Source: a virus. Taken from it: a stretch of 38,624 bases of DNA. The notes beneath the pieces are model-generated. The model was not told the origin of the DNA and did no database searches. It saw only the letters and a program-made list of their open reading frames with translations. The DNA lies in the IMG/VR virus record IMGVR_UViG_3300030060_004693, positions 1 through 38,624 of that record; one strand, 5' to 3'. The translations under genes were made by a program, and so were the position numbers. Shown one piece after another: positions 1 to 38,624 of this stretch (positions within the stretch are counted from its first letter, which is position 1; each line of letters begins with the position of its first letter).

Positions 1-151
1 AGGGCGGAGAGAGTTTCTTTTCGGACTCCTCAGTTTTCCAGCTGAGCAAGCCCCTTTGGTCGTTACAACAGGACATATTGCGCTCTTCCAAGCAACCGTT
101 GTCCTCCCCATGATCGTAGGTTTTTATTTCACACCCGGAGGAAGACGATGA
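1..151 (+). CDS. C-terminal part of phage membrane (holin-like) protein, truncated by window start
   Basis: The reading frame is open from base 2 and ends with TGA at 149-151. It encodes the last ~49 residues of a protein whose complete relative is at 36444-36908, with nearly the same residues up to a GGRR C-terminus. The fragment contains one hydrophobic segment (HIALFQATVVLPMIVGFYF) that should span the membrane. The stop overlaps the ATG of the next gene (ATGA), so the two are probably translationally coupled. Its position in the small-membrane-protein cluster suggests a role in lysis or at the membrane, but that is inference from context. Confidence 0.75.
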   Translation, partial: GRREFLFGLLSFPAEQAPLVVTTGHIALFQATVVLPMIVGFYFTPGGRR

Positions 152-297
152 TAGATAAAGATTGTTTGATAGGCATAGGAGGAACGCTTGCAACTTTTTC
201 AGGTTCTTTGCATGAAGTTGTCGGAGTGGTAGCGGGTACGTTGACCATCATATTCATGGGTGTAAAACTTTGGCAGGAGTTCAAGAAGCGCAAATGA
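148..297 (+). CDS. 49-aa single-pass membrane protein (holin or lysis accessory candidate)
   Basis: The ATG at 148 overlaps the upstream stop and the TGA at 295-297 overlaps the next ATG at 294. The protein begins MIDKDCLIGIGGTLATFSG, has a central hydrophobic stretch of about 20 residues (VVGVVAGTLTIIFMGVKLW) and ends in a positively charged tail, KKRK. That is one membrane helix with a basic cytoplasmic end, as in small holins and antiholins. A homologue with several replacements lies at 36905-37054, and conservation of reading frame, length and topology between the copies supports it being a real gene. No catalytic motif is present. The holin role is inferred. Confidence 0.7.
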   Translation: MIDKDCLIGIGGTLATFSGSLHEVVGVVAGTLTIIFMGVKLWQEFKKRK

Positions 298-1928
298 GCA
301 GATACCGTTCATATGGAAAGCTTGACGATCAAGTACTCAGCGAAGGGGATCGTGGATTTCGTGGTATCGATTCGTACCAGGAGAAGACTTCGCTCGAAGG
401 TGGATTCGTGGAGACTTCCGAGAATATGCGATTGGTTGGTGACTTGGCGGAGACACGCAAGGGTATAGACTTCCTCGCTGGCGCAGTTACGCTTACTTAC
501 TCAGCGGGGGTTGACCAGGTATTTGCATCCACGCTATTCAGCGACCCCGCAACTGGCGTAGAGTTTGTCGTAGTGGCAACCAAGGACAAAGCGATCATAT
601 GGAATGACGCAAACAATTCGGGCATTGCGATTGATTATCCCGGGTCGGAAGTAGTCGCTACCGCAGACGGAGCGAGTTTCGTACAATCGATGGAGAAGTT
701 GATTTTGTTTCGTGGCAAGAACAAGACCCCACTCGAATGGGATGGGGACTATTCAAGTCCGACTGATTTCGTGGTAAAGGCAAACGCATCACCAGGTAGC
801 GGAAATATACAATGTCCGAATACCGACTATGGAGTATTCTTCCGCAACCGACTTATCATTCCACAACCTACTGATTCCAAGTACTCGATCTTGATGAGTA
901 ACTTGTTGGATACGGACGTCTATACTCCGGGTGACGCGCAATTCAGAATCAACAAAGGTTCAGCGGATTTCCTCGTAGGCTTTTATCCGTACCAAGAAGA
1001 CCAGTTAATCGTGTTCATGCGTAATAGCATTCACATGATAAACAACATTGCGACTGTAAGTGCCGCCAATACTTACGAGATCACCCGTCAGCATGGATGC
1101 GTAGCTCGCAAGAGTATCGCTCAGTCAGGCCCGCAAACCTTCTTCTTGAGTGATAACGGAGTTATCGTCCTTAGTCCCGGTACTGATCCTGCGAAGGGAT
1201 TGGGGGTCGCAATCAGCAAGGTTACCGGAGAAACGATTCCGATGACCCGTCAGATTCAAGATCAATTTGAGGACGTGAACTTCGCTCATGCGGACAAAGC
1301 GTGTGGCGTGGTGTATGACAATCGTTACATTCTTGCTTGCCCAACAGGGAGTAGTACTGTTCCAAACAAAATTTTTGAGTACAATTTACTTACTTCGACT
1401 TGGACTAGTGTAAATTCTTACCCCGCAATGGCAGGAAGCTTGGCATTCCACGTGGATGATTGGGTGATTTGTTCGCATGGTAGCAATCCTACGAAACGCA
1501 GATTGTTCGCTTGCAACGATACGGGATGGTATCTCATGGAAGAAAACGCTACTGACGATAGTGGACGCAAGATCGGTAGTTCGAGCGAGTCAGGCACTAC
1601 CGCAATAGCGGGAAAACTCGTCACTCGCGCATATACTTTGGGCAACCAAGAGGTCAAGCGTTGGAGGCGCGGACAACTAGGAGTCAACACGGTTAACAAC
1701 GATGCGTTCAACATCAAGGTCAATACGCTCGATCCTGACGCTTCAACTACCGTCCTGAGTCATACCGCAAGTGGGACTGAAGAAGCCCTTCTACGCTTCG
1801 GTACGGGACGCACAAGAGGGTATGGCGCGCAAGTCGAGATAAACGTTACTGCGGGCAGACCAAGCTTTAGACACGTCTCCTTGGATGCGATCCAAGATGG
1901 ACTCAATATGCGAACGGAGGTTGCGTAG
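294..1928 (+). CDS. Tail structural protein, beta-propeller-like DNA-stabilisation / tail-hub candidate (544 aa)
   Basis: A longer reading with a TTG at 270 is possible, but the ATG at 294 (MSRYRSYGKLDD) overlaps the upstream stop and matches the second copy at 37051, so 294 is preferred. The N-terminal pattern of a lightly charged start followed by GGFVETSENMRL and RKGIDFLAG is typical of phage tail proteins that begin by describing the virion tube. The rest is a series of short beta-rich blades, for example QLIVFMRNSIHMI, FFLSDNGVIVLSPG and DWVICSHGSNPTKRR. Size and organisation recall P22 gp10 packaged-DNA stabilisation proteins; that is fold-level resemblance only. It leads an overlapping tail operon with the fibre gene starting at the base after its stop. 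A diverged, frameshifted copy lies at the right end. Confidence 0.75.
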   Translation: MSRYRSYGKLDDQVLSEGDRGFRGIDSYQEKTSLEGGFVETSENMRLVGDLAETRKGIDFLAGAVTLTYSAGVDQVFASTLFSDPATGVEFVVVATKDKAIIWNDANNSGIAIDYPGSEVVATADGASFVQSMEKLILFRGKNKTPLEWDGDYSSPTDFVVKANASPGSGNIQCPNTDYGVFFRNRLIIPQPTDSKYSILMSNLLDTDVYTPGDAQFRINKGSADFLVGFYPYQEDQLIVFMRNSIHMINNIATVSAANTYEITRQHGCVARKSIAQSGPQTFFLSDNGVIVLSPGTDPAKGLGVAISKVTGETIPMTRQIQDQFEDVNFAHADKACGVVYDNRYILACPTGSSTVPNKIFEYNLLTSTWTSVNSYPAMAGSLAFHVDDWVICSHGSNPTKRRLFACNDTGWYLMEENATDDSGRKIGSSSESGTTAIAGKLVTRAYTLGNQEVKRWRRGQLGVNTVNNDAFNIKVNTLDPDASTTVLSHTASGTEEALLRFGTGRTRGYGAQVEINVTAGRPSFRHVSLDAIQDGLNMRTEVA

Positions 1929-2330
1929 ATGGCAATTACCGCATCAGTTACAAGGGGGTTTACGTACGCTACGGGAGTGGAAATCTCGGCCTCTAATCTA
2001 AACGAACTAGGCACACCTACGGTCACGGTTGCAACTCCCATTGCAGTATCCAACGGAGGTACGGGGAGTGCAAATGCGAGTGACGCTCGTACCGCATTGG
2101 GTCTAGGCACGATTGCCACGCAAGCCGCCAATGCGGTTGCGCTGACCGGAGGCACGATAAGCGGGACGATAATGACTTTGCGATCCTATGCGGTGAGCGG
2201 AGTACCCTCTGCAAGTCCTGCCGGACAAATGATATACGTGACGGATGGAAACTCAGGCGCGGCAACGGTTGCGGTATCTGACGGATCGAATTGGAAAGTA
2301 GTGGCATTGGGAGCAACGATAAGCACGTGA
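1929..2330 (+). CDS. Short phage tail-fibre protein (133 aa)
   Basis: The central segment PIAVSNGGTGSANASDARTA followed by LGLGTIATQ and VALTGGTISG is the well-known tail-fibre signature (NGGTG, ARxALGLG, TGG). This motif is found near the distal trimeric part of many phage fibres. The C-terminal half (QMIYVTDGNSGAATVAVSDGSNWK) is the usual short beta-rich cap that follows it. At 133 residues the fibre is very short, so it may act as a spike tip or attach to another fibre protein. It starts directly after the tail-hub stop codon. Its TGA overlaps a GTG start of the next gene. Confidence 0.85.
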   Translation: MAITASVTRGFTYATGVEISASNLNELGTPTVTVATPIAVSNGGTGSANASDARTALGLGTIATQAANAVALTGGTISGTIMTLRSYAVSGVPSASPAGQMIYVTDGNSGAATVAVSDGSNWKVVALGATIST

Positions 2331-2665
2331 ACGTATTACTCAAAGCGCTTGGATTATATGAGAAGATCGGAACGGATCTTTTCAAGGACATTGCGGTATA
2401 CATGGACAGGGGATACGTGTTCAAGACTCCGCATAGCTTGCTCTTGGGCAAAGCGGTAAGACGCGACCAGGGCAATCCTGACGCTCAATGGGACGTAAAA
2501 GACCCTGATGCATGGTACGTAAGAACCGCAGTAGGTGATGGCGCGGTAAAGGAATTTATAGAACGCATACCTTATGCACTGCCGCACGTCGGATGGATGA
2601 GGCACGTAAAGAACAAACCAGTAAAATATTTTAGTTACGATCAAGTAAGGAGAAGAATGCTATGA
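2327..2665 (+). CDS. Hypothetical protein in tail operon (112 aa)
   Basis: I chose the GTG at 2327 because it forms a GTGA overlap with the fibre stop, as elsewhere in this operon; upstream in-frame starts would overlap the fibre gene deeply. The protein reads VNVLLKALGLYEKIGTDLF, then a compact basic and aromatic region with HVGWMRHVKNKPVKYF near the C-terminus. No family is recognised, there is no signal peptide, and no membrane segment is seen. Its end overlaps the ATG of the following virion gene (ATGCTATGAG). Location suggests a small tail or chaperone component. Confidence 0.75.
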   Translation: MNVLLKALGLYEKIGTDLFKDIAVYMDRGYVFKTPHSLLLGKAVRRDQGNPDAQWDVKDPDAWYVRTAVGDGAVKEFIERIPYALPHVGWMRHVKNKPVKYFSYDQVRRRML

Positions 2666-4512
2666 GTAGTCCCGATATCAATTATCCTGATCAACCTTCC
2701 TATGGCGAGGGGATGGCAGAAGCGTTAAAGGCGCAAGCCGAGTTCCTTAGAGGAACGGGTGACTTTGCAGACGTAGGTAGCTTGGAAAGCTTGTTACCGC
2801 TTGAGGAGAGCATCCGCAGGAAAACTGCGCAGACGGATACGGATATTCTCAGGCAGACGTTACAGGGTGAAGAAAAGTTTCAAACTGCGGATGAGCAAGG
2901 CAGGGTGATTCAAGGGTACACAGACGCAGGCCCAGATGTTGTTACTATTGAAAACGAGGCTGATCAGTATGAACAGTATGTTCGTAACAACCCAGACCTA
3001 TTAAGTTCCTTCAACAACCCACAAGGTGATTTTGAGCAACAGTCGGCTTCACAAGGTATTGCTGCATTCGGGAAGGCCCATTACCAAAAATTTGGAGAGG
3101 CTGAAAACCGTACTCTTCCAGAGATAGGCAAATCCTACAATCGAGACGGTTCTGAGTTTGTTCGCCAAGCAATAATGAGTGAAGCGGGTGCATACGCACC
3201 GGGACAAGTTGTTAGGCAAGGAAGGGGCATGGTTGACCTCTTAGGCGACACCCGTGCAGTCCAAGAGTTTGATACCAAGACCGCAACGCAAGCTGACGTA
3301 GATGCGGGACTTGCAGACGAGGTTGGAGAGACCTTTGTCACGCAAAGAGACACTACTAGACAAGCGGGGTTTGACGATCAGGGACAATTTCAAGGTCTTG
3401 CCGCAATGGCAGAGGACATTCAACGAGGCAATCTTTCCCGCCAACGCGAAGCTGACTTGCAAGACGTGTCCCGCTTATCCGGTCTGTACCAAGACATCAT
3501 GGAGGATTACAAACCAGGCACGCAGACTGCGATGCAAGGTGCGAAGGATCTTATCGAGGAACAAAAGGGCAACTTGATGCGTGACGTCGGAATATCCGAC
3601 CCTGCCCAAGTAGCGTCCCAAGGAGTCCAAGCAGATCCGTTGCGCCAAGGACTCATGACGCAGGCTCAAGAAGCGCTTGGTCAGGGACTGACTGAGCGTG
3701 AAAGGCGCGAGATTGCGGAAGCTGCGCGAGCAAGGTCTACCCTCATGGGTCGTACCTTCGATCAATCTAGCGCAATACAAGAAGCGGAAGCTCGCGTACT
3801 GGAGGACAATCAGAGAAGGATGCAGAACCGCGCATTCGCACAATCCGTACTTGGGCAGGAAGCGGGCATACAAACTGCGGACGATACCCGTGCGATGGGT
3901 GCGGATCAATTCAACGTAGGTACGAAGATGGATTCTGAGAGACTACGCGAAAGCTTGCGTATGCAAGGACTCCTCGGATACCTCGATGCCGCTTCTAGAA
4001 TCCAGCAAATGGAAGATCGCGATTCGCTCGATCCGTTCCAAGCGATACTGGGCAGAGGAGGAGGAACGGCATTGCAACAAGGACAAAGCGTATTTGGACA
4101 AGCCGGATACGGATTACAGTCTAGTCCGCAATACTTGAACCCGGAAGCGGGCTTGGGCTTTATACAGAACCAGGCAACTAATGCCGCAAACTTGGCTATT
4201 GCTGACCAAGCGGCAAAAGCAACTGCGCAAGCGGGTATGTTCTCGGGCTTGGGTTCGCTAGGTGGGGGACTAGCAGGAGGTATTGGTAAAGCTGGTAGTG
4301 TAGGTACATTTTTCTGCTGGGTAGCTCGCGAGGTTTACGGAGCGCATAATCCCGCATGGTTGCTTTTCCGAGAATGGATGCTCAATGATTCACCGGGTTG
4401 GTTCAGAACAATCTATATCAAATTCGGAGAACGCTTTGCAAAGTTCATCTCGAACAAACCACGCTTGAAAGCACGCATCCGCATATGGATGGATTCTAAA
4501 ATCAGGAGATAA
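2662..4512 (+). CDS. Virion protein with C-terminal CWVAREVYG module (616 aa), probable internal/ejection protein
   Basis: The first ~500 residues are polar, Gln/Ala/Arg-rich and mostly helical, with long coiled-coil-like stretches (ERERREIAEAARARSTLMGR, RALxQEAxIQ-type segments). A Gly/Ala-rich stretch follows (GMFSGLGSLGGGLAGGIGKA, about residues 524-543). The C-terminus is a separate ~65-residue module starting FFCWVAREVYGAHNPAWLLF and running through ML..SPGWFRTIYIKFGE to a basic end. From memory, this aromatic module recurs at the ends of phage virion proteins. Position between tail and large ejection-like genes makes an internal virion protein likely. The ATG overlaps the previous stop. 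Confidence 0.8.
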   Translation: MSSPDINYPDQPSYGEGMAEALKAQAEFLRGTGDFADVGSLESLLPLEESIRRKTAQTDTDILRQTLQGEEKFQTADEQGRVIQGYTDAGPDVVTIENEADQYEQYVRNNPDLLSSFNNPQGDFEQQSASQGIAAFGKAHYQKFGEAENRTLPEIGKSYNRDGSEFVRQAIMSEAGAYAPGQVVRQGRGMVDLLGDTRAVQEFDTKTATQADVDAGLADEVGETFVTQRDTTRQAGFDDQGQFQGLAAMAEDIQRGNLSRQREADLQDVSRLSGLYQDIMEDYKPGTQTAMQGAKDLIEEQKGNLMRDVGISDPAQVASQGVQADPLRQGLMTQAQEALGQGLTERERREIAEAARARSTLMGRTFDQSSAIQEAEARVLEDNQRRMQNRAFAQSVLGQEAGIQTADDTRAMGADQFNVGTKMDSERLRESLRMQGLLGYLDAASRIQQMEDRDSLDPFQAILGRGGGTALQQGQSVFGQAGYGLQSSPQYLNPEAGLGFIQNQATNAANLAIADQAAKATAQAGMFSGLGSLGGGLAGGIGKAGSVGTFFCWVAREVYGAHNPAWLLFREWMLNDSPGWFRTIYIKFGERFAKFISNKPRLKARIRIWMDSKIRR

Positions 4513-4518
4513 CAAACT

Positions 4519-5742
4519 ATGGCTACACCATTTTTTCGAGGGAATTACGGATCAGCGCTATCACAGGTCGATACTCGACCAATCCTAGAAGCGGGACGCG
4601 CTCGCGGACAAATGTTCGAAGAAGTCGGGGGCATGATCAAGGAGTACGGGTTGAATAAACAGAAGCGCCAGGTACTGACCGATAGTATTGAAGGTACGCT
4701 TAATCTATACCCCGAGTATGCAGTCCAACTAACGTCAAGCGGGGACGAGACTTCTGATAAAAAGAATCAAACGACTTTGGATAAGCTCGCCAAGGGTGAA
4801 CTTGGATTGTCAGCGCTTGAAGGATTGGCAGGCAAACTCGCATTGATGGAGAAGAAGGATTTAAAGGATCAACAAGAGAAAATTGCCAACCAAAACGCAA
4901 GGTTGTTAGACGTGAATATAGCCGGGAAAGAGCAGGCTCTTAAAACTGAAAAAGAATTAGCAGCTATTCAGAAAAGAGATCAAGTTAATAAAGATAAATT
5001 TTTAACATCAGCAAAAACTACCTTGAACGATCTTATTGCTAAGAAAGCGTCAGGAGTTCCCTTGAAAGATTTTAGTGGATTCGAGAAATTTATATTGTCG
5101 CGTTCTCTGCAAATACGTAGCGGAAATATTGATCCAAAAGATTTTATTTTCGACCCCAAGGACGCATTGGATTTGGGTATTCTTGAGCAAGAATACGAAT
5201 CATTAGCACGTAAAAACGTAGAAGAGAAAAAAGAGTCTGTGCGTCCACCTGAGTTCATAAGTAAAGATAAGGCGCAAGAGTACGCTCTAAATCTACCCGA
5301 AGGGTTTTCAGCAGAAATCATACCTGACAAAGATGGATTTGCGGTGAAATTAAAAATGTCTGAGAAAGAAAGGGTTGAAGCATTTACTTCTATACCTGGA
5401 TTCCCAAATTACGGTGTGGTTGGTGCGTATGTTTACAAGAAAGATCCTGACAAAAAAGAAATTACAAAGGTTGGGACAGAAGTTATTGGTCAAAATGCTG
5501 ATCTCTTGTTAAAAGTTATTGATAAGCTAGAAACGTCAGACGTGCAAAGGTATCGGGCTGCTCTTGCTATCGGAGAGGTAGATGAAGATGATGGTGAAAT
5601 TACTTTTCAAAGCGAGAAAACAGGTGAAATGGTTTCAATTCCGATAAACTCGGTGCTACAAAAGAAGATAGACGAAATAAGTAATTATCAAGATATGTTG
5701 AAAAAAGTTGTTCCTAATTTAATTGACATGAGAACGCGCTGA
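4519..5742 (+). CDS. Probable internal virion protein, coiled-coil rich (407 aa)
   Basis: It starts at the ATG at 4519, with AGGAG at 4504-4508 just upstream. The N-terminus MATPFFRGNYGSALSQVDTR, followed by an EAGRARGQMFEEVG helix, is a common opening for phage internal virion proteins. Residues ~90-240 are lysine- and glutamate-rich with heptad character (LMEKKDLKDQQEKIANQN). The C-terminal third is more globular (VVGAYVYKKDPDKKEI). The base composition is more A/T-rich than its flanks. No enzymatic motif is seen. Its TGA overlaps the next ATG (5742), which ties it to the 1036-aa protein and suggests they act in the same DNA-ejection assembly. Confidence 0.75.
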   Translation: MATPFFRGNYGSALSQVDTRPILEAGRARGQMFEEVGGMIKEYGLNKQKRQVLTDSIEGTLNLYPEYAVQLTSSGDETSDKKNQTTLDKLAKGELGLSALEGLAGKLALMEKKDLKDQQEKIANQNARLLDVNIAGKEQALKTEKELAAIQKRDQVNKDKFLTSAKTTLNDLIAKKASGVPLKDFSGFEKFILSRSLQIRSGNIDPKDFIFDPKDALDLGILEQEYESLARKNVEEKKESVRPPEFISKDKAQEYALNLPEGFSAEIIPDKDGFAVKLKMSEKERVEAFTSIPGFPNYGVVGAYVYKKDPDKKEITKVGTEVIGQNADLLLKVIDKLETSDVQRYRAALAIGEVDEDDGEITFQSEKTGEMVSIPINSVLQKKIDEISNYQDMLKKVVPNLIDMRTR

Positions 5743-8700
5743 TGAAGATCATTCAGGTATTAACGGACTCGGGGCTTAAAAATGTCATTATTGATGGAGA
5801 TGAGCCAACTCCAAATGATATGGCAAGGATGCGTGAACAGTTTCAATACGCACCACAAATGCCAACGAGCGATATGGGAGGCACGCAAACCGTTCCTATG
5901 CAACTTGCTCCCGTACCACAACCCGAAGAACCCGAAATACCTGAGCTAAAGCCGGAATACTTAGAACCCGATCAAGCAAGATTAGCTGAACGAAAAGGCA
6001 AAGCGTTCGAGCAAATCGAACAAGCGTACAAGGAAGGAACGGGCGTGCAAACGCAAATACCTGACTATATGAAAGCTCGCTTTACATCCAAAGGGCCAAC
6101 CATAAACGAACGAATCTTAGGCGGAGGGGTAGGCAGATCAATAGCAAGTGCTGAAGCTTTTGCAGAGGGGTTACTTGGAGATTCCGAACGTGCAAAAAAG
6201 ATTGATGAGAATATTGCCAATATACCATACGAGCCTGGTGTGGCAGGGATGGCAGAGCGTATCGTTCAATTTGTAACTCCATTACCCGTTGCTGGTCAAG
6301 CAGCCCAGTTGACAAAACTAGGCCCGCTTGCAAAAACTGCAATGGGTTCTGCGCTAGTAGGAGGAACAAGTTTTAGTGGGCAACAAGATCGACTTTCCGA
6401 TCTTGTGCAAGAGCATCCTCGCTTGGCAAATCCGGTGACTGAATACTTGGCAACCGATCCCGATGATACTTTTGCCGAGGGTAGATTGAAAAACGCATTG
6501 GAGTTTGCGGGTCTTGATGTGGCGGTTGTCGGCCCGTTCATGCTTGCCTTGAAAGGTCTTAGGGGTGTCAAAGCGGCAGGCAAAGGAGGGCAAAGTGGTG
6601 GAGAGATTGCAGATCAACTTAACAAACAGGTCAAGAAAGCAAACCTTAATCAGGTTGTTCGTCCTCCGGTTAACGGCAGGGTCGAAGTTGCGCATTCGGG
6701 TGCTATGCAATTGCCTGATAAAGTTGTTGAGCAAGCAGGCAGAACATTATCCAGAGTGTTTGATGGAGTAAATGCAGTTCGAGAAGCACCTATTTTAAGG
6801 GTCGGACTAGGTGAAAAAGCTATTCGACCACTTTCCTCACGTGTAGAGGAACTGAGTCCATATTTTGCTAAAAATCTTACACGTTTTGAAGTTGAGCAAA
6901 ATGTATTGAGGAATGATTTCCTACAAAGAGTAAATCCGTTTTTGGAAAACTATGGAAACATGACTAGCGCGGACAAGAAACTGTTTTCTAGACACGCTTT
7001 CAATAGTGATATCATTCCTGCCCGAAAAGTTCTGAATAAGTACTCAGGCAAGAAGGGCATGGATAAGATATTAGATAATTTTGAAGACATGAGAACCGTG
7101 TTTGATGACTTGCAAAAAATGGCAAACGACAACGGACTCAAGGTTGAATATACCAAGCACTACTTTCCAAGAATGCTTGATGATTATGATGGTTTTCTAA
7201 AAGCAATTGGGAAAGACCCCGATAAGAAACTGGATGATGCGTTTCGTAAAGCGCTTGAAGATGCTTTGGGCGAAAAACAAAAGGCTCTTGCTCAACAAGC
7301 AGCGGTACTTGACAGACCACTCAAGCAAGCAACTTCTCTTACAAAATTTGAAAAGCAAGAAGTCGCAAGAAAATTTCTAGATTCACAATATCGAGGACAG
7401 GGCAAGCAAGGTTACCAAATGAACCGGGTAATAGATAAGATCGATGAGAAATATATGCCTTATTATGGTGGGTTTGGATCAAACGTTCAAAGGTATATCA
7501 ATAACCTAACGTATAGGGTCGCCAAAAATAGGTTTACCGGGGATTCCCCCTTAGCTCCAAATGGTGGATACAAGAAGGAAGTTACTGAAAGAATGGCAGA
7601 TGGTAGGTTGCGCCCAGGAGAAGCGCAAGAAATCGAGAGGTTGTTTGACGTGAGGTTGCGCGGTGGAGAACAAAGCGTAGGTGACGGATATAGAACACTC
7701 GCAAACATCACTTACTTGTCTACCATTGGTAATCCCATATCTACAATTACCCAAACCTCGGAAGCATTTTTAAATGCCTTTCGGAATGGGGTCTTTCATA
7801 CTGCAAAAACTGCTGGCAAGACAATGAAAGGTACGGGTATAAGGCTCAAGGATCTTGATTTAGAAGTCATTGCAAAAGAAATGATTGATCCTATTGCGAC
7901 AACTACGGGACGTGGTTTTACGTCAAAACTACAAAAGGGAACTCGCAAGTTTCTTGATTTTGCTTTGGACAAAAGTTTGTTCCGAAAAATGGACTTCATG
8001 ATGAAAGAGTCCAATCTAAACGGAGCAATGTCAAAAGCTCAGCAACAACTCAAGAACCCAAAATCTGCCGAGTACAAGGACTTCGTTGCGAAACAATCCA
8101 AATTTTTTGAGGGAGAAACGCAAAACTTGGTAGATGCGATTAAGAAGGGTGACATAAATGATCCCAACGTTAAGAATTTTTTATATGCAAAGTTGGCACG
8201 CACCCAACCCATATCCCTGTCTGAATATCCTGAGTATTACATAAAGAATAAGAATGCCAGGCCATTCTACTTCCTTAAAAGTTTCGGACTGAAACAACTT
8301 GAAACTACAAGGCGAGAAGTGCTTAGAAAAATTTCAAGTAGTAACGCTCAGGAAGTAAGAGAGGGTATGAAGCAGGGCATACGATTGTCAGTTTTGTTTG
8401 GTGGCGGGATAACCGGAGTCAACACGGTGAAAGATTGGTTGCTTGATAGAGATGACAGACCGGGTATGTTCGAGGGAAATCAAATGCCAACAAAAGAAAG
8501 ACTAGCGAGTAATGCGATGGATGGCATTTTAACTCTGTTTGGATTAAGTAAGTACAATACATACAGGATCAAAGATGATACTGGTAAAGGAGTTATTGAA
8601 GTGTTTATGCCTCCGCGATCATTTGAGGTATTGGATGGCATTGGTGGTCTTTTACAGGGTGATCCTTCTAAGCTCGGAAGAACGTTGGAAAAAAGCTTCC

Positions 8701-8852
8701 CCTTGGTGGGTAAGATACTTAGCGAGCATTTTGGATCTGCCGCTGCTTACAAGCGCAAGAAGCGAATAGAAAAGTACAAGCAAAACAAACGCGCATTGGA
8801 ACAGTCCTTGGAAGTTCCGAGCCTTGAGATTGAAGGGATCGACTTAGACTAA
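5742..8852 (+). CDS. Large internal virion / DNA-ejection protein (1036 aa)
   Basis: This is the largest gene of the window. The N-terminus MKIIQVLTDSGLKNVIIDGD then EPTPNDMARM is a small beta-type leader often found on phage virion proteins. A proline-rich linker (PVPQPEEPEIPELKPEYLEP) follows. Residues ~160-290 hold two hydrophobic Gly/Ala-rich helices (GMAERIVQFVTPLPVAGQAA; LDVAVVGPFMLALKGLRGVK) that could cross a membrane. The remainder is long, helical and charged, up to a lysine-rich end. Length, context and alternating soluble and hydrophobic parts fit podovirus ejection proteins (T7 gp15/16-like role). No transglycosylase catalytic motif was recognised. It ends 104 bases before a strong terminator. 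Confidence 0.75.
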   Translation: MKIIQVLTDSGLKNVIIDGDEPTPNDMARMREQFQYAPQMPTSDMGGTQTVPMQLAPVPQPEEPEIPELKPEYLEPDQARLAERKGKAFEQIEQAYKEGTGVQTQIPDYMKARFTSKGPTINERILGGGVGRSIASAEAFAEGLLGDSERAKKIDENIANIPYEPGVAGMAERIVQFVTPLPVAGQAAQLTKLGPLAKTAMGSALVGGTSFSGQQDRLSDLVQEHPRLANPVTEYLATDPDDTFAEGRLKNALEFAGLDVAVVGPFMLALKGLRGVKAAGKGGQSGGEIADQLNKQVKKANLNQVVRPPVNGRVEVAHSGAMQLPDKVVEQAGRTLSRVFDGVNAVREAPILRVGLGEKAIRPLSSRVEELSPYFAKNLTRFEVEQNVLRNDFLQRVNPFLENYGNMTSADKKLFSRHAFNSDIIPARKVLNKYSGKKGMDKILDNFEDMRTVFDDLQKMANDNGLKVEYTKHYFPRMLDDYDGFLKAIGKDPDKKLDDAFRKALEDALGEKQKALAQQAAVLDRPLKQATSLTKFEKQEVARKFLDSQYRGQGKQGYQMNRVIDKIDEKYMPYYGGFGSNVQRYINNLTYRVAKNRFTGDSPLAPNGGYKKEVTERMADGRLRPGEAQEIERLFDVRLRGGEQSVGDGYRTLANITYLSTIGNPISTITQTSEAFLNAFRNGVFHTAKTAGKTMKGTGIRLKDLDLEVIAKEMIDPIATTTGRGFTSKLQKGTRKFLDFALDKSLFRKMDFMMKESNLNGAMSKAQQQLKNPKSAEYKDFVAKQSKFFEGETQNLVDAIKKGDINDPNVKNFLYAKLARTQPISLSEYPEYYIKNKNARPFYFLKSFGLKQLETTRREVLRKISSSNAQEVREGMKQGIRLSVLFGGGITGVNTVKDWLLDRDDRPGMFEGNQMPTKERLASNAMDGILTLFGLSKYNTYRIKDDTGKGVIEVFMPPRSFEVLDGIGGLLQGDPSKLGRTLEKSFPLVGKILSEHFGSAAAYKRKKRIEKYKQNKRALEQSLEVPSLEIEGIDLD

Positions 8853-8933
8853 CCGATCTTGACAACCAGGACAACTAACCCTACTATCAATTTATAAGTT
8901 ATTGTTCTAGTCCACAATATACTTGTTTAGTTC

Positions 8934-8951
8934 GCTGCTGGGGACAGTAGC
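8934..8951 (+). other. Small hairpin upstream of the late terminator
   Basis: GCTGCTG at 8934-8940 pairs with CAGTAGC at 8945-8951 (one G.T wobble) around a GGGA loop. It lies five bases before the strong terminator and has no T-run of its own. It could help termination or protect the mRNA 3' end, or be part of the phage attachment region next to the integrase. No function can be assigned. The rest of the 171-base gap 8853-9023 holds only the terminator and promoter listed. Confidence 0.4.
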
Positions 8952-8955
8952 ACCA

Positions 8956-8980
8956 AGCGGGGGAAACCCCGCTTTTTTTT
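8956..8980 (+). terminator. Rho-independent terminator after virion operon
   Basis: AGCGGGG at 8956-8962 pairs perfectly with CCCCGCT at 8967-8973 around a GAAA tetraloop, followed by eight T residues (8973-8980). This is a textbook intrinsic terminator closing the long structural operon, and it insulates the integrase gene from late transcription. Confidence 0.9.
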
Positions 8981-9000
8981 GCGCTAATTTCAAAAAACTC

Positions 9001-9028
9001 TTGACTGACCAATCTCTATCAATATGTG
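9001..9028 (+). promoter_or_regulatory. Candidate integrase promoter
   Basis: TTGACT at 9001-9006 is a good -35 box. A weak -10 match, TATGTG, lies at 9023-9028 after 16 bases. Predicted transcription would start near 9035, right at the second ATG (9036) of the integrase, so the mRNA might be leaderless. There is no Shine-Dalgarno sequence before either ATG. The -10 match is poor and the call rests mainly on the -35 and position. Confidence 0.35.
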
Positions 9029-9932
9029 TGTTTACATGACTAGACAATGCAATGACTTATTTAGGGACTATGAATTTAACCGCTTACCTATTGGCAAACA
9101 AGCGAGTGATGATACGAAACGCATGGTAGTGGTAACGATGAGGCGCGTGCTTGGGAAGTACGTGACCAATCCTGACGAGCGACCATTGACCATCTTTGCG
9201 AAGCAGAAGAACGGACTCAGTCTTCCAGAGCATTATGCAAAGAACTACTCTGCAAATGACGTGCGTATTGCTCGTAGCATATTCTCGAAAGGATGGATCA
9301 GGTTCTATGAGAAGCAAGGAGTGGACGTATCGTTGTTTTCGGACTGGGTGAATATGCAAGTAGCTTGCAATAAGGTTAAGCGCTTCTATGCGGACGAGAG
9401 GGAACGCATGGCCATTGAGAGAGTATGCGGAGCGCTCAAGGATACGGACGTGGAATTGTATAAAGCGTATGCGTTGGCATATGGACTCGGTCTGCGTAGC
9501 TCGGAGATCCAACGAGCGAAGTACGGAGACTTTTGGGAGACTGCGGAAAACAAGGTCATTCGCATATGGTCGCCCAAGGGTGTGGATGATGGGCAGATTG
9601 ACGGCATGGGATACCAGGACAGACCATGCGATCCGGCATGGTGGAATGAGATCATGAGTTTTAAAACGTCGGACGATGATTTAATAGTTCAAGTGCAGGA
9701 AGACCGCATTACCCGCGAGTTCCCCAAGATGCTTAGAGAACTATGTGGAATAACCGCTAGACAACCCGTTCATCGCTTACGCAAGTATGCAGGGCATCGA
9801 ATAATGAAAGCGCATGATGACAACCCATATATCGCCAAGGAAGTGCTTGGACATTCAAGTGTCGAGTTGACTACAAGAGTTTACGTAGGAATGCCTACGA
9901 TCAAAATGGGAGTGATCCCGCAAAATAACTAA
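9024..9932 (+). CDS. int: Tyrosine recombinase / phage integrase (302 aa)
   Basis: The catalytic residues of the family are all visible. R158 lies in AYGLGLRSSEIQRAKYGDF, H250 and R253 in VHRLRKYAGHR, H277 in EVLGHSS and the nucleophilic tyrosine Y287 in TTRVYVG. The first ~120 residues form the core-binding domain. It should catalyse site-specific recombination between phage and host attachment sites. The start is uncertain: the ATG at 9036 is equally possible and neither has a ribosome-binding site. The gene sits between the virion operon's terminator and the replication genes. No attP core could be identified because the partner host sequence is not available. It may be cotranscribed with ssb, which follows after 22 bases. 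Confidence 0.92.
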   Translation: MCVYMTRQCNDLFRDYEFNRLPIGKQASDDTKRMVVVTMRRVLGKYVTNPDERPLTIFAKQKNGLSLPEHYAKNYSANDVRIARSIFSKGWIRFYEKQGVDVSLFSDWVNMQVACNKVKRFYADERERMAIERVCGALKDTDVELYKAYALAYGLGLRSSEIQRAKYGDFWETAENKVIRIWSPKGVDDGQIDGMGYQDRPCDPAWWNEIMSFKTSDDDLIVQVQEDRITREFPKMLRELCGITARQPVHRLRKYAGHRIMKAHDDNPYIAKEVLGHSSVELTTRVYVGMPTIKMGVIPQNN

Positions 9933-9954
9933 TAAAAAAAGGAGAAAACATAAC

Positions 9955-10524
9955 ATGGGATTCTTAGATAATATAAAGCCAAGCCCATCCGGTGGATCGG
10001 GTGGAAGTTACATGAAGTTCGTCCAAGGGGAGAACAAGTTACGCATAGTCGGAGGGTCAGACACCGACCCTCCTGGGTTCATCCAAGGAATGATTGGGTG
10101 GACAACCGATGACGATAATAAGCGCAAGCCTCATCGCTGGAAGATTGGCGAAGAAGTACCAAAGGTCACGTTTACGGACAAGCCCAAGGAGTTCTTTACC
10201 TTTGTGGTTTGGAACTATGCTGAAGAAGCGTTGCAAATCATGGAACTTACGCAAGCCGGGCTAAAGGAGAAAATCATCGAACTTGCGAAGGACGAAGATT
10301 GGGGTGACCCAAGGAAGTATGACATCAGCATAATTCGCAACGGTGAGGGTATCGAAACTAGTTACGTCCTCACTCCCAAGCCTCACAAGAAACGTAGCGA
10401 TGAGATAAATGAGGCAGTAGCTTCAATGAAGGTTAACCTCAATGCTCTTTACGAAGGGGGAGATCCTTTCGAGGAGCAAGAGGAAGAGGGCGGAGATGAC
10501 AAACCTAGCAAAGACCCATTCTGA
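9955..10524 (+). CDS. ssb: Single-stranded DNA-binding protein (189 aa)
   Basis: The protein opens MGFLDNIKPSPSGGSGGSYM then KFVQGENKLRIVGG, a pattern of phage SSBs with an OB fold (T4 gp32/T7 gp2.5-like group). Its end is strongly acidic, FEEQEEEGGDDKPSKDPF, with a terminal phenylalanine; such acidic tips dock partner replication enzymes. A strong AAGGAG lies at 9939-9944. Together with the RecE-like nuclease, whose ATG overlaps its stop, it forms a recombination and replication module. The assignment rests on overall pattern and tail rather than on a single invariant motif. Confidence 0.8.
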   Translation: MGFLDNIKPSPSGGSGGSYMKFVQGENKLRIVGGSDTDPPGFIQGMIGWTTDDDNKRKPHRWKIGEEVPKVTFTDKPKEFFTFVVWNYAEEALQIMELTQAGLKEKIIELAKDEDWGDPRKYDISIIRNGEGIETSYVLTPKPHKKRSDEINEAVASMKVNLNALYEGGDPFEEQEEEGGDDKPSKDPF

Positions 10525-11501
10525 TGTTACGAACTGATATAAGCAACTCGGGTTACCATAGCTCGGGTGAATTAAATAGGAGCATGGCTTGGCAACTCGT
10601 CAAGTCATGCCCTGCCAAGGTTTGGCATCAGATGCAAAACCCCACGCCTTCTGACGCACCGCACTTCGTGGTAGGAGGGTGTACCCATACCGCAACTCTC
10701 GAACCGCACAAGCTCGATGACGAGTATGGGGTCAAGCCTGAGAGTATCGATGGTAATTCCTCACGAACCAACGCATACAAAACGGCATTCCAAGAGATGC
10801 AAGAACGTGAACCTAACAAACGATGGTTGACCAAGAGCGATTACGAAACCTGTATGCGCATGGCGGATTCCGCAAGGGAGCATCCTTTGTTGCAAACTTA
10901 CCTTGATGATCCTGACACGATTATCGAGGGTACTGGATACTTCGGGTACGAGGGCGCATCGTGCAAGTTGCGAACTGATCTGTTTAATACCAGGTCAGAG
11001 GTGGTAATCGACCTGAAGACTACGCAAGAAGGAGATCCAAAGGGTTTTCACCATTCGTGTCGAAGGTATGGTTATGATTTCCAAACCGCATTTTATATGG
11101 AAGGACTTAGGCGCATGGGATACAACCCAACGCAATTCATCTATCTATGCGTAGAGAAGTCTGCACCCTACCTGACAAGCGCTTATGAGATCGACCTTAC
11201 CCAAGTGTCTCGAATGAAAGTAAAGATGGGAGAGGCGTGCAGGACGTGGGTCAAATGCATGGAGAGTGGGGTATGGCCTGGATATGGCGATCACGTACAG
11301 ACGTTATCATTCGGAAGCAAAACCGCAGACTCCAATCGTTTGTCAATCCAAGAGTTGACCAAGTACTTCAACGTATCGCGCTCGTTTGTTTACAACAAAA
11401 TACGAGACTTTGATTTGAAGACTGAAGTGTATGGGCGCAGAAGAACCGTTGACATGACCGAGTTCGCAAACACGCTCAATCCGAAGGAGGATAAGAAATG
11501 A
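10524..11501 (+). CDS. RecE-like PD-(D/E)XK exonuclease with C-terminal helix-turn-helix (325 aa)
   Basis: Residues 1-265 match the RecE/DUF3799 PD-(D/E)XK pattern. They include GGCTHTATLEP (His55), CKLRTDLF (Asp152), VVIDLKTTQ (Asp163, Lys165) and the YGYDFQTAFYMEGLR helix with Gln187. Such enzymes resect double-stranded DNA 5'-3' for phage recombination, normally with a RecT/Beta annealing protein, which I do not see; the adjacent SSB may serve. Residues ~274-312 add a second domain, LSIQELTKYFNVSRSFVYNK followed by a short wing (GRRRTVDM), which reads as a helix-turn-helix. This extension is not part of ordinary RecE. The stop overlaps the next start. Confidence 0.82.
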   Translation: MLRTDISNSGYHSSGELNRSMAWQLVKSCPAKVWHQMQNPTPSDAPHFVVGGCTHTATLEPHKLDDEYGVKPESIDGNSSRTNAYKTAFQEMQEREPNKRWLTKSDYETCMRMADSAREHPLLQTYLDDPDTIIEGTGYFGYEGASCKLRTDLFNTRSEVVIDLKTTQEGDPKGFHHSCRRYGYDFQTAFYMEGLRRMGYNPTQFIYLCVEKSAPYLTSAYEIDLTQVSRMKVKMGEACRTWVKCMESGVWPGYGDHVQTLSFGSKTADSNRLSIQELTKYFNVSRSFVYNKIRDFDLKTEVYGRRRTVDMTEFANTLNPKEDKK

Positions 11502-11737
11502 GTGGCAAGGTAGTGAAGTTATTGACCTCCAAGAAAGCTATGGAACTTACCGGATATCGCTCGGTCAATAGCTTGAGGCAACTGCATGAATCCGAGGACG
11601 TGGCATTGACGTGCTACCGCTTGAAGGGCGGACGAGGACAAGGAAGCATACAATGGGCATGGAGCGAGAAGGAACTGAAAGCGTTCATGAAAAACGAAGG
11701 TAGTCATGGAGAGACTGAAAAATGGTTAGTAGATTGA
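11498..11737 (+). CDS. Small winged-helix DNA-binding protein, excisionase-like (79 aa)
   Basis: The protein reads KLLTSKKAMELTGYRSVNSL then a basic loop (RLKGGRGQGSIQWAWSEKEL), the layout of a MerR/Xis-type winged helix: helix, turn, recognition helix, wing. Phage excisionases and small regulators have this size and form. It overlaps the RecE-like gene by ATGA and lies two kb from the integrase, consistent with an Xis or a local regulator. It could also be a relative of the HTH fused to the nuclease just upstream. Function is inferred. Confidence 0.6.
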   Translation: MSGKVVKLLTSKKAMELTGYRSVNSLRQLHESEDVALTCYRLKGGRGQGSIQWAWSEKELKAFMKNEGSHGETEKWLVD

Positions 11738-11925
11738 AAAGGATACAAAGATTGAAGCAAGGCGCGCAGTTTGCAAAGCAACATATCGAGAATGCCGATT
11801 GGACGAATGCGGCAGTAGTTCAACAAGCGCTTATCGAGCAACTCATAGCATTGCTTGACGAGGATACTGGCGATCAGTCCGATCCTGGTTTCACGATAGC
11901 ATTCAAGGAGGTTGTCGATGAGTGA
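11722..11925 (+). CDS. Hypothetical protein (67 aa)
   Basis: A short helical protein (QGAQFAKQHIENADWTNAAV) with an acidic C-terminal half. It starts inside the end of the preceding gene (16-base overlap) and its stop overlaps the ATG of the next gene, so it is embedded in the coupled operon. No family recognised. No membrane or secretion signal. Confidence 0.6.
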   Translation: MVSRLKRIQRLKQGAQFAKQHIENADWTNAAVVQQALIEQLIALLDEDTGDQSDPGFTIAFKEVVDE

Positions 11926-12550
11926 ATGTTATATGAATGAACACGCCCATGTACGTAACTCCGTTCTGACCAAGCATCAAGCAATCAGAATGGGGAACTC
12001 AGCGGCTTTTCCAAAGCAAGTAAATAGACACTTGGCTATAGCCGGGGCGGCAACGAACCAGCAACTTGCGCTTTCTCGGATGCTTGGGAATAAAGAGAAA
12101 GGATTACCGGGCGATATGCCAATGGACTACGACGTGGTCTTGATGGGTACAAACAATAGAAGGCTCAATCCAAACCATAAAGTTGCGCAGAACCCTAAGC
12201 GCGTCCACCTGATTGACAATCGCAAGGGAATGAGGGGTTGCCTCATTACTGATAGAATATGTGAAGCGATAGAGGAACTATACGAAAAGTATGGTAACGT
12301 AAGGTTTACTATAAATTGCGGTAATGAAGTGCAGGAGATTCGTCATGAAAATGGTTCGTTTCGTTCTATGTTTATTACGCAGTTAGCTTACGACCCTGAG
12401 CTTAACGGAGGTTCTGCTGACCCTCATGGATACAAGATCGAGGACGAAGAAAAGAAAACGAGGCTTAGGCTTGCAAGACAAGCGGAGAACCATAGAGATC
12501 CCGATAGGCTGGTCAAGAGGGGTTTACGAAAGGAGGCAAGCCATGAGTGA
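11918..12550 (+). CDS. Hypothetical protein in recombination operon (210 aa)
   Basis: An in-frame TTG six bases earlier is possible, but the ATG at 11918 has AAGGAGG at 11905-11911 with ideal spacing, so I use it. The protein is basic at its C-terminus (KKTRLRLARQAENHRDPDRL). It contains the segments CLITDRICEAIEELYEKYGN and VRFTINCGNEVQEIRHENGS, an alpha-beta pattern. No catalytic signature was recognised. Its end overlaps the resolvase start (ATGAGTGA), and the spacer before that start carries AAAGGAGG inside this gene. Confidence 0.7.
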   Translation: MSECYMNEHAHVRNSVLTKHQAIRMGNSAAFPKQVNRHLAIAGAATNQQLALSRMLGNKEKGLPGDMPMDYDVVLMGTNNRRLNPNHKVAQNPKRVHLIDNRKGMRGCLITDRICEAIEELYEKYGNVRFTINCGNEVQEIRHENGSFRSMFITQLAYDPELNGGSADPHGYKIEDEEKKTRLRLARQAENHRDPDRLVKRGLRKEASHE

Positions 12551-13019
12551 GCGATGCATAATAGCAATCGATCCGGGTGTGAAGGGTGGATTTTGTCAAT
12601 GGATAGGTGGACAAATGATACAGGCTTGGAAGTTTACGAGCTTGTCAGACTTCACATCCGACGTGTTTGACTTGATGCACGATCCCGATTCCACGCTTGA
12701 ATTCGTACTTGAGGACGTACCTCCCTTTGCGGGGAAGAACATACCATCAAGCACGGGCTTTAAGCTAGGCAAGTCTTGTGGCTTCTACGAGGGGCTTGCA
12801 AGGGGCTTGAAGATTCCCTGCCACCTCGTATCCCCAAAGACTTGGCAAAAGGGCTTGGGAGGCTTGGCAAAGACGTCAGGGGCGCAACGCAAGAGGTTGC
12901 TCAAGGATCATGCATCGAGATTGTACCCTGACCTTGGTAAAGAGATTACGTTGGCCACCGCAGATGCAATACTCATAGCGCACTACTTCGTGACGTTGGA
13001 TGGCGGAGTTCGAGAATAG
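12543..13019 (+). CDS. RuvC-like Holliday-junction resolvase (158 aa)
   Basis: The RNase-H-like fold is marked by IIAIDPGVKGGF (Asp10), FVLEDVPPFAGKN (Glu57), VSPKTWQKGL (about residue 97) and ATADAILIAHYF (Asp141), which supply the acidic metal site. The reading frame is open upstream, but the ATG at 12543 has AAAGGAGG at 12529-12536 and starts exactly at the conserved N-terminus. Phage RuvC-like enzymes resolve branched replication intermediates before packaging. A second, unrelated nuclease that might do the same job follows with a 20-base overlap. Confidence 0.85.
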   Translation: MSERCIIAIDPGVKGGFCQWIGGQMIQAWKFTSLSDFTSDVFDLMHDPDSTLEFVLEDVPPFAGKNIPSSTGFKLGKSCGFYEGLARGLKIPCHLVSPKTWQKGLGGLAKTSGAQRKRLLKDHASRLYPDLGKEITLATADAILIAHYFVTLDGGVRE

Positions 13020-13434
13020 CTTAGGGGTAGGGAAGGACAGGGAAGAGGAGGTAATGGCATTCATGCGTAAGCATGGTCACTTCCCTGTTCCCATACCCGG
13101 ATACTTTAAGGGGTATGACTTCTTCAATGCGAACACTAAGCAAGCATACGAGGTGAAGCAGGATTGGAAGAGCAGATATAGTGGTAACTTGGTAGTGGAA
13201 GTAGCATTCGGAGGAAGACCCTCGGGGCTAAGTACAACTACCGCAGATTGGTGGATCTTTCATACCGGAGAGGAGTACATATTCATGCAACCCGAAACAA
13301 TCCGCAAGCTCATCAAGAAGGAACGTCTGCGCCCTGCGAAATTCGTAGGCAAGGGAGACGTAAAACAAAAGGAAGCATACCTTGTTCCGGTCAAGACGAT
13401 CAAGCGATATGCGGAGAAGGTACACACGCTATGA
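13000..13434 (+). CDS. PD-(D/E)XK endonuclease, possible second resolvase (144 aa)
   Basis: The core GYDFFNANTKQAYEVKQDWK gives Asp40, Glu51 and Lys53 of the PD-(D/E)XK motif. It is followed by SGNLVVEV and PSGLSTTTADWWIF, a conserved block of phage nucleases that act on branched or foreign DNA. Glu residues at 15-17 (GKDREEEV) may complete the site. The start ATG lies 20 bases inside the RuvC-like gene. It could be a debranching enzyme, a homing-type nuclease or a resolvase; the exact substrate cannot be told. Confidence 0.75.
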   Translation: MAEFENSLGVGKDREEEVMAFMRKHGHFPVPIPGYFKGYDFFNANTKQAYEVKQDWKSRYSGNLVVEVAFGGRPSGLSTTTADWWIFHTGEEYIFMQPETIRKLIKKERLRPAKFVGKGDVKQKEAYLVPVKTIKRYAEKVHTL

Positions 13435-13613
13435 ACAGGCTCGAATGGTTATCCATACAATACGTCAAACATCCGTCAAACATCCTCGATTATCTACAGG
13501 ATTACGGATTAATATCGGATAATTGTTGGCAACTGGGCCAAGTTGTCAATGATGAGGAAGCATGGCTTTTCATCGTCCGACATTGGAAAGAATTCACAAA
13601 AACACATAAATGA
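13431..13613 (+). CDS. Hypothetical protein (60 aa)
   Basis: The ATG at 13431 overlaps the nuclease stop (ATGA), and the TGA overlaps the start of the next small membrane protein. The protein begins MNRLEWLSIQYVKHPSNILD and is rich in Trp, Leu and acidic residues. Family unknown. Double overlap and lack of alternative frames make it likely real. Confidence 0.6.
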   Translation: MNRLEWLSIQYVKHPSNILDYLQDYGLISDNCWQLGQVVNDEEAWLFIVRHWKEFTKTHK

Positions 13614-13741
13614 AAATGATTAAAAGATTGGTAAAGATATTAAACAAAATAGGTTTGCACGCCTTGTTTCTGCTGGCTTGCACGCTATTCGCCTACATGA
13701 TCCTCATGTTCGTACTGACTTTGATGGGTGTATTCTCATGA
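13610..13741 (+). CDS. 43-aa single-pass membrane peptide
   Basis: A short ORF with the start ATG overlapping the upstream stop and the TGA overlapping the next ATG (13738). It has a basic start (MKMIKRLVKILNKIG) and then one hydrophobic span (HALFLLACTLFAYMILMFVL), the typical inside-positive membrane topology. It sits between nuclease and helicase-loader genes. No role can be proposed beyond membrane association. Confidence 0.6.
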   Translation: MKMIKRLVKILNKIGLHALFLLACTLFAYMILMFVLTLMGVFS

Positions 13742-14196
13742 GCAAAACCAAGGAAAAAAGAATCGTACTGGGAGAGACTCCGGCACGCATATTGGATGAA
13801 TATTGCGAGCTATACGGAGTCCCGGCATCTGCCGCTATTAACGTACTAATCATGGATGTTTTACGTAAACGCCTCGCGCGGGCGCGTCTTTCCTTCGGAA
13901 AGAATATATTACAAACTAGCGCCGATATCCGCCAAACATCCGACAATCCTCCGAAATCGCGGAAGAAGAAAGCTTCGCAAATTCCCGATGATTTCTCCCC
14001 TCCTCGAAGCATTGCGCAGGACGAGGGGTTGAACTACGAAAAGGCATTGGAAGTATTCGTTGACTGGGCAAAAGGAAAGGGTGAGGTCAAGGCGGATTGG
14101 GAACGTACCTTTCGGAACGCTTGTCGAGGATGGATACCCGAAAGGTTTCCCGATCTGAAAAAGGGCAACTCAGAACCCAAGCTTCACGAATTCTAA
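13738..14196 (+). CDS. Replication protein, possible helicase loader (152 aa)
   Basis: The ATG at 13738 overlaps the preceding stop. Residues 1-50 (RIVLGETPARILDEYCELYG then a helix) resemble a small ribbon-helix-helix or HTH unit. A basic linker (KSRKKKASQIPDDFSPPRS) connects to a C-terminal block, KALEVFVDWAKGKGEVKADW followed by RTFRNACRGWI. That block is the tail pattern of DnaT-like and phage replisome-organiser proteins, which bring DnaB to the origin. It lies directly before the dnaB-like gene, with the helicase GTG starting right after its stop. The role is inferred from this motif and the neighbour. Confidence 0.65.
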   Translation: MSKTKEKRIVLGETPARILDEYCELYGVPASAAINVLIMDVLRKRLARARLSFGKNILQTSADIRQTSDNPPKSRKKKASQIPDDFSPPRSIAQDEGLNYEKALEVFVDWAKGKGEVKADWERTFRNACRGWIPERFPDLKKGNSEPKLHEF

Positions 14197-15462
14197 GTGG
14201 ATTACGATTTGGCAGAGATTGCGGTACTCGCATCCGCGATGAGGGACGAGACGGGAAGGAGCGCGGCCCAAGCGCTCGAACATCTCACGCAAGAAGATTT
14301 CTCCTCTCCCGAGCGTCAGTCGATCTTCGAGGTAATCGGAAAGCTCGCACCCGACTGCAATGACGTGGACGTGATGATGGAGTTACCCCAAAGTACGGAT
14401 GCCATTTCTTCCATCTCTCAGCAGTATGGAGGTGGAAAGATTACGCGCTACGTCGATCATCTTATCGAGCATCGCAACCATCGCGCGGTTGAACGCGCCC
14501 TCCTGGTAGCGAATGACGAACTCAACGAGGACAAGAGCGCCGAGCAGATCGCGTCAGGTTTCACCGCATCCGTTGCAAAGTCGCTTTCAAAACGCAAGGG
14601 ACAGGTTCACGTCAAGGACGCATCACAAGAAGCTCATGCGGAATACCTCGCACTCGATGCCGGACAAGCAAGCGCGATAAGCACGGGATTCCCAAAGCTT
14701 GACGCACATCTCGGAGGAGGTTTGCAAAACGGAAAGCTTTACGTACTCGGAGCAAGACCAGGAGTAGGAAAGAGCGCGTTAGCCATGCACGTCACCCTCC
14801 AGGCTTCACGCAAAGGAATAAGGACGAGCTACGTATCTCTAGAGATGGGTGCTGCAGAATGCGCGGGAAGGCTTCTTTCCAACGCAAGCGGGGTTTCTCG
14901 TCCTACGGAAGCGGGCAAGCTTACCGCTCAGGAGAAGACCAAGCTTGCGGATACCGCGAAAGCGATGAAGGGATGGCCGATAACTTTCAAGGATGACAAC
15001 AAGGCAACCCTCGAAGCATTGGGCGCGTTTCTCGCTCAACAAAGACTCGAAGGAGAACTTGGGTTTGCAGTAGTGGATTACTTGCAACTGCTCACAAGCG
15101 AGGGTTACGATTCGCGAGTCCAGGAAGTCTCCGCAATATCGCGAACCCTCAAGCAAATGTCGCTCGCCTATGAGATCCCCGTACTCGCCCTTTCGCAACT
15201 CAATCGCGGGAATGCCAAGGAGAACCGCAAGCCTTCGCTTTCCGATCTGCGCGAATCCGGTTCAATCGAGCAGGATGCGGATGCGGTAATCCTCTTGCAC
15301 CGCGAGAAAGAGATTGATCGAGAGAATGATTGCATATGGATGCACCTCGCGAAGAACCGAGGAGGACAGACAGGCGTGTCATACAGTACCTTCGAGAAAC
15401 CTCTGGGGCGTTTCTCCTCATACGTCGAGCCTCGCTTAAACCAGGACAAGCCTCCTTTCTAA
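14197..15462 (+). CDS. dnaB: Replicative DNA helicase, DnaB family (421 aa)
   Basis: N-terminal domain (residues 1-135) and RecA-like motor are both present. The Walker A is GARPGVGKSA (185-194), the catalytic glutamate is in YVSLEMG (Glu216), Walker B is VVDYLQLL (292-299), the sensor is LSQLNR (332-337), and AKNRGGQTG carries the arginine-finger region. The start is GTG immediately after the preceding stop. A hexameric 5'-3' helicase at the fork is expected. No primase or DNA polymerase gene is present in the window, so host enzymes probably complete the replisome. It is the last gene of the + strand replication operon. Confidence 0.95.
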   Translation: MDYDLAEIAVLASAMRDETGRSAAQALEHLTQEDFSSPERQSIFEVIGKLAPDCNDVDVMMELPQSTDAISSISQQYGGGKITRYVDHLIEHRNHRAVERALLVANDELNEDKSAEQIASGFTASVAKSLSKRKGQVHVKDASQEAHAEYLALDAGQASAISTGFPKLDAHLGGGLQNGKLYVLGARPGVGKSALAMHVTLQASRKGIRTSYVSLEMGAAECAGRLLSNASGVSRPTEAGKLTAQEKTKLADTAKAMKGWPITFKDDNKATLEALGAFLAQQRLEGELGFAVVDYLQLLTSEGYDSRVQEVSAISRTLKQMSLAYEIPVLALSQLNRGNAKENRKPSLSDLRESGSIEQDADAVILLHREKEIDRENDCIWMHLAKNRGGQTGVSYSTFEKPLGRFSSYVEPRLNQDKPPF

Positions 15463-15484
15463 GCATGGATGGATATGCTAGAGT

Positions 15485-15524
15485 AGCCTTTGCGTGTCCC
15501 TGAGAGTACCTAGAAGGGCTTTTT
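15485..15524 (+). terminator. Candidate intrinsic terminator of replication operon
   Basis: AGCCTTT at 15485-15491 can pair with AAGGGCT at 15514-15520 (one G.T pair), leaving a 22-base loop, followed by five T (15520-15524). The stem is moderate. Its 3' arm is also the 5' arm of the longer inverted repeat described next, so the two folds exclude each other. Confidence 0.5.
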
Positions 15525-15576
15525 CTCCTTCGAGGAGGGTAAAGACATCAAACGCCCTTCTAGGGGCGCTCAGGGA
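15497..15576. repeat. Long inverted repeat in convergent intergenic region (RNA or DNA hairpin)
   Basis: Bases 15497-15519 pair with 15554-15576. Eight perfect pairs (TCCCTGAG/CTCAGGGA) are followed by an A.G mismatch, G-C, a U.G wobble, a second A.G mismatch and then eleven perfect pairs (CCTAGAAGGGC/GCCCTTCTAGG). The loop holds its own mini-hairpin, CTCCT-TCG-AGGAG (15525-15537). The element lies between the end of the helicase gene and the end of the opposite-strand operon and belongs to no ORF. It may terminate both operons, be cut by RNase III, act as a small RNA, or be a DNA element such as an origin. Confidence 0.65.
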
Positions 15577-15590
15577 TAATCCTTGTTTGA

Positions 15591-15626
15591 TTTAACACTT
15601 TAACACTTTAACACTTTTAACACTTT
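15591..15626. repeat. Four tandem TTTAACAC units
   Basis: The octamer TTTAACAC occurs three times in a row and a fourth time after one extra T, then a run of eight T. On the minus strand this encodes the KKSVKSVKVLKC end of the 96-aa protein, so it is coding tandem duplication, possibly by slippage. Confidence 0.7.
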
Positions 15627-15882
15627 TTTTTGAGTTGCTGACGTTATTGCGTTTCTCCTTTGCTTTATCAATCGCTTTCTCAACAATGTCCATTGCGTCA
15701 TTATCGGGAAATCCATCTTCATCGCTAAACTCAACGGAACTGGAAATGATGCAGTTCTTCGTGCCATGCTTAACGAGAACCCCGGCAAGCTCATCCACGT
15801 TCGCGGATCGTTCCACGATCTCGTCTTTAGTGTGCAGGAGTATCTTCCCATCAAGCGCAGATATAAAATATATGGGATTCAT
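15592..15882 (-). CDS. Hypothetical protein, last gene of accessory operon (96 aa)
   Basis: The ATG is at 15882 on the minus strand, with AAGGAGAAACGGA directly upstream inside the previous gene. The protein MNPIYFISALDGKILLHTKD has a small alpha-beta body, an acidic middle (SDEDGFPDNDAMDIVEKAID) and a lysine/serine repeat tail made by the TTTAACAC tandem repeat. Family unknown. The repeat tail could change length between strains. Confidence 0.6.
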   Translation of the reverse strand: MNPIYFISALDGKILLHTKDEIVERSANVDELAGVLVKHGTKNCIISSSVEFSDEDGFPDNDAMDIVEKAIDKAKEKRNNVSNSKKSVKSVKVLKC

Positions 15883-16052
15883 TCCGTTTCTCCTTCCTTG
15901 ATTATCTCCTCAATCTCCTCCTTGCTCACGCCACCCATCTTCATGAGCGCTCGCGCAAGCTCGGTTTCTCCTGATGATAGCAACTGCATTACGTCACGTG
16001 TTAACAGATCCGCGAGCAGATCAATTACAATCTCGTTTGCGTCCTCGCTCAT
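15879..16052 (-). CDS. Hypothetical small protein (57 aa)
   Basis: The reading frame is open further upstream, but the ATG at 16052 (MSEDANEIVIDLLADLLTRD) has AAGGAGAAACGGC before it and overlaps the preceding stop by ATGA. The protein is acidic and helical, ending EEIIKEGETE, where the GGAGAA codons serve as ribosome-binding site of the next gene. No family recognised. Confidence 0.6.
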   Translation of the reverse strand: MSEDANEIVIDLLADLLTRDVMQLLSSGETELARALMKMGGVSKEEIEEIIKEGETE

Positions 16053-16357
16053 GCCGTTTCTCCTTCCTTGATAGCTTCCGCAAGAGCATAGGCATAAATA
16101 TCCCCGCGCCATGAGTTCTCACCGAATCCGACAATACCCTTTGCCGCGAGCTTGGGATCGATTATCGCAACGCGAGGATTAAACCCAAGCTTTGCGTTTC
16201 CCTCGTCATCATGCTCAAAGAATATCGTTGCCAGGAACACGCGATCCATTTCCTTGTCGCGAAAGGAAACGACGTGGAAAGGGTAACCCCCGACCCCATT
16301 GCGATGATACGCAATTTCCAAAACCTCAACGTCAGTTGTCTCGATTAATCTGCTCAT
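16049..16357 (-). CDS. Hypothetical protein (102 aa)
   Basis: I use the ATG at 16357 because AAAGGAGAAACGCA precedes it and ATGA overlaps the previous stop; longer in-frame GTG starts lie inside the upstream gene. The protein (MSRLIETTDVEVLEIAYHRN) is a single alpha-beta domain with the segment GYPFHVVSFRDKEMDRVFLA, which looks like a small beta-sheet domain, and ends AIKEGETA. The function is unknown. Confidence 0.65.
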   Translation of the reverse strand: MSRLIETTDVEVLEIAYHRNGVGGYPFHVVSFRDKEMDRVFLATIFFEHDDEGNAKLGFNPRVAIIDPKLAAKGIVGFGENSWRGDIYAYALAEAIKEGETA

Positions 16358-16560
16358 TGCGTTTCTCCTTTCAACTTGGCAAGTATTTCCGCCCTGCGCG
16401 TTTCCAATTCCTTTTGCCACGTATCCCATTTGTCTTGGGAATCCCCCCACACGTGGGCTTGTCCGCGCCTGAATGGCAAGGTGTTGGCCAGGTCGGTCTC
16501 AATGCCCTCAAGCTCATGCTCAAGTATTTCCGCTTCCTCCAGTTCCTTGTCCTTATCCAT
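16354..16560 (-). CDS. Small helical acidic protein (68 aa)
   Basis: The ATG at 16560 (MDKDKELEEAEILEHELEGI) has GGAGGAAACGAGCA upstream, inside the preceding gene. The sequence is highly charged with heptad spacing, so a short coiled coil is likely, and ends KLKGETQ. No family recognised. Confidence 0.6.
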   Translation of the reverse strand: MDKDKELEEAEILEHELEGIETDLANTLPFRRGQAHVWGDSQDKWDTWQKELETRRAEILAKLKGETQ

Positions 16561-16804
16561 TGCTCGTTTCCTCCTTGATGATTTGGTCAAGCTCGCCAAA
16601 GGTAATCCCGCCAACCAAACGCGCAAACGTCCGGGCATATGCGTCTCCCTTGTCTTCGGGTGCAGTCCATGATTGCGTTCGTTCCATTACGTGCGCTTGC
16701 GGATCAACGCCTTTCCCTATTGCTTCCCGCACAAGCATTCTAACGTTTTGATGCGTGGCAGGAAGCTTGCCCTCGTTTTGTTTCAATTCCTCATGTAATT
16801 TCAT
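16553..16804 (-). CDS. Hypothetical protein (83 aa)
   Basis: The ATG at 16804 is preceded by AAGGAC. The protein reads MKLHEELKQNEGKLPATHQN then VRMLVREAIGKG, and ends GGITFGELDQIIKEETSNG. It overlaps the next gene by eight bases. Family unknown; mostly helical. Confidence 0.6.
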   Translation of the reverse strand: MKLHEELKQNEGKLPATHQNVRMLVREAIGKGVDPQAHVMERTQSWTAPEDKGDAYARTFARLVGGITFGELDQIIKEETSNG

Positions 16805-16830
16805 AGTCCTTATTTTTCCTTAATCAGTTA

Positions 16831-17412
16831 TCAATGGTAGGAACTGCAATATTGCGGCTTGCCATCCCATTTTCTAAGAGATCCGCGCAAGGGTGAACAA
16901 ACGTATCCATCCGGTTGTACGGTCTTGCGAAATTCAACGCCCTTGAACTCGTTTCTCCTTGGTTGCGTGTACCCATAAGAACAATTCCCCGCATCGCTTG
17001 AATTTTCACGAATCGCACGCAACCATATTGATTTGCCCTTTACTTTGGTCACTTGAAACCAGTCAACGTTTGTCTGATCGTATCCCCAAGAATCAAAAAG
17101 CACGTCCCCAACCTCGAAATAATCTTTTGCGTCCGGGGATTTGCGGCTTTTCTTAGCGCAATTCTCTTTTAGAAATTCAACCTTTTCATTTACGAATTCG
17201 ATTCTCCTCTCAATGGTTTTGAAACGATAATAAAACCAAGGCTTCGAAGCGCTCCCTTTGAAACCCATCGCAACGCAATGAGTTGCAAATGCATGAGTCA
17301 ATACGATTAAATCGCAATCCTCGCGTTTCTCATATTCCCATCCCTGTTCAAGCAAGTATGCAATTTTTGCGTCCCTTGCTTCGATTCTTCCTTTTTTTGT
17401 TTTTGTACTCAT
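16831..17412 (-). CDS. Phage protein with SWGYDQTN domain (193 aa)
   Basis: The C-terminal half carries VGDVLFDSWGYDQTNVDWFQ, then VTKVKGKSIWLRAI and PLRGSLRKWDGKPQYCSSYH. From memory, this 'SWGYDQTN ... FYQV' block recurs in phage and plasmid accessory proteins of unknown function. The N-terminal ~70 residues (RIEARDAKIAYLLEQGWEYE) are a separate, poorly conserved domain. A short overlap-free spacer of 26 bases separates it from the downstream gene. A promoter may lie just upstream (17421-17449). Confidence 0.75.
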   Translation of the reverse strand: MSTKTKKGRIEARDAKIAYLLEQGWEYEKREDCDLIVLTHAFATHCVAMGFKGSASKPWFYYRFKTIERRIEFVNEKVEFLKENCAKKSRKSPDAKDYFEVGDVLFDSWGYDQTNVDWFQVTKVKGKSIWLRAIRENSSDAGNCSYGYTQPRRNEFKGVEFRKTVQPDGYVCSPLRGSLRKWDGKPQYCSSYH

Positions 17413-17420
17413 TAGTCCTT

Positions 17421-17449
17421 AATTTATTGTTTAGTCATTTAGCGTTCAA
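17421..17449 (-). promoter_or_regulatory. Possible internal promoter of the accessory operon
   Basis: On the minus strand GTTCAA (17444-17449) reads TTGAAC as -35 and AATTTA (17421-17426) reads TAAATT as -10, with 17 bases between. Transcription would start about two to three bases before the ATG at 17412, leaving the AAGGAC ribosome-binding site untranscribed, which argues against it unless translation is leaderless. Confidence 0.3.
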
Positions 17450-17462
17450 GCCCTTCCCTAAA

Positions 17463-17491
17463 CCCTCGCGAGGAATCGCACCCCGCGAGGG
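17463..17491 (-). terminator. Hairpin, possible attenuator between accessory genes
   Basis: CCCTCGCG (17463-17470) and CGCGAGGG (17484-17491) form a perfect eight-pair GC-rich stem with a 13-base loop. On the minus strand it follows the stop at 17515 and is followed by only three T (TTTAGGG), so it is a weak terminator or a processing/attenuation hairpin splitting the accessory operon in two. Confidence 0.5.
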
Positions 17492-17514
17492 CCGAGTTAG
17501 GACTGGAACAAAAG

Positions 17515-17763
17515 TTAGTTAGGTTGTTTCTCCTTGCGTGATCCCGTGTTCAGACGGATACGTCCCTTGCCCGCGAGGATTTCCTCAACCTCACCCTCAT
17601 GAAAAATGCCCGTCTTGAATAAGACATCATCGACGTTTCTCCTAAAATAAACCTTATGCATTCCATACATGCGAATGCCATTAATGTAATACGGGCTTTT
17701 ATGGATTACGTGCCAAAAGTTGCCGTCATAGTCTTTGATTTCTCCCTTGCTTTTTAGGCTCAT
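17515..17763 (-). CDS. Hypothetical protein (82 aa)
   Basis: The ATG at 17763 overlaps the stop of the upstream gene. The protein MSLKSKGEIKDYDGNFWHVI is basic with aromatic residues (HKSPYYINGIRMYGMHKVYF) and ends in a lysine- and arginine-rich tail. No family recognised. It is the last gene before the hairpin at 17463-17491. Confidence 0.6.
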   Translation of the reverse strand: MSLKSKGEIKDYDGNFWHVIHKSPYYINGIRMYGMHKVYFRRNVDDVLFKTGIFHEGEVEEILAGKGRIRLNTGSRKEKQPN

Positions 17764-18374
17764 CCTTCGTCCCCTCCGTCTACGTTGGCGAGTAGCTCGC
17801 GCAACTGGGCGAGTTGCTCATTCACTTGCTTATAGGATTCAACCTCGTAATCAGAGCAAAGTTCATGCGCTCCTTTCTCTTTCTGCAAGGTTTCAAGCAA
17901 GCCTTCAAACAACTTGCATTGAGCGAAAAGCTCAGGAGCGGACGCAATCAGTCGCGCGTTTGCTTGTTTCTCTTTCTCATCCTGCCCTGGTAAATCTATT
18001 GCTACCGCAACGGAAAAAATCGTCCCCCTAATGTAATCATAATTCATTACCTTCCACGGCCCAGGCGTAAAGCCCGCGCGTTTCCTCTTATCGCGGATCG
18101 CTCCGCGATCTCCGGTACGCGCTTCCCTCTCTCTTTCTCCTTTGTAATGCTTGCGAAAATCCTTTGCCTTGCCATCAATATGCGTTGAATCGTATTTGCT
18201 ACTCGTGAAATAGCACGCATTAGGAAACATAGCTTGGTAATCACAAGCAACGCGCTCAGCGCTAAAATAGTCATTGCAATGCGTTAGCAAATACCTTCTC
18301 CCGCGATATTCCGCGGTCACGTTTATACCAGTATAGGAATAAGTACGGGGCTTCAATTCTCTCAATGTGCTCAT
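17760..18374 (-). CDS. Phage protein with ANARLIASAPEL domain (204 aa)
   Basis: The middle FTPGPWKVMNYDYIRGTIFS leads to NARLIASAPELFAQCKLFEG. The 'TPGPW ... NARLIAxAPEL' pattern is a very common module of small phage proteins of unknown function. The N-terminal ~90 residues (TAEYRGRRYLLTHCNDYFSA) form another domain rich in Tyr and Arg. It sits in the middle of the overlapping minus-strand operon, with AAGGAGAAAGCGAGCG upstream as ribosome-binding site. Confidence 0.75.
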   Translation of the reverse strand: MSTLRELKPRTYSYTGINVTAEYRGRRYLLTHCNDYFSAERVACDYQAMFPNACYFTSSKYDSTHIDGKAKDFRKHYKGEREREARTGDRGAIRDKRKRAGFTPGPWKVMNYDYIRGTIFSVAVAIDLPGQDEKEKQANARLIASAPELFAQCKLFEGLLETLQKEKGAHELCSDYEVESYKQVNEQLAQLRELLANVDGGDEG

Positions 18375-18646
18375 CGCTCGCTTTCTCCTTTCTCAAAAAC
18401 TATCCCGATTACGTCTACGCAATCGCACGCTAGTCCAAACTCCGGATTGCTTGAAAAATACGGCTCGTTTGATTCGCCCGTCTCCTCATCGCTCTTTACG
18501 TTCCAAGCATCAATGCCTTTCTCGCGCTCCAAGAAAGCGTTTAAAGCGCTTTCATCTTCTTTCTCTAGATCGCTATAGTCTCCATTGATTAACGCGCTCA
18601 GAGCGTAGCTGGGGAAAGTATATTCAAATTCATGTTTAATTCTCAT
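18371..18646 (-). CDS. Small phage accessory protein (91 aa)
   Basis: The protein reads FEYTFPSYALSALINGDYSD followed by an acidic helix, LEKEDESALNAFLERE, a pattern of a small phage/plasmid family of unknown role (the 'ALINGDxSxL' type). An upstream AAAGGAGAATCTTACTA is the ribosome-binding site. It ends VFEKGESER, the KGE codons overlapping the Shine-Dalgarno of the next gene. Confidence 0.65.
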   Translation of the reverse strand: MRIKHEFEYTFPSYALSALINGDYSDLEKEDESALNAFLEREKGIDAWNVKSDEETGESNEPYFSSNPEFGLACDCVDVIGIVFEKGESER

Positions 18647-18930
18647 TAGTAAGATTCTCCTTTGCTTTCCAGTATGTCCCTGACGCGAATAAGTACTTTG
18701 CCAAATTGCAAAACTTCATTGCTAGGCAATTCCATTTCTTTAAGCGCTTGGAATACGTAACTTTCCTCATCCGCGCCAAATGGACTAGGCTTGAATTGCC
18801 ATTCATCCGGTACGCATTCGTCAGTTTCAAAGGTGAGATAATCTGCAATCGCAAAAAGCCATTGCATGACGTTTCCCCAGTTGTCTCCGTCATTGGTAAG
18901 TTTAAACTCGTTTTTTAAATCAACGTTCAT
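18646..18930 (-). CDS. Hypothetical protein (94 aa)
   Basis: MNVDLKNEFKLTNDGDNWGN leads an acidic, mostly helical protein with VMQWLFAIADYLTF as its hydrophobic core and CVPDEWQFKPSPFGADEESY as a conserved-looking loop. Its ATG overlaps the previous stop region and its stop touches the next start. No family recognised. Confidence 0.6.
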   Translation of the reverse strand: MNVDLKNEFKLTNDGDNWGNVMQWLFAIADYLTFETDECVPDEWQFKPSPFGADEESYVFQALKEMELPSNEVLQFGKVLIRVRDILESKGESY

Positions 18931-19199
18931 AGCTCGCTTTCTCCTTTCTCAAATACGTTAAGAATCATGCTCACAAGACGTTGCTTCAAATCTCTCACGT
19001 AATTAAGCGCGTCCACGGGTTCGCCTATATCAAGATCACGTCTTGCAATATGTCCGCGCTGGATCTCTTCGGATATCCTTTGCGCAATCGCGTCCACGCT
19101 TATTGTTCGGTTGTCACTTAAGAACATCAAACAATCTGTATTCTCTTCAATCCACGCTTGCGCGTCTTCAATCGTTAATTCTGGTTTTAAATCAGTCAT
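18927..19199 (-). CDS. Hypothetical protein (90 aa)
   Basis: MTDLKPELTIEDAQAWIEEN starts an acidic helical protein that contains DAIAQRISEEIQRGHIARRD. The ribosome-binding site is AAAGGAG inside the upstream 30-residue ORF. It ends FEKGESEL, again the SD of the following gene. No family recognised. Confidence 0.6.
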   Translation of the reverse strand: MTDLKPELTIEDAQAWIEENTDCLMFLSDNRTISVDAIAQRISEEIQRGHIARRDLDIGEPVDALNYVRDLKQRLVSMILNVFEKGESEL

Positions 19200-19204
19200 C
19201 AGTA

Positions 19205-19297
19205 TTAGTCTCCTTTATTGTTATCGCTTAGTATATCCACATGCATCACGTACAAAGCGTAGAGCATAGGTAGCAAAATCAAAATGTCGTAGCTCAT
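19205..19297 (-). CDS. 30-aa membrane peptide
   Basis: The ATG at 19297 overlaps the stop of the 123-aa gene (ATGA). The peptide MSYDILILLPMLYALYVMHV is almost entirely hydrophobic and ends DNNKGD, with the KGD codons forming the AAAGGAG ribosome-binding site of the next gene. Too short to predict a function beyond a transmembrane segment. Confidence 0.5.
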   Translation of the reverse strand: MSYDILILLPMLYALYVMHVDILSDNNKGD

Positions 19298-19665
19298 GAC
19301 AAATCCGGCGCAAGGATTCCATAGCCTCCCCAGTCTCTCTCGATCTCAAGCTTTCTTTCCTTTACGCTTTCGCTCTCAATCTTCAAAGCGTATCCTCTAG
19401 GGTCTCCGTTCACGTAAAACTCGTTCGGGTCTTTGGGGTTGAGCAAAGCAATTAGCTTGCCCACGATATCAAGACCGATTTCTTCCCATTGCTCCCAATC
19501 CATAAATCCGTTGCAGTGATCGGTTGACGCGCCATGCGCTTTAACTTCAAGCCTTCTAAGCTTCTTGCAAAGCTTTATCGGGTCTTGCTCCTTTGCGTCA
19601 GGGTATGCACGCAAAAGGTCTTTGCCATGCGCAAGAATGCGCTCCTTTAGTTTTCCTTGATTCAT
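19294..19665 (-). CDS. Phage protein with DWGGYGILAP end, first gene of accessory operon (123 aa)
   Basis: The segments DPIKLCKKLRRLEVKAHGAS, VNGDPRGYALKIESE and RDWGGYGILAPDL are hallmarks of a phage protein family of unknown function seen in many early accessory regions. AAGGAG lies about 10 bases before the ATG at 19665. A promoter match lies at 19764-19792, about 92 bases of leader upstream of this start, so this gene is the head of the twelve-gene operon. Confidence 0.75.
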   Translation of the reverse strand: MNQGKLKERILAHGKDLLRAYPDAKEQDPIKLCKKLRRLEVKAHGASTDHCNGFMDWEQWEEIGLDIVGKLIALLNPKDPNEFYVNGDPRGYALKIESESVKERKLEIERDWGGYGILAPDLS

Positions 19666-19763
19666 TTTGTTCTAGTCTCCTTGGTTTAGTTTAAGATTTG
19701 CGAAAGTTAGACCCTCGCTTTGTGGAATCAATATCGTCTTTTCATGTCGCTCTGTAAAGCAAA

Positions 19764-19792
19764 AAGATAAATTATTTTCAAAAAACTTTCAA
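19764..19792 (-). promoter_or_regulatory. Promoter of minus-strand accessory operon
   Basis: Read on the minus strand, TTGAAA (19787-19792) is the -35 box and TATCTT (19764-19769) the -10, separated by exactly 17 A/T-rich bases. The predicted start near 19757 gives a ~92-base leader before the first gene at 19665. Three AAACCTTGC repeats lie just behind it and may be regulator sites. Confidence 0.55.
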
Positions 19793-19837
19793 AACCCGCA
19801 TACCTATCACGATTGCGAGCGAAAAAAAATTTGCACG

Positions 19838-19911
19838 AAACCTTGCGAAAAACAAAACTCTCTGAAAACCAAGGCAAAACAAGCTCGCAAACCTTGCCAC
19901 GAAAACCTTGC
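19838..19911. repeat. Three direct AAACCTTGC repeats beside the accessory promoter
   Basis: AAACCTTGC occurs at 19838-19846, 19889-19897 and 19903-19911. The last two are 14 bases apart. They lie 46-119 bases behind the -35 box of the minus-strand promoter. Such short repeats could be operator sites or origin iterons. Their spacing is irregular, so chance is possible. Confidence 0.4.
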
Positions 19912-20096
19912 AAACCATTCAGGAAAGCATGACCAAAGCGCGACCAGGTAAGCAAGGAAGGGAACAAACGCAAAGGAGCAACCAAGCAAAACATATCATC
20001 ATATCAGCATGCGTTGATGCGTAGCCAATGCATTTCGAGGAGGAATAGGAAAAATACAATATGAAAAAAGAAGCGCAAAAAATACAATCCGGATAA

Positions 20097-20213
20097 ATGG
20101 CAAGATCCGCAAATATTCGCAAAGCTCGCCAAGCAAATTCCCGCCAATTCGCAAACCGTGCAAGCGTGGCCCGCAAACCTAAGCGAGTTAGCGCAAGACA
20201 ATTAGTCTATTGA
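20097..20213 (+). CDS. Possible 38-aa basic peptide in control region
   Basis: ATG at 20097 directly follows a TAA. The peptide reads MARSANIRKARQANSRQFAN then RASVARKPKRV, very rich in Arg, Ala, Ser and Lys as in small nucleic-acid-binding peptides. It is the last of a chain of four tiny overlapping ORFs (19929-20213), and a + strand terminator exists at 20440. Against it: no clear ribosome-binding site of its own and no recognised family. A non-coding RNA is an alternative. Confidence 0.25.
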   Translation: MARSANIRKARQANSRQFANRASVARKPKRVSARQLVY

Positions 20214-20230
20214 TTTTAGACCGCGCGCCT

Positions 20231-20288
20231 GGGGGGGCGGGGGCGCGTGCGTGCGGGCGCGTTCTTTCTATATTATCATCACCCCCCC
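20231..20288. other. G-run / C-run element in control region
   Basis: Seven G at 20231-20237 are followed by further G tracts and, 44 bases on, seven C at 20282-20288. The + strand could form a G-quadruplex or a G7/C7 stem enclosing a GC-rich loop. This block is much richer in G+C than its flanks and codes for nothing convincing. It may mark an origin or regulatory boundary. Confidence 0.4.
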
Positions 20289-20300
20289 TACTATTTTTTT

Positions 20301-20347
20301 CGCACTATCGCTCCTTGCGTATTCGCACTATCGCCCCTTTGCGTATT
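20301..20347. repeat. Two ~24-bp direct repeats with a degenerate third
   Basis: CGCACTATCGCTCCTTGCGT plus ATT at 20301-20323 is followed at 20324-20347 by CGCACTATCGCCCCTTTGCG plus TATT; 20348-20366 carries a degraded third copy ending TTTGCCCCTTTG. Contiguous units of this length are typical of iterons or operator arrays. No ORF uses them. Confidence 0.55.
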
Positions 20348-20439
20348 CGAGTCTTTGCCCCTTTGTTGTTTTCGGGCTTGCGCGAAGCGTCCTGCCATGG
20401 TTTGATGTCCTCGGAAAACCTCTTAGTTTTTCTATTTAT

Positions 20440-20476
20440 AGCTCGCTTGGAATTGCCGTTCCTTGCGAGCTTTTTT
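20440..20476 (+). terminator. Rho-independent terminator, + strand
   Basis: AGCTCGC (20440-20446) pairs with GCGAGCT (20465-20471); after a TT/TT internal loop, GGAA pairs with TTCC around a six-base loop. Six T follow (20471-20476). The orientation shows that some + strand transcript from the 19.8-20.4 kb region is ended here, although no solid gene is known there. Confidence 0.7.
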
Positions 20477-20500
20477 GTTTGGCTTATTCTTTGTGGTTCG

Positions 20501-21106
20501 TTATTTCTCGCTATCTTGCATGGAGGGTTTCCATATCTTGTACCCTGCGTGTTGTACGATTTCTTTGCATAGGTCTATGAATTCCTCATCCGTCAGGTGA
20601 CCCTTTGCCTGGTTTGCGTCCGTGCATAGTAGTTGTAAGTTGTTTATGGTATTGTCTCCGCCCCGAGCAATGGGGACTCGATGGTCGTATTGGTAGTCCT
20701 CGGGGTTGTTCCATTGTAGTGGTCTTCCTGTTAGTGCGCATTGGAAATGATCTCCGTACTTTGCATGTACGTCCTTGTAATTGAAAGTCATTGTCTTTTG
20801 GAACTGGTGAGCTTTTTGTGATATTGCCTTTGTTGTTTGTCTATGGGTCTTGTGCTGATACCAGGGAGGTTTGTTTGGTGATGGTGTTCTTGGGTTTCTA
20901 AAGTGCCATACTCTCTTTACGTGTATGAGTGTTGGGTTTTCCTCTCTTTGTTTTGCCTCTCTGTCTCTGACCTTCTTCTTTCCGCCCGGGGATAGATGGT
21001 ATGAGATTGTGGATTTGGAGCAATTTAGGAGGTTTTGTATCTTATCGTATGAATACCCTTGCTCACGCAGGGCGATTATTCTTGGCCCGAGGGAGGGCTT
21101 GGGCAT
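20501..21106 (-). CDS. HNH endonuclease with N-terminal helix-turn-helix (201 aa)
   Basis: The C-terminal domain CALTGRPLQWNNPEDYQYDH followed by VPIARGGDNTINNLQLLC is a complete HNH fold, with the DH pair, the central N and the terminal cysteines for metal. The N-terminus IIALREQGYSYDKIQNLLNC with SKSTISYHL is a resolvase-type HTH that would give site recognition. HNH proteins beside terminase genes assist headful or cos packaging in several phages. It is coupled by ATGA to the 173-aa gene upstream. A free-standing homing endonuclease is the other option. Confidence 0.85.
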   Translation of the reverse strand: MPKPSLGPRIIALREQGYSYDKIQNLLNCSKSTISYHLSPGGKKKVRDREAKQREENPTLIHVKRVWHFRNPRTPSPNKPPWYQHKTHRQTTKAISQKAHQFQKTMTFNYKDVHAKYGDHFQCALTGRPLQWNNPEDYQYDHRVPIARGGDNTINNLQLLCTDANQAKGHLTDEEFIDLCKEIVQHAGYKIWKPSMQDSEK

Positions 21107-21627
21107 CAGCTATCGGGTTTTATGTCCACGACTTTTTGTTCGGAAGCTTCGGTTGGTTGTTCTTTTACTGTCTTTGACGCTCCCTTTAGTATCTGAGCTA
21201 CTTTGTCGGGTGACATGTCTGAAGCTCCTAGTGTGACGTTTGCCGATGCGGTGATGTTTGAGGGTCTGCCTGATACGGTGAGGAACTTGTCCATGACTAT
21301 GGAAACTGCGTATGCGAGGTTTTGCGGGGGTATGTCATCCAGTTTCGAGTGCAGGGTGTTTAGGGAGTCGGCCACCATGTTCGAGAGTTTCGAGTTCACT
21401 TGATTGAGGAACTCCTGTTCTGTCATGTCTAGGCGGTATCTCAGGAAGTTCGCTACTGCGTTTTTGAGTTTGGGATCTGCCTTTGCTATCTTGCGGGCTT
21501 CTGCCTCTGCATTTGATTGTTTTGAAGCGATCTTGGCAGCTGATTTGATTATGTTGTTCTTTGTCATATCGTCACAAAACCCTCTTACTGAGTTTGGTTT
21601 TTTTCGTCTTCTGTATATGCGGGGCAT
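21106..21627 (-). CDS. Small terminase subunit candidate (173 aa)
   Basis: The segment IPPQNLAYAVSIVMDKFLTV is like the 'IPPxDLAxALGILxDK' helix of proteins found next to phage terminases, and the rest is helical and acidic. The start is unclear: ATG at 21627 has no ribosome-binding site; ATG at 21567 (MTKNNIIKSAAKI) is an alternative. It shares an operon with the HNH endonuclease, a frequent terminase partner, but lies on the opposite strand and ~3.6 kb from the large subunit. A DNA-binding packaging role is inferred, not proved. Confidence 0.5.
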   Translation of the reverse strand: MPRIYRRRKKPNSVRGFCDDMTKNNIIKSAAKIASKQSNAEAEARKIAKADPKLKNAVANFLRYRLDMTEQEFLNQVNSKLSNMVADSLNTLHSKLDDIPPQNLAYAVSIVMDKFLTVSGRPSNITASANVTLGASDMSPDKVAQILKGASKTVKEQPTEASEQKVVDIKPDS

Positions 21628-21685
21628 CTTTTTTTGTTAATTGTCATATTTTTATTGACTATGCAATTAAAAAGCGTAGGGATGC

Positions 21686-22132
21686 ATGCGGATGAAGATT
21701 GAAGTGGCTAGTGAGATTTTGGAGAAGAGCGGGATAAGTAGGGATGAATTTGCGAGTATGGTTGGCGTGAAGAGTACTTCCATGCGTATGACTTTTTACA
21801 ATGGACGGTTCAGCAAGAAAGCGGTTGCCCGTCTCGAATTGCTTGCGGAAGACTTGGGTATGGATTTGGAAGGTGGTCAGGAGGAAGCTCGGGACGTGAA
21901 GGAAGGGATGATTAGGCAGAGTATGGGCGAACCGAGGGAGCGCATGGGAGTTGTTTATTCATTGCCTAGAAATCCGTATTTGCGACTTGTTGAGTTTGAG
22001 GATGGTACGCATGGGAAGTTTCGTGCTAAGGAGGGCAGATTCGGATTGGGTAGTCGTGTTAGGTTGAAGAAGGGCGAGGGTGGACTTTGGGAGTTATGCG
22101 GTGAGTATGACAGGAAGGATCGGTTGGTATGA
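21686..22132 (+). CDS. HTH regulator, possible phage repressor or early activator (148 aa)
   Basis: Residues 5-60 (ASEILEKSGISRDEFASMVG then KSTSMRMTFYNGRFS and ARLELLAEDLGMDL) look like an XRE-type five-helix HTH. The C-terminal part, with LVEFEDGTHGKFRAKEGRFG, is beta-rich. A TTGACT at 21655-21660 with a poor -10 may be the promoter. The ATG six bases downstream (21692) is an alternative. It is the first gene of the + strand methyltransferase/terminase operon and the best candidate for the master regulator. Its stop overlaps the methyltransferase start. Confidence 0.6.
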   Translation: MRMKIEVASEILEKSGISRDEFASMVGVKSTSMRMTFYNGRFSKKAVARLELLAEDLGMDLEGGQEEARDVKEGMIRQSMGEPRERMGVVYSLPRNPYLRLVEFEDGTHGKFRAKEGRFGLGSRVRLKKGEGGLWELCGEYDRKDRLV

Positions 22133-23058
22133 ACTATAAGGTATTGCAGGGCGATTGCATAGAGTCGCTAAAGACTTTGGGTGACGAGTCTATAAATTGT
22201 TGCGTTACTTCACCACCATATTGGGGGTTGAGGGACTATGGTGAAACTAACCAACTCGGACTCGAAGAAACTCCTGAAGAATACGTTGCAAATATGGTCA
22301 AGGTATTTTCCGAGGTTAAGCGTGTGCTTACCAAGGATGGTACGCTTTGGCTTAACCTTGGAGACTCCTATGCGGGAAACTGCTCACGAACAAGCACGGG
22401 AAGGCAAGGGATGGGAGATGCGAGGGAAGGTATTTATACCAAGGGAGGAGAAGGTTTGAAAGCAAAGGATTTGGTTGGTATCCCATGGAGAGTCGCCTTC
22501 GCATTACAGGCGGATGGTTGGTATTTGAGGCAGGATATTATTTGGCACAAGCCCAACCCTATGCCTGAGAGCGTTACTGATAGATGTACCAAGTCCCATG
22601 AATATATCTTTTTGCTTAGTAAGTCCTCAAAGTATTACTACGACAATGAGGCGATAAAAGAGAAAGCACAAACAAACGGAGAGCGCCCAACACTAGAAGA
22701 GAGATACGCCAAGGGAGAACCAAAGAGGCACGGTTTGGCTGGAGCTTCGGCTTGCGGCGCGGGCGGGTTTGGCGTATCAGAAGACGGAACACGCAACAAA
22801 CGATCCGTATGGACGGTCAATACCAAGCCATATAAAGAGGCGCACTTTGCTACTTTTCCTAAAAAGCTTATTCGTCCGTGCATACAGGCAGGATGCCCAA
22901 AAGGCGGAGTCGTGCTTGATCCGTTTGGCGGAAGTGGGACAACCGCAGAAGTTGCGAACGGACTTGGCAGGGATGCCATTCTATGCGAGTTAAACCCAGA
23001 ATATTGTGAGTTGATTAAAAAAAGGTTGTTGCTTACGCAAATGGAGATGTTTGCTTAA
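22129..23058 (+). CDS. DNA methyltransferase, N4-cytosine / N6-adenine class (309 aa)
   Basis: The catalytic motif CCVTSPPYWGLRDYG (TSPPYW at 27-32) and the SAM-binding motif LDPFGGSGTTAEVANG (DPFGGSGT at 264-271) are in the order of beta-class amino-methyltransferases. SPPYW favours N4-cytosine, though N6-adenine enzymes of this group exist. No restriction gene is adjacent, so it is an orphan that probably protects phage DNA or marks replication and packaging. It starts with an ATGA overlap and the next gene follows directly. Confidence 0.92.
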   Translation: MNYKVLQGDCIESLKTLGDESINCCVTSPPYWGLRDYGETNQLGLEETPEEYVANMVKVFSEVKRVLTKDGTLWLNLGDSYAGNCSRTSTGRQGMGDAREGIYTKGGEGLKAKDLVGIPWRVAFALQADGWYLRQDIIWHKPNPMPESVTDRCTKSHEYIFLLSKSSKYYYDNEAIKEKAQTNGERPTLEERYAKGEPKRHGLAGASACGAGGFGVSEDGTRNKRSVWTVNTKPYKEAHFATFPKKLIRPCIQAGCPKGGVVLDPFGGSGTTAEVANGLGRDAILCELNPEYCELIKKRLLLTQMEMFA

Positions 23059-23517
23059 ATGAGTGATGACGAGGTGGAGATCAGGGACTTGGTATCCGTA
23101 TTATTGGGACTTATGCCTGCAAGTGAGCGCAAGATCGTGAGTATGTATTATTTGGAAGGGTACAAGTGTAGGGAGATAGGCGAGCGTTTTGGAGTGGGGG
23201 CGGGTCAGATTAGTCTGATTATACGAAATATCATTCGCGAATGCGGGCATTTGGTCACCCAGTTGGACAAGAAGAGGAAGGTATTTTTTCAACCTTTGAT
23301 TTCCAAGAAGTCCATATTGTTTGATCATACTGCGTATTCGAGGAAGAAGTTATTGGATCGAAGAAAGGCAACGAAGGAGAAGCAAGACATGGAAGAAGCA
23401 TGGGCATACGAGAATTTTCAAGATCATTGGAAGTGGAGCATAGAGAAGGGTCATCACGTTCACCCTGCCATACGCAGAGCGTATAATCGATTGATGGAGG
23501 AATCCAAATGTGGATAA
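23059..23517 (+). CDS. Sigma-70 region-4-like HTH transcription factor (152 aa)
   Basis: The first 75 residues (LMPASERKIVSMYYLEGYKC then REIGERFGVGAGQISLII) have the LPxxERxIxxxYYLEGxSxxEIAExxG signature of sigma region 4. The rest (from about residue 90) is basic and helical. No region 2 is present, so it is not a complete sigma factor; it may be an anti-host factor, an activator or a late-gene regulator. The two near-identical late promoters at 26951 and 30628 make it a candidate for their control. Its stop overlaps the GTG of the next gene. Confidence 0.6.
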   Translation: MSDDEVEIRDLVSVLLGLMPASERKIVSMYYLEGYKCREIGERFGVGAGQISLIIRNIIRECGHLVTQLDKKRKVFFQPLISKKSILFDHTAYSRKKLLDRRKATKEKQDMEEAWAYENFQDHWKWSIEKGHHVHPAIRRAYNRLMEESKCG

Positions 23518-24379
23518 TCCCCAGAACGTTATCAGCTTTTGTACCGGATACGGAGGTTTGGAAATGGGAATTAAGCGAGCAGGCGTGGATATTAGAACGA
23601 TCTGTTACTGCGAACGGGAAAGCTATGTCCAAGCAGTATTGGTTAAGGCAATTGAAGAAGGGCGGATGGATAACGCACCTATATGGTCTGACGTTGCGAC
23701 CTTCCCTGCATCAATCTTTCGAGGAAAAGTACGTGGACTCACTTGTGGATACCCCTGCCAGCCCTTCAGTAGCGCGGGTAAGCGAAAAGGGGAAGAAGAC
23801 CCAAGGCACTTGTGGCCTAAAATCAGGGAACACGCCAGGGCAATTGGAGTTCAATGGATTTTTGCAGAGAACGTCGAGGGACACGTCTCGCTTGGACTCT
23901 CCACAGTTATCAGCGATTTGGAAGAGGATGGTTACGAGGTGGCGGCAGGAATATTCTCAGCGGAAGAAGTCGGCGCTCCTCACAGAAGGAAAAGGATTTT
24001 TATCTTGGGCAACTCCGCAAGCGAGCGACCACGTGGAGGGAGCGAGGACGTCAATAACGTCCAATCAGAAATGCTTGGGGAGGGATCTCAAGATGTGGCC
24101 AAGTCCGCGAGCGGGCAACCCGGGGAGTCGCAAACCAGGAACGGGAGGAAAGGTATTGGCGGAGGAAGCGAAGAGACACGCTGGCCTGCTCGACCAGGAG
24201 ACGAGCAATACGAGTGGGAGTCACCGAGAACAGTTGTCACCCGATTGGGTGGAAAGCCTTATGGGTCTGCCTACAGGAACAAGCGACTTGCGCTCTTGGG
24301 GAACGGAGTAGTGCCGCAAACTGCGGAATTGGCATGGAGAACTTTATGGAAGGAATTGAATGAGAGAGAAAGGAACTGA
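23510..24379 (+). CDS. C5-cytosine DNA methyltransferase (289 aa)
   Basis: All key motifs of the family are visible: motif I FCTGYGGLEMG, motif IV CGYPCQPFS (Cys83), motif VI FAENVEGH, motif VIII PHRRKRIFILG (RRKR 159-162) and the C-terminal motif X GNGVVPQTAEL. It should transfer a methyl group to cytosine in a specific site. The GTG start overlaps the preceding stop, and an ATG two bases earlier opens only a shadow frame. No cognate endonuclease is present. It probably protects against host restriction. Confidence 0.93.
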   Translation: MDNPQNVISFCTGYGGLEMGIKRAGVDIRTICYCERESYVQAVLVKAIEEGRMDNAPIWSDVATFPASIFRGKVRGLTCGYPCQPFSSAGKRKGEEDPRHLWPKIREHARAIGVQWIFAENVEGHVSLGLSTVISDLEEDGYEVAAGIFSAEEVGAPHRRKRIFILGNSASERPRGGSEDVNNVQSEMLGEGSQDVAKSASGQPGESQTRNGRKGIGGGSEETRWPARPGDEQYEWESPRTVVTRLGGKPYGSAYRNKRLALLGNGVVPQTAELAWRTLWKELNERERN

Positions 24380-24382
24380 ACT

Positions 24383-24499
24383 ATGAGCGTGGATAAATGG
24401 TGGTTGCTCGAACCTAATGATGATGATCAATGCGATGATATGTGGGGAGTAGACGAGGATGACGAGGAGGACGAAGAGGAGGAGAGTGAGGAAGCGTGA
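24383..24499 (+). CDS. Small, extremely acidic protein (38 aa)
   Basis: The ATG at 24383 has AAGGAA upstream. The product begins MSVDKWWLLEPNDDDQCDDM and continues with an almost unbroken run of Asp and Glu to the end (EDDEEDEEEESEEA). Such a charge pattern is known from DNA-mimic antirestriction proteins, but no family is recognised and it is shorter than those. It lies right after a methyltransferase gene. The codon run overlaps the basic N-terminal reading of the next gene. Confidence 0.45.
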   Translation: MSVDKWWLLEPNDDDQCDDMWGVDEDDEEDEEEESEEA

Positions 24500-24503
24500 A
24501 CGT

Positions 24504-24671
24504 ATGCTCACTTTGCCCGAAGCTCAGGAAGCGGAGAAGCGCTTTTGGAGCAATACGCAAGTTATCCGGTTTGAGGTTGGGAGCGATGGAGAGAAGCGCC
24601 CCGTGCGCTCAAAGGTTCAGCGCGTAGTGCCTAGTGACTTTTTTGACTTTAGAAAGGGGCGCAAGAAGTGA
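24504..24671 (+). CDS. Hypothetical basic protein (55 aa)
   Basis: The frame is open further upstream (ATG 24459, GTG 24486), but those starts would lie within the acid-coding stretch and give only a basic run. The ATG at 24504 has GAGGAAG about 11 bases before it. The protein reads MLTLPEAQEAEKRFWSNTQV then IRFEVGSDGEKRPVRSK. Its stop overlaps a GTG of the next gene. No family recognised. Confidence 0.45.
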   Translation: MLTLPEAQEAEKRFWSNTQVIRFEVGSDGEKRPVRSKVQRVVPSDFFDFRKGRKK

Positions 24672-24847
24672 GTGGCGGGGGAAGACAATTGATTCACGAA
24701 GTGAAATTGTTGCTTAGACGTTGGGAATTGGAATCCGATCTTTTGCAGGAGGAGATAATCACGTGCCTCAAGGACGGGGTAAACGAGTATTACCAGGAGG
24801 ATGTTGTGGATTTTGATAGTGAGATAGATTTGGGGGAGGACGAATGA
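24668..24847 (+). CDS. Hypothetical protein (59 aa)
   Basis: GTG at 24668 overlaps the preceding stop (GTGA), and the TGA overlaps ATGATG of the next gene. The protein is acidic at its end (DVVDFDSEIDLGEDE) and helical in its middle (LIHEVKLLLRRWELESDLLQ). Both ends coupled; no family recognised. Confidence 0.5.
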   Translation: MSGGGRQLIHEVKLLLRRWELESDLLQEEIITCLKDGVNEYYQEDVVDFDSEIDLGEDE

Positions 24848-25032
24848 TGAATCTTTACAAACCGACCAAGAAGATAGGCACTTGGCAACAGATGGTGGTT
24901 CGCGTGACCAAGGAGCGTGACGAATTGGTTGCGAGGAACAAGAAGCTCGAAGAGGAGAACATGGGACTCAAGCGCAGATGTTCCGACTTGTGGAAGGAAG
25001 TGACTGAGGAGCGGGCGAAGAATGATTCGTGA
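24844..25032 (+). CDS. Small coiled-coil protein before terminase (62 aa)
   Basis: ATG at 24844 overlaps the previous stop. MMNLYKPTKKIGTWQQMVVR leads into a predicted coiled coil (KERDELVARNKKLEEENMGL). It has no enzymatic motif. The stop overlaps the GTG at 25029 (GTGA). It might act as a small packaging or scaffolding cofactor, which is only positional inference. Confidence 0.55.
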   Translation: MMNLYKPTKKIGTWQQMVVRVTKERDELVARNKKLEEENMGLKRRCSDLWKEVTEERAKNDS

Positions 25033-25235
25033 AATGCCCCAAGGGATGGAATCCGACCTTTTGGCGCAAATACGGGCGAGCGATACCCGAATCAGTTGTC
25101 GAATTACCACGGTGCGACTTGAGAAACCTCGGGCCACCATGCTCGAAATTCGACCCCGAGACGTTGGAACGGATACTGAAGGCTGGGCAGTCGGCCCGGA
25201 AGAAATCCCGTTCGAAACGCTCGAAGAAGCGATAA
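25029..25235 (+). CDS. Hypothetical basic protein before terminase (68 aa)
   Basis: GTG at 25029 forms a GTGA overlap with the coiled-coil gene. The product VKCPKGWNPTFWRKYGRAIP ends in a very basic tail (ARKKSRSKRSKKR). A second frame through the same bases, ATG 25022 to stop 25276, is also open and protein-like (EEIPFETLEEAIILGMEIQ) and overlaps the terminase start. I prefer the GTG frame for its junction, but cannot exclude the other, or both. Confidence 0.45.
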   Translation: MKCPKGWNPTFWRKYGRAIPESVVELPRCDLRNLGPPCSKFDPETLERILKAGQSARKKSRSKRSKKR

Positions 25236-25263
25236 TCTTGGGAATGGAGATACAGGCGAGGGA

Positions 25264-26949
25264 ATGCCCAAGATAACCTATACTGACGAGGTAGACGCGA
25301 GGTTTGGCATCCCGTGGACTGATGACCTCAAGTATGACAAGGGCGAGCTTGTATGCGCGTTGAGCGAGGAAGAGATTGATCGCTTGACCATCGAAGACCC
25401 CGAGCGCGCAGAGACGCTCACACGCTTGCTCATGGATCAACCTACCAGCGAAAAGGAAGATCCCATACAATGGGGATGGACTCTGCCCGGATGGAGACGG
25501 GTGATGGAGAGATTCGACAAGGACAAGATCCACGTGATACTTGGTGGGAACAGATCGAGTAAGACCATGATGGCATCCCGTTTGCTCGTACACTTGGCTC
25601 AGGCAATACCCGAAGCTGAGATACGCAGTATGCACGTAACTGAGGAGCGCAGTATTCAAGATGCGCAGAAAACGATTTGGCAAAATTTGCCCATGCGGTA
25701 CAAGCGTTCCAAGAAGAAGAGCGCGAATCATAGCTTGCAATATAATCAGAAGAACGGATTCAATTCGGCAAAGGCAATCCTTCCCCCGACAATCGCAGGG
25801 GCGGAACGAGGAAGCACGATATATTTCAATAACTACCGCCAGTACATGGCAGACCCGCAAATCTTCGAGGGATGGTCTGCTCATGCAATCCACCTGGATG
25901 AAGAAGTACCTCAAAATATTTTCGAGACGTTACTAGGGCGCACCGCAGACTATCATGGACGATTGATCCTTACCTTCACCACGCTCCAAGGATGGACACC
26001 ATTGATCAATAGCTTGCTCAAGGGTGCGGAGACGGTACGGACGAGATATAGCGAACTCTTGCAGAAGGAATTGCCCATTGAACAAATCTCCGCGAATTGG
26101 CCTGACTGTAGGATACATTACTTTTGGTCAGAGCAAACTCCGTTCATTGATTACAAGGAATTGGTACGCACTTATTCCAAGCAACCGCAGGAGGTAAAGC
26201 TTGCCCGACTGTACGGTATCCCGTCCAAGTCGTTCGAGGGACGCTTCCCAAAATTTCAGCGCGAGACAAACGTTATTCCGCATGAGAGAATTCCGTTCAT
26301 TGCCGATCCATCGCTCAAGGTCACTAAGTATTTCGTATGCGATCCGGGCGGGAGCAAGCCTTGGGTTGCGATATGGGCGGGTGTGGATTTACAAGGGCGC
26401 ATCTACGTTTATCGGGAGTTCCCTGACAGTACGATGGGAGCATGGGCATTGCCCCACGTAAACAATGCCGGAAAGAGCGTGGGCAAGCCCGGCCCTGGAC
26501 AGAAGCCCTTGGGATGGGGATATAATCAATACAAGGAACATTTCGAGGATTTGGAAGACGAGGAGGATATATTCGAGAGAATAGTAGATCCGCGCATGGG
26601 ATCGGCAACGGTGCGCGAGAAGGAGGGCGAATCAAACATCATCACAACGATGAGCAATCTTGGATTCGTATTTCGTCCTGCTCCAGGTGTGGACATAGAA
26701 GCGGGAATTGCAAAGATCAATGACGCTTTGAGTTGGGACGATACCGAACCCATGACCGATCAGAACACTCCTCGCTTGTTCGTGAGTGACAGATGCGAGA
26801 ATTTCATATCCTCGATGATTGAGTATAGCGGGCAATCGCGTCAGGAACATTTCAAGGATTTCGTGGATTGCATACGCTATTTAATGGTCAGCGGAGCGGA
26901 TCACGTGACTAGTCGCGACCTCATGATCACGGGAGGCGGAGGATATTAG
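25264..26949 (+). CDS. terL: Terminase large subunit (561 aa)
   Basis: The ATPase part shows Walker A GGNRSSKT (94-101), Walker B HAIHLDEEVP (207-216) and the coupling motif LTFTT (236-240). The nuclease part has FVCDPGGSKPWVAIWAGVD (Asp360), ERIVDPRMGS (Asp442) and KDFVDCIRYL (Asp532/Asp535). It translocates and cuts concatemeric DNA into the prohead. The ATG at 25264 is used; AGGCGAGGGA just before is a weak ribosome-binding site. It is followed immediately by the conserved promoter at 26951 and the portal gene. Confidence 0.95.
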   Translation: MPKITYTDEVDARFGIPWTDDLKYDKGELVCALSEEEIDRLTIEDPERAETLTRLLMDQPTSEKEDPIQWGWTLPGWRRVMERFDKDKIHVILGGNRSSKTMMASRLLVHLAQAIPEAEIRSMHVTEERSIQDAQKTIWQNLPMRYKRSKKKSANHSLQYNQKNGFNSAKAILPPTIAGAERGSTIYFNNYRQYMADPQIFEGWSAHAIHLDEEVPQNIFETLLGRTADYHGRLILTFTTLQGWTPLINSLLKGAETVRTRYSELLQKELPIEQISANWPDCRIHYFWSEQTPFIDYKELVRTYSKQPQEVKLARLYGIPSKSFEGRFPKFQRETNVIPHERIPFIADPSLKVTKYFVCDPGGSKPWVAIWAGVDLQGRIYVYREFPDSTMGAWALPHVNNAGKSVGKPGPGQKPLGWGYNQYKEHFEDLEDEEDIFERIVDPRMGSATVREKEGESNIITTMSNLGFVFRPAPGVDIEAGIAKINDALSWDDTEPMTDQNTPRLFVSDRCENFISSMIEYSGQSRQEHFKDFVDCIRYLMVSGADHVTSRDLMITGGGGY

Positions 26950-26950
26950 G

Positions 26951-26979
26951 TTGACCCGTAAGGGGAATTACCTTACACT
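26951..26979 (+). promoter_or_regulatory. Late promoter with palindromic spacer (copy 1)
   Basis: TTGACC (26951-26956) and TACACT (26974-26979) are -35 and -10 boxes with exactly 17 bases between. The spacer contains GTAAGGGGAATTACCTTAC, with GTAAGG/CCTTAC inverted arms. Nearly the same block stands at 30628-30656. Spacer conservation beyond what a promoter needs points to a regulator site lying between the boxes. The start would fall about five bases before the portal ATG. Confidence 0.7.
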
Positions 26980-26990
26980 TTGCTACGCTT

Positions 26991-29060
26991 ATGTTAAGTG
27001 CCGCTGATCCCGAACTCTTATTCGTCTCGAAAGAACCTGACATTGCGTACTTGTCGCAGACCTACAAGCAAACGCAATCCGATCTAGGAGAGTGGCTTGA
27101 CCGCAGGCAACGCGACTATGACGTTCGCAATTGCCAATGGTCAGGCAAGTCTGATGACTTTAAGAAACACTCCTCCTTATCATCTACTGGCGAAGTATTC
27201 CCTTGGAATGGAAGCTCAGACCAAGAGGTAAGGCTGGCAGACGAGTTGATCGGATGTCGGGTAGCGATGGTGATGAACGCAATCAGACGCGCTCACATCG
27301 TTGCGACCCCTACGGAATCCAATGACGTCGAACGAGCCTCGGTAGTGAGCAACTTCTTGCGTTGGTTGATCAACTCCAAGATGGACGAATTTTATCCACA
27401 GATTGAACTGGGACTCCAAAACCTCTTTGAGAAGGGGATGATGGTTCATTACACGTGGTACGAACAACAAGACCTGAAACAACAACAAACGATCAAGCTT
27501 GAAGAGATTGCGCAAGTTTTGCCCGCCATTGCAGAAGTCATACAGGACGGATCAATGGATGATGAACTGAGCGAAACTCTCAAGCAACAATTCGGAGTGA
27601 GCAAGTCGAAAGGCAGAGCGATGCTCCGCGAGTTGAGAAAAGACGGTGAGACTACCGTTCCGGTTACGCGAGAAGTCGTGAGCCGCCCCAAGATCCGCTC
27701 ACTCGCACCTGACGAGGACGTGTTTTGGCCTAATTATACGATTGATCCGCAGGAAGCGCCCTACGTATTCCACGTGGTCAACATGACCCCCGAGCAAATA
27801 CGTTCCAAGATAAATACGGAAAAGTGGGACAAGGAATTTTGCGAATCGGTAATTGATCTGACCAACAATGCGGAAGCGGATAGTAACTTATATAATATCC
27901 GCGAGCAAGATCAGTTCGTGCATACTGACGATCAATACGTAAAGATCGTATATTGTTATCAAAGACTCTTGGACGAGGATAACATTCCGGGTATTTACTG
28001 CACGGTATTCCATCCTGACGTTAGCGAGTCCTATGCCAAGCACCAGTTGATGGACTATGCTCATGGCAAGTATCCTTTCCAAGTAACCACGCTTGAGAAG
28101 ACTTCCAAGCGTTTGTACTCGTCCAGGTCATACCCCGAGTTGATCGAATCGCTTCAGCAAGTACTCAAGGTGGAAACTGACTCTGCGATTGACGCTCAGT
28201 CATTGACCACTTTGCCACCGATAGAACACCCCCTTGGTCGCGCCCCGACAAAGTGGGGGCCGGGTATTCGCATTCCATATCGCACGCCTGGAGAGATCAG
28301 GTTTGCCGACACCCCTCGCGGTTCAACCGTGAACGTCGAGCTACGCAGATACATCAAGGAACAAGCGGACAGATACTTTGGCAGAAACGCACCCGGTGTC
28401 GATCCTGTGGAAGCGCAGATGAAGCAACAGGAGGTCATCGACAAGTGTTTCCAGCACCTCAAGCAAGTACTTGATCAAATATTCAGCTTATATCAGCAAT
28501 ACGGGCCTGACCAAGAATACTTCCGTGTAACCGGAATGCAGGATATGCAGAAGTTTGCCAAGGGCAACTCCGGTGAACGCTTTGACTTTTACTTGCAATT
28601 CGATGCCGCCACGCAAGATCCCGCTCAAATGGTCGAGCGCGTAAAGGCAATAGCCGAGCTTGGTGGTATGCTTGACAAGAACGGAGTGCTTGATACCGAG
28701 CGACTCCTTCAGGTTGCAGTCGGACAAATCTTACCGGGAGCGGCAGAGAGCATCATCGTACCCAAGGAAACCGCATCGCAAAAAGCGGTGGAGGAGGAGA
28801 GGCAGACGATTACCGAGATATATGCAGGCGTGCCTCCTAACGTTCGTCCGAATGACGCGCATGAGATGAAGCTTCAAGTATTTCAACAATGGTTGGCGCA
28901 ACCCGACGTCACGCAAAAGGTACAACAAGATCCTGCTCTGCAAGAGCGTATACAGAACTACCTTCAGCAAAGACAGATGCAAGTCACGCAACGTCAGAAT
29001 GCTGAGATTGGAAGACTCGGAGCAGCCCCAACGCAATTCGGAGAAACCCCTACTGCTTGA
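26991..29060 (+). CDS. Portal protein (689 aa)
   Basis: It directly follows TerL and has the size and composition of podovirus portals. N-terminal DLGEWLDRRQRDYDVRNCQW and SSDQEVRLADELI are typical, with a clip/stem region around YKIVYCYQRL-like strands. The C-terminal barrel segment is Gln-rich (LQERIQNYLQQRQMQVTQRQ, then NAEIGRLG). A dodecameric ring at the capsid vertex is expected. There is no Shine-Dalgarno sequence, and the promoter at 26951 would start transcription about five bases upstream, so translation may be leaderless. The TGA overlaps the next ATG. Confidence 0.9.
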   Translation: MLSAADPELLFVSKEPDIAYLSQTYKQTQSDLGEWLDRRQRDYDVRNCQWSGKSDDFKKHSSLSSTGEVFPWNGSSDQEVRLADELIGCRVAMVMNAIRRAHIVATPTESNDVERASVVSNFLRWLINSKMDEFYPQIELGLQNLFEKGMMVHYTWYEQQDLKQQQTIKLEEIAQVLPAIAEVIQDGSMDDELSETLKQQFGVSKSKGRAMLRELRKDGETTVPVTREVVSRPKIRSLAPDEDVFWPNYTIDPQEAPYVFHVVNMTPEQIRSKINTEKWDKEFCESVIDLTNNAEADSNLYNIREQDQFVHTDDQYVKIVYCYQRLLDEDNIPGIYCTVFHPDVSESYAKHQLMDYAHGKYPFQVTTLEKTSKRLYSSRSYPELIESLQQVLKVETDSAIDAQSLTTLPPIEHPLGRAPTKWGPGIRIPYRTPGEIRFADTPRGSTVNVELRRYIKEQADRYFGRNAPGVDPVEAQMKQQEVIDKCFQHLKQVLDQIFSLYQQYGPDQEYFRVTGMQDMQKFAKGNSGERFDFYLQFDAATQDPAQMVERVKAIAELGGMLDKNGVLDTERLLQVAVGQILPGAAESIIVPKETASQKAVEEERQTITEIYAGVPPNVRPNDAHEMKLQVFQQWLAQPDVTQKVQQDPALQERIQNYLQQRQMQVTQRQNAEIGRLGAAPTQFGETPTA

Positions 29061-29560
29061 TGATTGCAGAGGATTTAATTAAGGAAGAAATCAAGTCTTG
29101 GTCATCCGAGGTTCTTGAAAAGCCTAGCGAAAACTTTTCGGGGTTGCCTCCTTGTCCTTATGCAAAGCGTGCATGGACTGAAAAAAAGGTAGGTTTGCAC
29201 GTTACGGATGACTTGGAAACTGCATTGCGCATCAAGAACAGGAGTTCGATTGGAAGTGGAGAGGTTGAAGTGGTTGCTTGGATGGGTTGGGATAGCATGA
29301 GCGACAAACAGTTTGACAAGTGGATAGATAAACAAAATGCAACCCATGAGGGTACTTGGATGATCGGCTTTCATCCTGAGCATCCTGTTGACGAACTGCA
29401 AGAGGAGTTCGAGGGTAACGATGCCCCTGAGTATGCGTTGATATTAATACAACCTTTGTCTGACTTGAGCAAGGCATCCAAAAGAATTTTGAGAAAGGGA
29501 TATTATCAAAAATATACTGAGGAAGATATGAACCATGTTATGGAAAGGAACGCACAATGA
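29060..29560 (+). CDS. Hypothetical phage protein with LPPCPYAKRAW motif (166 aa)
   Basis: The ATG at 29060 overlaps the portal TGA (TGATG). SGLPPCPYAKRAW and TWMIGFHPEHPVD are motifs I recall from marine phage proteins of unknown role. It is alpha-beta, acidic in its middle and basic at the end (YYQKYTEEDMNHVMERNAQ). No membrane segment is seen. Lying between the portal and the lysine-rich proteins, it is likely a head or morphogenesis factor, though a regulatory role cannot be excluded. Confidence 0.7.
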   Translation: MIAEDLIKEEIKSWSSEVLEKPSENFSGLPPCPYAKRAWTEKKVGLHVTDDLETALRIKNRSSIGSGEVEVVAWMGWDSMSDKQFDKWIDKQNATHEGTWMIGFHPEHPVDELQEEFEGNDAPEYALILIQPLSDLSKASKRILRKGYYQKYTEEDMNHVMERNAQ

Positions 29561-29610
29561 AGGGACGTCGTAAGATGCGCAAAGTTGTTAAGCGTAAGAA
29601 AAGAAAGTAA
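29557..29610 (+). CDS. 17-aa basic peptide
   Basis: ATG at 29557 overlaps the previous stop (ATGA). The product is MKGRRKMRKVVKRKKRK, with 11 of its 17 residues being Lys or Arg. It is the first of four consecutive lysine-rich ORFs and could bind DNA. It is very short, so it may instead be a translation-coupling leader for the next gene. Confidence 0.4.
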   Translation: MKGRRKMRKVVKRKKRK

Positions 29611-29615
29611 ACCCC

Positions 29616-29885
29616 ATGAAGGGTCATACTATTAAGGGCGGGCATAAGCGTCCGACCAAGTCCGGTGCGGGCATGACTAAAAAAGGTATTCGTAAGTACA
29701 AACGCGATAATCCTGGTAGCAAGCTCAAGGGTGCGGTCACGGGTAAAGTGAAAAAGGGAAGTAAGGCAGCCAAGCGCAGGAAGTCGTATTGCGCTCGTTC
29801 AGCTGGACAAATGAAAAAGTTCCCCAAAGCCGCAAAGAATCCAAACAGTAGATTGCGTCAGGCTCGCAAGCGTTGGAAGTGTTGA
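29616..29885 (+). CDS. Lysine-rich small phage protein (89 aa)
   Basis: The segments GAGMTKKGIRKYKRDNPGSK, LKGAVTGKVKKGSKAAKRRK and SYCARSAGQMKKF, ending SRLRQARKRWKC, belong to a group of small basic proteins that recur in marine phages (DUF6321-like from memory). About a third of the residues are Lys or Arg. They are thought of as virion-associated or DNA-condensing, but no function is proved. The ATG starts a few bases after the 17-aa ORF. Confidence 0.75.
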   Translation: MKGHTIKGGHKRPTKSGAGMTKKGIRKYKRDNPGSKLKGAVTGKVKKGSKAAKRRKSYCARSAGQMKKFPKAAKNPNSRLRQARKRWKC

Positions 29886-29888
29886 TTT

Positions 29889-30062
29889 ATGGCAACAAAA
29901 AAAACAAGTAAAAAAGGCAAGAACGTGCCAACCAACAAGACGTTGTATTCAAGGGTGAAAAGCGAAGCTAAAAGAAAGTTTGACGTATATCCCTCGGCAT
30001 ACGCAAATGCGTGGTTGGTCAAGACCTATAAGAAAAGGGGCGGGGGTTACCAGAAAACATGA
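29889..30062 (+). CDS. DUF5872-like small basic protein (57 aa)
   Basis: The protein MATKKTSKKGKNVPTNKTLY then SRVKSEAKRKFDVYPSAYAN and AWLVKTYKKRGGGY has the DUF5872-type pattern (NKxLYxRVKxEAKRKFxVYPSAYANxWL), which I recognise from phage and giant-virus proteins. Function unknown; probably DNA binding. It is too short for many ORF callers. The TGA at 30060-30062 overlaps the next ATG (30059). Confidence 0.7.
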   Translation: MATKKTSKKGKNVPTNKTLYSRVKSEAKRKFDVYPSAYANAWLVKTYKKRGGGYQKT

Positions 30063-30319
30063 GTCTAAAAAAGTGGTTTTCTGAGGAATGGGTTGACATA
30101 GGCCGAAAGAAAAAAGGAGGAGGTCATCCTAAATGCGGAAGAAAGAAAGCCAGTACTAAAAAAAAGGGATACCCGAAGTGTGTACCAAAAGCCAAAGCCG
30201 CAAAAATGACGGCAGCGCAAAAGAGGTCTGCGGTAAAAAGGAAGAGAGCAAAGGCGCAGGGGGTTGGAGGTAAACCTACCAACGTAAAAACTTTTGCTCG
30301 TAAGAAGAAAAAGAAATAA
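30059..30319 (+). CDS. Lysine-rich small phage protein (86 aa)
   Basis: MSLKKWFSEEWVDIGRKKKG then HPKCGRKKAS, KKGYPKCVPKAKAAKM and VGGKPTNVKTFARKKKKK is a pattern shared with the small basic proteins of many marine phages. The two Cys residues (CGRKKAS, PKCVPK) are conserved-looking. It overlaps the preceding stop by ATGA. Third of the block; a packaged nucleoid-like component is a possibility only. Confidence 0.7.
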   Translation: MSLKKWFSEEWVDIGRKKKGGGHPKCGRKKASTKKKGYPKCVPKAKAAKMTAAQKRSAVKRKRAKAQGVGGKPTNVKTFARKKKKK

Positions 30320-30320
30320 T

Positions 30321-30560
30321 ATGCCCCGAAAGAAAAAGACCTACCACGAAATCGATCCCGAAGAAGCGATGCAAGCATTGAGCTTCCTCAAGGGAGAACC
30401 GAATTTTTTAAAGTATATCGAGATGCGCGAAGAGATGCGTGAGGAAGTGATCCGCCAGTTGCAGATACCCGAAGTGGTTGCCTGCACGAACAGACACTTC
30501 ATGCTATGCGGAAAACTCGAAGCGATAGACGAAGAACTAGACACTTTTTACAAGCTATAG
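30321..30560 (+). CDS. Hypothetical acidic/helical protein (79 aa)
   Basis: I use the ATG at 30321 (MPRKKKTYHEIDPEEAMQAL); the open frame upstream is an extension into the previous gene. After a basic start it is a helical acidic protein (YIEMREEMREEVIRQLQIPE). A single Cys-Thr-Asn region (VVACTNRHFMLCGKLEAIDE) precedes the C-terminus. It is the last gene before a strong terminator. Family unknown. Confidence 0.65.
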   Translation: MPRKKKTYHEIDPEEAMQALSFLKGEPNFLKYIEMREEMREEVIRQLQIPEVVACTNRHFMLCGKLEAIDEELDTFYKL

Positions 30561-30580
30561 AACAGTTCATTCATAGGGGT

Positions 30581-30626
30581 AACCCCCTTGCGAGATCCGC
30601 CACACTAGCTCGCAAGGGGGTTTTTT
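30581..30626 (+). terminator. Rho-independent terminator between portal and scaffold units
   Basis: AACCCCCTTGCGAG (30581-30594) and CTCGCAAGGGGGTT (30609-30622) form a perfect 14-pair stem with a 14-base loop, followed by T through 30626. It stands directly before the second late promoter, whose -35 begins two bases later. This separates the portal block from the capsid block and lets them be set separately. Confidence 0.92.
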
Positions 30627-30627
30627 G

Positions 30628-30656
30628 TTGCCATGTAAGGCGAATTACATTACACT
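30628..30656 (+). promoter_or_regulatory. Late promoter with palindromic spacer (copy 2)
   Basis: TTGCCA (30628-30633) and TACACT (30651-30656) are -35 and -10 boxes at 17-base spacing. The spacer holds GTAAGGCGAATTACATTAC, differing at only two positions from copy 1 at 26951, and the match continues past the -10 (TTTGCTAC). Start near 30663 leaves a 25-base leader before the scaffold ATG at 30688. Confidence 0.7.
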
Positions 30657-30687
30657 TTGCTACACTACGCTACGAGATGCGTTGATT

Positions 30688-31788
30688 ATGGAAGAAGCAA
30701 TTCAAGAGGTTGACTCGGTATCCTCACAAAATGCCGTGGAGAGTGAAACGCCAAGCGAGGGCAATCTGACTATCCAAGAGTACGCGAGCAATCTGCTCAA
30801 GGCTCAGGAGACGGAAGAAGCACCCGAGCAACCCGAGGAGGAATCCGAACCCGCTGAAGAACTAACTGCGGAAGAAGAGGAATCCGAGGAACAACAGTCT
30901 ACCGAAGAACCGGATGAATCGGAGCAACCCGAGCCGCCCGCAGAGCCTTCGGACGTTCTTTCAAAGTTTAATATCGATTTGGAATCGTTATCCGAGGATG
31001 AGTCAAGGGATCTCGCAAAAGCATTAAACGCTTCTGCGGTAAAGAGATTCGGAAGACTCACCGCTCAGAAGAAAGCGTTACTGGCGGAAAATGCCGAGCT
31101 ACAGGCGCAAGCCCAAGCCAAGGACGAAGTCGCAAGTACCGAACAACCTGAGTTCCTAAAGGATAACGCATTGCATAACGTTAACGACGTCAACGCGCTG
31201 ACTAAGGAAGTAGAGAACCTCACCACGCTCATCGAGTGGACGGAAGAGGGACTTGAGAACGAAGTCGATTACGATGATGACGGAAACGAGTACGTCGCCA
31301 AGGATGGAGATAAGACCTACACCAAGGCAGACCTTCGCAGAATACGGGCTAACGCTCGCAAGATCCTGCGAAAGGATGCACCCGCGAGACAGAAATGGAT
31401 CGAGGAGCGCCAACAAAGCGACCAACACGCAGTTCAGACCTTTTCCTTTCTAAGCGATGGGGAGAGCGAAGAGTACAAACTGTTTATGCAGACCAAGGAT
31501 AACCCGCTTTACAAGCCTTTGCTTCAGCATCTGCCCAATGGAAACTTCGCTTTGGGATTGATGATCGAAGGAATGAAAGCGGTACAAGCCCGCCAGGTCG
31601 ATTCGAGTAAACCGAAACCCAAGCCCAAAGCTCCGGTCGCTTCAGTCGAAGCAGGAGCAAGCAAGCCAAGGACGGAGAACTCGCAACGAAAGAAAGTTCT
31701 GCAAGCGGCTAAGGCCAAGTTCGAGGAATCGGGCAACATCACAGACTATCAACACTACATAAAACTCAAGCGGGCAACCGCATCTTAA
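30688..31788 (+). CDS. Capsid scaffolding protein (366 aa)
   Basis: The ATG at 30688 is preferred; an in-frame TTG at 30625 would put the promoter inside the gene. The N-terminal 90 residues are highly acidic, Glu/Pro-rich and repetitive (EEAPEQPEEESEPAEELTAE), typical of scaffold tails. A helical core with a coiled coil follows (KKALLAENAELQAQAQAKDE). The C-terminus is basic (KPKPKPKAPV; QRKKVLQAAKAKFEE), the part that usually binds the capsid. It lies directly upstream of the major capsid gene. No protease motif was seen. Confidence 0.85.
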   Translation: MEEAIQEVDSVSSQNAVESETPSEGNLTIQEYASNLLKAQETEEAPEQPEEESEPAEELTAEEEESEEQQSTEEPDESEQPEPPAEPSDVLSKFNIDLESLSEDESRDLAKALNASAVKRFGRLTAQKKALLAENAELQAQAQAKDEVASTEQPEFLKDNALHNVNDVNALTKEVENLTTLIEWTEEGLENEVDYDDDGNEYVAKDGDKTYTKADLRRIRANARKILRKDAPARQKWIEERQQSDQHAVQTFSFLSDGESEEYKLFMQTKDNPLYKPLLQHLPNGNFALGLMIEGMKAVQARQVDSSKPKPKPKAPVASVEAGASKPRTENSQRKKVLQAAKAKFEESGNITDYQHYIKLKRATAS

Positions 31789-31814
31789 TTTAACAAACCA
31801 AGGAGGATACCAAG

Positions 31815-32780
31815 ATGGCTTCAAGTACATCATACAACACCGCAGGTAATCGTGAGGACTTAACCTCAATTATCAGCGTGCTAGAACCTGAATCAACGCC
31901 TTTCGTCAGCATGATGAAAAAGGCTAACGCAACTGGAACATTCGTAGAATGGCAGGCCGACAAGCTTTCCACTCCAAACTTTGACGGAGTTAACGAAGGC
32001 GAGGACGTAAGTTCTTTCAAGAATCAAGCCGAAGATCGCACTCGTTTAGGAAACTACGTTCAGAAGTTTAGAGATACTTTCCAAGTCTCTGACATTCAGC
32101 AACTTGTTGACACCGCAGGAGTCGCATCTGAGTTCGCAAACGCAGAAAGCAAAGCAGTACGGAACGTCAAGCGTTCAATCGAATCTGCATTCTGTTCCGC
32201 GCAAGACCGTCAGGCAGAAGCCGGAAGTGGCACGCCTTACAAGACTCGCGGATTGCTCAAGTGGCTCGGATCGGGTGGACAACCTTCCGACGTCCCTGCC
32301 GCTTATCAAAGCGTTGCAAACGACACCACAGGCACGCAGACCGAAGCTACCTTCAATAGCGTTCTTCAAGAACTCTATCAAGCTAACGGAATGCCCGGTG
32401 GACAGTTGACCTTGATTGCAGGCCCAAGCCTCAAGCAAGAGATCAGCAACTTCTCACGTCAGCTTGCCGCAGCCAATGGCACTTACGTTGTCAACCAGGA
32501 TGCCGAGTCCCGCAAGATCACGCTTACCGTGAATCTCTACGAAGGAGATTTTGGTAACGTTGCGATTGTTCCTTCGCTGTTCGTAAATCGGACGAGCGGA
32601 TCTGACACGGTTGACGCTGATGCCGGATTGCTTGTTGATCCCGAATACGTCGGAATGCACTCGCTCAAAGCCGAATCCGCTACCGAGTTGGAAGACCAAG
32701 GCGGAGGACGCAGAGGTTTTGTTGACGTAATTGCCGGACTTGCCTGCTACGCTCCAAAGGCTCACGGGTTCTTTAACTAA
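31815..32780 (+). CDS. Major capsid protein, SU10/DUF5309-like (321 aa)
   Basis: AAGGAGG lies about ten bases before the ATG at 31815, a strong site as expected for a highly made protein. The N-terminal NREDLTSIISVLEPESTPFV and MKKANATGTFVEWQADKLST, then EDVSSFKNQAEDRTRLGNYV and QKFRDTFQVSDIQQLVDTAG, match the DUF5309 family of phage major capsid proteins with an HK97 fold. It builds the prohead shell together with the scaffold upstream and the probable decoration protein downstream. Confidence 0.92.
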   Translation: MASSTSYNTAGNREDLTSIISVLEPESTPFVSMMKKANATGTFVEWQADKLSTPNFDGVNEGEDVSSFKNQAEDRTRLGNYVQKFRDTFQVSDIQQLVDTAGVASEFANAESKAVRNVKRSIESAFCSAQDRQAEAGSGTPYKTRGLLKWLGSGGQPSDVPAAYQSVANDTTGTQTEATFNSVLQELYQANGMPGGQLTLIAGPSLKQEISNFSRQLAAANGTYVVNQDAESRKITLTVNLYEGDFGNVAIVPSLFVNRTSGSDTVDADAGLLVDPEYVGMHSLKAESATELEDQGGGRRGFVDVIAGLACYAPKAHGFFN

Positions 32781-32808
32781 TCCATCTAACATCAAGGAGA
32801 TTTAAGAC

Positions 32809-33279
32809 ATGGCTAATACCGATGTAACACTACCAAGCGCTCGCAAGAGCGTCCTCTCAAACCAAGAACGCGCACAAGGATTTACGCACAAGTACAAGAT
32901 CCTTTTTACCGACATTGACGAAGGCTCAGGGTCTTCCGATACCGTCACCGTGGCTCTTGGAAACACACCAACAGACTTCGTCATCTCGAAAGCTATGATC
33001 AACGTCAGTACCGCAATGACGGGTACTGGTGCGTTGGCCGCTGAATTGGGAACGGACGGTGACCCGAATAACTTCATCGAGTCCACTTCCGTAACCGCAG
33101 TTGGCCCGATCATTGCCGCTCAAGGTGCAGTACCAAAGACCCTTGCCGGGACTTTTGCCGCTGCCTCTGATGCCTTGCAAATTAAGTTCACCAACTCCTC
33201 TTCCGGTTCGCCATCCGCGCTTACCGCAGGCGAGCTTGACGTGTACTTGGCGATGCATAGCGCTAACGACGTAGGCTAA
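32809..33279 (+). CDS. Probable capsid decoration / head protein (156 aa)
   Basis: The protein is small, Ala/Thr/Ser-rich and beta-type (VTVALGNTPTDFVISKAMIN, ALQIKFTNSSSGSPSALTAG), with no charged clusters. Proteins of this size and composition directly behind a major capsid gene are usually head-decoration or head-fibre proteins. AAGGAGA precedes the ATG. No exact family recognised. A strong hairpin follows at 33298-33340. Confidence 0.65.
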   Translation: MANTDVTLPSARKSVLSNQERAQGFTHKYKILFTDIDEGSGSSDTVTVALGNTPTDFVISKAMINVSTAMTGTGALAAELGTDGDPNNFIESTSVTAVGPIIAAQGAVPKTLAGTFAAASDALQIKFTNSSSGSPSALTAGELDVYLAMHSANDVG

Positions 33280-33297
33280 TATATTTGTCGTTGTTCA

Positions 33298-33340
33298 GGG
33301 GTTGGATCGCGTTTTTGTGTTATTTTCGCGATCCTTCCCC
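33298..33340. other. Strong intergenic hairpin, possible attenuator or mRNA processing site
   Basis: GGATCGCG (33304-33311) pairs perfectly with CGCGATCC (33327-33334); outside a TT/TT loop, GGGG (33298-33301) pairs with CCCC (33337-33340). The loop is 15 bases, T-rich. No T-run follows, so full termination is unlikely; it may lower transcription after the capsid genes or stabilise the capsid mRNA 3' end. Confidence 0.6.
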
Positions 33341-33367
33341 GACACGGCAGGTTAACCCTTAACAACT

Positions 33368-33706
33368 ATGTCCGAAATTTTCATACCTAAGTGGAAAGAA
33401 GGAAACGGTTCGACGTTCATGAAAAACCTTGAACGTCATTTGCGTTACGAAGTTGACCTCGAAAAGTACGAGGCGAAGAAACGCGAAATAGAATGTGGCA
33501 AGGAGAACGAACAAGGTGGAATGATGGATGGGGTAGGGCAATTGAAAGCGACTATCCCTGCACGCGAGTACTTTAGATGGGAACAGTTCAAACCGGGTTG
33601 CTGGCAGGACAAACAATTCGTCAAGGAATTCCTGCGTGACAATCCCGCATTGAAGACCAAATCATTTGACAAGAAGACTTTTCATGGAGGCTTGGGACTA
33701 GCATGA
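33368..33706 (+). CDS. Hypothetical phage head/tail protein (112 aa)
   Basis: The C-terminal half AREYFRWEQFKPGCWQDKQF then VKEFLRDNPALK is a conserved-looking block that I recall from marine phage genomes after the capsid genes. The N-terminal part is lysine and glutamate rich and helical. The preceding region holds a hairpin and no good ribosome-binding site. Its stop overlaps the next ATG. A head-completion role is inferred by position. Confidence 0.65.
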   Translation: MSEIFIPKWKEGNGSTFMKNLERHLRYEVDLEKYEAKKREIECGKENEQGGMMDGVGQLKATIPAREYFRWEQFKPGCWQDKQFVKEFLRDNPALKTKSFDKKTFHGGLGLA

Positions 33707-34527
33707 GAAGAATTACGGTTTCAGCGCTCACTACTAATTTAACAAACCTTATCGGGGTTGATTCCTTACTCACCGCAGAATCTACTGCGGCTTTGAGAAG
33801 TTTCAATCGCTTTGGACGCTTGGCATGGACTCGTACTGCATGGCCATTCGTTTCACGCCTTACGCAAGTTGTGCCTGATCTTCGTGTCAGGAGCATAGAC
33901 GTGGGTAGCGGAGGAGCTTCATACACTTCTGCGCCAACCGTTACGGTAGCGGGAGCGGCAACTGCGACTGCGACCATCAATAGCGATGGAGAAGTAAATG
34001 GAGTTGCGGTGACTGCAAATGGCACGGGATACGTCTCTGCCCCTGCGGTAAGCTTTAGCGGAGGCTCAGGCTCGGGAGCAACTGCAACTGCGAATATGCT
34101 TAGTTACCTGGACTTTGGCACTACGATAAGCGAAGTATTCCGAGTGACTGACAAAGACCCTTATGGGGGTAGCAATTTTGCAGACGTTGCGTTTAGAAAC
34201 ATATACGTCACGGGAGCTAGTGACTATGGGGAAGCTATCTTGCCTAACAGAGCTTCAACAAGTCCGGTGTGGGTATATTATCGCATACCTTTTCCCGAAT
34301 ACGCTTCCGACTCTGATGACTTTCCATACGTATTTGCGGAATATGTAGTACAAGCTGCGTATTCCGATTGGCTAACCGCAGACGGACAAGCAGAAAAAGG
34401 ACAAGTTGCGCTTCAACAAGCGGAACAAATTTTACAGATTGAGCTAGATATGCTCGAAAGACAAGAAGGACAATCCCAACCACTTTTAATTGAAACTTAC
34501 GGAACGACAATAGCCGCTCCTGCATAA
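33703..34527 (+). CDS. Head-tail adaptor-like protein with inserted beta-repeat domain (274 aa)
   Basis: The first ~55 and the last ~130 residues (FRVTDKDPYGGSNFADVAFR, VWVYYRIPFPEYA, YVVQAAYSDWLTADGQAEKG) look like a phage head-tail adaptor of the P22 gp4/T7 gp11 class. Between them (about 64-132) sit two copies of an Ala/Gly/Thr-rich beta repeat (GASYTSAPTVTVAG; GTGYVSAPAVSFSGG). This 'GSGYTSAPTVTF' repeat occurs in many virus-surface proteins and appears to be an insertion. Its end Gln/Glu helix (QQAEQILQIELDMLERQEGQ) may contact the portal. Confidence 0.65.
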   Translation: MRRITVSALTTNLTNLIGVDSLLTAESTAALRSFNRFGRLAWTRTAWPFVSRLTQVVPDLRVRSIDVGSGGASYTSAPTVTVAGAATATATINSDGEVNGVAVTANGTGYVSAPAVSFSGGSGSGATATANMLSYLDFGTTISEVFRVTDKDPYGGSNFADVAFRNIYVTGASDYGEAILPNRASTSPVWVYYRIPFPEYASDSDDFPYVFAEYVVQAAYSDWLTADGQAEKGQVALQQAEQILQIELDMLERQEGQSQPLLIETYGTTIAAPA

Positions 34528-34542
34528 CAAGGAATATACATC

Positions 34543-34803
34543 ATGGCATCTACAAGCGAATATAGAGGACTCGGTCTTAATGGGGGTGAGTACATCAATG
34601 ATACTGCGGTAAAAACGGGCAACTGGTTTGCCATCCAAGCAACAGAAGCAACCGTGCTTGCCGCGCAAGCGAGCAACATCACGAACCTCGATGACATCTG
34701 TACCGGACAGGACGCAACCGAGCTTGCGGCAGGGATGGTCTTGTATGGTAACTTTACGAGCATCGATCTTACGAGTGGTGCGGTAATCGCGTACAACGTC
34801 TAA
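34543..34803 (+). CDS. Small structural protein of head/tail junction (86 aa)
   Basis: Small beta-rich protein (NWFAIQATEATVLAAQASNI, MVLYGNFTSIDLTSGAVIAY) starting 15 bases after the adaptor. Its pattern (GNWxAI...LYGxFTxIxLTSGxVIAY) recurs in marine phage genomes as a minor virion protein. AAGGAA at about 34529 may be its ribosome-binding site. No enzyme motif. Confidence 0.65.
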   Translation: MASTSEYRGLGLNGGEYINDTAVKTGNWFAIQATEATVLAAQASNITNLDDICTGQDATELAAGMVLYGNFTSIDLTSGAVIAYNV

Positions 34804-34805
34804 AC

Positions 34806-35591
34806 GTGAGTTCTTCGACCATATCGCTCGGGCTTGGCTTGGGCGGAGGAAAAGCGTCAACCTCTTCGGGCAGACCGGGTGGAGGCGGGGGGTTTGTGAA
34901 TCAGTATTCGCTCAGTATGGACGGAACGGATGACTACATTGACGTCCCCCACGATACTAGCTTGACCCTCAGTAGCGCCGGGACTTTTTCGGTATGGGTA
35001 AAAATGAATACCACGCATACCGTGGATTACCCGTACCTTTTTGCGAAATGGGCGGGTTCAGATGAGAACTACACGTTTTTCACTAAAGTGACGGGTCAAA
35101 CCGCAGGGAAATTTGTAATGCGATATTGGGACGGGTCGTCCGCACTAAGTAGTTCTACCGAAATTAACAGGGGAGAATGGGTTCATTTAGCCGCGACTTT
35201 GGACGGCTCTAATTTGATTTACTACGTCAACGGAAGCGCCGACAACACGGTTTCTATGGGCATGGGAACAACAAACACAGGTGACTTGCGGATTGGTATT
35301 CATCCTAGCGATATTAGACCTTTCCCCGGGTTAATTGATGAAGCGGCTATATTTAACACAACTTTAACTGCGAGCCAAATATCCAACATATATAAAGGCG
35401 AAGCAAGCGGAGGGAGCGGTGGCACAAACGGAGTGCCTGGTGATCTTAGCACGTTTAATCCCGTAGCATGGTGGAGAATGGGAGACGGAACTGAAGCAGG
35501 ATCGGGTACTACGGTGTATGATATGTCCTCAAACTCCAACAACGGAACGCTCACTAACGGCCCGACATATTCTTCTGACGTACCATCATGA
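34806..35591 (+). CDS. LamG/concanavalin-A-like lectin-domain protein (261 aa)
   Basis: Residues ~30-200 show a laminin-G-3-type jelly roll: YSLSMDGTDDYIDVPHDTSL, TFSVWVKMN, GEWVHLAATLDGSNLIYYVN and LIDEAAIFNTTLTASQISNI. A Gly/Ser linker leads to a short second block with AWWRMGDGTEAGSGTTVYDM, seen at the end of such proteins. It probably binds sugars on the host or on particles. GTG at 34806 is the start, three bases after the preceding stop. It may be a decoration or receptor-binding protein; virion location is inferred. Confidence 0.85.
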   Translation: MSSSTISLGLGLGGGKASTSSGRPGGGGGFVNQYSLSMDGTDDYIDVPHDTSLTLSSAGTFSVWVKMNTTHTVDYPYLFAKWAGSDENYTFFTKVTGQTAGKFVMRYWDGSSALSSSTEINRGEWVHLAATLDGSNLIYYVNGSADNTVSMGMGTTNTGDLRIGIHPSDIRPFPGLIDEAAIFNTTLTASQISNIYKGEASGGSGGTNGVPGDLSTFNPVAWWRMGDGTEAGSGTTVYDMSSNSNNGTLTNGPTYSSDVPS

Positions 35592-35818
35592 GCCGAACAT
35601 ATTGTATAATTGAACAGTCCGACGTTGCTGACGTTGACTTTAGCCAAGTATTCGAGACGAGCGCCGCCACTCTAAGATACAACGTTGCAGGAGACAAAAC
35701 TTTCGTCAAGTACGAGGGCGCAAAACCTCGATTTTTGTATGGCAAGGACACTTACACGCATTCGCAAATTATGACAATATTGGCAACTGACGAATGGACT
35801 CCGCCCGAATCTGAATGA
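35588..35818 (+). CDS. Hypothetical small phage protein (76 aa)
   Basis: A single alpha-beta unit with FVKYEGAKPRFLYGKDTYTH followed by SQIMTILATDEWTPPE. The 'vKyeGxxPxFLxG...yThxxI..iL...eW' pattern is seen in many aquatic phages at this position; function unknown. ATG overlaps the LamG stop, and its own stop overlaps the ATG of a tiny membrane peptide (35815). Confidence 0.65.
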   Translation: MSRTYCIIEQSDVADVDFSQVFETSAATLRYNVAGDKTFVKYEGAKPRFLYGKDTYTHSQIMTILATDEWTPPESE

Positions 35819-35889
35819 AACGCACGCACATGATACTTTTGGTAGATGGCATACTGTTATTAACCCTTGTGATACTCAAGGGAGGATAA
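35815..35889 (+). CDS. 24-aa membrane peptide
   Basis: ATG at 35815 overlaps the previous stop (ATGA). MKRTHMILLVDGILLLTLVI is a basic start followed by one short hydrophobic span. Its last codons AAG GGA GGA supply the ribosome-binding site of the next GTG start. Function cannot be told; lysis-cluster membership suggests a membrane role. Confidence 0.45.
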   Translation: MKRTHMILLVDGILLLTLVILKGG

Positions 35890-35893
35890 CCTG

Positions 35894-36112
35894 GTGGAAA
35901 CCTACATATTCCTCGGACTGTCGGTTGCGGTAAGCGTAATCGGATTTTTTCTAAAGCGAATAAAGGAAGAAGTGGACGTGCAAAAAGCCAAGAATGCAAA
36001 GCTGGAGATCGGAGTAGCCCGGCATTACGAGAAGATCCGAAACATCGAAAAGCTTGCCGAGGATCGGCGCGAAGACGTGAAGAGAATATTTGAACTCATA
36101 GGAAAGAAGTGA
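35894..36112 (+). CDS. Membrane protein with coiled coil (72 aa), lysis-cluster candidate
   Basis: The GTG at 35894 follows GGGAGG by nine bases. METYIFLGLSVAVSVIGFFL is one membrane span; the rest is a charged helix with coiled-coil spacing (RIKEEVDVQKAKNAKLEIGV, IRNIEKLAEDRREDVKRIFE). This form recalls spanin or XhlA-like lysis proteins. Its stop overlaps the next GTG (GTGAGCG). No peptidoglycan-cleaving enzyme was recognised nearby. Confidence 0.6.
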   Translation: METYIFLGLSVAVSVIGFFLKRIKEEVDVQKAKNAKLEIGVARHYEKIRNIEKLAEDRREDVKRIFELIGKK

Positions 36113-36444
36113 GCGAAGAAGGAGAAATAAACGAGAACGCATCTGCAAAGGTGCAACTTGCATTTGCCGCAAAAGTGATAGCTTTGGTGGGTACTGCGGT
36201 TTGGGGCTATTCAGTAATTGTCAACCGCCTGAACACAATCGAGATGGATCAGCAACGGATGCAACATGAGTTGGAATTGAACTCGGAATTTAGAATCAAA
36301 TGGCCAAGGGGTGAGATTGGTTCACTACCCGCTGATGCTCAACAGGACATGAAAATCCAACATCTTGAGGGAAGGGTGGATAAGATTGATGGACACGTAG
36401 ATAACTTGAGGTACGGGGTTAATGGCGGAGGAACAGAAAACTAA
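36109..36444 (+). CDS. Membrane-anchored protein with EFRIKWPRGE motif (111 aa)
   Basis: One central span (AAKVIALVGTAVWGYSVIV) is followed by a helix and then FRIKWPRGEIGSLPADAQQD, a pattern I recall from marine phage proteins of unknown function. The protein ends in a charged, coiled-coil-like segment (HLEGRVDKIDGHVDNL). GTG start overlaps the previous stop and its TAA overlaps the next ATG. Function unknown; probably a lysis-associated or inner-membrane protein. Confidence 0.65.
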   Translation: MSEEGEINENASAKVQLAFAAKVIALVGTAVWGYSVIVNRLNTIEMDQQRMQHELELNSEFRIKWPRGEIGSLPADAQQDMKIQHLEGRVDKIDGHVDNLRYGVNGGGTEN

Positions 36445-36908
36445 TGTTCGAGCTACTTGCTTTGTTTCTGACCGGAGGAGGGTCTGCCGCAATGGGGTCG
36501 ATCCTCAAGGGTGTGTTTGGAGCAATGACGGATTCCCGTCAGCAGAAGTACGAAATGGAAATGGCGCGGGAGGCGCGGAATAATGAATTTGCAATTGAAT
36601 ATCAGAAGAGTCTTAACTCAGGCCCAGGTGGTGCGTTCACTCGCGCTACTCGCAGGATGCTTGCTCTTATTGGGATGTCTACGCTCGCGTTCATCACCTG
36701 TATCACCACCGTCTACCCAAGCGTACCGCTCATCAGTACAACAAACATTACAGGAGAAGGGCGGAGAGAGTTTCTTTTCGGACTCCTCAGTTTTCCAGCG
36801 GAGCAAGCCCCTTTGGTCGTTACAACAGGACATATTGCGCTCTTCCAAGCAACCGTTGTCCTCCCCATGATCGTGGGCTTTTATTTCACACCGGGAGGAA
36901 GAAGATGA
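36444..36908 (+). CDS. Multi-span membrane protein, holin-like candidate (154 aa)
   Basis: Hydrophobic segments include an N-terminal Gly/Ala-rich stretch (LLALFLTGGGSAAMGSILKG), MLALIGMSTLAFITCITTVY and HIALFQATVVLPMIVGFYF. A charged helix (QQKYEMEMAREARNNEFAIE) lies between the first two. Two or three spans and a charged loop are the layout of holins and related lysis membrane proteins. Its end matches the truncated gene at 1-151 almost exactly. The TGA overlaps the next ATG. Confidence 0.65.
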   Translation: MFELLALFLTGGGSAAMGSILKGVFGAMTDSRQQKYEMEMAREARNNEFAIEYQKSLNSGPGGAFTRATRRMLALIGMSTLAFITCITTVYPSVPLISTTNITGEGRREFLFGLLSFPAEQAPLVVTTGHIALFQATVVLPMIVGFYFTPGGRR

Positions 36909-37054
36909 TTGATCGAGACGTTTTATGGGGATTCGGAGGGACACTTGCAACCTTTAGCGGGTCTTTGCACGAATGGATAGGTGTGGTGGCTGGTTCGCTC
37001 ACGATTGTTTTTATGTCGTTTAAAATTTGGCATGAGATAAAAAAACGCAAATGA
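36905..37054 (+). CDS. 49-aa single-pass membrane protein, second copy
   Basis: This is the diverged homologue of 148-297: MIDRDVLWGFGGTLATFSGS, then a span (WIGVVAGSLTIVFMSFKIW) and KKRK. Many replacements are conservative (I/V, K/R, L/I), as expected for two functional alleles. The start overlaps the preceding stop and the TGA overlaps the next ATG at 37051. Small holin or antiholin is possible. The surrounding arrangement is identical to the left end. Confidence 0.7.
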   Translation: MIDRDVLWGFGGTLATFSGSLHEWIGVVAGSLTIVFMSFKIWHEIKKRK

Positions 37055-38624
37055 GTAGGTATCGATCATACGGCAGACTTGATGATCAGGTTGCAAGCGA
37101 AGGAGATCAAGGCTTTCGCGGTATTGATTCATACCTTGAGAAGACCTCGCTCGAAGGTGGATTCGTAGAGACTTCCGAGAATATGAGATTGGTTGGTGAC
37201 TTGGCGGAGACACGCAAGGGCATAGACTTCCTTGCGGGTGCAGTTACGCTTACTTACTCAGCAGGGACTGAACAGGTATTTGCATCAACGCTCTTCAGCG
37301 ACCCGGCAACGGGCGTAGAGTTTGTCGTAGTGATTATCCCGGTAGTGAAGTAGTCGCTACCGCAGACGGAGCGAGTTTCGTACAGTCGATGGAGAAGTTG
37401 ATTTTGTTTCGTGGCAAGAACAAGACCCCGCTCGAATGGGACGGGGACTATTCAAGCCCGACTGATTTCGTAGTGAAGGCAAACGCATCACCTGGAGGTG
37501 GAAACATACAATGTCCGAATACTGATTTTGGCGTGTTCTTCAGAAACCGACTTATCATCCCACAACCTACGGATTCCAAATATTCGATCTTGATGAGTAA
37601 CTTGTTGGACACGGACGTCTATACTCCGAGTGACGCACAGTTTAGAATCAACAAGGGGTCAGCGGATTTCCTCGTAGGATTTTTTCCTTACCAAGAAGAC
37701 CAGCTCATTGTGTTCATGCGTAATAGCATTCACATGATAAACAACATTGCGACAGTAAGTGCTGCCAATACTTACGAAATCACCCGTCAGCATGGATGCG
37801 TAGCTCGCAAGAGTATTGCTCAGTCAGGCCCGCAAACCTTCTTCCTGAGTGACAATGGAGTTATCGTCCTTAGTCCCGGTACTGATCCGGCTAAGGGATT
37901 GGGGGTCGCAATAAGCAAGGTATCGGGAGAAACGATTCCGATGACCCGTCAAATCCAAGACCAATTTGAGGACGTGAACTTCGCTCATGCGGACAAAGCG
38001 TGTGGCGTGGTGCATGACAACAAATATTTCTTAGCAGTACCCACGGGTAGTTCTACCGTGCCTAATGCGATATTCGTATATAACTTGCTCACCTCCACTT
38101 GGGTAAGCGTGGACAGTTATCCCGCAATGGCGGGAAGCTTGGCATTCCACGTGGATGATTGGGTAATTTGCTCGCATGGTAGCAATCCTACGAAACGCAG
38201 ATTGTTCGCTTGCAACGATACCGGATGGTATTTGATGCATGAGAACGCTTCTGACGATAGCGGTAGGAAGATCGGAAGTTCGAGCGAGTCAGGCACTACC
38301 GCAATACCGGGAAAACTCGTCACTCGGGCATACACTTTGGGCAACCAAGAGGTCAAGCGTTGGAGACGCGGACAATTGGGAGTCAACACGGTTAACAACG
38401 ATGCGTTTAATATAAAGGTAAATACGCTCGATCCTGACGCTTCCACTACCGTCCTGAGCCATACCGCAAGCGGGACTGAAGAAGCCCTTCTACGCTTCGG
38501 TACGGGACGCACAAGGGGGTATGGCGCGCAAGTCGAGATAAACGTTACTGCGGGTAGGCCGAGCTTTAGACACGTCTCCTTGGATGCGATCCAAGATGGA
38601 GCGAACATCAGAACGGAGGTTGCA
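37051..38624 (+). pseudogene. Frameshifted second copy of tail structural protein (58-bp deletion), truncated by window end
   Basis: From 37051 to 37332 it runs with 294-575 of copy 1. At 37333 it lacks 58 bases that copy 1 has at 576-633, so the frame shifts and reading ends at 37353 after 100 codons. Beyond the deletion the original frame is again fully open to the window end, with mostly silent differences from copy 1, which shows recent loss. The last codon present is the final sense codon before the stop in copy 1. Either an assembly error/strain mosaic or a true deletion. Confidence 0.7.

Follow-up and report, generated by a model that had tools for sequence, protein, structure and literature searches.

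The window analysed here, which takes in 38,624 of the 38,954 bases of an IMG/VR virus record, carries a G-tract block which, by comparison of sequences, is a lineage-wide element shared by no fewer than 59 related phages, and which is moderately supported as the replication origin of the phage. This function was one of three that the original prediction had proposed for the surrounding interval, and it is supported by the lineage-wide conservation of the block, by its fixed geometry and by a strand asymmetry that begins beside it; it is further favoured because the phage encodes SSB-like, initiator-like and DnaB proteins. In the form preferred here, to which a probability of somewhat under one half is assigned, the block would be an origin that works mainly rightward, probably opened by an R-loop at the G-tract and primed by RNA, the RNA step being one that we infer.

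The phage and its gene-free interval

The rightward genes of the window code for SSB-like, RecE-like, RuvC-like, initiator-like and DnaB-like proteins, and are followed by a leftward array of small genes, which ends at 19665, and then by a gap of 835 bp. To the right of the gap lie a leftward gene with HTH and HNH domains, the leftward gene c2, the rightward gene c4, methyltransferases and a terminase-like gene (Table 1). No close cultivated phage was found for the genome, nor any for the block or c2; the capsid matches that of Phage C75C1 at 43%, other matches being weaker. The relatives used for comparison are uncultivated phages on IMG/VR metagenome contigs, apparently marine to judge from the sample series of the contigs, and are mutually related and not independent copies. 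The ends of the window (1-1924 and 36758-38624) repeat each other at 85-89% identity, with a 58-base change of offset; given this limited identity and the change of offset, the record seems to be a junction of two related strains and not an exact circle.

The absence of any solid gene from the gap, as predicted, is borne out, since no gene lies between 19665 and 20501. The predicted length of 835 bp is likewise correct, although the interval assigned to it, 19764-20480, is shorter than the gap so described. The tiny ORFs reported there do not behave as genes: in the + strand ORFs all three codon positions change equally (31/40/33 substitutions) and the codon changes are mostly nonsynonymous (53 versus 17 synonymous). 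The proposed minus-strand promoter is one of 3 matches where 3.1 are expected, and its hexamers are not conserved. A search for tRNA genes found none. GC skew, suggested in cumulative form as a check, does turn at the gap, in a test that gene direction confounds. The two other functions originally considered fare poorly. A lysogeny switch finds no support, as no repressor flanks the gap and the sole nearby HTH regulator (c4) lies 1.2 kb beyond it; a stand-alone structured regulatory RNA finds no match among known families in an Rfam search, no fold of the block better than shuffled RNA (z -0.5) and no convincing covariation. A perfect 14-nt inverted repeat, ACGCAAAGGAGCAA, which contains AAGGAG, is present at 19585-19598 and 19968-19981, spanning the gene 19294-19665 and the gap.

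Table 1. Positions of the G-tract block, its flanking features and the replication genes in the window
Feature	Position	Strand	Remarks
Primosomal/initiator-like gene	13678-14196	+	Presumed origin user
DnaB-like helicase gene	14197-15462	+	Presumed origin user
Gene-free interval	19666-20500		835 bp, between leftward gene 19294-19665 and leftward HNH gene
Three AAACCTTGC repeats	19838-19911 (starts 19838, 19889, 19903)	+	Part of CTTGCAA motif
G-tract GGGGGGGCGGGGG	20231-20243	+	Present in 59/59 distinct blocks; interrupting base C or A
TTCTTTCTATATTATCATCA then C-tract (C7)	20262-20288	+	Fixed distance from G-tract
T-run then CGCACTA	20294-20307	+	Nearly invariant anchor
Short direct repeats TTCGCACTATCGCCCCTTGCG	20299-20362	+	Iteron-like; copy number varies among relatives
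Intrinsic terminator	20440-20477	+	Only in some relatives
HTH + HNH endonuclease gene (HNH)	20501-21106	-	Adjoins block where sequence available; + strand fourfold G+T 0.80 (p 1e-8)
c2	21106-21627	-	Highly conserved protein, no family match; + strand fourfold G+T 0.76 (p 3e-7), 0.65-0.84 in most relatives
c4	21686-22132	+	HTH plus OB-fold-like domain; + strand fourfold G+T 0.74 (p 2e-4)
Stretch with a + strand low in C and A (fourfold sites)	20501-22132	+	Read as single-strand exposure footprint

Conservation and geometry of the block

Protein searches and block alignment show that, of the whole gap, only ~90 bp (20224-20314) survive in distant relatives. Conservation among relatives had been named as a check on the original prediction, the lack of it, with a transcript also absent and the skew minimum elsewhere, as grounds for giving it up; the core is kept lineage-wide, and as far as sequence can tell the prediction was not refuted. 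The block consists of the G-tract (G7CG5), a GC-rich spacer of ~22 nt, TTCTTTCTATATTATCATCA with its C7 tract, a T-run, GCACTA and then the short repeats. The G/C block pointed out earlier is indeed the sole place in the window, on either strand, with at least 11 G in 13 nt.

A gapped pattern, built from nine distant relatives with 8-38 nt allowed between its halves, retrieved 41 stretches from IMG/VR, all of them 52 or 53 nt long, and also matched a bacterial genome entry (L075, 1-240). This last match was rejected as a chimeric assembly, being a piece of the phage lineage joined across Ns to a Kapaibacterium MAG scaffold. A search with c2 led to 80 loci, where those with no exact match to the pattern carried diverged versions of the block, with G-tracts such as G7AG5, G4AG8 and G2AG5AG5 and C-tracts such as CCTCCCCC. 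In this looser set all 59 distinct blocks, a count that leaves out three other regex matches of unrelated sequence, have a G-tract of 11-13 G in 14 nt, and the C-tract/T-run/GCANTA anchor follows 42-50 nt downstream of it. The tract is interrupted by C in 46 blocks and by A in 13, and in several diverged blocks the left flank is unrelated in sequence. Since either interruption is tolerated, what is kept is a G-rich + strand tract at a defined spacing, rather than an exact word. The block is always situated between the early leftward genes and HNH-c2-c4. No description of the element was found in a literature search of mainly openly readable papers.

Two sets of repeats reported in the original prediction are confirmed. 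There are 3 copies of AAACCTTGC in the gap and 4 in the window against 0.48 expected, as part of a lineage-wide enrichment of CTTGCAA in the gap (103 seen versus 13.5 expected, in 35 of 42 loci), in its left half; the direct repeats at 20299-20349 obtain a TRF score of 88. Such repeats are central to an origin driven by protein, in which an initiator would bind them, melt the AT-rich TATTATCATCA and load DnaB, while a protein would read the G-tract and C-tract and no RNA primer would be used. This initiator-bound origin shares most of its evidence with the R-loop origin: the spacing of the block is fixed, the direct repeats adjoin the AT-rich segment, and initiator-like and DnaB-like genes are present with no iterons in or beside the initiator gene. 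It is nevertheless considered unlikely, as the block tolerates C and A interruptions, different splits of the tract and unrelated left flanks, which is unusual for a protein site, and as lambda and HK97, whose origins are of the O type, lack a comparable asymmetry. An origin inside the initiator gene, of the lambda/P22 type, was also sought and rejected, no such repeat family being found in 12900-15500.

Strand asymmetry to the right of the block

The asymmetry was measured at fourfold degenerate sites, the use of which removes amino-acid effects. For the window as a whole the + strand G+T content at these sites is 0.48; the single genes tested range over 0.40-0.65, apart from HNH, c2 and c4, whose values are given in Table 1. 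The first two of these genes run leftward and c4 rightward, yet all are biased, and the bias thus belongs to the strand and not to gene direction. When the relatives are pooled, + strand G+T lies at 0.63-0.79 between +250 and +1750 and has fallen to 0.47 by +2000; at the peak, C makes up 6-9% and A 12-20% of + strand fourfold sites. The asymmetry holds in about 70 relatives, and 45 further loci gave a + strand G+T of 0.65-0.84 for c2. None of the genes tested in lambda and HK97, among them the neighbours of cos and of the O-type origin, rises above 0.62. An antisense gene was rejected as the cause of the skew, since stops occur in every antisense frame of HNH and c2 in relatives.

Where DNA is exposed as a single strand and deaminated, the expected trace is a loss of C and A from that strand. 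The asymmetry of HNH-c2-c4 fits a + strand repeatedly exposed in this manner. Ordinary transcription of HNH and c2 would leave the other strand exposed. The peak of the asymmetry lies over c2, at +0.8 to +1.4 kb, and in most relatives the noncoding DNA next to the block shows background or near-background values; an opposite skew to the left of the gap occurs only in the window's own clade. The origin reading is weakened by this distance of ~1 kb between peak and block, and also because the three genes are nearly always found together, so that gene-specific codon bias is not fully separable from position.

The origin reading is weakened, too, by the resemblance to a cos site of an HNH gene beside a conserved GC-rich site. 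Were the block to serve in packaging, as cos or pac, c2 would act as a small terminase subunit that binds the repeats, and HNH would help TerL to cut the GC-rich block. Like the cos sites of HK97 and lambda, the block is a conserved GC-rich site with repeats, adjoined by an HNH gene, and many contigs break in its zone. Moreover, a small terminase subunit is not recognised elsewhere, and c2, which is among the most conserved proteins of the lineage, has a C-terminal half (DKFLTVSGRPSNIT) that may resemble such subunits; its structure model is all-helical, but of a quality too poor for a structure search. Against this, c2 matches no family in Pfam, NCBIfam, PHROGs or PDB, no terminase family among them, and the HNH and c2 genes point away from the terminase gene, unlike the arrangement at HK97/lambda cos. 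The contig ends scatter from +72 to +274 and from -69 to -363, with no pile-up at a common cut position, and near-complete contigs run through the block. Resection of a cut end by the RecE-like 5'-3' exonuclease of the phage would, on the right, lay bare the strand opposite to the one observed, which makes the sign of the skew wrong for resection, and no skew is seen in the genes that adjoin cos in lambda and HK97. Taken with these points, a packaging role seems a rather poor prospect.

The third gene, c4, is predicted to encode an HTH followed by an OB-fold/IF1-like domain, an unusual pairing supported by weak E-values, and its product might, besides DNA, also bind RNA or single strands.

Probable transcription through the block

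A + strand transcript had been predicted from a terminator within the gap. The terminator is strong, with a hairpin at 20440-20471 followed by a U-run (-18.7 kcal/mol, z -3.8), but it is not conserved: it is present in the window and in relatives L006 and L018, and missing from the close relatives L005 and L020. This loss is relevant to a role in transcription control, in which a + transcript would pause or end at the G-tract/T-run and the terminator, and would thereby insulate the leftward HNH-c2 operon or give rise to a small antisense RNA. Such a role draws on the strength of the terminator in the window, on the T-run and on the terminator-like hairpins found at the G-tract in many relatives. 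It is regarded as improbable, since close relatives lack the terminator, structure and covariation do not exceed chance, and the asymmetry across three genes is unexplained by it alone.

A + strand transcript through the block is likely, as a primer rather than a regulator. A motif which is promoter-like in sequence, TATAAATA, occurs on the + strand within 80 nt upstream of the G-tract in 23 of 44 loci, and in 18 of the 23 motif copies measured it is 29-30 nt away. The RNA-priming reading is weakened because the window itself has no TATAAATA upstream of the G-tract, because no copy is recognisable in 34 of 57 blocks, and because the block folds no better than shuffled RNA. In a different part of the window, 23059-23517 codes for a small protein resembling sigma factor region 4, possibly a phage sigma factor able to read promoters of the TATAAATA type.

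For the R-loop origin the following course may be envisaged, in which we infer the origin function itself, the RNA primer, the G-quadruplex and initiator binding. A + strand transcript would start just upstream of the block and cross the G-tract, where its G-rich RNA would either remain base-paired with the C-rich template or, together with the displaced + strand, build a DNA:RNA hybrid G-quadruplex. Termination or cleavage of the transcript near the C-tract/T-run would then leave a 3' end that primes leading-strand synthesis rightward. The displaced + strand would remain single-stranded over ~1.5-2 kb until lagging-strand synthesis caught up, and over evolution this exposed strand would accumulate C-to-T and A-to-G changes. 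The repeats that flank the block would bind the phage initiator and recruit the DnaB helicase.

Comparison with known systems

R-loops formed at the G-tract of mitochondrial CSBII prime replication (PMC6317783), and R-loop priming is known also for T4 oriF (PMC3016281) and for the ColE1 origin (PMC5043065). The block resembles CSBII and the heavy-strand origin in its ~12 G with one interrupting base (here G7CG5 or G7AG5), found in all 59 blocks on the strand that would be displaced, in its downstream T-run and, in many relatives, in an upstream motif, here promoter-like. The flanking composition likewise fits long exposure of one strand, namely downstream displacement of the strand with the G-tract, at a peak offset by ~1 kb from the block. 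The genome and enzymes are unrelated to those of mitochondria, however, the distance from G-tract to T-run is longer in the phage, and the phage block adds a conserved C-tract and short repeats. At T4 oriF and oriG, R-loops are reported to be independent of specific sequence (PMC3016281), whereas a G-tract is retained without exception in the phage block; the two systems also differ in motif, genes and genome size. If the reading holds, the block would share with ColE1-type origins (PMC5043065) a template-paired transcript that serves as primer and a helicase loaded on the displaced strand, yet the phage supplies initiator-like and DnaB-like genes of its own, and no pair like RNA I/RNA II was identified.

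Implications

Replication origins as such are known, while the G-tract element has no earlier description in the literature searched, and the block may be viewed as a candidate member of the R-loop class. A broader proposal is put forward tentatively, and is held to be possible rather than probable: that across the lineage the G-tract traps a transcript as a DNA:RNA hybrid (an R-loop or hybrid G-quadruplex) to start replication, convergently with mitochondrial CSBII, through a D-loop of ~1.5-2 kb that has left its footprint in the three flanking genes. If this is true, G-tract-anchored primer formation, known in mitochondria, would have arisen independently in phages. A conserved interrupted G-tract, together with a short strand asymmetry that is independent of gene orientation, would then serve as criteria for finding origins in uncultivated phages, and would provide a testable prediction for every genome of the lineage.

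Follow-up and report, generated by a model that had tools for sequence, protein, structure and literature searches.

Here, we show that an uncultured marine phage heads both its portal and its scaffold gene with matching sigma-70-like promoters, and propose that the inverted repeat inside each promoter is most likely a protein-DNA operator. Comparison with related contigs suggests that this operator probably serves a dimeric, phage-encoded repressor of the late genes. These contigs carry the repeat at the two promoters together or not at all, as would be expected if virion genes were switched in a lineage-specific manner. The complete reading, i.e., sigma-70 promoters with a spacer operator through which a phage dimer holds the late genes off, is in our judgement probable, with considerable reservation. 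Relevant features of the window, the whole stretch of 38,624 nucleotides that was analysed, are collected in Table 1.

Table 1 Late promoters, predicted operators, neighbouring genes and candidate regulators in the window
Feature	Position	Strand	Description
HTH gene promoter dyad	21655-21666	+	TTG-N6-CAA; in 27/28 distinct upstream sequences
HTH + OB-fold-like protein, 148 aa	21686-22132	+	first candidate regulator of the original prediction
Sigma-70 region-4-like protein, 152 aa	23059-23517	+	second candidate regulator of the original prediction
Basic protein, 70 aa	24459-24671	+	candidate regulator; type follows operator class
Portal promoter	26951-26979	+	-35 TTGACC 26951-26956, 17-bp spacer, -10 TACACT 26974-26979
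Late operator 1 (predicted)	26958-26976	+	GTAAGG-N7-CCTTAC; perfect 6-bp arms, 3 bp into -10 box
Conserved discriminator/start region, site 1	26980-26986	+	TTGCTAC; from sequence and relatives
Portal gene, 689 aa	26991-29060	+	homologue annotated as portal
Intrinsic terminator	30583-30626	+	CCCCCTTGCGAG / CTCGCAAGGGGG + T6, directly upstream of scaffold promoter
Scaffold promoter	30628-30656	+	-35 TTGCCA 30628-30633, 17-bp spacer, -10 TACACT 30651-30656
Late operator 2 (predicted)	30635-30653	+	GTAAGG-N7-CATTAC; one arm mismatch
Conserved discriminator/start region, site 2	30657-30663	+	TTGCTAC; from sequence and relatives
Scaffold mRNA leader (predicted)	30662-30687	+	small stem, 30667-30670 pairs with 30679-30682
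Probable scaffold gene, 366 aa	30688-31788	+	position just upstream of major capsid gene
Major capsid gene	31815-32780	+	phrog_1328, E 4.3e-55

Rereading of the sequence confirmed the coordinates, box letters and exact 17-base spacing originally given for the two promoters, and their near-identity also held. Among the TTG-N20-TAnnnT sites of the window, these two have 31 of 37 letters in common, as compared to no more than 23 for any such pair from 300 dinucleotide-shuffled versions of the window. Conservation beyond the -10 box, likewise predicted, is present at both sites and extends into TTTGCTAC. Both sites combine a TTGACA-like and a TATAAT-like hexamer 17 ± 1 bp apart, as is typical of sigma-70-type promoters, with the scaffold -35 box (TTGC/T...) being weaker than that of the portal promoter. 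In relatives of all classes, TTG-N20-TAnnnT with 17-bp spacing was found in each of the 168 upstream regions, namely 86/86 examined portal and 82/82 scaffold regions. As the boxes are near consensus and so uniformly spaced, an activator would not be needed.

The portal start codon lies 11 bases past the -10 box (8-14 bases in all 86 portal regions), and the portal mRNA would thus be nearly leaderless if the predicted start is right. Stems comparable to the terminator ahead of the scaffold promoter, each followed by a T run, occur in relatives. Transcripts of sigma-70-type promoters start 6-8 bases past the -10 box, and the predicted starts of the two late promoters are near 26985 and 30662. 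All 39 distinct scaffold leaders are predicted to fold into a short stem-loop near the 5' end, directly after the conserved TTGCTAC and with differing stem sequences; the folding z-score of the window's own leader is only -1.0. The identity of the major capsid gene is secure. The name 'portal' derives from an annotated portal protein of 22.6% identity and 'scaffold' from the position before the capsid gene only, neither product having a PHROG match.

GTAAGGNGAATTACNTTAC is the 19-bp core of both sites, and no further copy with up to three mismatches was found in the window (0.04 expected). The original prediction of a common spacer core with inverted arms is largely borne out, but the core is longer than the 17-bp spacer, which it fills before overlapping the -10 box, and the arms are perfect at the portal promoter only. 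Besides the window, only contig L002 has this mismatched CATTAC arm (2/28 scaffold sites). An inverted repeat with conserved arms that overlaps a polymerase site is the arrangement expected of a repressor operator.

Relatives with the GTAAGG dyad were grouped as class A, so that the conservation of its arms is in part a matter of definition. Among the portal sites of this class (n = 32, 11 distinct sequences) the arms are kept and all seven centre positions vary; among the scaffold dyad sites (n = 28, 18 distinct sequences) the arms are perfect in 26 and the centre again varies. Degenerate dyads with up to two arm mismatches were absent from the spacer position except in the window and L002. 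Matches with two mismatches in class B (L038, L051, L052, L054, L058) were rejected, as they are located in the terminator stem. A scan of viral contigs that took no account of genes gave 57 matches to promoter plus dyad, all but one of which immediately precede a portal or scaffold gene of this family (56/57). Two exact copies of the dyad, one per late promoter, are present in G009, G005, G010, G004, G067, and G002; the window has one exact copy and one with a single mismatch. In the seven longer class-A records scanned, four of which are incomplete (17.8-25.5 kb), the dyad was confined to these promoters.

Both sites could be compared in 68 contigs: 24 carry the dyad at each of them, 44 at none, and no contig at a single one. 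Relatives that retain the boxes without the conserved spacer, which the original prediction named as counting against it, therefore do exist. Their loss of the dyad always concerns the two sites together, however, and several such lineages have other symmetric or shared sequences in its place, among them CTACA-N12-TGTAG, which argues for lineage-specific operators rather than a meaningless spacer. Much of this concordance is shared descent. The portal-gene tree requires three label changes, with L009 and the L028 group falling inside class A and having the dyad at neither site, even though the portal gene itself lies between the two. L009 is 99% identical to the window in the terminase, 91% in portal and about 68% in scaffold, and its change may represent one block exchange. 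The class-B dyad is kept at the portal promoter only (scaffold, 0/36); hence, joint marking of the two promoters does not extend to all lineages. Duplicates of a contig, contigs with the upstream stretch cut off, and Phage C75C1 (L148, portal identity 37%) were left out of the counts; L115 and L150 are one contig, and the portal start is cut off in L069 and L084.

The original prediction that a regulator binds between the boxes to control the late genes is well supported by the kept arms, the variable centre, the unchanged boxes and the both-or-neither distribution, but the regulators it proposed find less support. Host RNA polymerase would read a near-consensus sigma-70 promoter ahead of each of the two genes, unless a dimeric phage protein bound to GTAAGG-N7-CCTTAC occupies the spacer together with the upstream half of the -10 box and thereby excludes the polymerase. 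Virion genes would remain silent during early infection or in lysogens, the latter being considered because the genome has an integrase. Upon loss, dilution or inactivation of the regulator, both promoters would fire together, giving a portal mRNA that has almost no leader and extends to the terminator, and a scaffold-capsid mRNA with a 5' stem-loop. Spacer operators compete with polymerase and repress strongly, according to PMC7804116. Titles and abstract beginnings of the literature matches listed contained no description of this operator or phage group.

It is unlikely that the protein bound by the dyad is instead an activator of the phage, or one that both represses and activates by remodelling the promoter in a MerR-like manner. 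Its location between the boxes and the weaker scaffold -35 would suit such a protein. However, the spacer is 17 bp throughout, whereas PMC8113463 gives 19-20 bp for MerR-type promoters; moreover, the portal promoter is near consensus unaided and the dyad overlaps the -10 box.

Three candidate regulators were examined, none of which fits fully, and no copy of the dyad was found at the promoters of the candidates' own genes. The 148-aa HTH protein is disfavoured. It occurs alongside both operator classes, its helix-3 letters vary within the GTAAGG class, where the operator is constant, and the different dyad in its own promoter stays constant when the late operator changes. The sigma-4-like protein was rejected as operator reader, being sporadic (4/25 records, two of them class B, although many of these records are fragments possibly ending short of the gene) and nearly unchanged beside another operator class, with a 95% identical copy in L047, whose portal promoter is of class B. 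The 70-aa basic protein was found in its class-A form in all 16 class-A contigs reaching its gene and in its class-B form in the recombinant L047, and was not found in an L028-group contig that spans the region and itself lacks the dyad. That it follows operator class is a weak argument, because A and B represent one tree split. A restriction to class A was rejected, since a profile search recovered diverged copies in classes B and D along with a weak match in class C. Two supposed counterexamples, G068 (L110) and G069 (L116), lack the dyad despite having the gene in, or close to, its class-A form; as both records end before the portal gene, they do not bear on the link. The predicted structure, a helix and a beta hairpin of modest confidence (mean pLDDT 71), had no significant structural match. 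Two further candidates also diverge between classes, namely a 79-aa protein at 11498 that resembles MerR only on visual inspection and had no Pfam HTH match, and a protein at 13678 that looks helicase-loader-like by eye. We consider it a decidedly doubtful proposal that a fast-diverging phage regulator without a classical HTH, for which the 70-aa protein is the best present candidate, drives joint replacement of the operators while boxes and genes stay. If true, the operator pair would define regulatory groups within one phage family, and virion genes would be under immunity-like direct repression by a small DNA-binding protein of a novel type.

It is very unlikely that a host regulator uses the dyad as its operator and that operator classes track host groups. 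Classes do differ between otherwise similar phages, whose hosts may differ, but the dyad is not enriched in the putative Verrucomicrobiota host family (8/42 genomes as compared to 11/42 for a reversed control), an assignment made through two binned contigs with largely or wholly phage genes, and the one match within G025 has the same letters as the portal operator of phage contig L171. A function as RNA hairpin in read-through transcripts, for processing or for hiding the portal start, is highly improbable. The repeat is perfect at the portal promoter, and the flanking ATTGCGTT...AACGCAAT could hide the ATG in one class-A subgroup. However, the next inward pair is often non-complementary, and no compensatory arm changes were found with up to two mismatches allowed, few of which would be visible anyway as the arms define the class. 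Transcripts from the two promoters themselves would lack the repeat, because it lies upstream of the predicted start. Least credible is that the blocks mark boundaries preserved for recombinational exchange of modules rather than for regulation: two similar blocks flank the portal module and L009 resembles a block exchange, one end of which lies close to the portal promoter, but letters of boxes and arms are kept and the centre is not, which suggests the footprint of a protein reading the DNA, not a length of homology.

Little is known about how uncultured marine phages control their late genes. For the repressor reading favoured here, sequence comparison alone yields a precise putative operator, predicts where transcription starts and defines which genes would be regulated, with two distant promoters carrying the operator jointly or not at all, and the regulator could be found by a simple binding screen. 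The approach offers a route to locating late promoters in uncultured phages and to sorting these phages into regulatory groups.

The arrangement resembles that of engineered spacer-operator lac promoters, which have the same strong boxes, a 17-bp spacer and a dyad of about 19 bp that spans the spacer and reaches into the -10 box. Lambda- and TetR-type operators also place a repressor operator in the -35/-10 spacer of a sigma-70 promoter. In contrast to all of these, the phage carries two copies on virion genes and not in an early or immunity region. Lambda-type immunity would lead one to expect operators at the repressor gene and early promoters, whereas the dyad is present only at the two late promoters in the seven longer class-A records, four of which are incomplete. 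MerR-family promoters likewise have a dyad between the boxes, but within a spacer of 19-20 bp instead of 17 bp, and the dyad described here is shifted toward the -10 box, which it overlaps. T4-type late promoters have TATAAATA in place of the -10 box and no -35 box, an organization that neither late promoter has. In P2 (Ogr), Mu (C), and T4 (gp55/gp33), a phage protein governs late promoters with a common site, and the activator sites are located upstream of the -35 box or replace the -10 box; here, by contrast, the dyad is placed between two good sigma-70 boxes.

Comparison of related sequences suggests that the two late promoters of the window carry an operator, which is probably bound by a phage-encoded repressor of the late genes. 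The window represents 38.6 kb of a record totalling 38,954 bases, and its genes include those for an integrase, an exonuclease, a DnaB-like helicase, a terminase and the major capsid protein. Each late promoter contains a 19-bp dyad, GTAAGG-N7-C(C/A)TTAC, that extends from one base past the -35 box to three bases within the -10 box, and TTTGCTAC continues the conserved block downstream at both sites. The original prediction of a near-identical promoter pair with an inverted-arm spacer is sound; 31 of 37 letters are alike compared with at most 23 in 300 shuffles. Further copies of the dyad motif were not found in the window at up to three mismatches.

Features of the window with their coordinates
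Feature	Position	Strand	Remark
TTG-N6-CAA dyad	21655-21666		at the -35 box of the 148-aa HTH gene
148-aa HTH protein	21686-22132	+	
152-aa sigma-4-like protein	23059-23517	+	
70-aa basic protein	24459-24671	+	
Terminase gene	end 26949		
Portal promoter, TTGACC-N17-TACACT	26951-26979	+	between terminase end and portal start
Portal gene	start 26991		
DUF6321 gene, 89 aa	29616-29885		
Scaffold promoter, TTGCCA-N17-TACACT	30628-30656	+	3' of an intrinsic terminator, 5' of the probable scaffold gene
Scaffold leader	30662-30687		
Probable scaffold gene	start 30688		
Similar ends	1 to about 1640; 36758 to about 38339		three 300-base stretches, 82-91% identical

From the similarity of the ends, it looks as though assembly had continued past one full turn of the genome and into a different strain. 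The DUF6321 gene, which has DNA-level matches in pelagiphages, was found in one of 14 relative records (97%) and in contigs L001, L009, L030 and L034 but not otherwise, and is probably mobile cargo.

Portal relatives among viral contigs (the best 80 of 175, 78-100% identity) and a scaffold search (34 loci) provided the relatives; with second copies of the same contig left out, the upstream region could be read for 86 portal and 82 scaffold genes. All 168 contain TTG-N20-TAnnnT. The spacers, however, sort into classes. The dyad occurs before 32 portal genes, in 11 distinct sequences that vary at all seven centre positions, and before 28 scaffold genes, in 18 distinct sequences; of the scaffold copies, 26 have perfect arms, and those of the window and L002 carry one change each. 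These contigs form class A, which is defined by the dyad arms, so that arm constancy is partly a matter of definition; a search allowing two arm mismatches gave no additional degenerate dyad in spacer position. In class B (44 contigs) the portal promoter carries CTACA-N12-TGTAG, a dyad seen at the scaffold promoter in none of the 36 contigs showing both promoters. Portal and scaffold spacers have GCTACAA-N4-CTACATT in common in class C and GTCAA(C)TACAAANGAC in L172, a contig from an Opitutia bin. In contig L009 and the L028 group the boxes are present and a clear shared dyad was not found. CTAC repeats recur around class-B HTH gene and portal promoters; in L043 (607-616, 5962-5983), CTACATAAGG stands at the HTH gene start and again at the portal promoter, and the HTH gene start has GACTACGGATGTAGTC in L113 and nearly the same letters in L115.

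A gene-blind scan of viral contigs with the pattern TTG-N3-T-dyad-AAT returned 57 matches in 45 contigs: 30 upstream of the portal and 26 upstream of the scaffold gene of this phage family, and one elsewhere (L216, 12214-12242), probably by chance. Six longer class-A records (G009, G005, G010, G004, G067, G002) contain the exact dyad twice, always at the late promoters; the window has one exact copy and one with a single mismatch. Within one set of 14 records the dyad is present in four (G000, G067, G002, G009) and absent from class-B G011, G014, G015 and G070, from Phage C75C1, the L009 record and two L028-group records; G068 and G069 also lack it, but both stop short of the portal gene. Of the 68 contigs showing both promoters, 24 carry the class-A dyad twice and 44 lack it altogether, with none having it at only one promoter, a pattern more easily explained by a reader acting in trans than by drift at each site separately. 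An unconserved spacer between retained boxes had been named as evidence against the prediction; the 44 contigs without this dyad show just that, but they lack it at both promoters, and several lineages have other symmetric or shared sequences in its place. On a quick portal-gene tree (88 rows; the gene lies between the two operator sites), the class-A label must change three times, every change forced by starred branches, and L009 and the L028 group, with both dyads missing, are nested inside class A. The concordance therefore mostly reflects shared descent with few independent changes. L009 is 99% identical to the window in the terminase, 91% in the portal and about 68% in the scaffold protein, and may represent a block exchange; exchange of the whole portal-scaffold stretch is a possible source of joint change.

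The dyad is most likely read as DNA, because the base pair next inside its arms is often non-complementary and because it lies upstream of the predicted transcription start. When scaffold leaders are read from the A of TGCTA or TGTAA, 39 of 39 distinct sequences form a short stem close to the 5' end, built from at least three different stem sequences (ACGC/GCGT, AGGC/GCCT, AGCG/CGCT), with a mean folding z of -2.2 against simple letter shuffles, although only -1.0 for the window's own leader. These common stems lend indirect support to the predicted scaffold starts. The small stem in the window and its relatives is perhaps an mRNA stabiliser. The portal ATG is located 8-14 bases downstream of the -10 box in all 86 relatives, so the portal mRNA would be nearly leaderless, and no ribosome site was seen by eye at the window's portal start (26980-26993). 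In L013 and related class-A contigs, ATTGCGTT and AACGCAAT lie on either side of the portal promoter and, in read-through mRNA, could mask the start codon of the portal gene.

The idea of a regulator that binds between the boxes and switches the late genes was a good one with comparative support, but the proteins originally named for this role are wrong or weak candidates. The 152-aa protein (Sigma70_r4 match, E 1.7e-7) occurs sporadically, in four of 25 records, many of them fragments that may stop before the gene; the four are the window, class-A G010 and two of class B, G012 and, at 35%, G014. Contig L047 (G012) is window-like at its left end, with a 95% identical copy of this protein, and from base 783 onward 94% identical to class-B L043; it arose either by natural recombination or as an assembly chimera, and it joins the window-like sigma-4-like gene to terminase, portal and scaffold genes of class B with class-B promoters. 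The 152-aa protein thus does not set the operator type and was rejected as its reader. The 148-aa protein, in which a weak Xre-like HTH (below cut-off) is joined to an OB-like domain in the predicted model (structural matches all E above 0.001), is disfavoured. Matches occur in 17 of 25 records of classes A and B, including L047, where only a 17-residue end is in view and the HTH part is not. Its helix-3 letters vary within class A (KSTSMRM, KPVSMRM, KANSFRM, KAGSFRM) under a constant operator, which argues against this protein as the reader; class B has KPITVRL, KPVTVRL or KPITARL, and some letters do track the classes, e.g., GR versus KR past the helix. Its own promoter differs, having TTG-N6-CAA in 27 of 28 distinct sequences irrespective of the late operator, perhaps an autoregulatory operator.

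The 70-aa basic protein tracks operator class and is a candidate reader. Its class-A form is present in 16 of 16 class-A contigs reaching the gene; L172 and class-B contigs, L047 among them, have a diverged form, and class C gave a weak match; no match was found in L140, a contig of the dyad-free L028 group that spans the whole interval, and L031 and L033 cover only part of it. A single tree split separates classes A and B, which limits the weight of this association, and neither a structure model nor a structural search revealed a known DNA-binding fold. After its HTH gene, L140 encodes a 77-aa Arc-like protein (6063-6296; ribbon-helix-helix, below threshold, E 0.027).

Bacterial genomes contain four portal relatives. 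Two of these, L171 (83%, residues 1-490) and L172 (69%), sit in Verrucomicrobiota bins; the other two, from an Alphaproteobacteria bin (37%) and a Flavobacterium bin (40%), are more distant. L172 is mostly spanned by homologues of window genes and L171 shows terminase and portal only, so the binning may err. The dyad was not enriched in 42 genomes of the L171 bin's family (8 genomes versus 11 for the reversed control), which favours a regulator encoded by the phage over one from the host.

Near-consensus boxes 17 bp apart would not need an activator, and a dimer on the dyad, covering the spacer and half of the -10 box, would have to compete with polymerase; that the dyad is the site of an activator or dual regulator appears unlikely. 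The identities of L009 slightly raise the odds that the near-identical blocks mark a recombination boundary, an explanation we nevertheless regard as very improbable. Operators placed in the spacer are reported to give strong repression in E. coli (PMC7804116). As a repressor site, the late operator would be a control element of an ordinary type whose comparative record is unusually clean.
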